Shown piece by piece: positions 1-55,236 of a DNA stretch of 55,236 nucleotides (position 1 is its first letter; every line of letters begins with the position of its first letter). A program made the translations under genes and the position numbers. This stretch comes from Anaerolinea sp. (GTDB lineage Bacteria > Chloroflexota > Anaerolineae > Anaerolineales > Anaerolineaceae), in assembly GCA_020725865.1 (NCBI GenBank), contig DYEC01000021.1, positions 1 through 55,236 of the forward strand. The letters run 5' to 3'. Below the pieces are notes generated by a model. The model did no database searches. It was given only the letters and a program-made list of their open reading frames with translations, and was not told the origin of the DNA.

Positions 1-70
1 GCGGGGAGTGGATTCGTACCACTGACCTCCGGGTTATGAGCCCGACGAGCTGCCTCTGCTCTACCCCGCA
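1..70 (-). tRNA. tRNA-Met(CAT), probably initiator, 3' end cut by window edge
   Basis: Read on the minus strand, the sequence folds as a tRNA cloverleaf with anticodon loop CTCATAA (anticodon CAT). The anticodon stem carries three consecutive G:C pairs (GGG/CCC), the hallmark of initiator tRNA. The T arm is GTGG/CCAC around TACGAAT. The acceptor strand GCGGGG pairs with CCCCGC at the window edge; position 72, the discriminator base and any CCA lie outside, so the usual 1:72 mismatch of initiators cannot be checked. Confidence 0.93.
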
Positions 71-81
71 ATGTTGATTAC

Positions 82-110
82 ATTCTACCTTATCCAATTT
101 GAGCGGTCAA
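82..110 (-). promoter_or_regulatory. Sigma-70 promoter of the tRNA-Met gene
   Basis: On the minus strand a -35 box TTGACC (105-110) is separated by exactly 17 bases from a -10 box TAGAAT (82-87). The start would fall about 6 bases before the mature tRNA 5' end at position 70. Confidence 0.75.
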
Positions 111-223
111 GGGTACTTTAAAGATTTTTTAATGAAAAATCATATTCGAAATAAAGCTCGTACCGATTGATGGGTATCATGCTACAATAGTAATGAATAC
201 CCCGTCAAAGGAGGATTATAGAA

Positions 224-2764
224 ATGAGTGGTTCAGACAATTCTAATTTTTATCTAGGCAGACTCTTCGATGCTACAAAGGGTGAGGTGTTGGACAAACC
301 GCTTTTGTATGATCCTGCTGATTTGACCACTCATGCTGTGATTACCGGAATGACCGGTTCTGGGAAGACCGGCTTGTGTATCTCACTGCTGGAGGAGGCT
401 GCTTTACAAGGTATTCCGGCTATTATTATTGACCCGAAAGGCGATTTGACCAATCTCGTGTTGCATTTTCCCGAACTGCGCCCGGAAGATTTTGAACCCT
501 GGCTCGACCCTGAAACTGCCCGCCGCGCCGGGAAAACGGTCAGCGATCTAGCAGCCGAAACGGCGCAGCTCTGGCGTGATGGGTTGGCGAAATGGGGTCT
601 GGGGCGAGAGCAGCTGGAGGCACTTCAGACAGAGGTGGACTTCACCATTTACACCCCCGGTTCTTCTGCGGGCGTGCCGGTCAACATCCTGACTTCCTTT
701 GCTGCTCCTGATATGTCCTGGGAGGAGAACCGCGAGATTCTGCGCGAGAAAATCAGCAGCACGGTAACCGCTCTGCTTGGTCTGGTCGGGTTGACCAATA
801 TTGACCCATTACGCTCGCGTGAGCATATCCTGATCTCTAATTTAATCGAAACTGCCTGGAGTCAGGGACACTCCCTGGACCTGACCGAGTTGATCATGCA
901 GACCCAGACCCCGCCTTTCGAGCGGCTGGGGGCTTTCCCGCTGGACAATTTCTTTCCTGCGAAAGATCGGGCAGAACTGGCTATGTTACTCAATAATTTT
1001 CTGGCCTCACCCTCGTTTCAAACCTGGCTGGAAGGACAGTCGCTGGATGTGCCGGCTTTGCTCTATTTGCCCGATGGCAAGCCGCGCCACAGCATTTTCT
1101 ATCTGGCGCATTTAAACGATAACGAACGTATGTTCTTTGTCACCTTATTGTTTGCCGCGATTGAAGCCTGGATGCGCAATCAGCGCGGTACCAGCGGGTT
1201 GCGTGCCATCATTTACTTTGACGAAATTCTGGGGTATCTGCCGCCGGTTGCCAATCCGCCCTCGCGCCCAGTGATGTTGCGCATGCTCAAACAAGCGCGT
1301 GCTTTCGGGGTGGGGTTATTGCTGGCGACGCAAAACCCGGTTGATCTGGATTACAAGGCGCTGTCGAACGCCGGCACCTGGGCAATTGGACGCCTGCAAA
1401 CCCAACAAGATAAAGATCGTCTGTTAGACGGACTGCAGAACGTGGCTGGTACGCTGGATCGGGGACAGGCTGACAAGATGCTTTCCGGTTTAGGAAAACG
1501 GGTGTTTTTGCTGCATAATGTTCATGCCAAAGGACCTGTGCTGTTTCAGACCCGCTGGGCTTTGAATTTTCTGGCGGGCCCTTTAACTCGCGCCCAGATT
1601 CCCGCTCTTAACCAACTTGCCAAAGGCAAGGGCAAACCATCGGTCGTCGTGGCTGCCCAGCCAGCGCCAGCGGTAAGCACAGCAGTCGCAACAGTTGCCC
1701 CGGCAGCTACAGTGGTATCCCAGTCGGTTCAGGAGGCAAAAGCTGAGAAAGCCAAGCCAACCGGCTTCCTCAATACGCGCCCGGCACTTCCGGCAGGGAT
1801 CAACGAGTATTTTATCCCGAATGATCTGGGGGTTGGGCAGGCGGTAGAAACGGCAAAACTGAAATTGACAGGTGAGCTTCGCTCTCAGGGAATTGTTTAT
1901 CTGCCAGCGTTGCTGGGGCAAGCTGAAGTCCGCTATCTGGCACGCAAATACAATCTGGAATACAGCCATCGTTTCACCACATTGGTAAATCAACAACCAA
2001 GTGGGTTATTACACTGGGAGCAATATGCCTGGCTCAGTTATGACGTAAGGAGTCTTGATCGTCAGCCGTTGCCACAGGCGCAATTCGCGCCGCTACCCGG
2101 TTGGCTGAGCGATGTACGCCGCCTCAAAGACCTGGAAAAGGATTTTCTGGATTGGGTTTTCCGCAATGGAACCATCTACCTGCGCGCCAATGAGTCGCTC
2201 AAAGTTTATGCTGGACCGGATGTCTCGGCAGCAGAGTTTCGCGAGCAATGCAGCAAAGCAGCCCGGCAGGGGTTAGCTGCAGAGCAGAAAAAGCTGGATG
2301 ATCTTTATCGCCGTAAACTGGAAACATTAGATAACAAGGTTGAACGCCAGCGGTTGGAAGTCAAAGAACAGGAGGATGAACTTTCTCAGCGCCGGATGGA
2401 AGAACTGGGGACTGGCGGCGAATTGTTGCTCAGCCTCTTTGGCGGACGCCGCCGCAGTATTTCCAGCTCGCTTTCGAAGCGGCGCATGACCGCACAAGCA
2501 AAGGCAGACCTGGAACAGGAACGTAAAGAGCTCCAGGTTTTGGAGAAGCAATACGCTGATCTGGAAGAGGAATACAAAAAAGCCCTGGCGGAGTTGCAGG
2601 AACGCTGGGCGAAACTGGTCGCTGATGAAAGCGAAGTGCCTTTGCCACCGCAACGCAGCAACATCTTTACAGAATTGTTCGGCGTTGCCTGGTGCCCATA
2701 TTACCTGGTCACTGTAGAGGGTCAGACCCAAACCTTGCCTGCCTTTCGTCAGGCGCCAAAATAG
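224..2764 (+). CDS. HerA/VirD4-like P-loop ATPase with C-terminal coiled coil
   Basis: An 846-residue protein preceded by a strong AAAGGAGG ribosome site. The Walker A motif GMTGSGKT is at residues 42-49, followed by the strand and IDPKGDL typical of HerA/FtsK-type ATPases. A Walker B-like segment (IIYFDEILGYLP) lies near residue 330, with an arginine-rich RMLKQARAFG helix and a sensor-like ATQNP shortly after. Residues of about 490-530 form an Ala/Pro/Val-rich linker. Residues of about 680-800 are very rich in Glu, Lys, Arg and Leu and are predicted coiled coil. Proteins of this family couple ATP hydrolysis to movement on DNA or to conjugative or secretory transport. The true substrate here is unknown. 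No nuclease partner (NurA-like) is adjacent. The gene stands alone, with a convergent neighbour downstream. Confidence 0.8.
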   Translation: MSGSDNSNFYLGRLFDATKGEVLDKPLLYDPADLTTHAVITGMTGSGKTGLCISLLEEAALQGIPAIIIDPKGDLTNLVLHFPELRPEDFEPWLDPETARRAGKTVSDLAAETAQLWRDGLAKWGLGREQLEALQTEVDFTIYTPGSSAGVPVNILTSFAAPDMSWEENREILREKISSTVTALLGLVGLTNIDPLRSREHILISNLIETAWSQGHSLDLTELIMQTQTPPFERLGAFPLDNFFPAKDRAELAMLLNNFLASPSFQTWLEGQSLDVPALLYLPDGKPRHSIFYLAHLNDNERMFFVTLLFAAIEAWMRNQRGTSGLRAIIYFDEILGYLPPVANPPSRPVMLRMLKQARAFGVGLLLATQNPVDLDYKALSNAGTWAIGRLQTQQDKDRLLDGLQNVAGTLDRGQADKMLSGLGKRVFLLHNVHAKGPVLFQTRWALNFLAGPLTRAQIPALNQLAKGKGKPSVVVAAQPAPAVSTAVATVAPAATVVSQSVQEAKAEKAKPTGFLNTRPALPAGINEYFIPNDLGVGQAVETAKLKLTGELRSQGIVYLPALLGQAEVRYLARKYNLEYSHRFTTLVNQQPSGLLHWEQYAWLSYDVRSLDRQPLPQAQFAPLPGWLSDVRRLKDLEKDFLDWVFRNGTIYLRANESLKVYAGPDVSAAEFREQCSKAARQGLAAEQKKLDDLYRRKLETLDNKVERQRLEVKEQEDELSQRRMEELGTGGELLLSLFGGRRRSISSSLSKRRMTAQAKADLEQERKELQVLEKQYADLEEEYKKALAELQERWAKLVADESEVPLPPQRSNIFTELFGVAWCPYYLVTVEGQTQTLPAFRQAPK

Positions 2765-2807
2765 CGTTTTTTTATTTAGTAGAAGGTGATAAGACGCGCC
2801 AGAGTGG

Positions 2808-3524
2808 TTATTGTCTGGCAACGAATTCCAGCGTCACTTTGACGGTATCCTCGGTTTGAAGAACCCCGGCAATAGAAATTGGACCCACACCGAAATCGCT
2901 CATCAGGATTGTGGTGGTCGCGCTACCGGTCAAGGTCTGGTTGGATAAACTGGCTCGCACTTCAAATGTGACTGGTTTCGTTGTGTCCCGCACGGTCAGA
3001 TCACCTGTAACGCGGAAGCTGTATTCCTGACCCTCGGTATAACTCTCCGGTAGTCCCTCGATTTGTGTGGGGACGAAACGGGCAATCGGGAAGCGCGCTG
3101 ATTCGAGCCATCGTTGACGAATTGCATTATCGCGGCGGGAACTGTCTGACTCAAACTGGCTGATGTCTACTTCGATAGTGCTTAAACTGCTGGCTGGTGG
3201 ATTTTGCAGATTGGCGTAAACTTCGCCGCTGATTTGTGATGTGATACCGATGGCAGTAGAAAAGCGATTGTTCTGGTTCAGGAAAGTTTCACCCACCTCG
3301 TAAGTGACCTTTGATTCACCGGGAATAATCTTGAACACAGTTGTATTTGTGATCGTAGGACTGACAGGCTGTAGCTGTGTTTCAGTGGGCATTTCGGCAG
3401 GGGGAATTGGAGAAGAGGGGGCAATCGTGTTGGTCACCTGCTGAATCTGGGTAGGCGTCGGGGCAGCTGTGCAGGCGGTTAGCATCAGAATACTGATTGT
3501 GAGGGAAAGGGCAACACGGCGCAT
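2808..3524 (-). CDS. YceI-family lipoprotein
   Basis: A 238-residue protein. The N-terminus is a lipoprotein signal peptide with lipobox LTAC (Cys18 would be lipidated), followed by a Thr/Pro-rich spacer to about residue 60. The remainder matches the YceI beta-barrel fold: 'ESKVTYEVGETF' near the start, 'VDISQFESDSSRRDNAIRQRW' in the middle and 'VTGDLTVRDTTKPVTFEV' later, all familiar YceI signatures. YceI proteins bind long isoprenoid or lipid chains in their barrel and occur in the periplasm or on the membrane. AAGGAG precedes the ATG. It is transcribed alone, converging with the HerA-like gene; only 43 bases separate the two stops. Confidence 0.85.
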   Translation of the reverse strand: MRRVALSLTISILMLTACTAAPTPTQIQQVTNTIAPSSPIPPAEMPTETQLQPVSPTITNTTVFKIIPGESKVTYEVGETFLNQNNRFSTAIGITSQISGEVYANLQNPPASSLSTIEVDISQFESDSSRRDNAIRQRWLESARFPIARFVPTQIEGLPESYTEGQEYSFRVTGDLTVRDTTKPVTFEVRASLSNQTLTGSATTTILMSDFGVGPISIAGVLQTEDTVKVTLEFVARQ

Positions 3525-3591
3525 GACGGTTTGTTAACTCCTTTGACTTGATATAAAAGTAATTATATCTTATTTATCTTAATTATTCATG

Positions 3592-3621
3592 AAAAAACAA
3601 ACCTCCCGCAGGAGGTTTGTT
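3592..3621 (-). terminator. Rho-independent terminator of the dnaX-ybaB-recR operon
   Basis: A perfect 11-bp stem (3596-3606 with 3611-3621) closes a 4-base loop. On the minus strand it is followed directly by a run of Ts (the A run at 3592-3597). It lies 19 bases after the recR stop codon. Confidence 0.85.
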
Positions 3622-3640
3622 GCAGTTGGTTAAGTTTCGG

Positions 3641-4249
3641 CTAACTCATGTCCTGTCTGCCAGCTAGTGCCCGCAACAAGGTATTCTGATCAGCATACTC
3701 CAGATCACCGCCAACGGGCAGACCGCGCGCTAGCCGTGTGATCCGCACGCCGCTACCTGCCAGTTGCTGGTGCAGATAGAGCGCGGTGGCATCGCCTTCC
3801 ATACTGGGATTGGTCGCCAGAATAATTTCACGTATCTTACCGCTTTTGACGCGCTCAATTAAGGGTTGAATCTTCAGGTCCTCCGGACCGATCCCTTCAA
3901 TCGGCGATAACACACCATGCAGGACATGATACCTGCCGCTGAAACCGCCGGTTTGTTCGATGACCAGCACATCTAAGGGTTCCTCCACCACGCACAGCAA
4001 TCCCTCATCGCGGCGCGGATCGGTGCAAATGTCACAGACTGGCTGATCAACGAGTGTGATATTGAAACAAACCTGACAGAGCGCGGTGGCAGTTTTCAGG
4101 GCATTTAGAGCATTGGCAAGGTTTTGAGCAATCTCCTCCGGTGCGCGCAGCAGGTAAAATGCCAACCGCGAGGCGGTCTTTGGTCCGATGCCGGGCAGCC
4201 GTTCAAAGGCAAAAATCAGGTTGCGGATGGGTTCGGGCAGGCTGGGCAT
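3641..4249 (-). CDS. recR: Recombination mediator protein RecR
   Basis: A 202-residue protein of the usual RecR length. It shows, in order: an N-terminal helix-hairpin-helix (LPGIGPKTASRLAF, about 18-31); a four-cysteine zinc finger (C58, C61, C72, C75); and a Toprim domain with the conserved VVEEPLDVLVIE and the ATNPSMEGDATALYL segment. The C-terminal ITRLARGLPVGGDLEYAD is diagnostic. RecR works with RecO and RecF to load RecA onto gapped single-stranded DNA. It is the last gene of the dnaX-ybaB-recR operon, 9 bases after ybaB, and is followed by a clear terminator. Confidence 0.97.
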   Translation of the reverse strand: MPSLPEPIRNLIFAFERLPGIGPKTASRLAFYLLRAPEEIAQNLANALNALKTATALCQVCFNITLVDQPVCDICTDPRRDEGLLCVVEEPLDVLVIEQTGGFSGRYHVLHGVLSPIEGIGPEDLKIQPLIERVKSGKIREIILATNPSMEGDATALYLHQQLAGSGVRITRLARGLPVGGDLEYADQNTLLRALAGRQDMS

Positions 4250-4258
4250 GTGCGTTTC

Positions 4259-4600
4259 CTAAAAACCGAGACCGGGCAGGCCTCCTGCCAGTGGTCCCAG
4301 ACGTTCCGCCGCCAGTTGACGGGACTGCTCAAGTGCCAGATTGATAGCGCTCAACATCAGGTCTTGAAGCATTTCCGCGTCTGCATCCTGTAGTACTTCA
4401 GGATTGATTTCAACTGCTTTGCAATGCTGATCGCCGGTCATGGTGATCTTGATTACTCCACCGCCAACCGTTGCGGTAACCGTTTCCTCAGCCAGTTGCG
4501 CCTGCGCCGCTTCCAATTGTTCTTGCATGGCGCGCAATTGTTGCATCATGTTGCCGCCGCCCATACGACCGCCTGCAGGACGATTGAAACCTTTTGCCAT
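4259..4600 (-). CDS. YbaB/EbfC family nucleoid-associated protein
   Basis: A 113-residue protein. A Gly/Met/Gln-rich N-terminus is followed by the family's helical segment (MQEQLEAAQAQLAEETVTATVGGGVIKITMTGD) and the conserved core 'AVEINPEVLQDADAEMLQDLMLSAINLALEQS'. YbaB proteins are dimeric DNA-binding proteins of the nucleoid, almost always encoded between dnaX and recR as here. AGGAGG stands upstream of the start. The gaps to both neighbours (9 and 21 bases) fit one transcript. Confidence 0.93.
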   Translation of the reverse strand: MAKGFNRPAGGRMGGGNMMQQLRAMQEQLEAAQAQLAEETVTATVGGGVIKITMTGDQHCKAVEINPEVLQDADAEMLQDLMLSAINLALEQSRQLAAERLGPLAGGLPGLGF

Positions 4601-4621
4601 AAGAGTTCCTCCTCGAGATCT

Positions 4622-6226
4622 CTATTCTTTCTTTACGATTTGACCGCCCAGATTCAGGGCAGTATTCACCAGTCCATCTTCCGACACATCGTCATCAGAT
4701 TTGCTGCCTCGCGCGTTGTGCACAACGCATTGAATGCTCAACGGGTGTCCAAGCACCTGCGTCAGCACCTTATGCACCAGCTCGATGTTTTCTCGGCTTT
4801 CCATTTTAGATTTCAGCACTTCAGTGGCAAAGCCCAGCACCAGTATGCCGTCTTTGATGGTTAATGGACGGGAAGAATTCAATAGGGCTTCTGCCATCAT
4901 ATTCTTTTCTTTGACCGCCGCGCGAATACGGCGCCAGTTCTCTTTGACTGCAGCAAGGGTGATTTCCCCTTCCGATGGCGGCGGGGTAGAAATCAACTCT
5001 GGGACAGACTTTATTTGAGGGGTGGGTTCTTTTTGGGGGGCGCTTGCTTTTGCCTCTACCGGTTGTTCAGATGGAGAGGCTGGGCTTGGGGCTTTTGATA
5101 CCGGTCTTGACGGACTGGTAGCGACAGGAGCACTCATTTGTCCCGGCTCATTTCCTTCGATGGACTGCGCGACCGCCAGTTCGAGCAGCAGCGCAGGCTG
5201 CCACCCGCCGCGCGTCTCGGTAGCAGCGGTATTGAAAAGACGCACCAGTTCGAGAAGCTGCGGCATTGTGAATGCCTGTGCCTGTTTTGCCATTTGCGTC
5301 CGCATTTCGGTTGTAGCTTCAACCTGGTCAGTGTTTCCCAATCGAATCAAAAGCAAATTGCGTAAATGTTCCACCATCTGACGGGCAAACTGACGCGGAT
5401 CGGCGCCAGCATCCAACGAGCGGTGGACACAGGTCAGCCCCTCCGCCGCCTGCTGTTTCAGGATGGCGTCCACCAGTTCGATCACTGCCTGGTTGGTCGC
5501 TGTGCCCAGCACAGTTTGTGCCATTGCCAGCGTGATCCGTTCACCAGTGGAAGCAAGCTGATCGAGCAGCGAAATGGCATCACGCAGCGCGCCGGTGGAT
5601 TGACGGGCGATCAATATGAGCGCCTCTGTTTCAACGTCTATGCCTTCTGCGGCAGCCATTTTCTGCAGATAAGCGACAATATCGTTGACCGGGATACGGC
5701 GAAATTCATACCGCTGGCAACGGGAAAGAACGGTTGCCGGTATCTTGTGAATTTCGGTGGTGGCGAGGATGAAAATAGCATGTGGCGGGGGTTCTTCCAG
5801 AGTTTTCAATAGCGCGTTGAACGCCGCGGTTGAAAGCATGTGGACTTCGTCTATGATATAGACTTTGAATTTACCCTGGCTGGGCGAGAAGTTGATTTTA
5901 TCGCGCAGATCACGGACATCTTCCACGCTGGTGTTGGAAGCCGCGTCAATTTCAATCAAATCCAGGAAGCGCCCCTCGTTGACTGCCTGGCAGTGGGCGC
6001 ATTGATCACAGGGACGGCTGGCAGGATCGTCTGAAAGGCAGTTCACAGCTTTTGCCAGCAGCCGGGCAGTGGTAGTTTTGCCTGTGCCACGCGGTCCGGC
6101 GAAAAGATAAGCATGACCTACGCGGTTGGCGCGCACTGCATTACGCAGGGTATGAATAATGTGTTCCTGACCAACCACCTCTTCCCAAACATGAGGGCGC
6201 CATTTCCGGTAAAATGCCTGATTCAT
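4622..6226 (-). CDS. dnaX: DNA polymerase III subunit gamma/tau
   Basis: The start is placed at the ATG giving MNQAFYRKWRP, the invariant DnaX N-terminus. The reading frame extends 44 codons further upstream, but that part does not resemble DnaX and overlaps the upstream gene. The 534-residue product has Walker A GPRGTGKT (44-51), a four-cysteine zinc site (C63, C73, C76, C79), Walker B DEVH (126-129) and an SRC sensor-1/arginine-finger segment. A Pro/Ala/Ser-rich linker (about 370-430) leads to a C-terminal domain. The protein is the clamp-loader ATPase of the replisome. No slippery A-run for programmed frameshifting to gamma was noticed. Confidence 0.96.
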   Translation of the reverse strand: MNQAFYRKWRPHVWEEVVGQEHIIHTLRNAVRANRVGHAYLFAGPRGTGKTTTARLLAKAVNCLSDDPASRPCDQCAHCQAVNEGRFLDLIEIDAASNTSVEDVRDLRDKINFSPSQGKFKVYIIDEVHMLSTAAFNALLKTLEEPPPHAIFILATTEIHKIPATVLSRCQRYEFRRIPVNDIVAYLQKMAAAEGIDVETEALILIARQSTGALRDAISLLDQLASTGERITLAMAQTVLGTATNQAVIELVDAILKQQAAEGLTCVHRSLDAGADPRQFARQMVEHLRNLLLIRLGNTDQVEATTEMRTQMAKQAQAFTMPQLLELVRLFNTAATETRGGWQPALLLELAVAQSIEGNEPGQMSAPVATSPSRPVSKAPSPASPSEQPVEAKASAPQKEPTPQIKSVPELISTPPPSEGEITLAAVKENWRRIRAAVKEKNMMAEALLNSSRPLTIKDGILVLGFATEVLKSKMESRENIELVHKVLTQVLGHPLSIQCVVHNARGSKSDDDVSEDGLVNTALNLGGQIVKKE

Positions 6227-6239
6227 GATTGTTCCATCT

Positions 6240-6728
6240 CTATTGAATAGTGTATTGCGCTCGCAGGTTTCCTGCAGGATCCAGCAGGATAACGGTTTCT
6301 CCGATGCTCCAAATCGGCTGATCCTGGTTCCAGTACACGGCTTTAGCTGTGTTAACACCGGTGCGGGTGTAGATTTCCAGCGTACCGCTGATAAAGTTCA
6401 GGTTGCCAAATGTGTATGTGTTACGATTTTCATCCATCAACTTCCAACCGTTTAACCACAGGTCACCCTTGCCAATGCGTTTCAGCCGTACCACTTCATT
6501 TTTTGGATCTCCGGCGCCAAAAACATTTTCTATCTCAATCACTGGCTGGTCAAGCGGCGGCAGCGGGGGGGCAGTGACAGCTAGAGTTACGCTGACAATC
6601 GGCTGAAACGTGGGGACGACAGAACTGCTTGACTGGGAGCGCCCCCAAAGCCACAACACCAGTAGCGTTGTAAGTGCAGAAACGAGCACGTTAAGCAAGA
6701 GATAAGGCAATACTCGTTTCCAACTCAT
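6240..6728 (-). CDS. Membrane-anchored lamin-tail-domain (LTD) protein
   Basis: The start is placed at MSWKRV, which begins a single transmembrane anchor (residues about 6-28). The frame stays open 89 codons further upstream, but that part overlaps the divergent NYN gene and looks non-coding. After a Ser/Pro-rich linker (29-65), residues of about 70-160 fit a lamin tail domain: 'VIEIENVFGAGDPKNEVVRLKR' then 'LWLNGWKLMDENRNTYTFGNL', 'LEIYTRTG' and 'WSIGETVILLDPAGNLRAQY'. Bacterial LTDs are immunoglobulin-like extracellular adhesion or cell-surface domains. The stop lies 13 bases before dnaX, so the two are probably cotranscribed, an association with no obvious functional reason. Confidence 0.8.
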   Translation of the reverse strand: MSWKRVLPYLLLNVLVSALTTLLVLWLWGRSQSSSSVVPTFQPIVSVTLAVTAPPLPPLDQPVIEIENVFGAGDPKNEVVRLKRIGKGDLWLNGWKLMDENRNTYTFGNLNFISGTLEIYTRTGVNTAKAVYWNQDQPIWSIGETVILLDPAGNLRAQYTIQ

Positions 6729-6797
6729 AGTTTCGACCCGCTTGAATGATAGCACAGAATGGCGATAAAATGGTATATCTAAACATGGAGAACCAGA

Positions 6798-7274
6798 GTG
6801 CATTTTCTTGTAGATGGTCACAATCTGATCCCAAAAATCCCCGGCTTGAGCCTGCGTGATCTGGAAGACGAAGAGCGGCTCATTCATTTGTTGCAGGAAT
6901 ACTGCCGGCTTTCGCGCCATTCTGTCGAGGTGTATTTTGATCGGGCTGCGCCGGGCCATGCGCACACGCAGCAATATGGAACGGTCAAAGCGCATTTTAT
7001 TCGCAACAGTATAACAGCGGATCAGGCAATTATTGATCGTCTGCGGCGGCTGGGGAAGACAGCAGCAAACTGGACGGTGATCAGCTCAGACCGCCGGGTA
7101 CAGGTTGAAGCACGGTCAGCGCGAGCGAGGGTGATGACCTCAGAAAATTTTGCCCGCCAGATACTCAAGCAACTTGAAGATTCTTTTGGTGAGTTGCGTG
7201 ATGTATCTGTGAGAGAGGAAGAATTATCCGAGTGGCTAAAAGTTTTTGGCCCGGAAGAGAAGGGGAATACCTGA
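6798..7274 (+). CDS. NYN (YacP-like) PIN-fold RNA-binding/ribonuclease protein
   Basis: A 158-residue protein with a GTG start preceded by GGAG. It opens with FLVDGHNLI, the NYN/YacP signature that supplies a catalytic Asp and Asn. It continues with 'VEVYFDRAAPG' (second acidic position), 'ADQAIIDRL' and 'WTVISSDRRVQVEARSARARVMTSENFARQI', the third acidic cluster of this PIN-like fold. YacP/Rae1 proteins are ribonucleases; Rae1 of Bacillus cuts mRNA on the ribosome. The acidic residues are present, so activity is plausible. The gene is divergent from the LTD-dnaX operon and is followed by a candidate small RNA on the same strand. Confidence 0.85.
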   Translation: MHFLVDGHNLIPKIPGLSLRDLEDEERLIHLLQEYCRLSRHSVEVYFDRAAPGHAHTQQYGTVKAHFIRNSITADQAIIDRLRRLGKTAANWTVISSDRRVQVEARSARARVMTSENFARQILKQLEDSFGELRDVSVREEELSEWLKVFGPEEKGNT

Positions 7275-7293
7275 AAACTCTTATCTTTTTTTA

Positions 7294-7322
7294 ATGAAAT
7301 TATGACAAATATGGTGTATATT
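7294..7322 (+). promoter_or_regulatory. Putative promoter of the intergenic small RNA
   Basis: A -35-like ATGAAA (7294-7299) is 17 bases from a -10 box TATATT (7317-7322). The predicted start (7329-7331) coincides with the beginning of the structured region. It lies just after the stop of the NYN gene, so the RNA need not be a read-through product. The -35 matches consensus at only 4 of 6 positions. Confidence 0.45.
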
Positions 7323-7328
7323 ATCAAC

Positions 7329-7480
7329 AAGACACCAATAAAACTTTACTGGTAGATCAGGTGTCTGCCACCGGTGATGACTGCAAGCGCGTCCCCCCCG
7401 TGTTGGCGGTAGCACAGGTGGTATTCCCTCCCTGAAGATTGCCATGCCTGTCCCCCCCAGGTGTGGCAATCAACTTTTAA
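7329..7480 (+). ncRNA. Candidate small RNA with two UCCCCCC-loop hairpins
   Basis: This 150-base stretch between convergent genes has no plausible reading frame but dense potential structure on the plus strand. Hairpin 1 pairs 7331-7336 with 7360-7365 (GACACC/GGTGTC). Hairpin 2 pairs 7368-7372 with 7417-7421 and 7382-7384 with 7412-7414, and ends in GCGCG/CGTGT (7387-7391, 7399-7403) around the loop TCCCCCC. Hairpin 3 is a continuous 14-bp stem (7437-7450 with 7458-7471, two G-U pairs), again with loop TCCCCCC (7451-7457), followed by CTTTT and so possibly a terminator. Exposed UCCC-type loops are known from regulatory RNAs that pair with Shine-Dalgarno sequences (for example Rsa RNAs of Staphylococcus). 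It does not resemble 6S, SRP, RNase P, tmRNA or a riboswitch known to me. The fold was made by eye. Confidence 0.5.
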
Positions 7481-7484
7481 CCGG

Positions 7485-8669
7485 TCAATGAATCACGCCC
7501 AGTTTTTTCCCGACTCTGGCAAATATTTCCAGTCCCTTTTGCAAATCTTCCTGGCTGTGAGCAGCAGAGATCATTACCCGGATGCGCGCCTTGCCGCGCG
7601 GCACCGTAGGGAAACCCAGCGCCATGGCAAAGACGCCTTCCTCGAACAGCTCGCGGCTGAACTGTTGTGCAAGCGGTGCCTCACCCAGCATGATCGGAGT
7701 AATCGGAGTAACGCTCAGCCCGGTGTCAAACCCTAGGCGGCGCATTTCAGATTTGAAATAATTGGCATTTGCCCAGAGCTTGTCTACCAGTTCGGTGGAG
7801 TTTTCCAGAATATCCAGCGCGGCGATACAGGCAGCTACATCTGCCGGCGTCGCGGCTGAAGAGAACAGGAAAGGACGACCGCGCTGGCGCAGCCATTCAA
7901 CAATCAGCGGGCTGCCTGCCACCGCACCGCCCACCACGCCAAAGGCTTTGGAAAAAGTGCCAACTTCAACATCTACTTTACCGTGAAGGTCAAAGTGGTC
8001 AACGATTCCCCGACCGCCGCGCCCAAGCACGCCCTCACCGTGCGCGTCATCCACCATCAACATCACTTCATGCTGGCTGGTGACTTCGTAGATCTTGTCC
8101 AGGGGAGCAATGTCACCGTCCATGCTGAATACCCCATCGGTAACTGCCAGCCCGCGCCTGTACTTTCCCTTGTTTTGCCGGATTGCCTCATCCAGTGCAT
8201 CAGGGTTAACATGATTATAGCGAACAATCGTTGCCCCAGAAAGTCGGCAGGCATCTATGATGCTGGCGTGGTTTAGCTCATCTGAGTAGATCACGTCTTC
8301 CTTGCCCACCAGCGCCGGAATGGCAGCTAAATTTGCCATAAAACCGGATTGAAAGGTGATCGCCGCCTCAACATTTTTAAAACGTGCCAGCCGCCGTTCC
8401 AGCTCCAAATGCAGCTCCAGCGTCCCGGCGATGGTGCGCACCGCTGCCGGACCGACACCATAAACATTCAAAATCTCTTGCGCGGCTCTAACCATCTGGG
8501 GATGATTTGCCAGCCCAAGATAGTTATTTGAGCAAAAATTCAGCACTCGTTTGCCGTCCACCACCAGCCAGGCACCCTGGGCTGATCCGATGGTGCGAAT
8601 GCGGTTATAAAGCCCCGCTTGTTTGAGTGCTTCCAGCTCCTCCTGGATCCAATCAAGTCGTTTGGACAT
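7485..8669 (-). CDS. kbl: Glycine C-acetyltransferase / 2-amino-3-ketobutyrate CoA ligase (AONS family)
   Basis: A 394-residue PLP enzyme of the alpha-oxoamine synthase family, with CGAGGAG before the ATG. The N-terminal '[16 protein letters not shown]', '[21 protein letters not shown]', '[16 protein letters not shown]', '[17 protein letters not shown]' and the PLP-lysine motif TFSKAFG are all present. This family condenses an amino acid with an acyl-CoA. Kbl makes or cleaves 2-amino-3-ketobutyrate in threonine/glycine metabolism, and BioF makes 7-keto-8-aminopelargonate. The start (about 30 residues before [11 protein letters not shown]) and the overall length resemble Kbl more. No tdh or bio gene is adjacent, so the substrate call is moderate. 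Confidence 0.75.
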
Positions 8670-8809
8670 TTTCTCCTCGGTTACTTTTTATGGGGATGAT
8701 TTGTTTTGAGAGGTGTATGTTCTCTCTGATTTGCATTATACTCGATTCGGATGCCGCAGGATACAGAGGAACGAACCTGGGTCGGAGAATGAGCACTGGC
8801 TGGATGATG

Positions 8810-10477
8810 TCAGGGGGCTGATGATAACACATCGTTGCTACTGGGCAAAGTGATTTGTGCATCTGTTATATAACCGATTTCAACTAATGTATCGCGAATT
8901 ATTTGCGTTGCACCGGGTTTGATAACCACAGTTGTAGGATTGAGTGCCTCGCCCAGAAAGCGGGCGGCGCGTGTCTTGCGAAGCGCGGTCAAGATTTCAG
9001 GCGAGGTAACTCGCAGCAGTGATACCTGTTCCAGATGCGCCTGAGCGCCGAATTTCTCCCAGCGTTCAAGTGCCTGCGTTAGCATGGGGGGAAGCGGAGC
9101 AGCGCTGTTTCGTTGAAGAAGCTTGAGCAGGTCAGAGGTACGCAGTCCTTGTTGTTGGGCGCGTTGCAAAGACGCTGGTGTTATGCGATAGTGATACTCC
9201 CGTTCCGTTTCTTCTTCCCAGAGGCAGAATCGGGCGATTTGATAGCGCAACCAGCGCGGTGTGAGCGGAGAAAGTATCAGCCGTCCATTTGAGAAGACTT
9301 TTATCGGCTGGTTTTCTTCAGCGATGCCGACCGGGTTACTGCCATGCCAGAGTGCTTCTGACCAGCGAGAGAAACGAAAAGCGGTCACTGGTGCAGAATC
9401 CTCTGGCGCAGCCAGGTCGATAAAACCCAGCCAGTGCAGAATGCCGGTAATGATGAACCGTAGCAATGCCCCTTCTACCTCGTCCCAGCAGGCAAAGCCG
9501 CGCAAGTAGGTGTCGCTATCAGCGCGGCGGATAAACCAGGTGTCGTAATCACCCGCAGTGCGTTGAAAATCAGGCTGGCTTTCCTTGACTGCCGCGATGA
9601 ACGCCGCGAGATTCCACCAAGTTTGTTCGGGGAGATGGCTAAGCAGGGTCATCACTGCTTGGCGTGTTACGAGCGGGTTGTTCTGCCATTCCCCTTCAAA
9701 CTTTAAGTCGGGTAAGAGGCGCAAATCATTAAAGATAGAACTGTTTAGCCATGTCTGCGCCAGAAAGTTGAGCGCTGCATTGCGGGGTAGCTTGAGAAAT
9801 GTGCGGCTGTTTTCCGGAATTGGAAAACCGTTACCATCCAGCAGACCGGCGGCGAGCAGAAGTTGCTCCAGAACGGGGAGCGGTACACTCCAGCGCTCAG
9901 TTTTCAATTCTGCATCCGGCAATCTCATACGCCGCGCTGCCAATAGCGTCGTGGCGTGGTCGAGGATGCGATCACTGGCGGGTAAGATATGGGCTGCTTC
10001 GCCCGGTGTAGCAGGACGGCCGAATTGTGGCTTCATCGAAAATGATGGTAATCCGATGAACTTAATCAGATCGTCTGGAATATAGGCGTATTCTTGCGGT
10101 TCGGGGGGCAAATCCAGAAAGACTTTTCCGATCAGTGCGCGGTACCAGAGAATTTCTGCCGGGGAGACTGGCTTTAGATCGGGGCGTTCTCGATCCCGTT
10201 TGGCTGCTCCGAAGACACGTACATCCCCAAAGCGCCGGGCGAACTGCGCCCAGGGCATTTTGCCTGCGCTCTCCAGAAGCGCCGCGAGCGCTTTTTGTGC
10301 ACTTTCGGGCAGGCTCTCTACCATCTCTATAACGGTCTGACGTTTAAGGATGGCTTCCAGCAGGATGGGCAGAGCGGTTGGCGCGTCGGGTGCGGTCAGG
10401 TCAACGCCCCAGGCTTCGGCAACAATTTTCAAAAACCCCAAATCATGTCCCTGAAGAGTGTGTTCAAGGTCTGGCAT
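8810..10477 (-). CDS. Helicase-associated (Helicase_C_3-like) protein without a helicase core
   Basis: A 555-residue protein that I recognise only in part. The N-terminal 130 residues ('LPESAQKALAALLESAGKMPW' then 'RRFGDVRVFG' and 'PVSPAEILWYRALIGKVF') and the C-terminal 90 residues ('LERWEKFGAQAHLEQVSLLRVTSPEILTALRK' then 'FLGEALNPTTVVIKPG' and 'TLVEIGY') resemble the XPB/Ssl2-type helicase-associated region found in some actinobacterial and Chloroflexi proteins. No Walker A, DEAH or other ATPase motif is visible, so it is not itself a helicase. Function is unknown. No good ribosome site precedes the ATG. It is monocistronic and divergent from the signalling block. Confidence 0.5.
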   Translation of the reverse strand: MPDLEHTLQGHDLGFLKIVAEAWGVDLTAPDAPTALPILLEAILKRQTVIEMVESLPESAQKALAALLESAGKMPWAQFARRFGDVRVFGAAKRDRERPDLKPVSPAEILWYRALIGKVFLDLPPEPQEYAYIPDDLIKFIGLPSFSMKPQFGRPATPGEAAHILPASDRILDHATTLLAARRMRLPDAELKTERWSVPLPVLEQLLLAAGLLDGNGFPIPENSRTFLKLPRNAALNFLAQTWLNSSIFNDLRLLPDLKFEGEWQNNPLVTRQAVMTLLSHLPEQTWWNLAAFIAAVKESQPDFQRTAGDYDTWFIRRADSDTYLRGFACWDEVEGALLRFIITGILHWLGFIDLAAPEDSAPVTAFRFSRWSEALWHGSNPVGIAEENQPIKVFSNGRLILSPLTPRWLRYQIARFCLWEEETEREYHYRITPASLQRAQQQGLRTSDLLKLLQRNSAAPLPPMLTQALERWEKFGAQAHLEQVSLLRVTSPEILTALRKTRAARFLGEALNPTTVVIKPGATQIIRDTLVEIGYITDAQITLPSSNDVLSSAP

Positions 10478-10607
10478 AGTAAAAGATTGTGTTTGAGAGG
10501 TTGTTTTTGATCATTATACGCAATTCGTGTTTGGGAAGGAAATGATCATTTGAAGGGTAGAATACCGGGTCTTACAATTTTGTGAACTCAAAATCCATTT
10601 GTTTTAA

Positions 10608-10636
10608 TTGACGCGCTTATTGCTTAACTGTATAAT
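10608..10636 (+). promoter_or_regulatory. Strong sigma-70 promoter of the DUF4388-GTPase operon
   Basis: TTGACG (10608-10613), a 17-base spacer and a perfect TATAAT (10631-10636). Transcription would start near 10643. This rules out the upstream in-frame start within the promoter (10608) and makes the ATG at 10677 the sensible start. Confidence 0.85.
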
Positions 10637-10676
10637 CTTCATGAAGGCTTCCCAATTCGGTAAGCCGAGGCAGGCT

Positions 10677-11492
10677 ATGGCATTAAAAGGGAATTTAAGG
10701 GATTTTACCATTACCCAGCTTCTCAATCTGATCAGTCTGGCACAAAAAACTGGCGCGCTGATGATTGAGGGACCAACAGAAGCAGCGCAGGTCTATTTTC
10801 GTGAGGGGAAGCTGGCTTTTGCGTGCATTGGGCAGGAAGATGGCAGTCTTGCGGGGGTCTTGCAGCGCAGCCAGAAGATTTCCATGGGACAATATCGGCT
10901 TTTGAGAGAGCGCGCTGCACACATGAGCGATAAGGAACTTGGACTGTTGCTGATTAATGCAGGCTATGTGAGTCAGGAAGATATTCTGAACAGCCTTCAG
11001 CAATACTTTATTTGTGTTGTTCGTCGGTTATTTACCTGGGTGGAAGGGTTCTTTCACTTTGAAGCGGGTCAGATGCCCCCTTCAGATAAGATTACTGTTC
11101 GTCTGGATTTGGAAAACTTAATCATTGAGGGTTCACGCCAGTTGCGCGAATGGGAGTTATTGCAGCAAGAGATTCCCAGTCTGGATATGGCGCTTAAGTT
11201 CACCGATCGACCCGGCACCAACATTCGCAATATTAATCTGAGTGTAGAAGAGTGGCGGGTGATTTCGTACGTCAATCCGAAAAACACCATGCGTCAGATA
11301 ATGCGTGCGGCAAAGATGAACGAACTGGAAATTCGCCGCGTGGTTTATGGGCTACTGCAAGCTGGTCTGGTGGAGATTATCCGACCGGAAGGCGCTCCAA
11401 TTCCGGTCACCAGCAGTATGTTCCCTACACAAAACCGTGAAGAGCAAAAATCGCTGGTCAACCGCCTGATTGAGCGCATTCGGGCTATCTAA
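10677..11492 (+). CDS. DUF4388 (PATAN) domain signalling protein
   Basis: The start is set at ATG 10677 (MALKGNLRDF), about 34 bases after the predicted transcription start and with GAGG upstream. The 271-residue product begins with the DUF4388 signature 'LKGNLRDFTITQLLNLISLAQKTGALMIEG' then 'AQVYFREGKLAFACIG'. The second half has helical segments and a C-terminal winged-helix-like region ('LSVEEWRVISYVNPKNTMRQIMRAAKMNELEIRRVVYGLLQAGLVEII'). DUF4388/PATAN domains are found in bacterial response-regulator and gliding or polarity proteins and are thought to mediate protein contacts. The next gene, 25 bases downstream, is an MglA-like GTPase, a combination often seen, so the two probably act together. 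Confidence 0.85.
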   Translation: MALKGNLRDFTITQLLNLISLAQKTGALMIEGPTEAAQVYFREGKLAFACIGQEDGSLAGVLQRSQKISMGQYRLLRERAAHMSDKELGLLLINAGYVSQEDILNSLQQYFICVVRRLFTWVEGFFHFEAGQMPPSDKITVRLDLENLIIEGSRQLREWELLQQEIPSLDMALKFTDRPGTNIRNINLSVEEWRVISYVNPKNTMRQIMRAAKMNELEIRRVVYGLLQAGLVEIIRPEGAPIPVTSSMFPTQNREEQKSLVNRLIERIRAI

Positions 11493-11517
11493 ATCTATTC
11501 TTAAAGGACACGTTTTT

Positions 11518-12057
11518 ATGCAGACGGTTAAGATTGTGGTGACAGGACCGTTCAACGCTGGAAAAACTGAATTCATTCGTTCAGTGAGCGAAATTGATGT
11601 AGTTTCCACAGAAAGAAAAATCTCTGCACGCAATGAGCGAATAAAAGAGGCTACGACTGTAGCGATGGATTTTGGACGTATTACTGTGGACGATGATCTT
11701 GTGTTGTACTTGTTTGGCACACCTGGACAAAAGCGTTTTGACTTCATGTGGGAGATTCTTTCGGAAGGGATGCTGGGTTTTATTGTTCTGGTAGATAGCA
11801 CCCGTCCGGAAACATTTCGTGAAGCGCGTGGAATTTTGGAGACTTTCAAAGCTTATGCACCAACACCTTATGTTGTGGCCGCGAACAAACAGGATTGCAA
11901 AGATGCCTGGGAAATTGCTGATATGCGTGTAGCTTTGCGGCTGGATTCAAAAATTAAATTTTTGCCGTGTGTTGCCACGAAAAAGGACAAAGTGAAGGCC
12001 GTTTTGCTGGAACTTTTGTACAGTATTCTAGAAGAGATGGAGACGGGAAAGGCTTAA
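11518..12057 (+). CDS. MglA/Srprb-like small Ras-type GTPase
   Basis: A 179-residue protein; the start is at the ATG after AAAGGA (the frame extends 16 codons upstream into the preceding gene). P-loop G1 GPFNAGKT is at residues 10-17. The G3 region reads FGTPGQ (66-71), where the usual DxxGQ aspartate is replaced, as in MglA (TVPGQ) and related proteins. G4 NKQD is at 123-126. MglA-type GTPases switch between GTP and GDP states to set cell polarity or motility and normally work with a Roadblock/MglB activating protein. No Roadblock gene is in this window. The flanking DUF4388 protein is the likely partner. Confidence 0.88.
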   Translation: MQTVKIVVTGPFNAGKTEFIRSVSEIDVVSTERKISARNERIKEATTVAMDFGRITVDDDLVLYLFGTPGQKRFDFMWEILSEGMLGFIVLVDSTRPETFREARGILETFKAYAPTPYVVAANKQDCKDAWEIADMRVALRLDSKIKFLPCVATKKDKVKAVLLELLYSILEEMETGKA

Positions 12058-12078
12058 CAGCTCCCGCAGGGTGATCCG

Positions 12079-12879
12079 GTGTCCTCAATTACCACCAGCC
12101 AGGGGATTGTTCATTATGAAGTATACGGACGCGGACGTCCGGTGATTTTTTTGCACGGCTGGCTGGGATCATGGGGGTTGTGGCAGGAAACAATGAATAA
12201 TATCGGGCGCTTCTATCGCGCCTATGCATTGGATTTTTGGGGGTTTGGCGAGTCGGGGAAGAAGCGCACAACGTATGATGTGCAGGATTTCGTCAGCCTG
12301 GTGGATCAGTTTATGGATCAACTGGGGATTGTACGTGCGCCGTTGGTGGGGCATAGCATGGGGGGCACGGTCAGCTTGCTGGTGGCAATGCAGTATCCGC
12401 AACGAGTTGAAAAGGTGGTGGTCATTGGATCGCCAATAGTCGGGTCTTCGCTGGCGCTTACGTTGAAACTGGCAGGGCGCCGCCCGGTTGCCGCGACGCT
12501 GTTTAACCTGATGGGGTTGTTCCGCCTTGGGCTGCGGCTTGCTGCGCCCTTCATGTGTAAGGATGAGCGCTTTCCGAATATGATTCTGAACGATCTCAGT
12601 CGTACGACACTGGAATCTTTTCTGTTAAGCATTGCCTCGTTGCGTAACACGGATTTGCGTCCACGATTAAATCAAATTCAAGTACCAGTCATGGGTATGT
12701 ATGGTGACCGGGATATTATTGTCCATCCCGATCAATGGCAGCCTCTGCAGAGGGGTATTACCACGGCGCGCATTGAACGATATCCCAATGCAGGGCATTT
12801 CATCATGCTGGATGAACCACAAAGCTTTATGCAGACCCTCAAAGATTTTCTTGATGATACAACAACGGATTCTGTATGA
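12079..12879 (+). CDS. Alpha/beta hydrolase with complete catalytic triad
   Basis: A 266-residue protein with a GTG start, 21 bases after the GTPase. It has the oxyanion-side HGW motif (about 26-28), the nucleophile elbow GHSMGG (Ser93), the acid GDRD near residue 212 and the catalytic His in NAGHFIML. The substrate cannot be told from the sequence. Over the first 100 residues it aligns without gaps to the hydrolase at 23200-23988 in this window, which has lost the serine. The gene ends in an ATGA overlap with the V4R gene, so the two are translationally coupled. Confidence 0.88.
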   Translation: MSSITTSQGIVHYEVYGRGRPVIFLHGWLGSWGLWQETMNNIGRFYRAYALDFWGFGESGKKRTTYDVQDFVSLVDQFMDQLGIVRAPLVGHSMGGTVSLLVAMQYPQRVEKVVVIGSPIVGSSLALTLKLAGRRPVAATLFNLMGLFRLGLRLAAPFMCKDERFPNMILNDLSRTTLESFLLSIASLRNTDLRPRLNQIQVPVMGMYGDRDIIVHPDQWQPLQRGITTARIERYPNAGHFIMLDEPQSFMQTLKDFLDDTTTDSV

Positions 12880-13511
12880 CGACTCTGAAATCCTGCCACT
12901 GTTCTCATGAATTAAGTCAGGTGCTTTTGGCGGGGATGCAGGAAATTGTTGGGCAATCTGGCGTGATGGCGGCGCTGAACACCGTCAGCTTGATGGGCTC
13001 GAAAGATGAGGCGCTTACGTGCTTTGAGCCGGGGGGCGGCAACCTGACCTTTGAAGGGATTGTCAGTTTATTCAAAGCTATGGAGCAGTTATATGGAATA
13101 AGGGGCGGTCATGGTGTTGTTCTGCGCTCTGGTAAGGCGGCTTTCAAGTATTTGTTGCGGCGCTTTGGTGTGCAAATGAGGTTAAGTGAGCTAGAGTATC
13201 GTTTGCTACCTGCCCCGCAGCGTTTAAAGGCGGGTCTGGTGGCACTGGGAGAAATACTTTCATTCCATTGCAACACACCTGTGCAGGTGGCAGAAAACGA
13301 GAGCGCTTGGATCTGGCGGATGGATCAATGCCCATGGTGCTTGGGCAGGCAGTCTGAAGAAAGTGGCGTTTGTTATTTCATCACCGGTTTGCTTCAGGAA
13401 TACTTCTCCTGGGTGAGCGGGGGGCGGTATTACGAGGTACGTGAAGCTGAGTGCCAAGCGGCAAGCGGATTGGCTTGTGTGTTTCAAATTAGCAAGCAGC
13501 CATTGGATTGA
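12876..13511 (+). CDS. V4R (4-vinyl reductase) domain protein
   Basis: A 211-residue protein starting in an ATGA overlap with the hydrolase. The C-terminal half carries the V4R hallmark of cysteines near the end ('REAECQAASGLACVFQI') plus 'QCPWCLGRQSEESGVCYFITGLLQEYFSWVSGGRYYEV'. There are nine cysteines in total, including a CHCS cluster at the N-terminus. V4R domains bind small hydrophobic ligands and occur in bacteriochlorophyll biosynthesis and in sensors or adaptor proteins. In this setting a ligand-sensing role is more likely than a pigment one, since no photosynthesis gene is nearby. Metal binding by the extra cysteines is possible. Confidence 0.75.
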   Translation: MTTLKSCHCSHELSQVLLAGMQEIVGQSGVMAALNTVSLMGSKDEALTCFEPGGGNLTFEGIVSLFKAMEQLYGIRGGHGVVLRSGKAAFKYLLRRFGVQMRLSELEYRLLPAPQRLKAGLVALGEILSFHCNTPVQVAENESAWIWRMDQCPWCLGRQSEESGVCYFITGLLQEYFSWVSGGRYYEVREAECQAASGLACVFQISKQPLD

Positions 13512-13513
13512 GA

Positions 13514-14791
13514 ATGTTCAAGATAATCTTGCAAAACAAACGGCCGATAGCACCCTTCAACGAGCCTGCGCGCGACCTGCGTATTCAGAATAAACCGCTC
13601 TGGTTGTTGCAGCGAGATGTGTTAGCTCCATTTGTGAGCCGCGAGTTTGAATTGCCGCCTGGGGCGCGCCTGCCCAAAACGCGCGAACCCTGTCTGGTAT
13701 ATCGGGATAATCTGTTCTTTGATGAGTTTTACATTGGGGAATTTATCGCGCAAGCGCGGAAACGTTCTTATCCTTCTCGAGCGGCTTTCTCGTTGAAGGA
13801 TGCGGCGTTTCGGGAACACTGCCTGCCCCTATCAATTTCCTATTCGCCGGCAGGTGATCTGTATCTGGCAGATTTATGGTACTATCCCAACGGTCCGCAG
13901 CCTGATGCCGAACCGCTAGTGATTGATCTGCTGGCGCGTGAGATTGGATATTATCATGTGCCGACGTATATGGCGGTTGAAAAGGGTGATTTGGTTTATC
14001 AGGTGCCGTTGCGTAGTCTGATGGCTATTGACACCTGGGTGCACGTTTTCCTTGCTGATACCGTATTCGGCTTATTCGGACGCGGGGCAAGGTTTGAAGA
14101 TCGCTTAAACCGTGACCCCCTCTTTAAACTCAAGGTACTCGCCAGTGCTTTATATGAGGGCAGGCAATTGCTGGAGTGTTCAGCCGTGGTCAAAACCGGT
14201 CGCAACTGTGTGATTGATCCCACTGCTATCATTCACGGACCGACAAGCATTGGTGATAATGTGACTATTGGAGCTGGGGCAGTGATTGAGAACTGCATCA
14301 TTGGTAGCAATGTGAACATTTCTCAGGGCTGTCAATTGATGCTCTCTGTGGTGGGGGATGGGACGTTTTTACCTTTTCGTGCGTCGCTGTTTATGACCAC
14401 AATCATGGATAACAGTATGGTGGCGCAGAATACCTGTTTGCAAATGTGCGTGGTGGGGCGTAATTCTTTTATAGGCGCGGGCAACACGTTCACCGATTTC
14501 AACCTGTTATCTTCACCGATCAAGGCGCGCGACTCGTATGGTGAGCTGAAGAATTGCAACCGTCCGGTTTTGGGTGGTTGTGTTGGACACAATTGCCGTA
14601 TCGGCGCTGGTTTTGTGATCTACCCTGCACGCATGATCGAGTCAGATGTTGTGTTAGTGGCTACCAATGAGCGGCGTGTAATCAGCAAGGATATATGGTT
14701 TGAGAATAGTGATCATCACTGGCTAAAGCTTGACCAGCGGTATCCACGCCTGTATCCCAGACCTGGAGAGAAAGTCGCCGAATCCTGGTGA
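13514..14791 (+). CDS. Left-handed beta-helix (hexapeptide repeat) protein
   Basis: A 425-residue protein. An N-terminal part of about 225 residues is not recognised (it has a hydrophobic stretch 'IDTWVHVFLADTVFGLFG'). It is followed by hexapeptide repeats: 'CVIDPTAIIHGPTSIGDNVTIGAGAVIENCIIGSNVNISQG', then 'LQMCVVGRNSFIGAGN' and 'GGCVGHNCRIGAGFVIYPAR'. This is the LbH fold of acyl- and nucleotidyl-transferases such as GlmU or carbonic anhydrases. No nucleotidyltransferase motif is visible at the N-terminus. A TTG six bases upstream is an alternative start. The gene follows the V4R gene by 2 bases and probably ends this operon. Confidence 0.78.
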   Translation: MFKIILQNKRPIAPFNEPARDLRIQNKPLWLLQRDVLAPFVSREFELPPGARLPKTREPCLVYRDNLFFDEFYIGEFIAQARKRSYPSRAAFSLKDAAFREHCLPLSISYSPAGDLYLADLWYYPNGPQPDAEPLVIDLLAREIGYYHVPTYMAVEKGDLVYQVPLRSLMAIDTWVHVFLADTVFGLFGRGARFEDRLNRDPLFKLKVLASALYEGRQLLECSAVVKTGRNCVIDPTAIIHGPTSIGDNVTIGAGAVIENCIIGSNVNISQGCQLMLSVVGDGTFLPFRASLFMTTIMDNSMVAQNTCLQMCVVGRNSFIGAGNTFTDFNLLSSPIKARDSYGELKNCNRPVLGGCVGHNCRIGAGFVIYPARMIESDVVLVATNERRVISKDIWFENSDHHWLKLDQRYPRLYPRPGEKVAESW

Positions 14792-14801
14792 ATGTTAACA
14801 G

Positions 14802-14830
14802 TTGTCATAAGTGGTACTTTCACGTATTAT
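14802..14830 (+). promoter_or_regulatory. Promoter of the response regulator/multi-GAF kinase operon
   Basis: TTGTCA (14802-14807), a 17-base spacer and TATTAT (14825-14830), 10 bases after the previous stop. It indicates that the two-component genes start a new transcript, with a leader of about 95 bases. Confidence 0.65.
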
Positions 14831-14930
14831 TATTGAATAAAGTTATGAGAAACATAGTATTGTGCCGGGTAAATAGGTTTGTCTGGCAAATTTTAAACTC
14901 TAGAAATGCAGAATCATGGGGAGGCTCACA

Positions 14931-15824
14931 ATGACGGACGCTCGCCTTTTGGTTGTGGAAGACGATCAGGATATTGCAAATATGTTGCGCATCTACTTTT
15001 CCGGTCAGGGTTATCAGGTAGATGTGGCTCACCGCGGCTCCGAAGCGTTGGAAAAGACGCGTCAAGGGATGCCGCATGTGATTGTGCTGGATATCATGTT
15101 GCCGGATATTGATGGTTATGAAGTGTGCCGCACGCTACGCACCAATACGCGCACCAGTCACATCCCCGTCATTTTTTTGACTCAGAAAGACGAACGGAGC
15201 GATAAATTGCAGGGACTGGAACTGGGGGCAGACAATTACATTACCAAGCCGTTCGATATTGAAGAGTTGAAGTTGTATGTGCAGAATGCCATCGCTCGCT
15301 CCGAGCGTGAGAGTTTGACCGATCCTCAGTCTGGTTTGCCATCGGGTCGCCTGATTGAGGATCAACTGCGTAAGGTAATCCGCCAGAAAGGCTGGGCTTT
15401 CATGGATGTACGCATTAATGCCTTTGAGCCGTTTAAGGATGTGTATGGGTTTATTGCTGCCAACGATGTACTTCGTTTTACCGGCATGTTGCTGGGTGAG
15501 GTGGTGGATCAATATGGCACATCCAATGACTTTATTGGACATGCGGGCGGGGATAACTTTGTGATTATCACCACCGAGAGCGCGGCACCTTCTATACGTC
15601 AAGCATTGAAGTCTCGCTTTGGTACTGAAGTATTGTCGCATTATAACTACCTCGACCGCCAGCAAGGTTTTATTATGGCTCCGGATGAGAATGGACGGAT
15701 TCAGAAGGCGCCTTTGATGAGTTTGACAGTTGGTACGGTGTCACCTTCGACCCATGTATTTGCAGATATTCGTGAGATTACTGAATTGGCGGCGGAGGAA
15801 CGTCGTAAAGATATTGGTAGCTGA
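14931..15824 (+). CDS. Response regulator with degenerate GGDEF output domain
   Basis: The start is set at ATG 14931, preceded by GGGGAGG; an in-frame ATG 15 bases upstream overlaps that site. The 297-residue protein has a receiver domain (LLVVEDDQD acidic pair, VLDIMLPD phosphoacceptor Asp, LTQKDE and TKPFD with the conserved Lys). A second domain follows, which aligns to a diguanylate cyclase: 'DPQSGLPSGRLIEDQL' matches D-LTGLPNR, and 'HAGGDNFVIIT' sits at the signature site. GGDNF instead of GG(D/E)EF, and loss of the second metal-site acid (MDVRINAF for xDIDxFK), suggest it does not make c-di-GMP. It may bind nucleotide or act as a scaffold. It probably receives phosphate from the downstream kinase. 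Confidence 0.85.
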   Translation: MTDARLLVVEDDQDIANMLRIYFSGQGYQVDVAHRGSEALEKTRQGMPHVIVLDIMLPDIDGYEVCRTLRTNTRTSHIPVIFLTQKDERSDKLQGLELGADNYITKPFDIEELKLYVQNAIARSERESLTDPQSGLPSGRLIEDQLRKVIRQKGWAFMDVRINAFEPFKDVYGFIAANDVLRFTGMLLGEVVDQYGTSNDFIGHAGGDNFVIITTESAAPSIRQALKSRFGTEVLSHYNYLDRQQGFIMAPDENGRIQKAPLMSLTVGTVSPSTHVFADIREITELAAEERRKDIGS

Positions 15825-15847
15825 AGGATGGTGAGGTCCTTCTTGTT

Positions 15848-18800
15848 ATGTGGCAAATAGATCCTTACAGCCTTGGTATCCTGCTAGTTGTGCTGGCGCT
15901 CGTGTTTTGGGGAGTTACGCGCTTGCTGGCTGGTCTGGTGCCACGAATGCGCCCGGCGATCGCGGCTGAACCCATGCCTGCGCCGGAGAGTGTAATGCAA
16001 CATCAAGAGGCTGTGCTGGTTATCCAGACAGGGGGGCGTCTGGTTTCGATGAATGAACATGCTCGGCGGGTTTTCCGCCTTTTGGAAAGTGAGACGCCGG
16101 ATCTGGAGCGGTTGGCGCGCCGCGTTCGCCCGAGTGAAGTTTTTCTGCAGTTATGCGCAACAGAGGGACAGGCGCGCTTTTTGATTGAAGGTCAGTTGCT
16201 CGAAGGCAGGTCTTACTGGCTGGCAAATGATAGTCGTCCCCTGATGATGTTGGCTTTGCGTCAGACAGAGCCGATTAGTGAGGGGGAACAGGGGTTGGAT
16301 ACCGTTTTCTCTTCACAGCGTCTTATCAATTTTACCGAGCTGGCACAAACGATTTCTTCCAGCTTACAATTGCAACCTACATTAATGGCAATCGTCGAAA
16401 CCATCGAGAAGCTTGTCCCTGCCGACTTCATGCGAATTGCAATCTGGGACGCTGAAGCTGAGCGATTACTGCCTTACAGACTGATAACTTTGCAAGGGGG
16501 GGGAAGACAGATTGAGCCATTGGAGGAGACATATCGGGTTGGTGAGCGGCTTGCTGGTTTGCTGGTGAAGCACCGGGAACCAATGCTGATTGGTAATGTA
16601 TCAACTCTTCCAGAAGCTACGGCTGATCCAGCAGTTGTTGCCTTACGGTCCTATCTGGGAGTGCCATTGCTGGTTGGCGAGGAACTGGTTGGAACGCTCG
16701 AATTAGGGTCATTCAGCGAGGACACATTCCATCAGCAAGATCTGGAACTGGTGCGGCTGATTTCCGTTCAGGCAGCGACCGCAGTTCGCAACGCTATCCT
16801 GTACCGCAGTGAACAACGTAGGACAGCTGAGCTCTCTGTGCTGGCGCAGATTGCGCAAGCTTTAGGTGAAACCCGCGATTTACAGATTCTGTTTGCCCGT
16901 CTGGTGCAGAGTATTGTTCCACTGCTTCCGGTGGAGGTTGTGGGCTTTCTACTGTATAACGATACCGACTATGCGCTGGAAGCTCAAAAACCTTTCTTCG
17001 GATTGCCAGAGGATATTGTGGAAATGTATCGTGCACCCATCCCTCCAGGGAGTCCGGCGGAACAACTGCTCCTTGAAAAACAGCCGATTGTCAGCGTGAA
17101 CGCAGCCGAAGATGAGCGATGGCATACTCTGGGACTGGATAGCATTGCTCAGGCAGCCAGCTTACGGGATACAGCTTTGATCCCGCTGGCTGTTGGTGGA
17201 CAAATGTTTGGTTTTCTACAGGCTTCAAACCATGTTGGTGGCGTATCTTCTTTTAATCAGGATGAGATGCGTTTACTGTCCATTGTGGCGAACCAGGCAG
17301 CTTCTGTGATTGAAAATGTTTTCCTGGTTCATCAAGCTCGCCAGCGCGTGCAACGGCTTGAGGTGATGCGGAAGATTACCAATTTGACCAGTTCGGCGGC
17401 GGATGTGAATGAAATCTTTTGTCAGGCTCTTCAGGAGCTGGCGCAGTTGTTACAGGCAGATTATGGTGCAATCTTTCTGCTGGATCAAAACCGCACTGTG
17501 CTACGGCTTCATCAATCGTCTTTGTTTGGAAATCCGCCGTTGCTGTCTGAACGCTATTATGTATTGCAGACTGATGATGCCCAGTTTCCATTTACAATGA
17601 CCGGCAGCATGCACTCACTTGTGGTGGGACGTTCTAAGCCAGATAAGCCCATTATTCCGTTTTACCAGAACGCCATGGAAGCCTGGGGGTTGGGTTCGCT
17701 GATTGTTGTGCCGCTGGTGGTGCGAGAAGAAGGCATTGGCGAACTCTGGTTATGCAGCAAAGCACAATATTCCTTCAGTCAGGGAGATGTACAGACAATA
17801 GCTGCCGCAGCCAGTCAATTAGCAGGGTTGTTGGAACGTTCACGCATAATCTCGTTGACGGATGAAAATCTACGACAACGACTGGATCAGTTGCTTGCAC
17901 TCTCGCGCATCAGCCGTGAACTGAATACTTCACTGGATTTACGCTCCCTGCTGCAAATGGTTTATGATGAGGCATTGCAAGTCACTCGTGCTGATTGTGG
18001 CGCCGTTCTACTGTTTGACCAAAACTCTACAGAAGAATTTCCGAAGATTCGATTTGTAGTTGGAGAATCTGAGGCAATTCAGCTTTCTCAGGTTGAGTGG
18101 ATGGTTGCCAAAAGCGGCGAACCTTTCCTAACTGCCGACATTACCAAAACAAGTTTTTTGCCTCTGCATGAGGGTGTTATCTCTTCATTGGTCGTTCCAA
18201 TTCCCTATCAAAAGCAACAAATTGGTTTGATCCTTCTGCATTCCAGAAGCGCTGGTCATTTTGATACAACAGCTCAGGAGATTGTCCTTTCGCTGGCTTC
18301 CCAGGCTTCTCTGGCTTTTGGGAACGCACTGCAATTTGAAGAGCTTGGATACCGTAATGAGCTTTTGAAGCGTCAGGTGGAAACACTTGGTGAATTGTAT
18401 AGGATGCTGCGCGAATTGCGCCGCGATCGTCCATTGGAAGATGAGTTAAAGGTCATTGCTGCGGCAATTCGGGAGGCCACCCTCTTTCAGGTGGTCTTGA
18501 TTAGCATTTACGAACCTGAGACAGGGTTGTTGCGGCGTGTGGCTCAAGTAGGACTTGCGGCGGACAGCTGGGAACAAATGCGCAAGGTGAAACACCCCTG
18601 GCGCAGTCTTGAGCAGATTTTAGACCCTCAGTTCCGCGTTGGTTCGGCATACTTTATCCCGGCTGAAAGGATGCCAAGTTTTCCGGAGGATTTACAAACC
18701 TTCACTGTGCTTCCCGCGATTGAGTTTGAGGAACCGGAGACTTGGAACGCGGATGATATTTTGATCATCCCGCTATATGACTCGGAAAACCGTCCTCTGG

Positions 18801-21800
18801 GAACAATCAGCGTTGATGCGCCGCAAAGCGGGAAACGCCCTGATCGCCCCACTTTTGAGGCGCTGGAACTACTGGCAATGCAAGCTACCTTACTAATTGA
18901 CGGCCATCGGCAGATTGAGATGCTGAAGTCGCGCTTGGCGCCAGCTGGTGTGGTGTCGTTTATGCCGGGGGAAGAGGCAGGCGAAGCTGGGCAGACGATT
19001 GCCATGTTGTTGCGCAAGGATTTGCAACAAACGATCGCTCTTCACGGCGCTTCGGAGCAACTGGATCGTGTCCGAGCCAGCCTGGAGATCCTTGCACAGG
19101 CGGGGCGGCAGGGCACGATACAGGCGGTTCTGCACACGGTTGCGAGCGAGATGGTGAATCGTTTCCATATGCAGACTGCTTTGCTTGCCGAAGCCAACCC
19201 GGTGAGCGGAGCGCAGTTAATCGAGGTTATAGGGCGTGTGCCACCTGGGATTAACCCAGAGGCGCTATTTGGGCAGCGCAACCCATTGCGGCAGGTTATT
19301 CAGGATGAGCGCTTGTTGTTGGTTTCTAACCTTGAAAGTACACCGGAATGGCAGAACTGTGCGTTGCTGCATGCTCTGGAAGCTCGTTCTTTTGTAGGCA
19401 TTCCATTTATGATTGGTGGCGGACGAATGGCAGCGGTGCTGGTCACAGATCGCACGCCACGCCTCGAATTTACTGAAGATGACCGCTATATGTACGCTCA
19501 ACTTGCCACCCAGGTGGGCATCATTCTGCAAAACTTACAGTTATTGAACGATATGCGGCAACATCTGAAGGAAGTCAACCTGTTACTTGAGTTCAGCCGC
19601 AAGCTGGGTAGCCTGGATCCTTTGAATATTTTGAATACGCTGGTTGAAAGCGCCTTACATGCGTTGCCAGAGGCGAACGCCGGTTGGGTGGCGCTTTGGA
19701 ATGAACACGACCAGACGCTTAAAGTAAAAACTTCGTTTGGTTATGCGGATAACGCCAGCATGGCGAATGTCTGCCATCATTTTCTCAACGCAGAAAAAGC
19801 TGTGCTTCCTATTGTGCAGAGAGTCTATCAATCTGGCAAGGTGGAGCGCGTGATAGAAGTCCACTTTGCTAGAGATTATTATTTGACTGCGGATGACTTG
19901 CTGGCATATCGTCAGGCTACGGCAGGAAGGTTGCCGATCTCCTGTCTGGCAGTCCCCATTCGTCATGGCGAAAAGACACTGGGTGTACTGATGTTGGATA
20001 ATTTTTCTACACCGGCGGCATTTTCGGAAGAGGATGAAACCATTGGGCTTTCGCTGTGCCAGCAGGCGGCACTGGCTCTTGAAAATGCCTATCTGTTTGC
20101 TGAAACAGAAGAACGCACAGCGCAGCTTCAGGCTTTGACGCGGGTGGCGGGTACTGTTACATCCAATTTACAAAGCGACGCCTTAATTGCTTCCTTGTTA
20201 GACCAGCTGCGGGAAGTGCTGCCGTACGATACGGCAACCCTTTGGTTGCGCGAGGGCAATATGCTGACCGTAGCAGCTGCCAGCGGGTTTGCAGATAACG
20301 AAAGCCGGGCTGGGTTGTCCGTGGCAGTGGAAGATAGTCAGCTTTTCCAGCAAATGGTTGAGACAGAAGTGGCAATTTCTGTAGGGGACGTGCGTCTGGA
20401 TGAGCGCTTTCCGTCTCTTGTTGAACCAGAAAATCTATCCTGGTTGGGCATTCCGCTTTTAGCCAAGTCAGAGTTGAGAGGTGTGTTGGCGCTTGAGAAA
20501 AAAGAGGCAAATTTCTACACGCCCGAACAGATTCAGGCAGTGACCACTTTTGCCAGTCAGGCAGCAGTGGCGCTTGAAAACGCGCGGCTCTTTGAAGAAA
20601 GTGTGCGGCGTACAGCCGAGCTGGATCAGCGCACGCGGCGGCTTACACTATTGAATGAGCTATCAAGTGAGTTGGGCGGTTCGCTGGATGTGGATCATAT
20701 TGTCAGACTGGTCAGCCTCCGTCTACTAACGGCGCTCAGTGTTGACCGTGTGTCTGTGGTGTTAACCGATGAGCAGACCGGTCAATATTCTTGGGCGTTT
20801 GAAGAGCCGGCATTTGAAGAGAATAGTGAATCTTTACCTGCATTTCCACTTCTGGAACGGTTACGTGAGAGCAAAGGAGTGTACAACTGTGCGGATGTCC
20901 AGGCAGATGCCGAACTCGCGATTCTACAAGAACAGTATTTTAAACCGCGCGGTGTTCAATCTCTGCTGATTGTGCCGTTGTTGAGTGGGGCAAATCTGTT
21001 GGGCTGGGTTTGGCTACAAGCGACAATTCCACATCGTTATAACCCTCAAGAGATAGAGCTGGCGTGTACAATTTGCAACCAGGCAGCGATCGCCATCCAG
21101 AACGCGCGTCTCTTTGCAGAAACGCGTTCGTTATCGGAAGAATTGGAAAAACGGGTTGAGGAGCGTACGGCTGAATTACGCCGCGAACATCGAAACACAG
21201 AAATGCTCTTGCGTGTCATCACTGAACTCTCAGCCAGTCTGGATATAGATCAGGTTCTCAATCGTAGCCTGGAAGTTTTGAATGAGGCAACTGGCTCGGA
21301 GCAGGCGCTGGTTATTCTTTCTCATGGCGGTGAAAGGGTGTATCAGGTGGGCGAAGCCCTGGTGGTCCCCCAAGATGAACTATCGGCGATTAGCGAGGCA
21401 GAGCGTATGCTCGTACGCCTCGTTCGTTCAGAACGTAAGTCAGTTGTGGTCAATGATATTACGCAGGATGCGCGCTGGGAGGAGTTTAAGGAGGCATATC
21501 CTGTATACCGCAGTCTAGTGGCTGTGCCGTTAATTTTGAGACAAGAAATTTTGGGCTCTTTATTGTTGTTACATCGGCAGACAGATCAGTTTATACCGGA
21601 GGAAGTGGAGCTTGTAGAGGCTGTTGCGCGCCAGATGAGCATTGCCATTAACAATGCCTCGCTTTTCGGGTTGTTGCGTGAACAGTCAGAGGATCTGGGG
21701 GATATGTTGCGCCAGCAACAAGTGGCTGCCAGTCGTTCACGTGCCATCCTGGAAGCTGTAGCGGATGGTGTATTGGTGACCGATCACAAAATGATCATCA

Positions 21801-22804
21801 CGCTCTTCAATGCTTCAGCTGAACGTGTCTTGAATCTGCCGGCTGCGCGTGTGGTAGGCAAGCCTTTAATGGAACTGGCGGGTTTGTTCGGTAAGTCGGG
21901 TCAGGACTGGCTAAATACGATCAAACGTTGGTCAGAGAATCCTGCTTCGTACCAGCCTTCGGAAACCTATGCGGAACAGATGGAATTGGATGATCATACA
22001 GTGGTTTCTATTCATCTATCGCCGGTGCTGTTGCGTAATGAATTTCTGGGTACAGTTTCAATCTTCCGCGATATTACCTATGAAGTGCAGGTAGATCGGC
22101 TGAAGACCGAGTTTATCGCCAATGTCAGCCACGAGCTGAGGACGCCAATGACATCCATCAAGGGGTATGTTGAAATTATGTTAATGGGGGCAACCGGTCA
22201 GATCACTGATCAGCAACGTCGCTTTTTGGAGATTGTTAAATCTAATACAGAGCGGCTGACCGTGCTGGTGAATGATTTGTTGGATGTTTCTCGTATTGAG
22301 ACTGGGCGCGTTGCTCTCAATCTGCAACCGCTTGATCTGCGTCCGCTGGTTGAAGAAGTGGTTGAAGATATCCAACGACGGTCGCGTGAGGAAAATAAAC
22401 CCATGACCATCACTTTAGAAGTCCCGCATGATCTGCCAAAGGTGAGCGGCGATATGGAACGGGTGCGGCAGATCATGTCCAATCTAGTTTCCAACAGTTA
22501 CAGCTACACTCCTGCTGGCGGGCAAATCAGTATCCGGTTACACAGTGAAGTGAACGAAGTACAAATGGATGTAGCGGATAACGGGATTGGTATTCCTAAA
22601 GATCAACAGCACCGTATCTTTGACCGTTTCTTCCGCGGCAGTGATCCGCTGGTTCTGGCGACGGCAGGCAATGGTTTGGGATTAGCCTTATCAAAAACGT
22701 TGGTTGAGATGCATCATGGGAAAATCTGGTTCCAGAGCGAAGGGGAGCCGGGCAAAGGGAGCGTCTTTTCCTTTACCTTGCCAATCTACATTGCAGAGGG
22801 TTAG
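15848..22804 (+). CDS. Giant multi-GAF/PAS sensor histidine kinase
   Basis: A 2318-residue protein. An N-terminal transmembrane helix (about 8-30) is followed by a PAS-like region (45-140). About ten GAF-type modules of roughly 170 residues follow (approximate boundaries 160-325, 325-500, 500-680, 680-855, 855-1025, 1075-1240, 1240-1425, 1425-1595, 1595-1780, 1780-1965), each ending in a helix with 'QAAxAxxNAxLF'. Then come a PAS domain (1965-2085), HisKA with H-box NVSHELRTP (His2095), and a HATPase with N box NLVSNSYSYTP, G1 DNGIGIP and G2 GNGLGLALS. All kinase motifs are intact. Tandem GAFs could bind several ligands or act as long signal-transmitting rods. A run of eight Gs at 16496-16503 lies inside the frame. 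Confidence 0.93.
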   Translation: MWQIDPYSLGILLVVLALVFWGVTRLLAGLVPRMRPAIAAEPMPAPESVMQHQEAVLVIQTGGRLVSMNEHARRVFRLLESETPDLERLARRVRPSEVFLQLCATEGQARFLIEGQLLEGRSYWLANDSRPLMMLALRQTEPISEGEQGLDTVFSSQRLINFTELAQTISSSLQLQPTLMAIVETIEKLVPADFMRIAIWDAEAERLLPYRLITLQGGGRQIEPLEETYRVGERLAGLLVKHREPMLIGNVSTLPEATADPAVVALRSYLGVPLLVGEELVGTLELGSFSEDTFHQQDLELVRLISVQAATAVRNAILYRSEQRRTAELSVLAQIAQALGETRDLQILFARLVQSIVPLLPVEVVGFLLYNDTDYALEAQKPFFGLPEDIVEMYRAPIPPGSPAEQLLLEKQPIVSVNAAEDERWHTLGLDSIAQAASLRDTALIPLAVGGQMFGFLQASNHVGGVSSFNQDEMRLLSIVANQAASVIENVFLVHQARQRVQRLEVMRKITNLTSSAADVNEIFCQALQELAQLLQADYGAIFLLDQNRTVLRLHQSSLFGNPPLLSERYYVLQTDDAQFPFTMTGSMHSLVVGRSKPDKPIIPFYQNAMEAWGLGSLIVVPLVVREEGIGELWLCSKAQYSFSQGDVQTIAAAASQLAGLLERSRIISLTDENLRQRLDQLLALSRISRELNTSLDLRSLLQMVYDEALQVTRADCGAVLLFDQNSTEEFPKIRFVVGESEAIQLSQVEWMVAKSGEPFLTADITKTSFLPLHEGVISSLVVPIPYQKQQIGLILLHSRSAGHFDTTAQEIVLSLASQASLAFGNALQFEELGYRNELLKRQVETLGELYRMLRELRRDRPLEDELKVIAAAIREATLFQVVLISIYEPETGLLRRVAQVGLAADSWEQMRKVKHPWRSLEQILDPQFRVGSAYFIPAERMPSFPEDLQTFTVLPAIEFEEPETWNADDILIIPLYDSENRPLGTISVDAPQSGKRPDRPTFEALELLAMQATLLIDGHRQIEMLKSRLAPAGVVSFMPGEEAGEAGQTIAMLLRKDLQQTIALHGASEQLDRVRASLEILAQAGRQGTIQAVLHTVASEMVNRFHMQTALLAEANPVSGAQLIEVIGRVPPGINPEALFGQRNPLRQVIQDERLLLVSNLESTPEWQNCALLHALEARSFVGIPFMIGGGRMAAVLVTDRTPRLEFTEDDRYMYAQLATQVGIILQNLQLLNDMRQHLKEVNLLLEFSRKLGSLDPLNILNTLVESALHALPEANAGWVALWNEHDQTLKVKTSFGYADNASMANVCHHFLNAEKAVLPIVQRVYQSGKVERVIEVHFARDYYLTADDLLAYRQATAGRLPISCLAVPIRHGEKTLGVLMLDNFSTPAAFSEEDETIGLSLCQQAALALENAYLFAETEERTAQLQALTRVAGTVTSNLQSDALIASLLDQLREVLPYDTATLWLREGNMLTVAAASGFADNESRAGLSVAVEDSQLFQQMVETEVAISVGDVRLDERFPSLVEPENLSWLGIPLLAKSELRGVLALEKKEANFYTPEQIQAVTTFASQAAVALENARLFEESVRRTAELDQRTRRLTLLNELSSELGGSLDVDHIVRLVSLRLLTALSVDRVSVVLTDEQTGQYSWAFEEPAFEENSESLPAFPLLERLRESKGVYNCADVQADAELAILQEQYFKPRGVQSLLIVPLLSGANLLGWVWLQATIPHRYNPQEIELACTICNQAAIAIQNARLFAETRSLSEELEKRVEERTAELRREHRNTEMLLRVITELSASLDIDQVLNRSLEVLNEATGSEQALVILSHGGERVYQVGEALVVPQDELSAISEAERMLVRLVRSERKSVVVNDITQDARWEEFKEAYPVYRSLVAVPLILRQEILGSLLLLHRQTDQFIPEEVELVEAVARQMSIAINNASLFGLLREQSEDLGDMLRQQQVAASRSRAILEAVADGVLVTDHKMIITLFNASAERVLNLPAARVVGKPLMELAGLFGKSGQDWLNTIKRWSENPASYQPSETYAEQMELDDHTVVSIHLSPVLLRNEFLGTVSIFRDITYEVQVDRLKTEFIANVSHELRTPMTSIKGYVEIMLMGATGQITDQQRRFLEIVKSNTERLTVLVNDLLDVSRIETGRVALNLQPLDLRPLVEEVVEDIQRRSREENKPMTITLEVPHDLPKVSGDMERVRQIMSNLVSNSYSYTPAGGQISIRLHSEVNEVQMDVADNGIGIPKDQQHRIFDRFFRGSDPLVLATAGNGLGLALSKTLVEMHHGKIWFQSEGEPGKGSVFSFTLPIYIAEG

Positions 22805-22806
22805 AC

Positions 22807-23187
22807 ATGGCAAAAATTTTGATTGCCGAAGATGAGCCAGACATACGCGATCTGATTGCGTTCACCTTACGGTTTGCCGGGCATGAGGTCGTGGCGGTTT
22901 CAAATGGCGAGGAGGTTTTAGAGACTCTGCCACAGTGTATGCCGGATCTGGTCTTGTTGGATGTGCGCATGCCGCGCATGACTGGCTTTGAAGCCTGTAT
23001 GCAAATGAAAGCAACACCGCAATTGAGAGATATTCCGGTGGTCTTTCTTTCCGCAAAAGGGCAGGAAGCCGAAATTCAGGAAGGGTTACGTGTCGGGGCT
23101 GTGGAATATTTGTTGAAGCCATTTGCGCCCAATGATCTAGCAAACCGGGTGAATGAGTTGTTGCGACAATTCGGTGTTGGTAAATAA
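22807..23187 (+). CDS. Single-domain response regulator (CheY-like)
   Basis: A 126-residue stand-alone receiver domain starting 2 bases after the kinase stop. Key residues are present: acidic pair in IAEDEPD (residues 8-10), phosphoacceptor Asp52 in LLDVRMPRMTG, Ser in VVFLSAKGQ and Lys in YLLKPFAPNDL. With no output domain it must act by binding a partner or as a phosphate shuttle from the giant kinase. Tight coupling with the kinase makes them a cognate pair, with the GGDNF regulator as the second receiver. Confidence 0.93.
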   Translation: MAKILIAEDEPDIRDLIAFTLRFAGHEVVAVSNGEEVLETLPQCMPDLVLLDVRMPRMTGFEACMQMKATPQLRDIPVVFLSAKGQEAEIQEGLRVGAVEYLLKPFAPNDLANRVNELLRQFGVGK

Positions 23188-23199
23188 GAAGCCAAAGAG

Positions 23200-23988
23200 A
23201 TGAGCGTTGTCCTGTTGCAGTCCCAAATTCTGCATTATGAGGTGATCGGCCGTGGCCGTCCGCTCATTTTCTTGCATGGCTGGGTGGGATCGTGGCGATA
23301 CTGGGTGCCGGTGATGCAGGCAGCTTCAATCTCTTACCGGGCATACGCACTGGATTTGTGGGGGTTTGGTGATTCGGCAAAAGTGGAAAGCCGGTATTCG
23401 CTGAGTGCGCAGGTACAACTGATTGATCAATTCTTGAATGAACTGGGGATTGGGCGTGTAGTGTTAATTGGGCATGGATTGGGAGCGCTGGTGGCTCTAA
23501 TGTATGCACGCGAGTATCCAGATGTAGTGGACCGCGTCATGCTGGTCAGCTATCCGCTGGAAGAATCTATGGTTAATCAGCGTTTGCGCAACAGCACACC
23601 GGCAGCGTTAGCAGAGTGGTTGTTAACAAAAACTCCCGAAACCGAGCCAGCCCGTTTTGATGCTCCCAAAGCAGACCCAAAAGCAATTCAGCTTTCGCTT
23701 GAAGAGTTGACACGCGTTAATTTCAAGAGCTATTGGGGACAGGCAGAAACGCCCTGTTTGCTGGTCAATGGTCAGAATGACCCGGCGGTACAACCGCCAA
23801 CAATCCAACATCTGGCGGATTTACCGGAAAAGACGCACGCCATTTTATTTGAGGATTCCGGACACTTTCCCATGCTGGATGAGACGAGCAAATTTTGCCG
23901 GCTGATGGTGGATTTTCTGACACTCGATTCTGGGGATAGCCCGCGCCAATTACAGTTAAAAGAAGAGTGGAAACGACGAGTGCGCTGA
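23200..23988 (+). CDS. Alpha/beta hydrolase paralogue lacking the nucleophile serine
   Basis: A 262-residue protein following the response regulator by 12 bases. It is clearly related to the hydrolase at 12079-12879: the first 100 residues align without a gap, including HYEV-GRGRP, FLHGW-GSW, YRAYALD-WGFG and DQF--LGI. The nucleophile elbow, however, reads GHGLG with Gly at residue 93, exactly where the paralogue has Ser93 (codon GGA). The acid (GQNDP) and the His (EDSGHFPMLDE) positions are kept. It is therefore probably a pseudo-hydrolase that binds a ligand or partner rather than a Ser hydrolase. The C-terminal 25 residues are polar and basic. Confidence 0.88.
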   Translation: MSVVLLQSQILHYEVIGRGRPLIFLHGWVGSWRYWVPVMQAASISYRAYALDLWGFGDSAKVESRYSLSAQVQLIDQFLNELGIGRVVLIGHGLGALVALMYAREYPDVVDRVMLVSYPLEESMVNQRLRNSTPAALAEWLLTKTPETEPARFDAPKADPKAIQLSLEELTRVNFKSYWGQAETPCLLVNGQNDPAVQPPTIQHLADLPEKTHAILFEDSGHFPMLDETSKFCRLMVDFLTLDSGDSPRQLQLKEEWKRRVR

Positions 23989-24026
23989 ATTTCTAGCTTT
24001 TTGGAAGTTTACGAATTCTATAAATA

Positions 24027-24075
24027 AAACGAAAACCTTTCTGCTGTCATTGAGAACGGAGAAAGGTTTTCGTTT
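24027..24075 (+). terminator. Terminator, probably bidirectional, after the kinase operon
   Basis: A perfect 16-bp inverted repeat (24027-24042 with 24060-24075) closes a 17-base loop, with A/T runs inside each arm. It lies 39 bases after the hydrolase stop on the plus strand and just beyond the 3' end of tRNA-Phe on the minus strand, so it may serve both transcripts. Confidence 0.75.
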
Positions 24076-24093
24076 AGGGAAGTTCCTATACTG

Positions 24094-24166
24094 TGCCGAG
24101 AGTCAGAATCGAACTGACGACACCGCAATTTTCAGTCGCGTGCTCTACCAACTGAGCTATCTCGGC
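24094..24166 (-). tRNA. tRNA-Phe(GAA)
   Basis: A 73-base cloverleaf on the minus strand. The acceptor stem is GCCGAGA/TCTCGGC with discriminator A; the D arm is GCTCAGTTGGTAGAGC; the anticodon loop CTGAAAA gives GAA; and the T loop is TTCGATT. CCA is not encoded. Confidence 0.96.
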
Positions 24167-24177
24167 GAGTGTGTCTA

Positions 24178-24206
24178 ATTCTACCTGCGAGTCGGCGGGG
24201 TGTCAA
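24178..24206 (-). promoter_or_regulatory. Sigma-70 promoter of tRNA-Phe
   Basis: On the minus strand TTGACA (24201-24206) is 17 bases from TAGAAT (24178-24183). It has the same -10 box and spacing as the tRNA-Met promoter at the window start. Confidence 0.82.
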
Positions 24207-24282
24207 GGAAACGCGTTAGTTCACATAAAATGTTACTGAAGTAATATCGTTAGCTCAAAAGAAAATGTTACGGAGGCTAACG

Positions 24283-24520
24283 ATGTCCGAAACCGAAGAA
24301 ATGACCATCAATAAACGGCGGAGATATCTCTGTAAGATGTGGGAAAGGTATCGACAGGCGAGCAAGAATGAGAAAGGGGAATTGTTAGACGAAATGGAGG
24401 CAGTCACCGGGATGCATCGCAAGTCAATCAACGCATCATAAGGGGGAGGTTATCGCGCAAGAAACGGCAGCCGGAGCGCGGGCGGGAATATGGGGTTGAA
24501 GTAGACGACCAGCTTATTTC
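24283..24520 (+). pseudogene. Remnant of a DDE integrase-type transposase (N-terminal part, frameshifted)
   Basis: From the ATG at 24283 (CGGAGG upstream) the frame encodes a basic peptide, with 'KRRRYLCKMWERYRQASKNEKGELLDEMEAVTGMHRKSIN' as its core in pieces, and stops at 24441. The text resumes one base out of frame as RIIRGRLSRKKRQPERGREYGVEVDDQL, so a single base is missing near 24430. This N-terminal region resembles rve/DDE integrase-like transposases common in Chloroflexi. After about 24520 the resemblance ends and no catalytic DDE domain is present. It is a dead fragment. The octamer AATGTTAC occurs twice just upstream (24228 and 24264) and may be part of the former element end. Confidence 0.7.
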
Positions 24521-24631
24521 CTTGCCTGCTCTGGAAAACGCTCAAACAGCGAATGTCTTTCACTCGATGCTCAAAAAGAAGGAGGCGGACCATTCAGTAA
24601 CATTATCTTTTGATTTGACACGGGAAAGAGT

Positions 24632-24895
24632 TGAAGTGGACCCAAAAATTTGGACACTTTTTGGGGAGTTCAGGGATTACTTCCAACGGTGGTTCGAGCC
24701 GGTAAAATCCAGCAGGATGTTTCGAACTCTTGCGGCGTCAGGTATCTTAACGACGTATGGATGCGTTTGGTCATATATACATCCTGAATCAAGATACTGA
24801 TCTGATCATAAGCTTCTGCAAAATCACAATTTGGACTCCTTATGTCTATCTTGTTTCACCCTTTGCAAGTTGTCCAGTTTGGGGGGTCCACTACA
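24632..24895. mobile_element. Decayed 264-bp IS3-like remnant with imperfect terminal inverted repeats
   Basis: The left end begins TGAAGTGGACCC at 24632. The right end, read on the minus strand from 24895, begins TGTAGTGGACCC. Over the 22 bases 24635-24656 against the reverse of 24871-24892, 17 match. Ends of the form TGTAGTGGACCCC with TGGACA further in are typical of IS3-family elements. The interior encodes no transposase, so this is an internally deleted copy or MITE-like derivative. No clear target duplication is seen. The long open frame over this region (24522-24800) is not a gene. Together with the transposase fragment it explains most of the 24.2-25.0 kb gap; 24896-25008 shows nothing recognisable. 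Confidence 0.6.
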
Positions 24896-25008
24896 ATCAT
24901 TTACGGTCTGAAGGGTAACTCATACCTCTTTGGTGTGGCTTTTTCCTCCAGAGATACTCTCGATAACCAGAACATCCTTACTTTTCAACGCCCTCTTTAA
25001 TTTTTTTA

Positions 25009-25036
25009 TTGACACCCCCTTTAAACGCGATATAAT
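25009..25036 (+). promoter_or_regulatory. Sigma-70 promoter of tRNA-Lys
   Basis: Consensus TTGACA (25009-25014), a 16-base spacer and consensus TATAAT (25031-25036). The tRNA begins at 25046. Confidence 0.88.
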
Positions 25037-25045
25037 TATTCTACT

Positions 25046-25118
25046 GGCCCATTAGCTCAAGTGGTAGAGCAGCTGACTCTTAATCAGCGTGTTGCAGGTT
25101 CGAGTCCTGCATGGGTCA
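25046..25118 (+). tRNA. tRNA-Lys(CTT)
   Basis: A 73-base cloverleaf: acceptor GGCCCAT/ATGGGTC (one G-U pair) with discriminator A, D arm GCTCAAGTGGTAGAGC, anticodon loop CTCTTAA giving CTT, and T loop TTCGAGT. CCA is not encoded. Confidence 0.96.
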
Positions 25119-25235
25119 CTTTTTTGTCTTTAATGAAAGGTAGTGCGTGTTTGTTGGGGGATACCGCGGTGTGAATCGGATTATCCAAAAACTCTCTATC
25201 TCTGTGAACTCTTGTTGATTCTTAACTAAAAACTC

Positions 25236-25264
25236 TTGACTTTGGTGATGGCATGTGCTATTAT
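25236..25264 (+). promoter_or_regulatory. Promoter of the plus-arm sugar operon
   Basis: TTGACT (25236-25241), a 17-base spacer and TATTAT (25259-25264). Transcription would start near 25271, about 60 bases before the SorC regulator, upstream of the palindrome described next. Confidence 0.7.
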
Positions 25265-25294
25265 CTTTACTGAAAATGAAAATATTTTTATTAC

Positions 25295-25308
25295 TGAAAA
25301 ATTTTTCA
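25295..25308. promoter_or_regulatory. Probable SorC autoregulatory operator TGAAAAATTTTTCA
   Basis: A perfect 14-base palindrome of TGAA-N6-TTCA form lies between the promoter and the SorC gene start. The decamer TTACTGAAAA occurs at 25267-25276 and again at 25291-25300, giving a direct repeat 24 bases apart over the transcription start. SorC/DeoR-type regulators bind repeats of this kind, so this is likely the regulator's own control site. The binding is inferred. Confidence 0.5.
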
Positions 25309-25330
25309 CTTTTGTTCCAAAGATAAAATC

Positions 25331-26338
25331 ATGGCTCGATTGACACCCGCCGAGGAAATGCGCTTGTTAACCAAGGTCAGCAAGCTCTACTACGAAGAGA
25401 ACCTGACCCAGGATGAAATCATGGCTCGTCTGCATCTTTCTCGCTCCAAAGTTTCGCGTTTGCTACAACAGGCGCGGGACGTGGGAATTATCAAGATTAC
25501 AGTGCTTTCTCCTCCGGGCCTTTATCCTGAGCTGGAAAGGGAATTAGAGACCCGCTATCACTTGCAGGAGGCAGTGGTCATCGAATCGCGGCAGCCCGAG
25601 GCGCAACAAGTGGTCTCGCGGGAAATTGGTACTGCAGCTGCACATTATATGTTACGTACGCTTGAGGATCATGATGTCATTGGTATTTCATGGGGAACGG
25701 CTTTGAGTCACATGGTGGCTGCCTTACAACCCCGCAGAGTTCCAGATGCTCATGTTGTGCAAATCATTGGAGGATTGGGAAAGCCAGAAGCTGAAGTCCA
25801 TGCGACAGACCTTTGTCGCCGTCTGGCGCAACTTCTCCAATGCAAATTAACTTTACTCCCTGCACCCGGCATTGTGGATCACGAGCAGGTCAAAAGTGTC
25901 ATTCTTTCTGATAGTCATGTGCGGCATGCTTTTGAGCTGTTTCCGCAAATCACCGTCGCCTATGTAGGTATCGGTGCACCAACCCCCGATTCGGTGCTGA
26001 TCCGGGATGGCACCATTCTAACCTGGCAAGAGGTCAATGAGCTCATCGTCAAAGGCGCAGTTGGAGATATTGCCTTGCGTTTTTTCGATGATAATGGACA
26101 CCCCATTTATTCCGAAATTGACCGGCGTGTCATAGGAATTTCGCTGGAGCAGTTACGGCAGGTTCGACGTGTGGTTGGCGTTGCCGGCGGTCCACAAAAG
26201 GTAGCTGTATTACGTGGGGCATTGCGCGGTGGGTTAATCAATGTGCTCATTACCGACCATGTAACTGCCGGCAGGTTATTGGAAAAAGAACATCAAGGTA
26301 TACCAGCCATTAAGGGAGAGACAAATGTTGTCTCGTGA
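25331..26338 (+). CDS. SorC-family sugar-binding transcriptional regulator (plus arm)
   Basis: A 335-residue protein. An N-terminal helix-turn-helix (about 15-50: 'KLYYEENLTQDEIMARLHLSRSKVSRLLQQARDVGIIKI') is followed by the SorC sugar-binding domain, with VIGISWGTALSHMVAAL, IIGGLG, and the C-terminal VVGVAGGPQKVAVLRGALRGGLINVLITDHVTAGRLL. These regulators respond to phosphorylated sugars and usually control the operon they head. It is the first gene of the plus-arm operon and overlaps the SIS gene by 14 bases. It belongs to the same family as the regulator at 40479-41420; the two share the YYEENL-Q-EI--RL--SRS HTH segment but are clearly distinct. Confidence 0.93.
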   Translation: MARLTPAEEMRLLTKVSKLYYEENLTQDEIMARLHLSRSKVSRLLQQARDVGIIKITVLSPPGLYPELERELETRYHLQEAVVIESRQPEAQQVVSREIGTAAAHYMLRTLEDHDVIGISWGTALSHMVAALQPRRVPDAHVVQIIGGLGKPEAEVHATDLCRRLAQLLQCKLTLLPAPGIVDHEQVKSVILSDSHVRHAFELFPQITVAYVGIGAPTPDSVLIRDGTILTWQEVNELIVKGAVGDIALRFFDDNGHPIYSEIDRRVIGISLEQLRQVRRVVGVAGGPQKVAVLRGALRGGLINVLITDHVTAGRLLEKEHQGIPAIKGETNVVS

Positions 26339-26957
26339 AGAAATTTTAAGCCAGGCTCAGGCAGTGGTTCAACAGGAGGGTAAGGCGGTTGTTTCGCTGG
26401 CTGATCAGTTTGATGATTCTTTTGTGCAAGTAGTAGAGAAAATACTTGCCTGTTCGGGGCACGTATTGGTAGCAGGTGCAGGAACTTCTCATGCGGTAGC
26501 TTATCGTTTGGCGCATTTGCTTTCCTGCTGCGGGACCCCAGCGCTTTTCATTCATCCGGGTGACGCACAGCATGGTGGAGCCGGTGCTGTCACTGCACGG
26601 GATGTTGTGATTGCAATTTCAAAAGGCGGCGAGACCGTAGAAGTTAATCATCTGGCGCGTATTTCCAAAGAGCGCGGGGCTACCCTGATTGCTCTGACTG
26701 AAAAGCCGAATTCGACACTGGCGCAAATGAGTGATGTTGTTGTATGTGTGCATCCCCCGGCCGATATTGATCCATATGGAATGATCGCTACAGGAAGTTC
26801 ACTCTTTAATTCTGCTTGGGGGGATGCCTTATGCGTTGTGTTGCTCAAATTGCGCGGATACACCCGTGAACAATTTGGGCAAACACATCCGGGTGGCGCA
26901 GTTGGTAAAAAATTAGCAGGTGAGCCCCAGTCTGGAAATAGAGGTAATAGATCATGA
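26325..26957 (+). CDS. SIS-domain phosphosugar isomerase (KpsF/GutQ-like)
   Basis: A 210-residue protein whose ATG lies inside the end of the SorC gene. A single SIS domain is present: VLVAGAGTSHAVAYRLAHLLSCCGTP, then VVIAISKGGETVEV, 'TLIALTEKPNSTLAQMSDVVVCV' and the closing 'FGQTHPGGAVGKKLAG'. The last motif is typical of arabinose-5-phosphate isomerase/GutQ and related single-domain isomerases, though the CBS domains of KdsD are absent. It probably interconverts an aldose- and a ketose-phosphate in this operon. The gene ends in an ATGA overlap with the dehydrogenase. Confidence 0.82.
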   Translation: MLSREEILSQAQAVVQQEGKAVVSLADQFDDSFVQVVEKILACSGHVLVAGAGTSHAVAYRLAHLLSCCGTPALFIHPGDAQHGGAGAVTARDVVIAISKGGETVEVNHLARISKERGATLIALTEKPNSTLAQMSDVVVCVHPPADIDPYGMIATGSSLFNSAWGDALCVVLLKLRGYTREQFGQTHPGGAVGKKLAGEPQSGNRGNRS

Positions 26958-28018
26958 AAGCGGCAGTTCTTGTTCATGCAGGTCAATTTGAGATCCGAGA
27001 AATTCCGAAACCTGTTGTGCCAGAGGATGGCTTGGTATTAGAGGTACTTGCTTGTGGCATTTGTGGATCCGACCTGCGCCGCTGGAGGGAAGGACCTGCA
27101 CCGGGTTCTGGTGATGTAATTCCGGGGCACGAGATTGCCGGAAGAGTGATCTCGGTTGGAAGTCGGGTTCAGAAGTATAACCCTGGTGACCGTCTTGCGG
27201 TGGCTCCAGATGTTCATTGTGGTCAGTGTTATTTTTGTGAGCGGGGGCTTTATAACCTGTGTGATGACATGCACTTGATTGGTATTTCTCCAGGGTATCC
27301 AGGTGGCTTTGCTGAACAAATGGTTTTGACTGGTGAAGTTCTCAATCAAGGAATTGTTCATCGCATCCCTGACGAAGTGAGTTTCCAAGAAGCGGCATTT
27401 GCCGAACCGCTCAGCTCGGTATTGGCAGCACATGCAAAAGCCAATACAAATCTTGAAGACACAGTGTTGATTATGGGCGCTGGACCGATTGGTTGCTTGC
27501 ATATTGTGATTGCCAAGGCTCGGGGCGCGCGAGTTATCCTTTCTGAGCCTCATGATACGCGTCGCGAGTGGGCAAAGTCTTTTGATCCCGATCTTGTCTT
27601 GAATCCGCTTCAGGACAATGTGGTGAGCCAAGTGCGTCAATTTACCGGCAACCTGGGTGCGGATATTGTGATTTGTGCCAATCCGATTGCCGAAACACAA
27701 AAGCAAGCGGTTGAAGCAGTCCGCAAAGGCGGGCGGGTTGTTCTCTTTGGTGGTTTGTCAAAGGCTGACCCAATGACCACGCTGAATGCAAATCTCATCC
27801 ATTACGGTGAGATCAATGTTGTGGGAGCGTTCTCATACCACCCTTCTTATCACCAACAAGCTTTAGAGATCATCCGGCGTGGGCTGGTGCCTGTGGATAA
27901 GTTGATTACCCACACATTTCCGCTGGAACAAATCAATGAGGCTTTTAGCATGGCTTCTCAAGGAGAAGCCCTAAAGGTCATGATCCAAAATCAATTTCCG
28001 CGAAAGGAAAATCTATGA
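26954..28018 (+). CDS. Zinc-dependent medium-chain dehydrogenase (sorbitol/threonine DH-like)
   Basis: A 354-residue MDR protein. The catalytic zinc site shows GICGSD (Cys), PGHEIAG (His-Glu) and FAEPLS (Glu). The structural zinc lobe has four cysteines in CGQCYFCERGLYNLC. The NAD-binding motif GAGPIG is near residue 173. This family oxidises polyols or secondary alcohols such as sorbitol, xylitol or L-threonine with NAD(P). Its start and stop overlap the neighbouring genes by 4 bases on each side (ATGA), so SIS, dehydrogenase and the next oxidoreductase are translated in a coupled manner and probably act on one substrate. Confidence 0.9.
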   Translation: MKAAVLVHAGQFEIREIPKPVVPEDGLVLEVLACGICGSDLRRWREGPAPGSGDVIPGHEIAGRVISVGSRVQKYNPGDRLAVAPDVHCGQCYFCERGLYNLCDDMHLIGISPGYPGGFAEQMVLTGEVLNQGIVHRIPDEVSFQEAAFAEPLSSVLAAHAKANTNLEDTVLIMGAGPIGCLHIVIAKARGARVILSEPHDTRREWAKSFDPDLVLNPLQDNVVSQVRQFTGNLGADIVICANPIAETQKQAVEAVRKGGRVVLFGGLSKADPMTTLNANLIHYGEINVVGAFSYHPSYHQQALEIIRRGLVPVDKLITHTFPLEQINEAFSMASQGEALKVMIQNQFPRKENL

Positions 28019-29370
28019 TCGGACTGTACAGGGATTTAGAGCAGCGTGCTTTGGAGAACAGACCTGTCCGCATTGGTTTGATAGGCGCAGGTCAGATGGG
28101 TACGGATGTTGTTGCTCAGGTCACAATGATGAAAGGTATTGATGTTGTGATTGTGGCTGATATTGACATCAACCGCGCCCGAGAGGCATATCGGGTTGGC
28201 CGTGTTGAAGGCGAAGTGGTTGAAGTGGATAAACCTGAAACGGCAGATGCTGCCGTGCGCGCTGGTAAGCGGGTAATTACGCAGGATTACCGTGTGGTTA
28301 CCGATATGAGCAATATTGATGTCATGCTTGAAGCTACGGGGGTTCCAGATGTGGGCGCGCGTGCTGCGTTGCGGGCAGTTCGACACGGGCATGACCTGGC
28401 AATGATGAATGTTGAAACCGATATTACAGTTGGACCAATCCTCAATTGGTATGCCCGAAAGAAGGGGGTGCTGTATGCTTTGGCGGCTGGAGATGAACCG
28501 GCGGCTTGCAAGGAACTATACGACTTCGCTCATACCCTGGGGTTCACAATTGTTGCCGCTGGCAAGGGAAAAAATAACCCTCTGGATCGGTATTCTTCCC
28601 CAGTTGAGCCGGCAATTATTCAAGAAGCTTCCCGACGTGGCTTAAACCCGAATATGCTGGTGGAGTTTATTGATGGCAGTAAAACGATGATCGAGATGGC
28701 AGCCGTATCAAATGCCACGGGGCTTGTTCCTGATGTGCGCGGTATGCATGGTCCAGAAGCCACCCGCGACACATTGCATCAAGTCTTTACTCTGGTTGAA
28801 GATGGCGGCGTACTCAGCAAAATGGGAGTGGTAGATTACGGTGTGGGGAAAATTGCCCCAGGTGTCTTTGTTATTGTCCGAACAGATCATCCGCGCTTAC
28901 GGGAGGCGCTGGTGCTGCGAGACATGGGCAATGGTCCATATTACACATTATTCAGGCCTTATCACCTTTGTAGCATTGAAGTGCCCCTTACTTGTGCCTT
29001 GCTCGCTATTCGTAAGCGTTCTAACATGGAGCCGCTAGATCGTCTGGTTTCGGAGGTATTTGCAGTTGCCAAACGTGACTTACAGCCTGATGACGTGCTG
29101 GATGGTATTGGCGGTACAACATTCTACAGCCTGATTGATACCTATGAAAAAGCAAAAGAAGAGTGTTTACTGCCTATCGGATTGGCAAAGGGCGCGCGGG
29201 TCATACGTCCTATTCAAAAGGATCAGCCAATCACCTGCCAAGATGTTGAAATGAAGCTCACAATGATTTACCAGTTACGCAACTTGCAGGAGAGCTGGTT
29301 TGAGGGTCGCATTTCTGAGCAGGAATTATTAAAAGCAGTTGATTCGTTGGCAACCGATATTATTCAGTAG
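28015..29370 (+). CDS. Homoserine-dehydrogenase-like NAD(P) oxidoreductase with C-terminal SAF domain (COG4091 type)
   Basis: A 451-residue protein. The Rossmann motif [16 protein letters not shown] is near residues 25-40, with [17 protein letters not shown] after the second strand. The middle matches homoserine-dehydrogenase-like proteins ('[36 protein letters not shown]'). The C-terminal part ('[22 protein letters not shown]') is SAF-like. Homologues occur in carbohydrate clusters of soil bacteria, but I know no firmly assigned reaction for this subfamily. In the operon it follows a polyol-type dehydrogenase by an ATGA overlap and precedes a ketose/aldose isomerase, so oxidation or rearrangement of a sugar acid or branched sugar is a reasonable guess. 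Confidence 0.75.
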
Positions 29371-29381
29371 AGGAGGACAAA

Positions 29382-30791
29382 ATGAGTATAGCTACAATTG
29401 CGGTGATTATTGGTAACCGGGATTTCTTTCCAGACCGGCTGGTAACTGAAGCTCGCAAAGATATTCTAACGTTGTTCAAGGAGATGGATATTGAACCGGT
29501 CATTCTGGAAGAGACGGACACCAAGCTTGGTTCGGTTGAGACCTATGTCCATGCAAAGCGTTGTGCCGAATTATTCCGCACTCAACGCGATCGGATAGAT
29601 GGCGTTCTGGTTTCTTTGCCCAATTTTGGCGATGAAAAAGGGGTAGCTGATACTATCAAACTTTCCGGGCTGGATGTACCTATTTTGGTACAGGCGTATC
29701 CAGATGACCTGAAGCAGTTCAATTTGGAGCGCCGACGTGACTCCTTCTGCGGCAAATTCTCTGTATGCAACAATTTGCGTCAATATGGCTTCCCCTTTAC
29801 ATTGACCGATTTGCACACCGTGCCTATCCTCAGTGAGAGCTTTAAGAAGGATTTGCGACGCTTCATCGGTGTTTGCCGTGTGGTAAAAGGCTTGCGTAAT
29901 GCGCGGTTGGGCATGGTAGGTGCAAGACCCAACAACTTCAATACCGTGCGCTTTAGCGAGAAATTGCTTCAGGCCTATGGAATCAGTGTTTCGACGATTG
30001 ATCTTTCCGAAATCTTTGCTGCAGCAAATAAATTGGCAGATCAGGACCCGCGCGTGGTGGCGAAGCTGGATGAAATCAAAGCTTATGCCAGATGGGAAAG
30101 TGTTCCCAGTGCTTCTCTGGTGCGGATGGCAAAGCTCGGCATCGTCATATCAGATTGGATGGCACAACATGATTTGCATGCCACGGCGATTCAGTGCTGG
30201 AACTCCGTTCAGGTTAATTATGGAGTAAATGTCTGTACATTGATGAGCATGATGAGCGATAAATTAATGCCCAGTGCCTGTGAGGCTGATATTACCGGTG
30301 TGGCTTCGATGTACGCTCTCCAGCTTGCATCAGGCAATCCCAGTGCCCTGGTGGATTGGAACAATAACTATGGCGATGACCCCAATAAATGTGTATTCTT
30401 CCACTGCGGCAACTGGGCAAAGAGCTTCCTGCCGGATATTGAGATCAAAACGGCGGAAATTCTGGGGACAACGCTTGGTGAAGATAACACATATGGTGCG
30501 GTAGCTGGCAGAGTGCCAGCAGGCCCAGTGACCTTTGCTCGCCTCAGTACTGATGACTTTAATGGGATGATCCGAGCCTATGTTGGTGAAGGTGAACTTA
30601 CTGAAGACCCGCTGGACACTTTTGGTAGCCGTGCAGTTGTCAAAGTGGATAATCTTCAGAAACTTTTACATTACATCTGTAAAAACGGCTTTGAGCATCA
30701 TGTTGCCATGAATGCCTCTCATGTCGCTGAGGTGATCACCGAAGCATTTGAAAACTATTTTGGCTGGGATGTCTATCACCATCAGGGGTGA
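29382..30791 (+). CDS. L-fucose/L-arabinose isomerase family protein
   Basis: A 469-residue protein with AGAGGAGG before the ATG. It has the family's metal and proton-transfer residues: Glu301 in CEADITG, Asp325 in VDWNNN and His341 in FHCGNW. The N-terminal part has the alternating fold with '[18 protein letters not shown]' and '[23 protein letters not shown]'. FucI is near 590 residues and AraA near 500, so this belongs to the shorter, poorly characterised branch. It should interconvert an aldose and a ketose with Mn2+. The following kinase is only 4 bases away, matching an isomerase-kinase pair. The actual sugar is not clear. Confidence 0.82.
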
Positions 30792-30795
30792 CATC

Positions 30796-32304
30796 ATGTA
30801 TTTGATTGGGCTGGATGTTGGCACAACGGGCTGTAAGGCGGCAATTTTTACTGCTGATGGTGCGCTCGTCTCCAGTGTAAGCCGGGAGTATAGTGTGGAT
30901 ATTCCCCAAAAAGGATGGGCAGAGCAAGATGCCGAAAATGTCTGGCGGTTAGTGCAGGAAGCCTTATGCGAAGCGGTTGCCCATATTGATGGTGAAAGAA
31001 GGGTAGCAGCAATTGGTTTGTCTGTGCAGGGTGAAGCGGTTATGCCGGTAGATCAGAACGGGCGCGCTATTAGGCATGCCATTCTGGGAATGGACACGCG
31101 AACTGGTGAGCAAAACCGTCAGTTGGATGAAAAATTTGGGCGCGAACATCTCTTCCAGCGAACCGGCATGCCGCTCCATACCATTAACACCTTGCCGAAA
31201 CTGTTGTGGCTCAAACAGTACGAACCGGACTGTTGGAAAACGGCAACTCGTTTCCTGTTGTATGAGGATTTCTTAATTCAAAAAATGACCGGAATTCCTG
31301 CCATCAGCCGATGTCTGGCTTCGCGGACACAGCTCTATGACTTGCTTGAGGATAAGTGGTCTGATGAAATTTTGGAATGGATGGGTCTCGAGCCGGGACG
31401 ATTATCACCTGTATATCCATCTGGTAGCATCATTGGAGAGGTGAAAGCCGAATTGGTTGAAGACTGGGGCTTGGCTAATCGTCCCCTCGTGGTGACGGGT
31501 GGGCACGATCAAGCCTGTGGCGCGCTGGGAGTTGGTTTGACAAAACCAGGACTTTCGATGGTCTCAACAGGAACCGCCGAGGTGGTTGAGGTCGTGCTTG
31601 GTAGCCCTGCCTTGAACCAGACGCTTGAGCAGGGAAATATCTCATGTTATGCCCATGTTGCTCCTGCTCTGTATCTTGCCATGACGCTCAATCATAGTGG
31701 CGGTCTGCTCCTGCGCTGGTTTCGGGACGTTTTTTGCAGTGATGAGGTGCGGCAGGCGGCGGTAATAGGAAAGGATGCCTATGATCTGATCTTTGGTGAT
31801 CTATCCGATGAACCTTCACCTTTGCTTCTGCTCCCGCATTTCTCTGGTAGTGGAACGCCATGGTTTAACACTGAATCTAAAGGCGCTATTCTTGGGCTGA
31901 CCTTTGCAGCGACAAAGAAGGATTTTGCGCGAGCCATTTTGGAAGGCCTGACTTATGAACTGAAGATCAACCTTGAGCTTTTGCGCAAGGGAGGGGTCTT
32001 GATTAATGAATTGAGGGCAATAGGTGGAGGTGCGCGGTCGAGGTTGTGGTTGCAATTAAAAGCGGACATCACTGACATTCGGGTAGCAGTGCCGCAGGTA
32101 ACGGAGGCTGCTTCTTGGGGAGCGGCGCTCCTGGCTGGTGCTGGAGCTGGCATTTTCGCGGACGTTACTCAGGCGGCCGAAGATACTTTAAAAATTGTTG
32201 AACGCTATGAACCCAATCCTAATGCCGTGCAGCGATATGCAGAAAGATTTGAGCTTTATCAGCAAGTCTACCCGATACTGGCGGACTTAAACCATCATTT
32301 ATGA
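30796..32304 (+). CDS. FGGY-family carbohydrate kinase (xylulokinase/gluconokinase-like)
   Basis: The start is placed at ATG 30796 (MYLIGLDVGTTGCKA) after AGGGGTGA; the open frame begins inside the previous gene. The 502-residue product has N-terminal phosphate-1 motif GLDVGTTGCKAAIF, GLSVQGEAVMPVD, the catalytic Asp in TGGHDQACGALG, STGTAEVVEV and the adenosine motif RAIGGGARSRLWLQ. Such kinases phosphorylate ketoses, aldonates or polyols. The specificity is not readable from these motifs. It most probably phosphorylates the product of the upstream isomerase. Confidence 0.9.
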   Translation: MYLIGLDVGTTGCKAAIFTADGALVSSVSREYSVDIPQKGWAEQDAENVWRLVQEALCEAVAHIDGERRVAAIGLSVQGEAVMPVDQNGRAIRHAILGMDTRTGEQNRQLDEKFGREHLFQRTGMPLHTINTLPKLLWLKQYEPDCWKTATRFLLYEDFLIQKMTGIPAISRCLASRTQLYDLLEDKWSDEILEWMGLEPGRLSPVYPSGSIIGEVKAELVEDWGLANRPLVVTGGHDQACGALGVGLTKPGLSMVSTGTAEVVEVVLGSPALNQTLEQGNISCYAHVAPALYLAMTLNHSGGLLLRWFRDVFCSDEVRQAAVIGKDAYDLIFGDLSDEPSPLLLLPHFSGSGTPWFNTESKGAILGLTFAATKKDFARAILEGLTYELKINLELLRKGGVLINELRAIGGGARSRLWLQLKADITDIRVAVPQVTEAASWGAALLAGAGAGIFADVTQAAEDTLKIVERYEPNPNAVQRYAERFELYQQVYPILADLNHHL

Positions 32305-32313
32305 GGTGATGTT

Positions 32314-33435
32314 GTGGATGTTGCCCTGACTATGGATGACCCTCGAGTTCCTGCAGATGCGGCAGTAAAGCGCGAGCGGCTACGCGCGTGGATGGAGAGG
32401 CGAGGCTTTGATGGGGTTGTTCTTTCCCGGCGGGATCAATTTGCCTGGGTGACGTCTGGCGGTGATAACCATGTGCTAAAGAACAGCGAATTGGGCTTTG
32501 GAAATATTGTCGTCACGCGCGAGAAACACTACTTGGTGGCGCATACTATGGATGCGGCTCGCATATTCGAGGAACAGGTGCCCAATCAGGGTTATGAACT
32601 TGTCAGCTTGCGCTGGTTTGAAGGCGACCCTGCATTGGCAGCGCGGAGGCTGGCTGGGGAAAAAGTGGCAGCGGACACCGCTTTGCCGGAAGCGGTCGAA
32701 TTAAACCGTGAGCTGTCCATGCTTCATTACCCTCTAACCGACCTTGAAATACAACGCTGTCGCTGGTTGGGCAGACAGGTTGATGAAGTCTTAACGCTGG
32801 TTGCCAGTGAACTGCATACTGGGCAAAGTGAAGAGCGAATTGCCCAGTGGTTGGCTTGCGAATATCTGAAAAGGCAAATAGAACTGGATGTATTGATTGT
32901 TGGTAGCGATCAACGTATCTTTCGTTATCGTCATCCCTTGCCTACGCCTAAAAAGATTGAACGTTATGTTTTACTCCATCCAGCGGCACGACGTTGGGGG
33001 TTGCATGCAAATGTAAGCCGCAGCGTCCATATTGGCAAACCGCCCGAAGAAGTATTACGAGCGTACCGGGCAGCAGCGACTATCGAGGCGCGTATTCTTG
33101 CCGGCTTGAGCGCGGGTGTTTCTTTTGCGCAAATCTTAGAATGGCAGAAGACCTGGTATGCAGAATTGGGTTTTGCTGATGAATGGCAAAACCATTTTCA
33201 GGGTGGTCCGACGGGTTATGTTGTGGTGGATGCTTTACGCAATCAAACAGACACCTGTGTAGAGGAAAATCAGGCTTTTGATTGGTTCATCACAATCACT
33301 GGTGCAAAAGTTGAGGAACTTGCTTTGTTGACCCGGCAGGGTGTAGAAATCGCCTCGCATGTTTCGACCTGGCCCGGTGTCTCTATTGAAACCTCACAGG
33401 GAACCTTAGTTGTTCCGGATTTGATGGTTTTATGA
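32314..33435 (+). CDS. M24 (creatinase/aminopeptidase-fold) protein lacking metal ligands
   Basis: A 373-residue protein with a GTG start after GAGGTGA, 9 bases after the kinase. An N-terminal creatinase-like domain ('ERLRAWMERRGFDGVVLSRRDQFAWVTSGGDN') precedes an M24 pita-bread domain. The segment that normally holds the two metal aspartates (D-x10-D) instead has His222 and Asn233. The conserved His is kept (His294 in NHFQGG), but the first glutamate region has no Glu at the expected position; only the last Glu (KVEELALLT) survives. Three of five ligands are gone, so a normal metallopeptidase activity is unlikely. The fold may have been recruited for a sugar-related lyase or binding role. 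Position between the kinase and the transporter suggests a pathway function. Confidence 0.8.
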   Translation: MDVALTMDDPRVPADAAVKRERLRAWMERRGFDGVVLSRRDQFAWVTSGGDNHVLKNSELGFGNIVVTREKHYLVAHTMDAARIFEEQVPNQGYELVSLRWFEGDPALAARRLAGEKVAADTALPEAVELNRELSMLHYPLTDLEIQRCRWLGRQVDEVLTLVASELHTGQSEERIAQWLACEYLKRQIELDVLIVGSDQRIFRYRHPLPTPKKIERYVLLHPAARRWGLHANVSRSVHIGKPPEEVLRAYRAAATIEARILAGLSAGVSFAQILEWQKTWYAELGFADEWQNHFQGGPTGYVVVDALRNQTDTCVEENQAFDWFITITGAKVEELALLTRQGVEIASHVSTWPGVSIETSQGTLVVPDLMVL

Positions 33436-33462
33436 GTTAAAAGTATAAATTGTAATATGTCA

Positions 33463-33491
33463 TTGACAAATGTTAATAATCATGATAAGAT
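33463..33491 (+). promoter_or_regulatory. Promoter/operator of the ABC transporter operon
   Basis: TTGACA (33463-33468) is 17 bases from TAAGAT (33486-33491). The -35 box is the left half of the near-palindrome TTGACAAATGTTAA (33463-33476), which recurs upstream of two other operons in this window. A repressor bound here would block RNA polymerase directly. Confidence 0.6.
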
Positions 33492-33497
33492 TACAAA

Positions 33498-33812
33498 GAC
33501 CAAACTTTTTATCAGGGGAGAGGAAATTTTGAGAGTTGGGTTGTGCAATCTGTTTAAGACATCATGGTTGCGGGTGAATTGTGATTTTCTAAAGCCAGTT
33601 ACAGTCAGGAGAGGAACTTACGAGACAAGAAAGGAGGTAGAACGTACAGACTAAACCAAGATACGTCACTATTTTCTTTTCGTGACTGGGTTAATGAAGC
33701 TGATGAGTATTTCGAAAGGAGGTGAGTTTATAAAAGGGGCACATTAAAGTATCTGCTTAGGTTGGTTAATATCTATTCAAACTAAACCTTTTATAATAAG
33801 GAGAAGAAGGAA
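33498..33812 (+). other. Long leader of the transporter operon with duplicated ribosome-site sequence
   Basis: About 315 bases separate the predicted transcription start from the binding-protein ATG. The leader contains GAAAGGAGGT twice (33629-33638 and 33714-33723), each a near-complete anti-SD complement, without a substantial reading frame behind it. The second is followed at once by a three-codon frame (GTG AGT TTA TAA). A small hairpin GTCAC/GTGAC (33665-33669 with 33682-33686) lies between them. A possible 41-codon frame starts at TTG 33529 after GGGGAGAGG and ends at 33654. The true ribosome site AAGGAGAAGAAGG is directly before 33813. The function of the leader is unknown. Confidence 0.4.
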
Positions 33813-34925
33813 ATGAAAAAGACAGTAACAATTTTTACGTTCTTTATGGTGTTGGCGCTGCTGATGGCTTCCTGCGCTCCGGCTACTCCAGCCGCCCCGG
33901 CTGAACCCCAGGTGGTTGAAAAAACCGTCGTGGTTGAGAAAACCGTTGTGGTTGAAAAAGAAGCCCCCAAGACAGTAACCATTGGTTATGGCGCCCCTGA
34001 ACTGAGTGGCGGTCAGGGCGTGATTATGAATGGTATGGTTACTGGCGCTAAAGGCAAGAACTGGGCTGTAGTTACCACGAATGCGAACTTTGATGCGGCC
34101 GCACAGGCAAACCAGATTGACTACTTCATCTCGCTAGGCGTTGATGCCATCGTAGTTGTGCCGGTAGACAGCCAGGCAATTTGCGCATCGGTTCAAAAAG
34201 CAAAGGATGCTGGCATTCCGTTCTTCACCATTGACCGCGCTCCGATTGGCTGCGAAATCAATATGACCGTGCAATCGGATAACTACATGGCTGGCAAGCA
34301 GTCTGGTGAAGCAATGGTCAAACTGCTCACCGAGAAGTATGGAGAACCCAAAGGTACCGTTCTGGAACTGCAAGGTGACCTGGGTCAGAACGTGGCTCAA
34401 CTGCGCGGCGCTGGCTTCAACGATGTGATGAAGAACTACCCCAATATTAAGGTGATTTCCAAGCCGACCGAATGGAAGGCAGAGAAATTCTCGCAAGCCA
34501 CACTGGACGTGGTTTCCACTGAGGCGGTGGATGGCATCTACATGCACTCCGACTGCGTTGGTACAAAGGTTGTGCTGTCTGCTCTTGAGCAGCTTGGTAA
34601 AAAATTCAAAGCTGGTGAAGAGGGACACATCTTCCTGACCGGTGTGGATGCCTGCCCCGATGCAGTGGCAGCGATTCGCGATGGCTATTCTGATCAGGCT
34701 TCCAGCCAGCCGCTGCCGGACTTTGGCGTTGTAATTGCCGACTACATCGAGAAGACTCTCAAAGGTGAACAAATCACCGAGGGCGAGGTTGTCAAAGAGG
34801 GTGCTCTCTGGTCTCCAGCACGGATTGTCAAGAGCGATACCGGCTTCATGATGAATCTGGCAACCACCAGTGTTGACAAGACCAACGCTTCGGATCCTGC
34901 TCTGTGGGGAAACCAGGCGAAGTAA
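33813..34925 (+). CDS. Sugar ABC transporter substrate-binding lipoprotein (periplasmic-binding protein type I)
   Basis: A 370-residue protein. A lipoprotein signal (lipobox LMAS-C21) and a Pro/Ala-rich spacer with repeated VVEKTVVV are followed by a RbsB/XylF-type binding protein: 'NANFDAAAQANQIDYFISLGVDAIVVVPVDSQAICASVQKAKDAGIPFFTIDRAP', then 'SDNYMAGKQSGEAMVKLL' and the second-lobe 'DGIYMHSDCVGTKVVLSALEQ'. It captures a monosaccharide outside the membrane for the two permeases and the ATPase that follow. Codon usage is more GC-rich and regular than in the neighbours, consistent with high expression. A stem-loop follows the stop and may raise its mRNA level over the downstream genes. Confidence 0.93.
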   Translation: MKKTVTIFTFFMVLALLMASCAPATPAAPAEPQVVEKTVVVEKTVVVEKEAPKTVTIGYGAPELSGGQGVIMNGMVTGAKGKNWAVVTTNANFDAAAQANQIDYFISLGVDAIVVVPVDSQAICASVQKAKDAGIPFFTIDRAPIGCEINMTVQSDNYMAGKQSGEAMVKLLTEKYGEPKGTVLELQGDLGQNVAQLRGAGFNDVMKNYPNIKVISKPTEWKAEKFSQATLDVVSTEAVDGIYMHSDCVGTKVVLSALEQLGKKFKAGEEGHIFLTGVDACPDAVAAIRDGYSDQASSQPLPDFGVVIADYIEKTLKGEQITEGEVVKEGALWSPARIVKSDTGFMMNLATTSVDKTNASDPALWGNQAK

Positions 34926-34938
34926 GTGAAACGGGTTG

Positions 34939-34971
34939 TGCTATGGGCGGCAGCTATTGTCGCCCATAGCA
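34939..34971 (+). terminator. Stem-loop after the binding-protein gene (partial terminator or mRNA stabiliser)
   Basis: A perfect 11-bp stem (34939-34949 with 34961-34971) and 11-base loop lie 13 bases after the stop. It is followed by TCCCTTTC, not a strong T run. Such hairpins after binding-protein genes often set the higher expression of that gene relative to the permeases. Confidence 0.6.
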
Positions 34972-35031
34972 TCCCTTTCAAAGGGTAACCGCAAGTCTCA
35001 CACAGAGCGGTATTAGGAGAGGGATGAGTTG

Positions 35032-36108
35032 ATGGAAAGCAACAGAGCAAATCGAGTGTTTATTTTTGTCGTAGATAACCTGATTTGGGTTTTTGTGGTG
35101 GTTTCCCTGATAGTTTTTTCGCTAATCTCAAAAAGTTTTTTTACGCCGTTTAATCTGGTCAACATTCTCTCGCGTGTGGCACCGCTTGGGTTGCTGGTAA
35201 TTGGACAGTCTTTTACTTTGATAACTGCCAACTTTGATCTGTCTTCCGAGTCGGCGATGGGTTTCACCGCAATGGTGGCTGCATTATTGCTTGCCAGTCA
35301 GAAGAACGGTGGTTTAGGCCTTGAGTGGAACCCGTTTGTCGGCATTTTGATTATGCTGGCAGTTGGTGTGCTGATAGGTCTATTTAATGGGGTGTTCATT
35401 ACTCGTTTGGGAATGAACAACTTTATTATGACAGTAGCTATGTTGATGGTTTTGCGCGGGGCAACGTATGCTATCTCACCAGGTAAAAGTGTAAACTTTT
35501 TACCGGAGGCGTTTAAGTGGTTGGGGGGAGGAGCTTTATTTCGGGTGCCACTGGAAAATGGCAAAATGCTAGCGATACCAGCATCTATGTTCTTTCTGAT
35601 TTTTGCTTTTCTAGTGGCATTTGCAGTGACAAAATACACCCGCTTTGGGCGGAATATGTATGCGGTTGGAGCGAATCGTCAGGCGGCAGAAGCGGCAGGG
35701 ATTGACGCTCGACGGGTGATTCTCTGGGTATATATTATCAGCGGATTTTGTGCGGCACTGGCTGGTTTGTTGGATGCTGGACGCATGGATAGTGCCACAC
35801 CGCGCACGGGTGCTGGACTTATTTTCCCTGTGCAGGCAGCAGCGGTCATCGGCGGTATCAGCCTCTTTGGCGGGCGAGGTAATTTGATTGGGGCTTTTGG
35901 CGGCGTTTTACTTTGGGGTATTCTGGATACCGGATTGAATATTGCCAAGGTTTCACCGTTCTGGATTGAGGTCAGCCGGGGTGCGCTTCTGTTGTTTGCG
36001 ATGTTTATTGATGCGCTGAAAGTCAGTTATTTGCGGCGGACCGCTATTCGTAAAGTGTTGTCAGCAAGCCCGATTGGATTAAAAGATCCAATTCAACAGC
36101 TTGAGTAA
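35032..36108 (+). CDS. Sugar ABC transporter permease (RbsC-like) 1
   Basis: A 358-residue hydrophobic protein; ATG 35032 follows GGAGAGGGATG, and a TTG three bases earlier is less likely. It has about eight to ten membrane segments and the RbsC signature 'LGMNNFIMTVAMLMVLRGATYAIS', 'YTRFGRNMYAVGANRQAAEAAGID' and 'AAVIGGISLFGGRGNLIGAFGGVLLWGILDTGLNI'. It forms the transmembrane channel with the second permease at 37643-38683. Carrying two different permeases on each side of the ATPase gene suggests a heterodimeric channel rather than the homodimer of RbsC. Confidence 0.93.
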   Translation: MESNRANRVFIFVVDNLIWVFVVVSLIVFSLISKSFFTPFNLVNILSRVAPLGLLVIGQSFTLITANFDLSSESAMGFTAMVAALLLASQKNGGLGLEWNPFVGILIMLAVGVLIGLFNGVFITRLGMNNFIMTVAMLMVLRGATYAISPGKSVNFLPEAFKWLGGGALFRVPLENGKMLAIPASMFFLIFAFLVAFAVTKYTRFGRNMYAVGANRQAAEAAGIDARRVILWVYIISGFCAALAGLLDAGRMDSATPRTGAGLIFPVQAAAVIGGISLFGGRGNLIGAFGGVLLWGILDTGLNIAKVSPFWIEVSRGALLLFAMFIDALKVSYLRRTAIRKVLSASPIGLKDPIQQLE

Positions 36109-36135
36109 ACATTGTATTCAGGATAGGATACGGGA

Positions 36136-37677
36136 ATGGATACTTCGCAACCTGTTATTCTCGAAATGAAGGGGATTAGCAAAGCTTTTCCCGGTGTGCA
36201 GGCATTGGAAAATGTAGACCTGGTGGTCTATGGGGGTGAAATTCATGGATTGGTTGGCAAGAACGGCGCAGGTAAATCTACTTTGATGGCAATTCTGATG
36301 GGAATACATCAGATGGATAGCGGCACATTGGAAATTAATGGTCACCGTTTTACTTCCATGACCCCTCACGAAGCACTTGAAGCAGGGATTGCCTACGTGC
36401 CGCAGCAGGTGCGTATGATGGATAGCCTGACAGTTGCCGAAAACATTCTGGCGGGAAACCTGCCGGTCAATCGTTTAGGACTGGTGGACTGGAAAGCCAC
36501 ATATCAGGAAGCACAGGAACGTCTGCATAAATTGGGGCTTGAACTAGATGTGCATGAGCGGGTCGAAGGTCTGGGGGTAGTAGAGCAGACCATGCTGGCA
36601 ATTGCCAAAGCCCTGTTTAGCAACGCGAAATTGATTATCCTTGACGAGCCAACCGCTGCTCTATCGCGAGTTGACATTGATCGGCTTTTTGGTTTTGTGC
36701 GCTCGCTGAAGAAGATGGGAGTAGCATTTATTTACATCTCTCACCATCTGGAAGAGGTATTTGAGATATGCGACCGCGTGACAGTGCTGCGCAATGGTCA
36801 ACTGGTGGGGACTTACGTTGTCAGCGAGTTAGATATTCCTAAGTTGATACGCTTCATGGTTGGTGAAGATATTCGCGATTATGAACGTTCAAGCAGCAAG
36901 CAAGACGATCCAGTGTTGGTTGTTAAAGGACTGACCCGTCGCGGTCATTATGAGGAAGTGAACCTTGTTGTTCACAAGGGTGAAGTGGTTGGTTTATCTG
37001 GTTTGGCAGGAAGCGGTGCTGCTTCGCTTGGGAGAGCGCTGTTTGGTTTGGAGCGGCGAGGGATTGGTGAGATTTGGGTGAATGGTAAGCCGTTCACTGC
37101 GCGTGACCCTCGTCAGGCATTGGATCAGGGGTTGGCATATCTACCTCAAGATCGTTATCGCTTCGGCCTGGTGGGAAGCCGTCCGGTTCGTGAAAATGTC
37201 ACCTATACGATTTTGCACCAATTGTTAAACCCCGCTGGATTGATTAGCTTTTTCAAGGAACGAACGTTGGTGCAACGGTATATTAACGATTTGGGAGTGG
37301 TCTGTCCTTCACCGGAACAGAGAGTTAATTTATTGAGCGGTGGAAACCAGCAGAAGGTTGTTTTTGCCAAGTTGGCTGCCACGCGGCCTTCAATTCTGGT
37401 GTTGCATGAACCAACCCAAGGTATTGATGTGCGGGCAAAAATTGATATTTATCGCATTGTGGATGAACTGGCAAGTCAAGGGGTAGCGATATTGATTATC
37501 TCATCTGAGGTGCGTGAACTTCTTGGTGTTTGCGACAGGATTCTGGTCATGTATAATGGCAAGATTACTGCGGAATTTAAAGCCGGAGAGCCGGTCACCA
37601 CGCCAGAAAACATCCTTTTGACGATTGAAGGAGGCAATATCTATGAGCAGAAGCAAATGGATCCAGTTCGTTCTTGA
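36136..37677 (+). CDS. Sugar ABC transporter ATP-binding protein (two ABC domains, RbsA/MglA-like)
   Basis: A 513-residue protein with two tandem ABC modules. The first has Walker A GKNGAGKST, signature-region VVEQTMLAIAKALF and Walker B LIILDEPTAAL. The second has a degenerate P-loop GLAGSGAAS, signature LLSGGNQQKVVFAKLAA and Walker B ILVLHEPTQGIDVRAKIDIY. The usual second-site Asp-Glu is His-Glu here. A weakened second site is normal in this carbohydrate-uptake family, so this is expected to be functional. The 3' end overlaps the next permease by 35 bases. Confidence 0.95.
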   Translation: MDTSQPVILEMKGISKAFPGVQALENVDLVVYGGEIHGLVGKNGAGKSTLMAILMGIHQMDSGTLEINGHRFTSMTPHEALEAGIAYVPQQVRMMDSLTVAENILAGNLPVNRLGLVDWKATYQEAQERLHKLGLELDVHERVEGLGVVEQTMLAIAKALFSNAKLIILDEPTAALSRVDIDRLFGFVRSLKKMGVAFIYISHHLEEVFEICDRVTVLRNGQLVGTYVVSELDIPKLIRFMVGEDIRDYERSSSKQDDPVLVVKGLTRRGHYEEVNLVVHKGEVVGLSGLAGSGAASLGRALFGLERRGIGEIWVNGKPFTARDPRQALDQGLAYLPQDRYRFGLVGSRPVRENVTYTILHQLLNPAGLISFFKERTLVQRYINDLGVVCPSPEQRVNLLSGGNQQKVVFAKLAATRPSILVLHEPTQGIDVRAKIDIYRIVDELASQGVAILIISSEVRELLGVCDRILVMYNGKITAEFKAGEPVTTPENILLTIEGGNIYEQKQMDPVRS

Positions 37678-38683
37678 CCGGATGATCTGGTTCATCTTGT
37701 TGCTGGTTATCCTCTTCTTCTGGTTGAGGGCGGGTGACAAGTTTTTGACCGGCATTAATCTGATTAATATCCTTCTACATGCCAGTGTGCTGGGGGTTTT
37801 AACGATTGGACAGACGATTTGTCTATTGAGTGGTAATTTTGATCTGTCTGCAGAGGGCGCGGTTTCTCTGCTGACAGTTCTGGCCGCCTGGCTGATGCTG
37901 CCCTATCGGGAAATGACGCTGGCCCAGGCGGGTGGCATAGGTTGGGAGCTATCGCCGTTCATTGTTATTCCAATTATTCTAGTGTTGGGTACAGTGATTG
38001 GTTGGATCAACGGTTTCCTGATTACCCGTTTGAGAATGAATAATTTTATCGTGACACTTGCCATGCAGCTCTTCTTGCGTGGACTGGCATTTGTGATCAG
38101 CCTTGGCGCGATTATGCCGGGAACGCCAAAAGAATTTAACTGGCTAGGCGGGGGCCGAATTGGTGCTATCCCAGTTTCGGTGATTGTCACGATTTTGTTG
38201 TTTCTTGGATTTGAATTCTTCCTTAAGTATTCTCGTTTTGGTCGAGAGCTTTATGCTGTTGGGGCAAACCGTGATGCAGCCCGGGCTTCCGGATTCAAGC
38301 CAGCGCTCACCATTACTAAAGCTTATATGATTGGCGGTTTCATGGCTGGGCTGGCAAGCTGGATGTTGTTGGGACGTCTGGAAGTCTCTGTGCCTACCCT
38401 GGGGGTGGGAATGACGCTGGAGACAGTTGCTTCGGCGGTGATCGGCGGCGTGGCGCTGTCTGGTGGTTCTGGGAGTATTATGGGCGCTTTTTCCGGGGTA
38501 TTACTTCTTTCCGTAGTAGATACTGGTTTGAACCTGATGGAGGTTGATCCTTTTTGGGTTACCGGCGTGCGCGGCTTGATTATCCTTGTAGCGCTTTTGC
38601 TGGAAGTACAGAAAGCTCGAATCCGCGTCGGAGCTGTAGCAACACGTTCAGGGTCCTCGACGGGGACTGCGGCGAAATCGTAG
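37643..38683 (+). CDS. Sugar ABC transporter permease (RbsC-like) 2
   Basis: A 346-residue membrane protein. The ATG at 37643 follows AAGGAGG within the ATPase gene, giving a 35-base overlap; a TTG 18 bases upstream would spoil that spacing. It contains 'LRMNNFIVTLAMQLFLRGLAFVISLG', 'YSRFGRELYAVGANRDAARASGF' and 'VASAVIGGVALSGGSGSIMGAFSGVLLLSVVDTGLNL', clearly paralogous to permease 1. Together they would form the channel for the imported sugar. Confidence 0.93.
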   Translation: MSRSKWIQFVLDRMIWFILLLVILFFWLRAGDKFLTGINLINILLHASVLGVLTIGQTICLLSGNFDLSAEGAVSLLTVLAAWLMLPYREMTLAQAGGIGWELSPFIVIPIILVLGTVIGWINGFLITRLRMNNFIVTLAMQLFLRGLAFVISLGAIMPGTPKEFNWLGGGRIGAIPVSVIVTILLFLGFEFFLKYSRFGRELYAVGANRDAARASGFKPALTITKAYMIGGFMAGLASWMLLGRLEVSVPTLGVGMTLETVASAVIGGVALSGGSGSIMGAFSGVLLLSVVDTGLNLMEVDPFWVTGVRGLIILVALLLEVQKARIRVGAVATRSGSSTGTAAKS

Positions 38684-38716
38684 CCAAAAGTGGTTACAAG
38701 GTATCATTCTTTGGGA

Positions 38717-38743
38717 CGCTGTGAGCCTTCAAAGCTCACAGCG
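38717..38743 (+). terminator. Stem-loop between permease 2 and the PfkB kinase gene
   Basis: A perfect 10-bp stem CGCTGTGAGC/GCTCACAGCG with a 7-base loop, followed by GATTTCTTTC. It may attenuate transcription into the kinase gene. The T run is broken, so full termination is unlikely. Confidence 0.55.
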
Positions 38744-38762
38744 GATTTCTTTCAGGAGCAAA

Positions 38763-39701
38763 ATGTTACTTTGTGTTACCCCCAATCCGGCAGTGGAACG
38801 TACCTGGGTTATCCCAGGGGTAAAGCTGGGTGGTGTCTTTCGTGTTCAAGAATATGTTGTATTAGCTAGCGGAAAGGGGGTTAATGTTGCCCGCACCGTG
38901 AAAATTTTGGGTGGCAGCCCGTTATGCATGGGTTTGCTTGCCGGCAATACCGGGCGATTAATCGAGAGTTTGGCAGAACAGGAGGGTTTGAATGCGAGAT
39001 GGACATGGATTGAGGGTGAATCCCGGGTGGCAGTGGTTATCGTGGATCCGCTGAATCCTGAATGCGATGCCACTTTAATCAGTGAAGCAGGTCTTTCAAT
39101 CACTAAAAAGGATTGGCGTCGTTTTGCAGCTGATATTTGGGATAGTTCTAAACAGGCAAAGTTGGTATGTTTCAGCGGGAGTTTTCCGCCGGGCACGCCG
39201 ATGGGTGAATTTGGAAATCTGATTCGCCGACTGGAGACCGCAGGTAATCCGGTCTGGGTGGATTGCGGTGGGGAAGGCTTGGCAATGGCAGTAAAATCTC
39301 GGGCAACAGGGGTGAAGGTGAACACCAGTGAGGCTTCGTCTTTGTTAAAATTTTCGGTTAGTACAGTGAGCGAAGCTGTTCAGGCTGGTATAATTTTGCG
39401 AAGGCAGGGGGTTAAGCATGCGATCATCACCCTTGGCGAAGAGGGAGCAGTGCTTGTGTCACCAGAAGGATGCTGGTGGGCGAGTTCCCCAAAAATTCAG
39501 CGGATTAGCTCGGTAGGCAGCGGTGATGCCTTTTTCGCTGGTTTAATCATGCAGCTTGGCTGTGAGGTGCCACCTGCAGAGGCTCTAAAGTTTGCAACGG
39601 CGGCTGGTGCGGCAAATGCTTTAACTTTAGGCGGCGGGATGCTTAATCGGGAGGATTTTACTGCCGCTTTGGGGCAGGTAAGGGTTGAAAGAATAGGCTA
39701 A
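38763..39701 (+). CDS. PfkB-family sugar(-phosphate) kinase, plus arm
   Basis: The start is placed at ATG 38763 after CAGGAG (the frame extends 14 codons upstream into the stem-loop). The 312-residue product begins MLLCVTPNPAVERTW, the 1-phosphofructokinase/tagatose-6-phosphate kinase form of the family. It also has GKGVNVARTVKILGG and the C-terminal catalytic motif VGSGDAFFAGL with the base Asp. Such enzymes phosphorylate fructose-1-phosphate, tagatose-6-phosphate or related ketose phosphates. It is probably the last gene of the plus arm; the SDR gene on the other strand ends 18 bases beyond its stop. A second PfkB at 47030-47971 belongs to the minus arm. Confidence 0.9.
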   Translation: MLLCVTPNPAVERTWVIPGVKLGGVFRVQEYVVLASGKGVNVARTVKILGGSPLCMGLLAGNTGRLIESLAEQEGLNARWTWIEGESRVAVVIVDPLNPECDATLISEAGLSITKKDWRRFAADIWDSSKQAKLVCFSGSFPPGTPMGEFGNLIRRLETAGNPVWVDCGGEGLAMAVKSRATGVKVNTSEASSLLKFSVSTVSEAVQAGIILRRQGVKHAIITLGEEGAVLVSPEGCWWASSPKIQRISSVGSGDAFFAGLIMQLGCEVPPAEALKFATAAGAANALTLGGGMLNREDFTAALGQVRVERIG

Positions 39702-39719
39702 TTAGCGATTTTATTCGAG

Positions 39720-40475
39720 TTATATTCCTTCAAACGGGGAGCTTTTCCCTTCAAATGGATTTAGAAAGTTATACATAGGAAGGTCAGGGACGTGCACCAT
39801 ATCGGGCAGGCTGAGCACCCAGCGCACTGCTTGAGCGATTGCCTCTGGCGGAATCATGCGTTCCAGCACTTGTTCAGTCAGCGTTGCAGGCACTTCTCGC
39901 CACCAAGGTGTGTTCGTTGCGGCGGGGGAAATCAGATGTACGTGGATGTTATATTTCTTGAGTTCGACGTCCAGTGCGGCAGTTAATCCCTCAAGCCCCC
40001 ACTTCGCAGCACAATAAGCTGTACGATTGTCCTCCCCGACTTTGCCCGCCAGCGAGCCAATGTTCACGATTCTTCCGTAATTTTGCTTCTTCATAAAGGG
40101 CGTAACCGCACGGGCGAACAGAAACGCAGCTTTCAGTGTGGTGTCGAGTGTCTGATCCCAGAATTCCTCGGTAGTATTCTCGATGCTGGCGGGTGGTCCC
40201 CAGAAGGCGCTATTTACAAGAATGTCAATCGCGCCGAAACGCTCGCAGGTCAATCTGGCAACGCTTTCTGCTACGTCCGAATAGCGAATATCTCCACTGA
40301 ATGTGATTGCTTGCGCACCAAAGGATTTGACTTCTTCCAATACAGATTGCAACTTTTCAGCTGAACGTGCTACCAGCGTCAACTGAACACCAGCCTTAGC
40401 CAGTTCTTGCGCAATGCAACGGCCAATGCCGCCGGTTGCACCAGTGATAATTGCAGTTCTTCCTTGAAGTTCCAT
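39720..40475 (-). CDS. Short-chain dehydrogenase/reductase
   Basis: A 251-residue classical SDR: cofactor motif TGATGGIG near residues 11-18, the NSA segment in DILVNSAFWG, catalytic Ser in VNIGSLAGKVG and the YCAAK (Tyr-x3-Lys) motif. It would oxidise or reduce an alcohol group with NAD(P). It is the last gene of the minus arm, 3 bases after the SorC regulator, and converges with the plus-arm kinase. The C-terminal PMYNFLNPFEGKSSPFEGI repeats PFEG, a small oddity of unknown meaning. Confidence 0.92.
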   Translation of the reverse strand: MELQGRTAIITGATGGIGRCIAQELAKAGVQLTLVARSAEKLQSVLEEVKSFGAQAITFSGDIRYSDVAESVARLTCERFGAIDILVNSAFWGPPASIENTTEEFWDQTLDTTLKAAFLFARAVTPFMKKQNYGRIVNIGSLAGKVGEDNRTAYCAAKWGLEGLTAALDVELKKYNIHVHLISPAATNTPWWREVPATLTEQVLERMIPPEAIAQAVRWVLSLPDMVHVPDLPMYNFLNPFEGKSSPFEGI

Positions 40476-40478
40476 TTT

Positions 40479-41420
40479 TTACTCCTGTAACAAAACCTGA
40501 GCGAGTGCCTCATCTACAAAAAGATGTGTGATCAATCTTGAACATAAAGCACCGCGAACCGCCTTGGATTTCTCTATACCTACGGCAACTGCCAGCACAT
40601 TTTTTGCCCGGCGAAGATGATCTAGGCTGACACCTAGCAATCTTTCATTAAACTCAGCATCAAGGAATTTGCCTTGGAAGTTGAAATAGCGTGCACAGAT
40701 GTCGCCCACGGCTTCCCTTTCAATGAGGTCAGATAGATTTTCCTGCCCGATATAAACAATTTGACCTTCAACGGGTGGGACTGCACCAATACCTACGCAG
40801 GCATAGCTGATACGTTCCCAGCGAGTGCTAACGTCCCTAGTGCTGGGATCTTGAAGCAAGGCGTCGCGCAGCTCTTTGGAACCCACCAGCATAGGGACAA
40901 GGAGGAAGTAGGGGGTACCGTTGAATGCACGTGCAGCTTGCAGAACGATTTGGTTCAATTGGGTGTAGGAACCCGTATAACTGCTTTCCCCCAATAGTGG
41001 AATTACATCTATACGACGGGGTTTGCTTGGCGCAAGCAGGTTCACAACTTCTAGGATAGTTCTTCCCCATGCCAGCCCCAATACATCACCATCTTGCAGG
41101 TTTCGGTCCAAATATTGCGCGGCAGCATTCCCTAAAGCTCTTCGCGTGAGTACACTGGAGAGGTGAGCACTGGAAACAACTTCAGCGTGTTTGAGGTGAT
41201 AACGCTCTTGCAATTTGAACGCCAGACCTTGAAAGACATTTTGGGGATCGCGAATTTGAATCTGAACAATGCCCTGTTCGCGCGCTCTCTTAATATAGAG
41301 TGCAATCAAGGAACGAGAAACATTGAGCCGGTCGGCAATTTCCTGTTGGGATAAGTTTTCCTCATAATACAGGTGAGCCACTTCCACTAGTGTCGCGAGC
41401 TGATCTTGACGTTCAGTCAT
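40479..41420 (-). CDS. SorC-family sugar-binding transcriptional regulator (minus arm)
   Basis: A 313-residue protein with an N-terminal HTH ('HLYYEENLSQQEIADRLNVSRSLIALYIKRAREQGIVQIQI', about 15-55) and a SorC ligand-binding domain ('DGDVLGLAWGRTILEVVNLL', 'YACVGIGAVPP', 'VLAVAVGIEKSKAVRGALCSRLITHLFVDEALA'). It lies inside the minus-arm transcript between the ROK kinase and the SDR. This is the best candidate for the protein that binds the TTGACAAATGTTAA-type sites, because the other SorC protein has a different palindrome at its own promoter. That assignment is inference. Confidence 0.93.
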   Translation of the reverse strand: MTERQDQLATLVEVAHLYYEENLSQQEIADRLNVSRSLIALYIKRAREQGIVQIQIRDPQNVFQGLAFKLQERYHLKHAEVVSSAHLSSVLTRRALGNAAAQYLDRNLQDGDVLGLAWGRTILEVVNLLAPSKPRRIDVIPLLGESSYTGSYTQLNQIVLQAARAFNGTPYFLLVPMLVGSKELRDALLQDPSTRDVSTRWERISYACVGIGAVPPVEGQIVYIGQENLSDLIEREAVGDICARYFNFQGKFLDAEFNERLLGVSLDHLRRAKNVLAVAVGIEKSKAVRGALCSRLITHLFVDEALAQVLLQE

Positions 41421-41434
41421 CGAATTCCCCTTTC

Positions 41435-42436
41435 TTAATCCGGGAATTTTTGGTTAGAGACAAGAATCCCACTTCGCAGAAACACATCTGCAGCTGCACC
41501 AAAGAGCGCGGCGTTCGCAAAGGATTCTTTGACAATACGAAGGTCACGTTTCGCTTCAGCAGTCATTAGGTAATCCCGAATGTGGGCGCTGATTAATTCC
41601 ACGAGCTCCGGGCAAACTTGAATGATCCCTCCGCCCATCACGATCATTTCTAGATCCAAAAGGTTTACAACGCCCGACAGGTTAATGGAAACTAACCGTA
41701 CAACACGCTGGATGATTTCAACTGCAGCGGGATCACCCTGTGAGTAAGCCTGAAAAACTGCGTGCGTAGTGACGCGCCCATCTTGACTTAGCTGTGCTAA
41801 CAGGGGGCTATGACCGGCATCTGCTGCCGCCTGACCGGCGCGGGCGATGGCAGGACCTGCAACAAAGGTTTCAAAACAACCGCGCTTTCCACACCCGCAA
41901 GGATAACCATGGATTTCATCATACGTGATGTGCCCGAAATTTCCAGCAAAACCGTGATAACCGCCATAGAGTTTGTCTTCCAGATAAAGGTATCCTCCAT
42001 AACCGGTGCCAATTGTACACCAGGCGAAGTATCGAGTTCCCTTTGCAACACCCCAAAGATGTTCTGCCAGTGCAGCATCCCGCACATCTGTCGCCGCATA
42101 AACCGGCAATCCAAATGCCTGATGCACCATTTCACCAAAAGGGACATAACGCCAATGCAGATTTGGCACTAGCACTGCTTCACCCGTTTCCGCGTCAATG
42201 TTTCCGCATACACTTAAACCAATTCCCACAAGTGTCCCAAATTGTTGAGCAGCCTTTTCCACGAATGGGCGCATGATCTCAATGATACCTTCTGGCTGGG
42301 CAATTCTTCGGATGTCAAAAGGAACAGGCGCTTTGATAATTTGACCGTGCAAATTGCCTTCGGAGTCAATGACACCGAGATCAATTTTTGTGCCACCAAT
42401 GTCTGCAGCGACGCAGCAAGATTTTTGCTGGTTCAT
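41435..42436 (-). CDS. ROK-family sugar kinase
   Basis: A 333-residue protein. The ATP site ADIGGTKIDLGVID is at the N-terminus. The zinc motif is complete ('GHITYDEIHGYPCGCGKRGCFETFVAGPAI', CxCGxxGCxE with the upstream His), and a GTGYGGYLYL glycine loop is present. The catalytic-region segment reads ATDVRDAALAEHLWG; ROK kinases usually have ND-x-NAAALGE here, so the Asn-Asp order differs. No N-terminal DNA-binding domain is present, so it is a kinase rather than a repressor. Likely substrates are glucose, N-acetyl-sugars or allose. It probably acts after import together with the adjacent cupin phosphoglucose isomerase. Confidence 0.88.
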   Translation of the reverse strand: MNQQKSCCVAADIGGTKIDLGVIDSEGNLHGQIIKAPVPFDIRRIAQPEGIIEIMRPFVEKAAQQFGTLVGIGLSVCGNIDAETGEAVLVPNLHWRYVPFGEMVHQAFGLPVYAATDVRDAALAEHLWGVAKGTRYFAWCTIGTGYGGYLYLEDKLYGGYHGFAGNFGHITYDEIHGYPCGCGKRGCFETFVAGPAIARAGQAAADAGHSPLLAQLSQDGRVTTHAVFQAYSQGDPAAVEIIQRVVRLVSINLSGVVNLLDLEMIVMGGGIIQVCPELVELISAHIRDYLMTAEAKRDLRIVKESFANAALFGAAADVFLRSGILVSNQKFPD

Positions 42437-42454
42437 GGTCGCTCCCTTTGCAGA

Positions 42455-42470
42455 TCGAAAAAGTTTTTCA
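42455..42470. promoter_or_regulatory. Possible SorC-type operator half-palindrome upstream of the ROK gene
   Basis: TCGAAAAAGTTTTTCA resembles the TGAAAAATTTTTCA palindrome at the plus-arm promoter but has an extra central base and one changed end. It lies 18 bases before the ROK start codon. A cross-regulatory role is only a possibility. Confidence 0.25.
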
Positions 42471-42506
42471 TGCTTGTCTTACGTTCCGAATGTCTATGCC
42501 CGCGAC

Positions 42507-43079
42507 TTATTTTTCATTTGGCAGAAAAACGGGCTTTCCGTTTTGCTTGACGACAATTTGGGCAAACCCTTGCTTTTCAACAATTTCATAATCATGTCCT
42601 GCGCTGAGGTGATAGGTAGCGACGAAAACCAGCAAGTCATCTCCGGTATTGACCACCCGATGCGCCCACATAGGCGGGATATGAGTGATAACGCCGGCTT
42701 TCCAGGGGACAGCTCGAAACTCGCCTTGCAGTGTGTCTAAGAGCAAGAAGCCTTCTCCATGGACACAGTAATAAATTTCAGGCTGATCGTCGCGCTCATG
42801 GATGTGCCCTTTGGTCATGTGGTATTCGTTTCCCACTGTTCCGGGAAAGATGCGTGTTACCCCCAACGCCATATCGGATTTGCTGGTTTTAAAAGGATGG
42901 TAGCGAATCTCATAAACCAGACGATCACCCGAGTGGATGATTTCTTCTACAGCTTGCTGATCGTGAAACATTTGCTTCAGGTCACTGACATAACGCGGTG
43001 TCAATTTGGGACAGGGTGTAAAAATTCCGCTCTGAGGGTCGAATTCAACACTGATTGGGTAGTCATTTTCTGCTAACAT
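42507..43079 (-). CDS. Cupin-type glucose-6-phosphate isomerase
   Basis: A 190-residue cupin of the archaeal-type PGI family (PF06560-like). The metal-binding cupin motif is clear: 'GNEYHMTKGHIHERDDQPEIYYCVHGEG', with the histidine pair and Glu, and a second-motif His in 'PPMWAHRVVNTGDD'. 'GTVGNEYHMTKGHIH' is nearly diagnostic. It interconverts glucose-6-phosphate and fructose-6-phosphate (or a related pair). The E2 gene ends 26 bases upstream of its start and the ROK kinase lies 70 bases downstream, so it seems part of the minus-arm transcript. Confidence 0.9.
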   Translation of the reverse strand: MLAENDYPISVEFDPQSGIFTPCPKLTPRYVSDLKQMFHDQQAVEEIIHSGDRLVYEIRYHPFKTSKSDMALGVTRIFPGTVGNEYHMTKGHIHERDDQPEIYYCVHGEGFLLLDTLQGEFRAVPWKAGVITHIPPMWAHRVVNTGDDLLVFVATYHLSAGHDYEIVEKQGFAQIVVKQNGKPVFLPNEK

Positions 43080-43105
43080 ATCGTTTTGCTCCGTGGATAA
43101 ATTTA

Positions 43106-44272
43106 TTATATTGGGATTTGTTCGGGGTGAAGTGTGCTAATTGATTCGCCAAGATCACCCAAAAAACGGGCAACCTGTTCCCCATCTACTGCACGATGAT
43201 CGGCAGTAACCGTCAAATTTAGCATTTGCGCGGGGCGCCCGCCACCACCCGGCAGAGCAATCCACCGTTGTTGGATTGCTCCAACGCCCAGGATGGCAAC
43301 TTGCGGAGGATTGAGTAGCGGGACGAATTGAGAGATGCCATACATGCCCAAATTGCTAATGGTGAAAGTGCCATCGCGCAGGTCGCCGGGCAGAAGTGTG
43401 CCAGAACGTGCTCGCCGGATGATTGCATTGACATAATTTGCAATTTGAGAAAGGCCCATTTTTTCTACTTCTGGAATCACCGGCGCAATCAGCCCGCGTG
43501 ATGTGGCAACTGCCAGCGAAAGGTAAACGGTGTCATAAAGTAGAATAGCGTTTTGCTCATAGTGTGCATTGAGGTAAGGGTGCTTACGCAGTGTTTGGGC
43601 GACCAGATGAATAAGCAGGACAGTTACCGTGATGTTTTCCGCCTGGGTGCGTAACACATGTTGAGCCTGCCGGAGTGCGTCAGCATTGATTTCCATTGAG
43701 ACAGAAAATTGTGGAATTTGCTGGCTTGCACTCATACGCTGGGCAATTGTGTGCCGAATTTCAGATAGTTCAATTCGCCGGAAGGGTGGAATTTCAGCGC
43801 CTGCGGGTTGAGAGCGGCTGGCAGCATAGCGTTCTACATCTTCGGTGGTGATCCGCTTATCGGTTGAGATTGCAGAGATTTCTTCTAGAGGGATACCCAG
43901 CTCTGCCGCCCGTCGTCGCGCCGCGGGTGAGATTCGCTGAGCAATTTCTTTTGTTTCGAGGGCAAGGGTTTGGTCTGGAGCAAGTGCCTGCTCTTTTGAT
44001 GGGGATGGCGTGGCTTCGGCTTGCCAATCCTCGCCGGATTTTCCTATGATGGCAACAGCCTGTCCGATGGTCAGTTTTGTCCCTTCTGGAACAAGAATTT
44101 TGAGGATTATGCCATTTGCTGGAGATTCAAGTGCAAGTGTGGCTTTGGCGGTTTCCAGCTCGGCGATGGCTTCGCCGCGTTGTACCGGTTCACCCTCTTT
44201 CTTCAGCCAGCTTGACAGGATGGCTTCGGTGATTGCTTCTCCGAGTATGGGAATCAGAACTCTGGTCACCAT
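43106..44272 (-). CDS. 2-oxoacid dehydrogenase E2 (dihydrolipoamide acyltransferase)
   Basis: A 388-residue protein with the standard E2 order. The lipoyl domain (about 1-78) has its lysine at position 43 in LETAKATL, where most have ETDKA. A Pro/Ala linker and a peripheral-subunit-binding domain follow ('RISPAARRRAAELGIPLEEI', about 113-150). The acyltransferase core has DHRAVDG near residue 365. It carries acyl groups from E1 to CoA. It follows E1beta by 10 bases. No dihydrolipoamide dehydrogenase (E3) gene is in the window, so E3 must be shared from elsewhere. Confidence 0.93.
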   Translation of the reverse strand: MVTRVLIPILGEAITEAILSSWLKKEGEPVQRGEAIAELETAKATLALESPANGIILKILVPEGTKLTIGQAVAIIGKSGEDWQAEATPSPSKEQALAPDQTLALETKEIAQRISPAARRRAAELGIPLEEISAISTDKRITTEDVERYAASRSQPAGAEIPPFRRIELSEIRHTIAQRMSASQQIPQFSVSMEINADALRQAQHVLRTQAENITVTVLLIHLVAQTLRKHPYLNAHYEQNAILLYDTVYLSLAVATSRGLIAPVIPEVEKMGLSQIANYVNAIIRRARSGTLLPGDLRDGTFTISNLGMYGISQFVPLLNPPQVAILGVGAIQQRWIALPGGGGRPAQMLNLTVTADHRAVDGEQVARFLGDLGESISTLHPEQIPI

Positions 44273-44282
44273 CTTGGTTTTC

Positions 44283-45311
44283 TCATTGATCCGATAGAAC
44301 CTGCCAGATTGCCTGGGTGATGTCGCTTTCTTGCGGAATCACCGCCTTTTCCGCTGCGGGTGCAAATGGGATAGGTGTATTTTTTGCTGCCACGCATTTT
44401 ACCGGGGCATCCAGATAGTCAAACAAGTTTCCTGAGATCCAGGAAGCCAGCTCTGCACTGACGCCAGCCCGGCTGACATCTTCAGAGACAATTACGGCGC
44501 GGTGGGTTTTGCGGATGGAGGCTGAAAGCGTTTCTTCATCCAGAGGTACAAGCGTGCGCGGATCTATCACTTCAACTTCAATGCCCTGCTGTGCCAGTTT
44601 TGCCGCGGCTGAAAGCGAACGGTGCACCATCAATGCAGTTGCGATGACGGTCACCCGGTTACCGCTGCGTTTTATATCTGCCTTTCCCAGAGGAATTTCA
44701 TAAGGCTCTTCGGGAACATCATATCCAACCTTGCTGACACTGCTATCTGCTGGTGCGGCTCCGCCACCGGGAGAAGCAGCGCCATAAAGCAGTTTGTGTT
44801 CCAGAAAAAGCACCGGATTTTCATCCCGTATGGCGCTGATCAGCAATCCTTTTGCGTCATAAGGTGTTGATGGGATGACAACTTTCATTCCAGGTGTGTG
44901 CATGAACCAGGCTTCAACGCTTTGGGAGTGCTGCGCACCGCGTCCGGTTGCTCCCTGCGGAGCACGAATCACCAGCGGGACATTGGTCTGCCCGCCTGAC
45001 ATCAACCGTATTTTGGCTGCCTGATTGATAATCTGATCCATTGCGCTGAAGAGGAAGTCGGCATATTGAAACTCGACTACCGGGCGCAAGCCGGTGAGCG
45101 CCGCGCCGATGGCAATGCCCATGAAACCTTCTTCTGAGATTGGCGTATCCCACACCCTTTCGGGTCCAAACTCCTCCAGCAACCCATGCGTAACATGAAA
45201 AGCACCGCCAAAAACTCCCACGTCCTCGCCAATAATGATCACACGTGCATCATGGCGCATCTCCTGGCGCAGTGCCTCGTTGAGTGCTTCTACCATATTA
45301 AGTTGTCGCAT
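44283..45311 (-). CDS. 2-oxoacid (pyruvate/acetoin) dehydrogenase E1 beta subunit
   Basis: A 342-residue protein. It shows the N-terminal 'ALNEALRQEMRHDARVIIIGEDVG', 'VWDTPISEEGFMGIAIGAALTGLRPVVEFQYADF', 'APQGATGRGAQHSQSVEAWFMHTPGMKVVIPSTPYDAKGLL' and the C-terminal 'VIDPRTLVPLDEETL'. It forms the E1 heterotetramer with the alpha subunit, whose gene overlaps it by 14 bases. An insertion rich in Gly/Ala/Pro near residue 185 is unremarkable. The subtype (pyruvate, acetoin or branched-chain) is not certain. Confidence 0.93.
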   Translation of the reverse strand: MRQLNMVEALNEALRQEMRHDARVIIIGEDVGVFGGAFHVTHGLLEEFGPERVWDTPISEEGFMGIAIGAALTGLRPVVEFQYADFLFSAMDQIINQAAKIRLMSGGQTNVPLVIRAPQGATGRGAQHSQSVEAWFMHTPGMKVVIPSTPYDAKGLLISAIRDENPVLFLEHKLLYGAASPGGGAAPADSSVSKVGYDVPEEPYEIPLGKADIKRSGNRVTVIATALMVHRSLSAAAKLAQQGIEVEVIDPRTLVPLDEETLSASIRKTHRAVIVSEDVSRAGVSAELASWISGNLFDYLDAPVKCVAAKNTPIPFAPAAEKAVIPQESDITQAIWQVLSDQ

Positions 45312-46317
45312 GGTTTATCTCCATTGTGATGTATGGCAGGTAATCATCCGGCTGCACATCTTCACTCTGCTCTGCGAAAGCAACTGCTTGCTCCATCTCT
45401 TCTTCCACGCGATCCTCAATAGAGGCAAGTTCCGCTTCAGATGTCAGTTGATTCTCAATCAATGCCTGCCGTAGCCGTTGAATGGGATCAGTTTTTTTCC
45501 ATGTTTCAACTTCTTCTGCCGGGCGGTAGTGAGAGGATTCAAAACGGGCATGTCCGCGAATGCGGTACGTTATACACTCCAACAGGGTTGGACCCTGCCC
45601 CGAACGGGCGCGTTCCACCGCGTTCAACGCACTTCGATAGACTGCTGTAACGTCGTTGCCATCTACCTGAATGCCCGGCATCCCATACGCAACAGCGCGA
45701 GAAGCCAGATTGGTCACCGCAGAAGATCTTTCCACCGTCATAGAAAGGGCATACTGGTTGTTTTCGCAAACGAATATGACCGGCAATTTCCATAGCGTAG
45801 CCATGTTCGCGGCTTCGTGGAAAGCACCTTTGTTAATGGCACCATCCCCAAAGAAGGCGACGGCCACCTTTCCTGAACGCTGTACATACGCCGATAGTGC
45901 GGCGCCAACCGCAATTGGGATGCCTGCACCTACGATGGCGAAAGCTCCCAGCATACCGCGTGAGAAGTCACACAGGTGCATGGACCCCCCCATGCCATGG
46001 CAGGAACCTGTGCGTTTAGCAAACATTTCTGCCATCATTTCGTTCACAGGGACTCCCTTGGCAATGCAATGAGCATGACCGCGGTGTGTGCTGGTGATAT
46101 AATCTCCGGGCTGCAGGGCGCTGACCACGCCAACTGCCACGGCTTCCTGTCCGGTAGCCTGATGCATGGTTCCGGGCATCGGGCGGGTCAGGAAAAGATA
46201 ATACAACTTTTCTTCAAATTCGCGTGCCAGAAGCATACGGTAGTACATCTCTAAAAGCAAGTCACGATGAAGACCGCCGATGTCAATGGGAGGAATGGTC
46301 TCAGGGGGCGAAATCAC
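45298..46317 (-). CDS. 2-oxoacid (pyruvate/acetoin) dehydrogenase E1 alpha subunit
   Basis: A 339-residue thiamine diphosphate enzyme subunit. 'YYRMLLAREFEEKLYYLF', 'TRPMPGTMHQATGQEAVAVGV', 'STHRGHAHCIAKG' and the ThDP/Mg motif GDG with NN about 28 residues later (GDGAINKGAFHEAANMA and FVCENNQY) are all present. The HRGHAHCIAKG and GMGGSMHLCDFSRGMLGAFAIVG text resembles the acetoin/pyruvate dehydrogenase alpha group. It decarboxylates the 2-oxoacid or cleaves acetoin. Its 5' end overlaps the cyclase-family gene by 4 bases and its 3' end overlaps E1beta by 14. Confidence 0.93.
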   Translation of the reverse strand: MISPPETIPPIDIGGLHRDLLLEMYYRMLLAREFEEKLYYLFLTRPMPGTMHQATGQEAVAVGVVSALQPGDYITSTHRGHAHCIAKGVPVNEMMAEMFAKRTGSCHGMGGSMHLCDFSRGMLGAFAIVGAGIPIAVGAALSAYVQRSGKVAVAFFGDGAINKGAFHEAANMATLWKLPVIFVCENNQYALSMTVERSSAVTNLASRAVAYGMPGIQVDGNDVTAVYRSALNAVERARSGQGPTLLECITYRIRGHARFESSHYRPAEEVETWKKTDPIQRLRQALIENQLTSEAELASIEDRVEEEMEQAVAFAEQSEDVQPDDYLPYITMEINHATT

Positions 46318-47012
46318 GAGTCTGCCTCCGTTTCTATGCCAATCACGCGCACCGGGAACGCTTCAGCTCCGGCTAGCTTGACAGGCAGAATGAACGTCAG
46401 AAAACGTTTATTAATCAGTGGTGCGAGGTTCGTCATGTATTCCACCAGCGCAATTCCAGCTCCAAGCAGTGTTTCATGGTTGGGTTGTCCGACAGAAGCG
46501 CTGCCATCCGGGTTGCGTATCTCAATACCAGAGGTGTCCACTCCCATAACTTTGATACCTAAATTGACCAGCCATTTGATTGCTTCGGTTGCAAACCAGG
46601 GGCGGTAATGTTGCTTTTCGGTGCGGTAGTAGCGGTCAAAGCCTGTGTAGAAATAGACGATATCCCCTTTCTGAATACGGTTGTCTGCGATTTTTTGAAG
46701 GTCTGGCAAGGGGATACATTCATTATTGCCCCAGCGGGAAATGTCCAGCACCAGAGCATCGCCGATCAGAGACTCTAGAGGATAACAAGCAGCATCCAAT
46801 CCTTTCTGGAAATGGTGATAGGGAAACTCAATATGCGTGCCGACATGCGTGTTGAAAGTAACTTCAGAGATGACATACCACTGATTTTCTGTACGCTGAT
46901 ATTGAGCAAACTGTTCCCATTGTTCAGTGAAACGGGTATCGAGTTCAAGGCGGTATTCTTCCTGACCGGGAATAATTGTATGTGAAAGATCATGTATCCT
47001 TGCCATTTTCAT
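46314..47012 (-). CDS. Cyclase-family (kynurenine-formamidase-like) metal hydrolase
   Basis: A 232-residue protein. ATG 47012 is chosen because AGGAG lies 8 bases before it; a TTG three bases earlier and an ATG six bases later are alternatives. The family motif HxGTHxDxPxH appears as HVGTHIEFPYH, with Glu in place of Asp, and IHDLSHTIIPG is at the N-terminus. Relatives hydrolyse N-formylkynurenine, isatin or lactone-like compounds. In an operon with a dehydrogenase complex and sugar kinases, a lactone or ester hydrolase is plausible. Its end overlaps E1alpha by 4 bases (ATGA), implying coupled translation. Confidence 0.83.
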   Translation of the reverse strand: MKMARIHDLSHTIIPGQEEYRLELDTRFTEQWEQFAQYQRTENQWYVISEVTFNTHVGTHIEFPYHHFQKGLDAACYPLESLIGDALVLDISRWGNNECIPLPDLQKIADNRIQKGDIVYFYTGFDRYYRTEKQHYRPWFATEAIKWLVNLGIKVMGVDTSGIEIRNPDGSASVGQPNHETLLGAGIALVEYMTNLAPLINKRFLTFILPVKLAGAEAFPVRVIGIETEADS

Positions 47013-47029
47013 CAAGCTGGCTCCTAATT

Positions 47030-47971
47030 TTAGAAACCGTTCAGTTCTTGAATGACGGTTTGTGGGTAAAGACGGTCAATATCTTCGCGGCGGCAGTCTG
47101 CGGTGCCTTCGGTCAAGACAACTGCTGCGCCGGTTGCTGCTGCCCACTTTAACGCCAAAGCCCAGTCATCACCCAGAGAAAGCCGCCATGCCAGCGCGGC
47201 TGAGACAGCGTCACCAGCCCCGGCGGCATTAATTGCTTTTTGCTTTGGTGGAAGCGCCAGAAAATTGCCCTGTGAGGTGAGCGCCAGAATGCCATGTTCT
47301 CCGCAGGTGATGACCAGGTTGGATATCTGTTTTGCCTGTCTGACTCTTATTGCCTGATCTGCCAGCTCTTGTAATGTTGCTGCGCTGAGCTGAAACGTGC
47401 GTTCGAACTCCTGCCAGTTCATTTTTACAATCATTGGCTGAGCAGGGATTGCCTGCAAGATAGGCTCACCAGGGCAGTCAATTAGAACAGAAACATGATG
47501 TTCGGCGGCGATCTTAATCACGCGCCGGTAAAAATCCTTTGGCAGACCTTCCGGCAGAGAACCCGCGCCAATCACCCATTTTGCATTGGCAACATGATGC
47601 GTGAAACGGGTGAAAAAGTCATCGCAGGCTTCGGGCGGGACCGTATAGCTTCCGTAAATGATGTGGCTGTGCCGGTGATGAAGTGTTTCGGCAATGACCA
47701 ATGCAACACGCGTTTCGCCTTCAACCCAGATCAGGTCATGGCGAATGCCGTAGCGCTCCAACAAATGTGCTAGTGTACGCCCGGTCTCACCAGCAACGTA
47801 ACCGATGGTCAGGGTGTCCAATTCCAACGCGCGCAGGACAACGGCGGTATCAAACCCTTTTCCGCCAACGCTCTCGATGGTCTTGGAAGGGATCATTCGT
47901 CCGCCCGGAATAAACTGCTCGATGAAAAGGACTCGGTCAAGCGCGGAGTTGGGGTTGATGGTCAGATACAT
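47030..47971 (-). CDS. PfkB-family 1-phosphofructokinase-like kinase, minus arm
   Basis: The start is set at ATG 47971 (MYLTINPNSALDRVLF); the open frame continues 18 codons upstream into the aldolase gene. The 313-residue product has GGKGFDTAVVLRALELD, PEGLPKDFYRRV and the catalytic NAAGAGDAVSAALAW. The TINPNSALDR start is characteristic of the FruK/LacC/PfkB-2 branch, which acts on ketose phosphates. It shares its family with the plus-arm kinase at 38763. Its ribosome site is the G-rich AAGGGGGA, complementary to the UCCCCC loops of the candidate small RNA at 7329-7480. Confidence 0.9.
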   Translation of the reverse strand: MYLTINPNSALDRVLFIEQFIPGGRMIPSKTIESVGGKGFDTAVVLRALELDTLTIGYVAGETGRTLAHLLERYGIRHDLIWVEGETRVALVIAETLHHRHSHIIYGSYTVPPEACDDFFTRFTHHVANAKWVIGAGSLPEGLPKDFYRRVIKIAAEHHVSVLIDCPGEPILQAIPAQPMIVKMNWQEFERTFQLSAATLQELADQAIRVRQAKQISNLVITCGEHGILALTSQGNFLALPPKQKAINAAGAGDAVSAALAWRLSLGDDWALALKWAAATGAAVVLTEGTADCRREDIDRLYPQTVIQELNGF

Positions 47972-47991
47972 AATGCATCCCCCTTGGTTGG

Positions 47992-48579
47992 TTAGGGAAG
48001 CGATTTCTGTGCCAGGACACACCATGCGTTCCAGTCAATTCGCTCCAGTGCGTCCAGTCCGGCAAACAAATCTTTGGCGGCAATGAAAATGCCATGCCGC
48101 GGCACCAAAACAGCGGCAGCCTGTTTGCGAATGCGTTCCTCTTGATTACGCAATCCGGCGACGACGTTATCGGCGAGTTCCTGACTGTGCGCTGGAGCTG
48201 GGGGAACAACTTCGATTACACCAAATTTTTGGGTGTTTTCCATGATGGGAGGTATGGGTTTGCCAGCGGCGCAAAACGGCAATACATGAAACGGGTGGGC
48301 ATGGATCACTGCACCCACATACGGCATGTTGTGGTAGATAGAAAGATGTGCTTTGCCCTCGCGTGAGAACAGGGGATTGCTGAACCAGTCCGCATCCAAT
48401 GGTCCGGAGAGAATGGAATCTGGTTCAAGCTGCCAGTGCTTCTGGCTGCCGCTATATTTTGCGGTGATGTACAGTGTGTTATTTTCACAGGCGCTGATGT
48501 TGCCGCCGGAGATATCCGTCAAACGGCGTTCAAACATGCGTCGGGCGATATATACGATCTGTTCGGGAAGATCGGACAT
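47992..48579 (-). CDS. Class II aldolase (FucA/RhaD/AraD superfamily)
   Basis: ATG 48579 follows AGGAGG; the open frame extends 14 codons upstream, past the ribosome site. The 195-residue product has '[22 protein letters not shown]', the acidic residue in [15 protein letters not shown], zinc ligands in [12 protein letters not shown] and a C-terminal-half His in [12 protein letters not shown]. It is closer in size to FucA (about 215) than to RhaD (about 270). The family cleaves fuculose-1-P or rhamnulose-1-P to dihydroxyacetone phosphate and lactaldehyde, or epimerises ribulose-5-P. With rhamnulokinase directly upstream, a 6-deoxyketose-1-phosphate aldolase is the likeliest role. Confidence 0.83.
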
Positions 48580-48619
48580 TGTTAATAAACCTCCTGAAGC
48601 CGATAAAGTATTTTCTATC

Positions 48620-48660
48620 ATTATAGCACAATATTAGCAAAATACATTGACAATTGTCAA
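48620..48660 (-). promoter_or_regulatory. Internal promoter with perfect palindromic operator TTGACAATTGTCAA
   Basis: The perfect 14-base palindrome lies at 48647-48660. On the minus strand a consensus -10 TATAAT (48620-48625) follows after a 17-base spacer from a poor -35 (48643-48648) that the palindrome overlaps by 2 bases. It would drive the aldolase gene and everything downstream independently of the rhamnulokinase transcript. Confidence 0.6.
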
Positions 48661-48678
48661 AAATTGGCAGACAAAGAT

Positions 48679-50172
48679 TCATTTGAGTGCTGGAGAACCG
48701 ACAACCGAAAGGAACTTTTGATAGGCTTCTTCCCAGCGGTCGATCTCCTGAGGCAGGAACTCCTCTGTTTGAACGGATCTGCGAATCAGGTCTCGCCCTT
48801 CCTCAAGGGAATGAATCAAACCCAGAGCCTGCATCTGGATAAGAATATTGCCCAACGTGGTAGCCTCTGCCGGCCCGGCAATTACCGGCGTGTTGAGGAT
48901 ATTCGCAGTAAATTGATTGAGCAGGCGATTCTGTGAACCGCCACCTACAATATGCATCATTGGGGCGGGGCGTCCAACCAGTCTGGTAGCACGGTCATTG
49001 ACCATACGGTATTTGCAAGCCAGTGATTCGAGCGCTGTGCGCACGATTTCACCTTTCGTCTGTGGTATTCTTTGACCGGTATCTGCGCAGGCTTGTTGAA
49101 TTTTTGCCGGCATATCGCCGGGCGGGATAAAATCCGGGTGGTCGGGATCAATGAAAGACTGAAACGGCTGGGCTTCCATTGCCATATCGGTCAGCTCCTG
49201 CCAGGAATATTCCCGTTCCCGAACGCGCCAGACGCGCTGTAATTCCTGCAAGAACCACATGCTGAGAATGTTCTTTAAGAAAGTGATGGTGCCGAATACG
49301 CCCCCTTCATTGGCAAAGTTATATTCCAGTACCCTGTCGGATAACAACGGCTGATTCAACTCGCGCCCCAGCAACGCCCACGTGCCCGAGCTGATATAGC
49401 CAAAACCGGGCTGCTGGGCAGGAACAGCGGCGACGGCTGCGGCTGTATCGTGGGTGGCTGTAGCAATGACGGCAACATCGTGCAAGCCAACCTCTTCCGC
49501 CAGCACCGGGCGGATATTTCCCAGCAGCGTTCCCGGCGGGATCACTTCGGGAAAAAGCGTTTCAGGAAACCCCAGTTTTTGGATGACCGGAAAAGCCCAG
49601 TTGTTTGTCTGCGTGTTGAACAATTGGGTGGTTGTGGCGTTGGTGTATTCACAGGCTTCAACGCCGGTCAGCCAGTAATTGATCAAGTCCGGGATAGTCA
49701 GGAAAATGGTTGCAGATAGATAAGCAGGGTCTTGATTCAGCTTCATTGCCATCAGTTGCACGATGCTGTTGATTTCCATGAACTGGACACCCGTTTGGTA
49801 AAACAGCTCTCGTTTGTCAATAAGCTTAAAGATTTCCTTATAGACGCCGCGGGTTTGCGGGTCTCTAGCACAGTAGGGATTGCTGACCAGCTTTCCCTGA
49901 CTGTCCAGCAGAGCAAAATCCACCCCCCAAGTGTCAATAGCAATACTGCGTAAATCATTACGATATGAACGCGCAGCCCGAATCAATCCTTCCTTTATCC
50001 CTTGATACAAGCTGAGCACGTCCCAGAACCAATGCCCCATCACCTCGATAGGACCGTTAGGGAAACGGTATATGATTTCAAGGGTGATCTTTTCACCGTC
50101 AAAGGTTGCCAGTGAACAACGCCCGCCGGATGCTCCGATATCCACGGCAAACAGCTTGATGGTATGACTCAT
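48679..50172 (-). CDS. rhaB: Rhamnulokinase (FGGY family)
   Basis: A 497-residue kinase. Rhamnulokinase signatures are DIGASGGRCSLATF at the N-terminus, GHWFWDV, SIAIDTWGVDFALLDSQG, 'FMEINSIVQLMAM', 'TIPDLINYWLTG', the catalytic Asp in TATHDTAAAVAAVP, ISSGTWALLGREL and the adenosine motif IVGGGSQNRLLNQFTAN. The enzyme converts L-rhamnulose to L-rhamnulose-1-phosphate. L-fuculose kinase is a less likely alternative because ASGGR and DTWGVDF favour RhaB. It lies between a TIM-barrel sugar isomerase and a class II aldolase, the order expected for an isomerase-kinase-aldolase pathway. Confidence 0.9.
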   Translation of the reverse strand: MSHTIKLFAVDIGASGGRCSLATFDGEKITLEIIYRFPNGPIEVMGHWFWDVLSLYQGIKEGLIRAARSYRNDLRSIAIDTWGVDFALLDSQGKLVSNPYCARDPQTRGVYKEIFKLIDKRELFYQTGVQFMEINSIVQLMAMKLNQDPAYLSATIFLTIPDLINYWLTGVEACEYTNATTTQLFNTQTNNWAFPVIQKLGFPETLFPEVIPPGTLLGNIRPVLAEEVGLHDVAVIATATHDTAAAVAAVPAQQPGFGYISSGTWALLGRELNQPLLSDRVLEYNFANEGGVFGTITFLKNILSMWFLQELQRVWRVREREYSWQELTDMAMEAQPFQSFIDPDHPDFIPPGDMPAKIQQACADTGQRIPQTKGEIVRTALESLACKYRMVNDRATRLVGRPAPMMHIVGGGSQNRLLNQFTANILNTPVIAGPAEATTLGNILIQMQALGLIHSLEEGRDLIRRSVQTEEFLPQEIDRWEEAYQKFLSVVGSPALK

Positions 50173-50198
50173 ATGGCTTCCTCTGGGCGCGGCGTGTA

Positions 50199-51188
50199 TC
50201 AGTCGCTGAACATCAGCTTTCTCAGGAAGCGAGAGACGGCAATCGGGTCACTTTGAGCGACCAACTCGTTCCATTGATTTAGGTCAACCCGGTCCACCAG
50301 CTCGCACAGCCTGATCAGCCAGTTGGCGCTTTCGATTACCGAATCGGCGCCTTCGGTGCGGTAGGGGAATAAATCCATAGAGAGCCAGCCATGATACGCA
50401 GTGCGTTTCAGCCAGTAAAGCATTTCCACAAAATCAAACAGGTGGGCTGAACCGAAGTTTAAATCCCAGTCCCAGTCGGCGTAATTGTCGTTTAGATGGA
50501 CATGGAATAGTTTGCCTTCCCGCTGGCTGAGTGCAACGACCTCGCCAAGGTTATCCCGGGCGTACAGCGAATGTCCCACGTCGAAAGTCAAGCCCACATT
50601 GGGGCGGTCTATATCCCTGATCAACAGCAGAGTTTTGGTGTAGTTACTGAGGAACGAACGTGCCCGCGGCTCAAACGGCTTGAATTCCAAACCCAAACGA
50701 ATCTGTGGATTGTGGTCGGCGCATTGCTGCATACCACTTACCCACCAGTCGTACATTTTCTGGTAGTCTGCCTCGAATATATAGTCAAATCCATCTTGAC
50801 CGGGCCAGATGCCCACATAATCACAATCCAGCTCGGCTGCCAAATCCATGGTGGAGCGGATGTGATCTATTGCCAGACTGCGCGTCTGCGCGTCGGGTGC
50901 ACCCAGCGTGCCGCGCCCCCATTCTGCCTCTCCCCACAGATTGGGATTAACCGCACAAAGCCGCAGATCGTGATACTGGAGGGCTGCCAGAATCTCCTTT
51001 TTGTTCTGCTGGTTGAGATCGTCATCCTTGCCGGCGGTTACTTCAATACCGCGAATCATACCCGATCGGGCGACTAACTCAATACGCTCCACAGCGCTCG
51101 GTGCGCTTTTGCGGTAACCGCGGGTCATAAACCGGTCGGCAGGGTTGCCATAAACACCTAGAATTGCCGCTATTTTGGGTGGGTTCAT
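50199..51188 (-). CDS. TIM-barrel sugar isomerase/epimerase (AP-endonuclease 2 family)
   Basis: ATG 51188 follows AAAGGAG; the open frame runs 12 codons further upstream. The 329-residue product is a xylose-isomerase-like TIM barrel: 'DCDYVGIWPGQDGFDY', the metal-binding Glu in RLGLEFKPFEPR, Asp-His in NVGLTFDVGHSLYA, VHLNDNYADWDWDLNFGS and a late Asp in WLSMDLFPYR. The spacing Glu...Asp...His...Asp is that of the metal site. Given rhamnulokinase 26 bases downstream, L-rhamnose isomerase activity (RhaI-type rather than the RhaA fold) is likely but unproven. It heads the minus arm, with its own promoter and operator. Confidence 0.82.
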   Translation of the reverse strand: MNPPKIAAILGVYGNPADRFMTRGYRKSAPSAVERIELVARSGMIRGIEVTAGKDDDLNQQNKKEILAALQYHDLRLCAVNPNLWGEAEWGRGTLGAPDAQTRSLAIDHIRSTMDLAAELDCDYVGIWPGQDGFDYIFEADYQKMYDWWVSGMQQCADHNPQIRLGLEFKPFEPRARSFLSNYTKTLLLIRDIDRPNVGLTFDVGHSLYARDNLGEVVALSQREGKLFHVHLNDNYADWDWDLNFGSAHLFDFVEMLYWLKRTAYHGWLSMDLFPYRTEGADSVIESANWLIRLCELVDRVDLNQWNELVAQSDPIAVSRFLRKLMFSD

Positions 51189-51218
51189 ATCGACTCCTTT
51201 GAAATTTTCAAATGACAA

Positions 51219-51269
51219 TGACAAATGTTAATACCTTAAAATTATAGACCTTTTTGGTGGAAAAGGCAA
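51219..51269 (-). promoter_or_regulatory. Promoter and operator of the minus-arm operon
   Basis: On the minus strand TTGCCT (51264-51269) is 17 bases from a consensus TATAAT (51241-51246). Immediately after the expected start lies TGACAAATGTTAATA (plus-strand text, 51219-51233), identical over 15 bases to the site at 33464-33478. An extra TGACA half-repeat lies at 51213-51217. A protein bound here would block early elongation. Confidence 0.65.
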
Positions 51270-51326
51270 CTTATTTTTATGAAGGGGGCATCCATCAGGA
51301 CCCGCCGCAGATCAGATAACAAAAAT

Positions 51327-51353
51327 CCTCCCGCAAAGTCTGCTCGCGGGAGG
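51327..51353 (-). terminator. Rho-independent terminator of the aminomutase-like gene
   Basis: An 8-bp stem CCTCCCGC/GCGGGAGG (51327-51334 with 51346-51353) is followed on the minus strand by ATTTTTG. It lies about 32 bases after the stop of the gene at 51385. Confidence 0.8.
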
Positions 51354-51384
51354 GCGGGGATGGAATCCATGTACCGTTTAAGGC

Positions 51385-52722
51385 TTATACCAGTTTTTTG
51401 ACTTCTTTTAGCACATCCTCGGTGATGTTGAGCGTTTCGTCAATATCGGCGTCGGTGTGGGCGGCGGAGATGGAATATTCCTCAAACCAACCGCTGCCCA
51501 TTGGAATGACGCCCTTGCTGAGCATTCCATACCAGTATTCACGCCACATGGCTTTGTTGCACTGGTTCGCCTGCCGGTAGGTATGCGGTATCTCCGGCAC
51601 AAACTGGATGCCGCCCAGCGGTCCTTCATGGGTAACGCAGGCGGGCAAGCCGAGCCGATTAATAATCTCCTTTAGCCCGGCGGCATACTTTGCGCCCAGC
51701 CTGTCCATTTCAGCATACTTGTCTTTAGTCAACACTTTGGTCAGACAGGCAAGCCCGGCGGCAGTGGTGAGCGGGTTGGCATTATAAGTGCCGAAATGCA
51801 CCGCCGGACCCAACGGCGAGATCAGATTCATCAGGTCACGCCGACCGCCGAACGCGCCCAAGGGCGTGCCGCCGCCGATTGCCTTTGCCAGACAGACCAG
51901 GTCTGGTTCGATGCCGTATTTCTCACAGGCGCCGCCGTAGGCTATGCGGCAGCCTACCTTGACCTCGTCGAAAATTAGCAAGACGTTGTATTTGCGGGTC
52001 AGCTCGCGCACACCCTGAAGATAGCCGGGGTCGGGCGGGATGACGCCGCCATTGGTCATGCAGGGTTCGAGGATAAAGCAGGCGATTTCGCCTTCATGCT
52101 TTTTAAGCTGGTATTCCAGACTTTCCAGATCGTTGAACTGCACAATATAGGTGTGTTTGGTGGCGCCTTCGGGAATGCCGGCGCTCTCGACAATCGAAGT
52201 GGGCATCCAGGGTGGTCCGGCGGGGACATTGGACGGCACGGCGCAGCTTACCATCAGCACATCCGACGCACCGTGATATGCTCCCTCTACTTTCAACACA
52301 CCCATTTTCTGCGTGGCGGCGCGTGCCAGCCTCACGGCGTACATGGTGGCTTCCACGCCGGATTGGGTAAAGCGTAACATCTCAATCACCGGATAACGGC
52401 GCTGAATCTCTTCCGCCAGCTCAGTCGCCACCACTGCCGGCATTCCGTAGAGCGTGCCTTTTTTCGCCTGCTCGGCGATGGCTTCGGCAATCACCGGGTC
52501 GGCGTGTCCGGCAACCATGGCGGCATAACACATGCAGTAGTCAATATAACGGTTGCCGTCCAGATCCCAGACATAGGCACCTTTGCTTTCTTTAACGTAG
52601 ATGGGATACGGCGGCCAGAACTGAATGGCGCTGCCCACGCCGCCGGGGATGATTGCCTGAGCGCGCTGGGCTGCCTTTGCTGAGGCGGGAGTGCGGGCGA
52701 TATAGTCATCGTAAAAACTCAT
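51385..52722 (-). CDS. Glutamate-1-semialdehyde 2,1-aminomutase-like class III aminotransferase
   Basis: ATG 52722 follows AAAGGAGG; the open frame runs 27 codons further upstream. The 445-residue product has the HemL-type N-terminus 'AQAIIPGGVGSAIQFWPPYPIYVKES', 'WDLDGNRYIDYCMCYAAMVAGHADP', FTQSGVEATMYAVRLARA, LLIFDEVKVGCR and the PLP lysine in LAKAIGGGTPLGAFGG. HemL makes 5-aminolevulinate for tetrapyrroles, but several divergent relatives act on other amino compounds. The FDEVKVGCRIA segment differs from the HemL norm (FDEVMTGFR), and no other heme gene is near. It is therefore probably a relative with a different substrate. Confidence 0.8.
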   Translation of the reverse strand: MSFYDDYIARTPASAKAAQRAQAIIPGGVGSAIQFWPPYPIYVKESKGAYVWDLDGNRYIDYCMCYAAMVAGHADPVIAEAIAEQAKKGTLYGMPAVVATELAEEIQRRYPVIEMLRFTQSGVEATMYAVRLARAATQKMGVLKVEGAYHGASDVLMVSCAVPSNVPAGPPWMPTSIVESAGIPEGATKHTYIVQFNDLESLEYQLKKHEGEIACFILEPCMTNGGVIPPDPGYLQGVRELTRKYNVLLIFDEVKVGCRIAYGGACEKYGIEPDLVCLAKAIGGGTPLGAFGGRRDLMNLISPLGPAVHFGTYNANPLTTAAGLACLTKVLTKDKYAEMDRLGAKYAAGLKEIINRLGLPACVTHEGPLGGIQFVPEIPHTYRQANQCNKAMWREYWYGMLSKGVIPMGSGWFEEYSISAAHTDADIDETLNITEDVLKEVKKLV

Positions 52723-52916
52723 GGTCAACCTCCTTTTCTTGGAATAAAAATTGAAGACCCAACTTGGAAAGAACCTGTCTGCGATTGAAAATTCAATATC
52801 CAATCATGCCTGAAGAATTTGATTAAGCCGATTGCCCGCCGCGTCCATGGCTTTATGCTTTCCGGCTGTATCCTGCTGGAGAGGGGGTAACTTTTGATGA
52901 ATGTTGCGCTGTTCAA

Positions 52917-52945
52917 AATATAGCATGTTGTGACGGAAAAGTAAA
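52917..52945 (-). promoter_or_regulatory. Probable promoter of the aminomutase-like gene
   Basis: On the minus strand TTTACT (52940-52945) is 17 bases from TATATT (52917-52922). It implies a leader of about 190 bases, in which I see no clear riboswitch or long reading frame. The rest of the 372-base gap (52946-53094) holds a weak GTCG/CGAC hairpin near 52965 and the leader of the next gene. Confidence 0.5.
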
Positions 52946-53094
52946 TATATTTGCAAAAACAGGTCGAAAAACGACTTTTTTGCAGTGCAAAACTAACCCT
53001 GTTCCGGTACTGTATAATAGTAATGTAACCGGGGTGTTGATTGATGCATTGCCGGTTGTGCAGATCGAACAGCCGGTTCTCTATGGAGGTCAGG

Positions 53095-53895
53095 ATGAAA
53101 TCATGGGGTTATCGCGCACTTCTTTTCGCAATGCTGGCTTTCTTCACCATGTCCTGTCAGTTGTGGAGTCTGTTGACCTATCAGCCTCCCTGCGGACCAT
53201 CGGTGTTATCGCTCGCCGAAAGGAATTTCGAGATCAAAACGGTCAAAGCCGGTTTTTCTGAATTGCCAAAAATCCCGCAAAACACCCCCAACACTGCCTA
53301 CTGGGTGGACGGAACGAATACCCCGTATGTGGTTTTTCTCAGCCCGGTGGCGGATAATCTTTCGCTGGGGGATATCCTTAGAGGCGGCGAGCAAGCCCGC
53401 ATCGTTTGGGCGAGTTGCGATTCGGCGAGCTTTATCCTCGAGGCACCCCGGCAGGAAATCCTGGATGTTCCGGAATTGCTGAATCAGTCCGTTTCAGGAT
53501 TAGCAGTCGTCATTCAAAGTGATCCGGCTGCAGTTGCGTGGGTGATACGGGGGGAATTGGTCGGCGGGGAAATTCAGGATATCAGCACGCCCGAGCCGGA
53601 AGATGTGCTGGCTGAAGTTTCCCTGCTGGAGACGGCGCTTTCACAGGATGGTTCGCAGTTGAAGGTGAGCGTATCCATCGTGAACTTTGGGCAGAGTCCA
53701 ATAACGGTTGGCAGTGAGAATGTCACGCTGTTAGCGAGCGGGACGGTTGCCCTGCCGCTTACCAGCGAACCTGCCCTGCCCCGCGAGATTGCTCCGGGGG
53801 TCGCAGAAACGTTTACTCTCATCTTTGCCCGCCCTGCCGCATCTGAAGCCACCCTGCGTGTTTTCGATGTTGAATTTGTGCTTGGAGGCGAATGA
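53095..53895 (+). CDS. Hypothetical lipoprotein
   Basis: ATG 53095 follows GGAGGTCAGG and starts a lipoprotein signal peptide with lipobox FTMS-C21. The open frame runs 18 codons further upstream without signal character. The 266-residue product is not recognised by family. Its C-terminal half ('LKVSVSIVNFGQSPITVGSENVTLL', 'PREIAPGVAETFTLIFARP', 'LRVFDVEFVLGGE') looks like a beta-sandwich of the kind that follows 'intermediate' or DUF4352-like folds. TATAAT at 53014-53019 is a possible -10. It converges on the repeat protein, with a shared hairpin between them. Confidence 0.7.
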   Translation: MKSWGYRALLFAMLAFFTMSCQLWSLLTYQPPCGPSVLSLAERNFEIKTVKAGFSELPKIPQNTPNTAYWVDGTNTPYVVFLSPVADNLSLGDILRGGEQARIVWASCDSASFILEAPRQEILDVPELLNQSVSGLAVVIQSDPAAVAWVIRGELVGGEIQDISTPEPEDVLAEVSLLETALSQDGSQLKVSVSIVNFGQSPITVGSENVTLLASGTVALPLTSEPALPREIAPGVAETFTLIFARPAASEATLRVFDVEFVLGGE

Positions 53896-53902
53896 AATAA
53901 AA

Positions 53903-53929
53903 ACCTGCACCGCGCGCGGCGGTGCAGGT
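53903..53929 (-). terminator. Terminator between the lipoprotein and the repeat protein
   Basis: A perfect 11-bp stem ACCTGCACCGC/GCGGTGCAGGT with a 5-base loop. On the minus strand it is followed by TTTTATTTC, making it the terminator of the repeat-protein gene. It starts 8 bases after the lipoprotein stop and may also act on that strand, though no T run follows there. Confidence 0.82.
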
Positions 53930-53951
53930 AATGGGGGGAGGGAGTGGCAGA

Positions 53952-55236
53952 TTACTTGAGTTTGAAGTAAGCAAGTAATGAAGAGCCGTCCTGCGTAGTC
54001 ATAGTCACACGGTAGCACTTGCCTGCCGTGCTGGGTGTCTTCCAGTTGAAGATGAACTGTCCACCGGTCGGATCGTAACGCAGGCTGGTGCCGCCTGTAG
54101 CGACGGTTTCGATTTCATCAGTGATTGCGGTTGTACTGCATGCGGTCTGAGCGTAGGTCAGCGATTTGACGTAAGCGGTATCGGTCAGCTCGGTCGGTCC
54201 GGCGAAGATTTCAAACTTCAGCGGGACGGTTGAGCCGTTCTTGACTACATTGTACACGCCGTTCATATCCACCGGTTGGTAGAAGCCTTTGAGTGTCCAG
54301 GCACTGACAGTGTAGGTGCGGGTTTCCACTGTGCTGTTGCCTGCTTTGTCATACGCGGTGGCGGTCATGGTGTGCGTGCCAACAGCGGCGCTGTAGCCGG
54401 TCACGGTGCACCCGTTGGGACCGGAGAGGCTGTCTACGGCAGTACAGGTCGGCGCGGCGGGGACGAAGCCGAAGTAGTAGCTGGCGCCGTCTGCCGGTCC
54501 GCCGTTCCAAATGAGGGTCGGAGCGGTGAGGTCAACATCAATGTCACTCACACCGGCGGTGGCGCTGTTGCCGGCGTTATCCACGGCAGTACCGGTGTGG
54601 CTTTGGTCGGCACCTTCAGCGAACGTATAGGGTGCCGTGCAGGAGGCAACACCGGAGAGCGCATCGTCACAGGTGTAGGTGACGGTCGGCGCGCCGGAGG
54701 CGATGTTCCACCAGCCGCTCGCCGGGCGGGCCGGGCTGACTGCGGCGGAGATGGACGGAGCGGTGAGGTCAACATCAATGTCGCTCACACCGGCGGTGGC
54801 GCTGTTGCCGGCGTTATCGTAAACCGTCTGGTTGTAGGATTGATCGGCACCTTCGCCAAAGGTATAGTCCTCCGGGCAGTTGCCTGCAAGACCAGAGGTA
54901 TCATCACTGCAGGTGAAGCTCACGGTCGGTGCGCCGGAGGCGATGTTCCACCAGCCGCCCGCCGGGCGGGCCGGGCTGACTGCGGCGGAGATGGACGGAG
55001 CGGTGAGGTCAACGTCAATATCACTCACACCGGCGGTGGCGCTGTTGCCGGCGTTATCGTAAACCGTCTGGCTGTAGGATTGATCGGCGCCTTCGCCAAA
55101 GGTATAGTCCTCCGGGCAGTTGCCTGCAAGACCAGAGGTATCATCACTGCAGGTGAAGCTCACGGTCGGTGCGCCGGAGGCGATGTTCCACCAGCCGCTC
55201 GCCGGGCGGGCCGGGCTGACTGCGGCGGAGATGGAC
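53952..55236 (-). CDS. Secreted Ig-like repeat protein with C-terminal PxKF domain (5' end beyond window)
   Basis: The frame is open from its stop at 53952 to the window edge, so at least 428 residues are seen and the true start is outside. Two near-identical 80-residue repeats plus a diverged one (about 79 residues) each contain WWNIASGAPTV, a cysteine pair in TCSDDTSGLAGNC, FGEGADQS and DNAGNSATAGVSDIDVDLTAP, typical of bacterial Ig-like surface repeats. A further Ig-like unit ends 'DKAGNSTVETRTYTV'. The C-terminal 100 residues match the PxKF domain (FYQPVDM, VVKNGSTVPLKFEI, SLRYDPTGGQFIFNWKTP, CYRVTMTTQDGSSLLAYFKL). A secreted cell-surface or exoprotein is likely. Confidence 0.85.
   Translation of the reverse strand, partial: SISAAVSPARPASGWWNIASGAPTVSFTCSDDTSGLAGNCPEDYTFGEGADQSYSQTVYDNAGNSATAGVSDIDVDLTAPSISAAVSPARPAGGWWNIASGAPTVSFTCSDDTSGLAGNCPEDYTFGEGADQSYNQTVYDNAGNSATAGVSDIDVDLTAPSISAAVSPARPASGWWNIASGAPTVTYTCDDALSGVASCTAPYTFAEGADQSHTGTAVDNAGNSATAGVSDIDVDLTAPTLIWNGGPADGASYYFGFVPAAPTCTAVDSLSGPNGCTVTGYSAAVGTHTMTATAYDKAGNSTVETRTYTVSAWTLKGFYQPVDMNGVYNVVKNGSTVPLKFEIFAGPTELTDTAYVKSLTYAQTACSTTAITDEIETVATGGTSLRYDPTGGQFIFNWKTPSTAGKCYRVTMTTQDGSSLLAYFKLK
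54721..55236. repeat. Tandem 240-bp coding repeats
   Basis: Units 54721-54960 and 54961-55200 differ at 6 of 240 positions by direct comparison. A third copy begins at 55201 and is identical for the 36 bases present. A more diverged unit of 237 bp precedes at about 54484-54720. Unit length is a multiple of three, so gain or loss of a unit keeps the frame. Confidence 0.93.

Follow-up and report, generated by a model that had tools for sequence, protein, structure and literature searches.

Small RNAs with C-rich loops are known from Actinobacteria and rhizobia. The actinobacterial 6C RNA (RF01066) is defined by two stem-loops carrying runs of six or more C, and in Mycobacterium tuberculosis it reportedly binds mRNAs through its C-rich loops without a chaperone. 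The excerpted text of PMC9569102 describes 6C with C-rich loops. For the rhizobial NfeR1 (alpha-r14), excerpts of PMC10746234 describe three hairpins with differing stems, each presenting an identical unpaired anti-Shine-Dalgarno motif, and report that the motifs are redundant, that the RNA is Hfq-independent and that it has its own conserved upstream promoter element. A structured RNA named after the Chloroflexi, Chloroflexi-1 (RF01698), appears in the excerpts of PMC2864571 for Chloroflexus aggregans. Our search of the open-licence literature turned up no description of a trans-acting RNA from Anaerolineae and no paper in which the whole words 'Anaerolineae' and 'sRNA' occur together. Among the matches listed on Chloroflexi structured RNAs or a UCCCCCC sRNA, none describes the RNA reported here. 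Its co-mentions of 'Anaerolineaceae' and 'small RNA' concern other subjects by title, and a palindromic-repeat paper that names Anaerolinea, among the matches listed, merely tabulates A. thermolimosa in the excerpted part (PMC12306157).

We analyzed a 55,236-nt stretch of DNA from Anaerolinea sp. (contig DYEC01000021.1; the window hereafter), whose source genome belongs to the same family as Levilinea, Bellilinea and Longilinea (Anaerolineaceae). The RNA site is the spacer between yacP, which ends at 7274 on the plus strand, and a convergent gene at 7485-8669 on the minus strand that appears to encode a kbl-like aminotransferase (Pfam Aminotran_1_2; kbl by our own reading). The features are as follows, where A1 is an alignment of 21 homologous loci made with MAFFT, blind to structure.

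6798..7274, plus strand: yacP, NYN-domain RNase family (Pfam PF05991, 5.2e-15); outside the RNA proper, conserved upstream neighbour
7277..7314, plus strand: operator-like conserved block TCTTA-N6-TTTAATG...GACAAA, three units about 11 bp apart (weight matrix, 46.1 bits)
7317..7322, plus strand: -10 element TATATT, kept in homologues
7329..7478, plus strand: predicted small RNA of about 150 nt (covariance model match 7324-7483; covariation)
7331..7365, plus strand: P1 hairpin GACACC/GGUGUC with loop motif UUUACUGGUAG (double changes in 4 of 6 pairs, A1)
7368..7421, plus strand: P2, stem CCACCG/AGGUGG around the first C-loop hairpin (double changes in 3 of 6 pairs, A1)
7386..7404, plus strand: P2a, first UCCCCCC-loop hairpin (stem 7386-7391/7399-7404, loop 7392-7398; double changes in 5 of 7 pairs)
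7424..7435, plus strand: single-stranded UUCCCUCCCUGA, among the best-conserved stretches of A1
7437..7471, plus strand: P3, terminal UCCCCCC-loop hairpin, presumed terminator (double changes in 10 of 13 pairs)
7472..7478, plus strand: tail AACUUUU (sequence)

Like 6C, the window RNA has two stem-loops with six or more C per loop; it differs in adding P1, P2 and a single-stranded CCCUCCC, and in its taxon. The 6C model reached 18.2 bits (gathering score 47, E 4.1), and 18 loci scanned to E 5, 16 from the order Anaerolineales and two from family f34, gave no match to it. With NfeR1, as excerpted, it shares an identical C-rich motif on unrelated stems, whereas the NfeR1 motif given there is CCUCCUCCC and the window RNA has UCCCCCC and CCCUCCC, in another phylum and at another locus. 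CCUCCUCCC has no match in the window RNA and its flanks (L032), and the window gave no Rfam match under the NfeR1 or alpha-r14 name. The best sub-threshold Rfam match of the region is ar7 (RF02342, Alphaproteobacteria), at 20.5 bits (E 0.044; gathering score 60), and ar7 is again sub-threshold in L058 (21.6 bits); the likeness lies in stem-borne C-rich loops, GUCCCCC and CCUCC. RF01698 is not among the Rfam matches. At the gathering score, Rfam recovered tRNAs alone in the window and in nine further loci (eight carriers of the RNA and L109).

The initial annotation had described twin hairpins of differing stem with an identical loop, UCCCCCC, closed by a G-C pair, and both are present within 7329-7480. 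The stem of the first comprises 6 continuous bp, two of them G-U, and the minimum-energy fold prolongs it across small gaps in the pairing; the second has the 14 bp and two G-U pairs ascribed to it (7437-7450/7458-7471, loop TCCCCCC at 7451-7457). TCCCCCC occurs eight times over both strands of the window (two plus, six minus), and a stem of at least 6 bp closes only the two copies in the RNA. The folding energy of the 152-nt RNA is -60.9 kcal/mol (z -5.62). Three conserved parts had been missed: the 5' hairpin loop UUACUGGUAG, the stem CCACC/GGUGG round the first hairpin and the single-stranded stretch listed above. From the -10 element, the 5' end of the RNA would lie near the A of AAGACACC. 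Many homologues have CTTTTAA or GTTTTTAA in place of the AACUUUU tail. The region had also been described as free of reading frames; among frames of at least 20 aa, the plus strand holds a single 24-aa GTG frame, and two on the minus strand, 62 and 38 aa long, cross the RNA. We rejected an alternative pairing of the 5' loop with the P2 strand CCACCRG, which had looked appealing on inspection, because the actual pairs do no better than permuted ones (1161 of 5000 permutations were at least as good).

The proposal of an unannotated small RNA had been staked in part on whether homologous regions keep the stems and loops. They keep both, and the proposal is strongly supported by this comparison. 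A plain DNA search matched 22 of 61 genomes, the source genome among them, and every matched genome is of the same family; one of these matches (L029, genome G007) looked coding by eye and was omitted from A1, and G007 has a model match elsewhere. On A1, RNAalifold recovered the terminal hairpin P3 with its compensatory changes. For the four-helix structure (P1, P2, P2a and P3), 22 of 32 pairs show double changes, a number reached in none of 500 shuffles, and 69 cells carry double changes compared with 18.7 in shuffles. Standard pairs make up 89.6% of the A1 pairs, as against 79.1% in shuffled and 33-39% in slid controls. Because fold and consensus guided the choice of this structure, and the shuffles ignore relatedness, these figures lean in its favour, and the slid controls are the better guide.

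Every one of the 32 pairs carries double changes in a wider alignment (A2); this covariation is not independent because A2 was fitted to the model. A2 has 81 rows, of which 79 were counted after a wrong-strand match (L176) and a very weak one (L274) were dropped. Over these rows, identity is 91% in the P2a loop and 85% in the P3 loop, compared with 79% in the P1 stem, 63% in P2, 58% in P3 and 54% in P2a; the junction stands at 70%. The C-loops outlast their own stems, so the loops look like the object of selection, though P1 is also well kept. The aligned loci show a conserved, structured RNA, as judged from covariation, with C-loops that are retained while the stems change.

A covariance search of relatives, as the initial annotation had advised, found the RNA in 84 of the 147 family genomes scanned (model R1). 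Cultured carriers include Levilinea saccharolytica, Bellilinea caldifistulae, Longilinea arvoryzae and Thermanaerothrix daxensis. As 21 of the 84 trained R1, the other genomes give 63 of 126. R1 matched 62 of 201 genomes in an order-wide sample (families f1, f5, f7, f8, f12 and f14) and 19 of 251 in a phylum sample, every one of the latter in the same order and none outside it. Evidence for spread outside the order is weak: the class sample gave R1 four such matches, at 30-35 bits, and a second model (R2) matched 12 genomes beyond the order with scores of no more than 49 bits, its training set having included three of these genomes (f34). Among 80 of 83 pattern loci that the model scored, all strong matches (at least 93 bits) are Chloroflexota or Anaerolinea-group records. 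Diverged versions that R1 genome scans did not call occur in f5 (L270) and perhaps in f4 (L274); on the isolated loci R1 scored 27.9 and 19.5 bits, respectively. Several genera of the family gave no R1 match, and seven family genomes (G139, G089, G006, G011, G112, G015 and G017) have yacP with no C-loop RNA within 420 nt behind it. The RNA was probably lost in these seven, and it would be dispensable in the several genera that have yacP without it.

Some loci deserve separate mention. In L197 (G152:C111) two copies of the RNA lie about 1.2 kb apart, the second with its 3' half kept and its promoter and P1 apparently degraded or replaced. The three f34 loci (L186-L188) carry a related or convergent C-loop RNA, with GCCCCCCUC in the terminal loop of L186 and L188 and UCCCCCC in that of L187; in L186 and L187 the RNA stands behind frames that are similar to each other by eye and are not yacP. 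In an alphaproteobacterium (Rhizorhabdus, L109:5876-5945, minus strand), CCCUCCCUGA and a C-loop terminator hairpin follow, apparently directly, a coding frame, and the element resembles the 3' half of the window RNA. This locus, at 38 bits, was not counted, as the match covers only those two parts and the locus had been pre-selected by pattern.

The region had been said to be framed by a promoter-like sequence and a terminal hairpin. Both are present, with reservations on each: the plus-strand site at 7294-7322 matches 9/12 and a minus-strand site scores higher, and the terminal hairpin is followed by a weak U-run (AACUUUUAA), with no call by the terminator scan. Because these scans do not settle the strand, the plus-strand unit rests on conservation. 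The minus-strand site is sigma-70-like (7327-7299, 10/12 with TG) and points toward yacP in antisense. Upstream of the RNA, 45 homologues have TTCTwAT-N4-TTTAATG-yaa-N4-GAyAAA in common, with a -10 like GTATATTA after it, and the distance from block to -10 is identical in 41 of them. The matrix built from these 45, possibly including the window locus, scores 46.1 bits at the block upstream of the RNA and 13.7 bits at its second-best window match (3559, minus strand). It describes a subset of homologues, since 45 of 87 distinct upstream stretches entered it; the remainder lack the core, many of them being minus-strand loci taken in the wrong orientation.

When one mismatch is tolerated, all 10 of 10 genomes contain fewer copies of the core pattern than of its reversed control. 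Among 30 core-pattern loci scored, the full block was seen only at the RNA, and two other places reached 17.3 and 15.9 bits. A unit spacing of about 11 bp is typical of operators of OmpR/PhoB-type regulators. The idea of a Pho regulon, taken from this spacing, was abandoned: none of 30 PBP_like_2 loci, not necessarily all pstS, reached 14 bits (best 12.9).

With a probability of roughly 0.6, by analogy with the described systems, we read the window RNA as an independently transcribed, Hfq-independent, trans-acting antisense small RNA of the C-rich-loop class, outside 6C and NfeR1. Transcription would start at its own promoter between yacP and the RNA, behind whose conserved block a regulator may act, and would be halted by the last hairpin. 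The stems would serve only to expose two to four C-rich single-stranded segments, namely the UCCCCCC loops and CCCUCCC in the junction or the 5' loop. These segments may serve as seeds, redundant with one another, whose pairing to the G-rich ribosome-binding regions of several mRNAs would block translation without Hfq. NfeR1 and 6C offer a good analogy for the putative binding of Shine-Dalgarno sequences by the C-rich loops. Of the readings considered, a multi-seed antisense RNA comes out as the likeliest because both designs match and because an Hfq profile had no match in any of the eight genomes searched; the same profile matched in 5 of 14 control genomes.

UCCCCCC fails to match the canonical Shine-Dalgarno sequence GGAGG, which counts against this reading. 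A candidate pairing site in the window, GGGGGA at 47978-47983 on the minus strand, had been named in the initial annotation, which labels it the ribosome site of a PfkB gene; it is there, six bases before an ATG, and on sequence it appears to be no more than a 6-nt match, one of many G-rich sites. GGGGGGA precedes ATG 223 times in seven relatives with the RNA, compared with 101 for the reversed pattern, and 37 times compared with 18 in five relatives without it. This enrichment is about twofold with and without the RNA and so reflects ordinary ribosome sites. In four genomes (G000, G031, G020 and G003), 16, 35, 39 and 27 GGGGGGA sites were listed and 15, 35, 30 and 20 fetched, the unfetched G000 site being the complement of the RNA itself. 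These 100 sites, exact seven-base matches only, yielded 32 frames of 50 aa or longer, and no orthologue is shared among them.

The C-rich segments vary in place and kind among homologues. Four, three, two and one unpaired C-rich segments occur in 7, 41, 29 and 2 of the 79 rows, respectively, so that 77 rows have at least two and 48 at least three. A loop with at least six C is found at P2a in 54 rows, at P3 in 48 and at both in 35, and the junction carries CCYCC or CCCC in 69. The P1 loop reads UUAYUGGUA, with GGUA or GGUU in 66 rows; it is CUGCCCUCCC in many members of f12 and f14 and CUGCCUCUCC in both f8 members that have a full P1. In several f12 members the last loop has no C's, and some seemingly end after P2. 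Where the last loop lost its C's in L163, L170 and L173, the C-rich junction is extended and the 5' loop contains CCCUCCC. The two rows with a single segment, L016 and L020 (G012 and G004), have a UUCUCC-type terminal loop together with a GCUUCCC junction, and their first UCCCCCC loop is the one clear C-rich loop. This joint change looks like two seeds co-evolving toward another target. In L192 (G014) the motif UUAUUGGUA occurs twice in the P1 loop, and the doubling suggests that the motif may itself be a binding site.

The main rival to the antisense reading is a protein-binding sponge, in which the repeated C-rich loops would titrate a C-binding RNA-binding protein, as CsrB titrates CsrA through GGA loops. 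We regard this as unlikely. One loop motif repeated on unrelated stems, with a mostly fixed loop length, would suit a sponge, as would a segment number that stays mostly at two to four while position shifts, and the searches for conserved targets were negative. The junction and the 5' loop, on the other hand, carry CCCUCCC or CCUCC instead of the heptamer, which fits antisense pairing better than a single protein site.

Considerably less probable is that the RNA is the 3' UTR of the yacP mRNA, a processed end of it or a plain yacP terminator, with no function in trans. Loci were oriented in 75 match genomes, 71 of them inside the order, and in 66, all within the order, yacP immediately precedes the RNA on the same strand, as a 3' end of yacP would have it. 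Yet the conserved block and the -10 element intervene between yacP and the RNA, P1, P2 and P2a covary as well as the terminal hairpin, and the seven family genomes named above have yacP with no RNA found behind it. Conversely, five genomes of the order carry the RNA without yacP at the locus. By our own reading of translations, a dnaX-like frame precedes the RNA in two of these (G028 and G148) and a frame resembling window ORF 6240-6995 is present in a third (G056), so the neighbourhood persists where yacP was not found; in the other two (G030 and G005) it differs. Close to the RNA in L193 and L195 there is likewise a dnaX-like frame, and positions 3641-6358 of the window (minus strand) likely hold a cluster of recR, an EbfC-type gene and dnaX, as judged by eye on the translations.

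A cis-acting element or riboswitch of the next gene is very improbable. The structure is complex, and the conserved 5' loop could be aptamer-like, but the next gene of the window is convergent and the RNA therefore lies in no leader, which largely refutes this reading. Moreover, the window's downstream gene recurs downstream in just 7 of 86 loci, tRNAs come after the RNA in some, and the RNA terminates in a hairpin of its own. Chance hairpins in an intergenic spacer are already refuted, as none of 2000 dinucleotide shuffles of 7275-7484 gave two hairpins of at least 6 bp with a common 7-nt loop, and homologues with compensatory changes are found in scores of genomes.

The YacP family is that of B. 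subtilis Rae1, a ribosome-dependent RNase, and a functional tie between the RNA and YacP is possible. A bolder reading, which we hold to be rather doubtful, would make the RNA a dedicated, Hfq-independent global regulator across Anaerolineales, with its own promoter of the response-regulator type, interchangeable C-rich segments acting as seeds toward a set of G-rich ribosome-binding sites or as a decoy of a C-binding protein, and a functional tie to YacP.

The regulatory RNAs of this bacterial group are hardly explored, and the covariance model, which includes the window's own sequence and matches it at 7324-7483, is a potential new Rfam entry. Its frequency in the order, its fixed place next to yacP and its loops, which persist through the turnover of their stems, would make the RNA a ready test case for how C-rich-loop RNAs act without Hfq and how RNAs of this kind may have arisen again.
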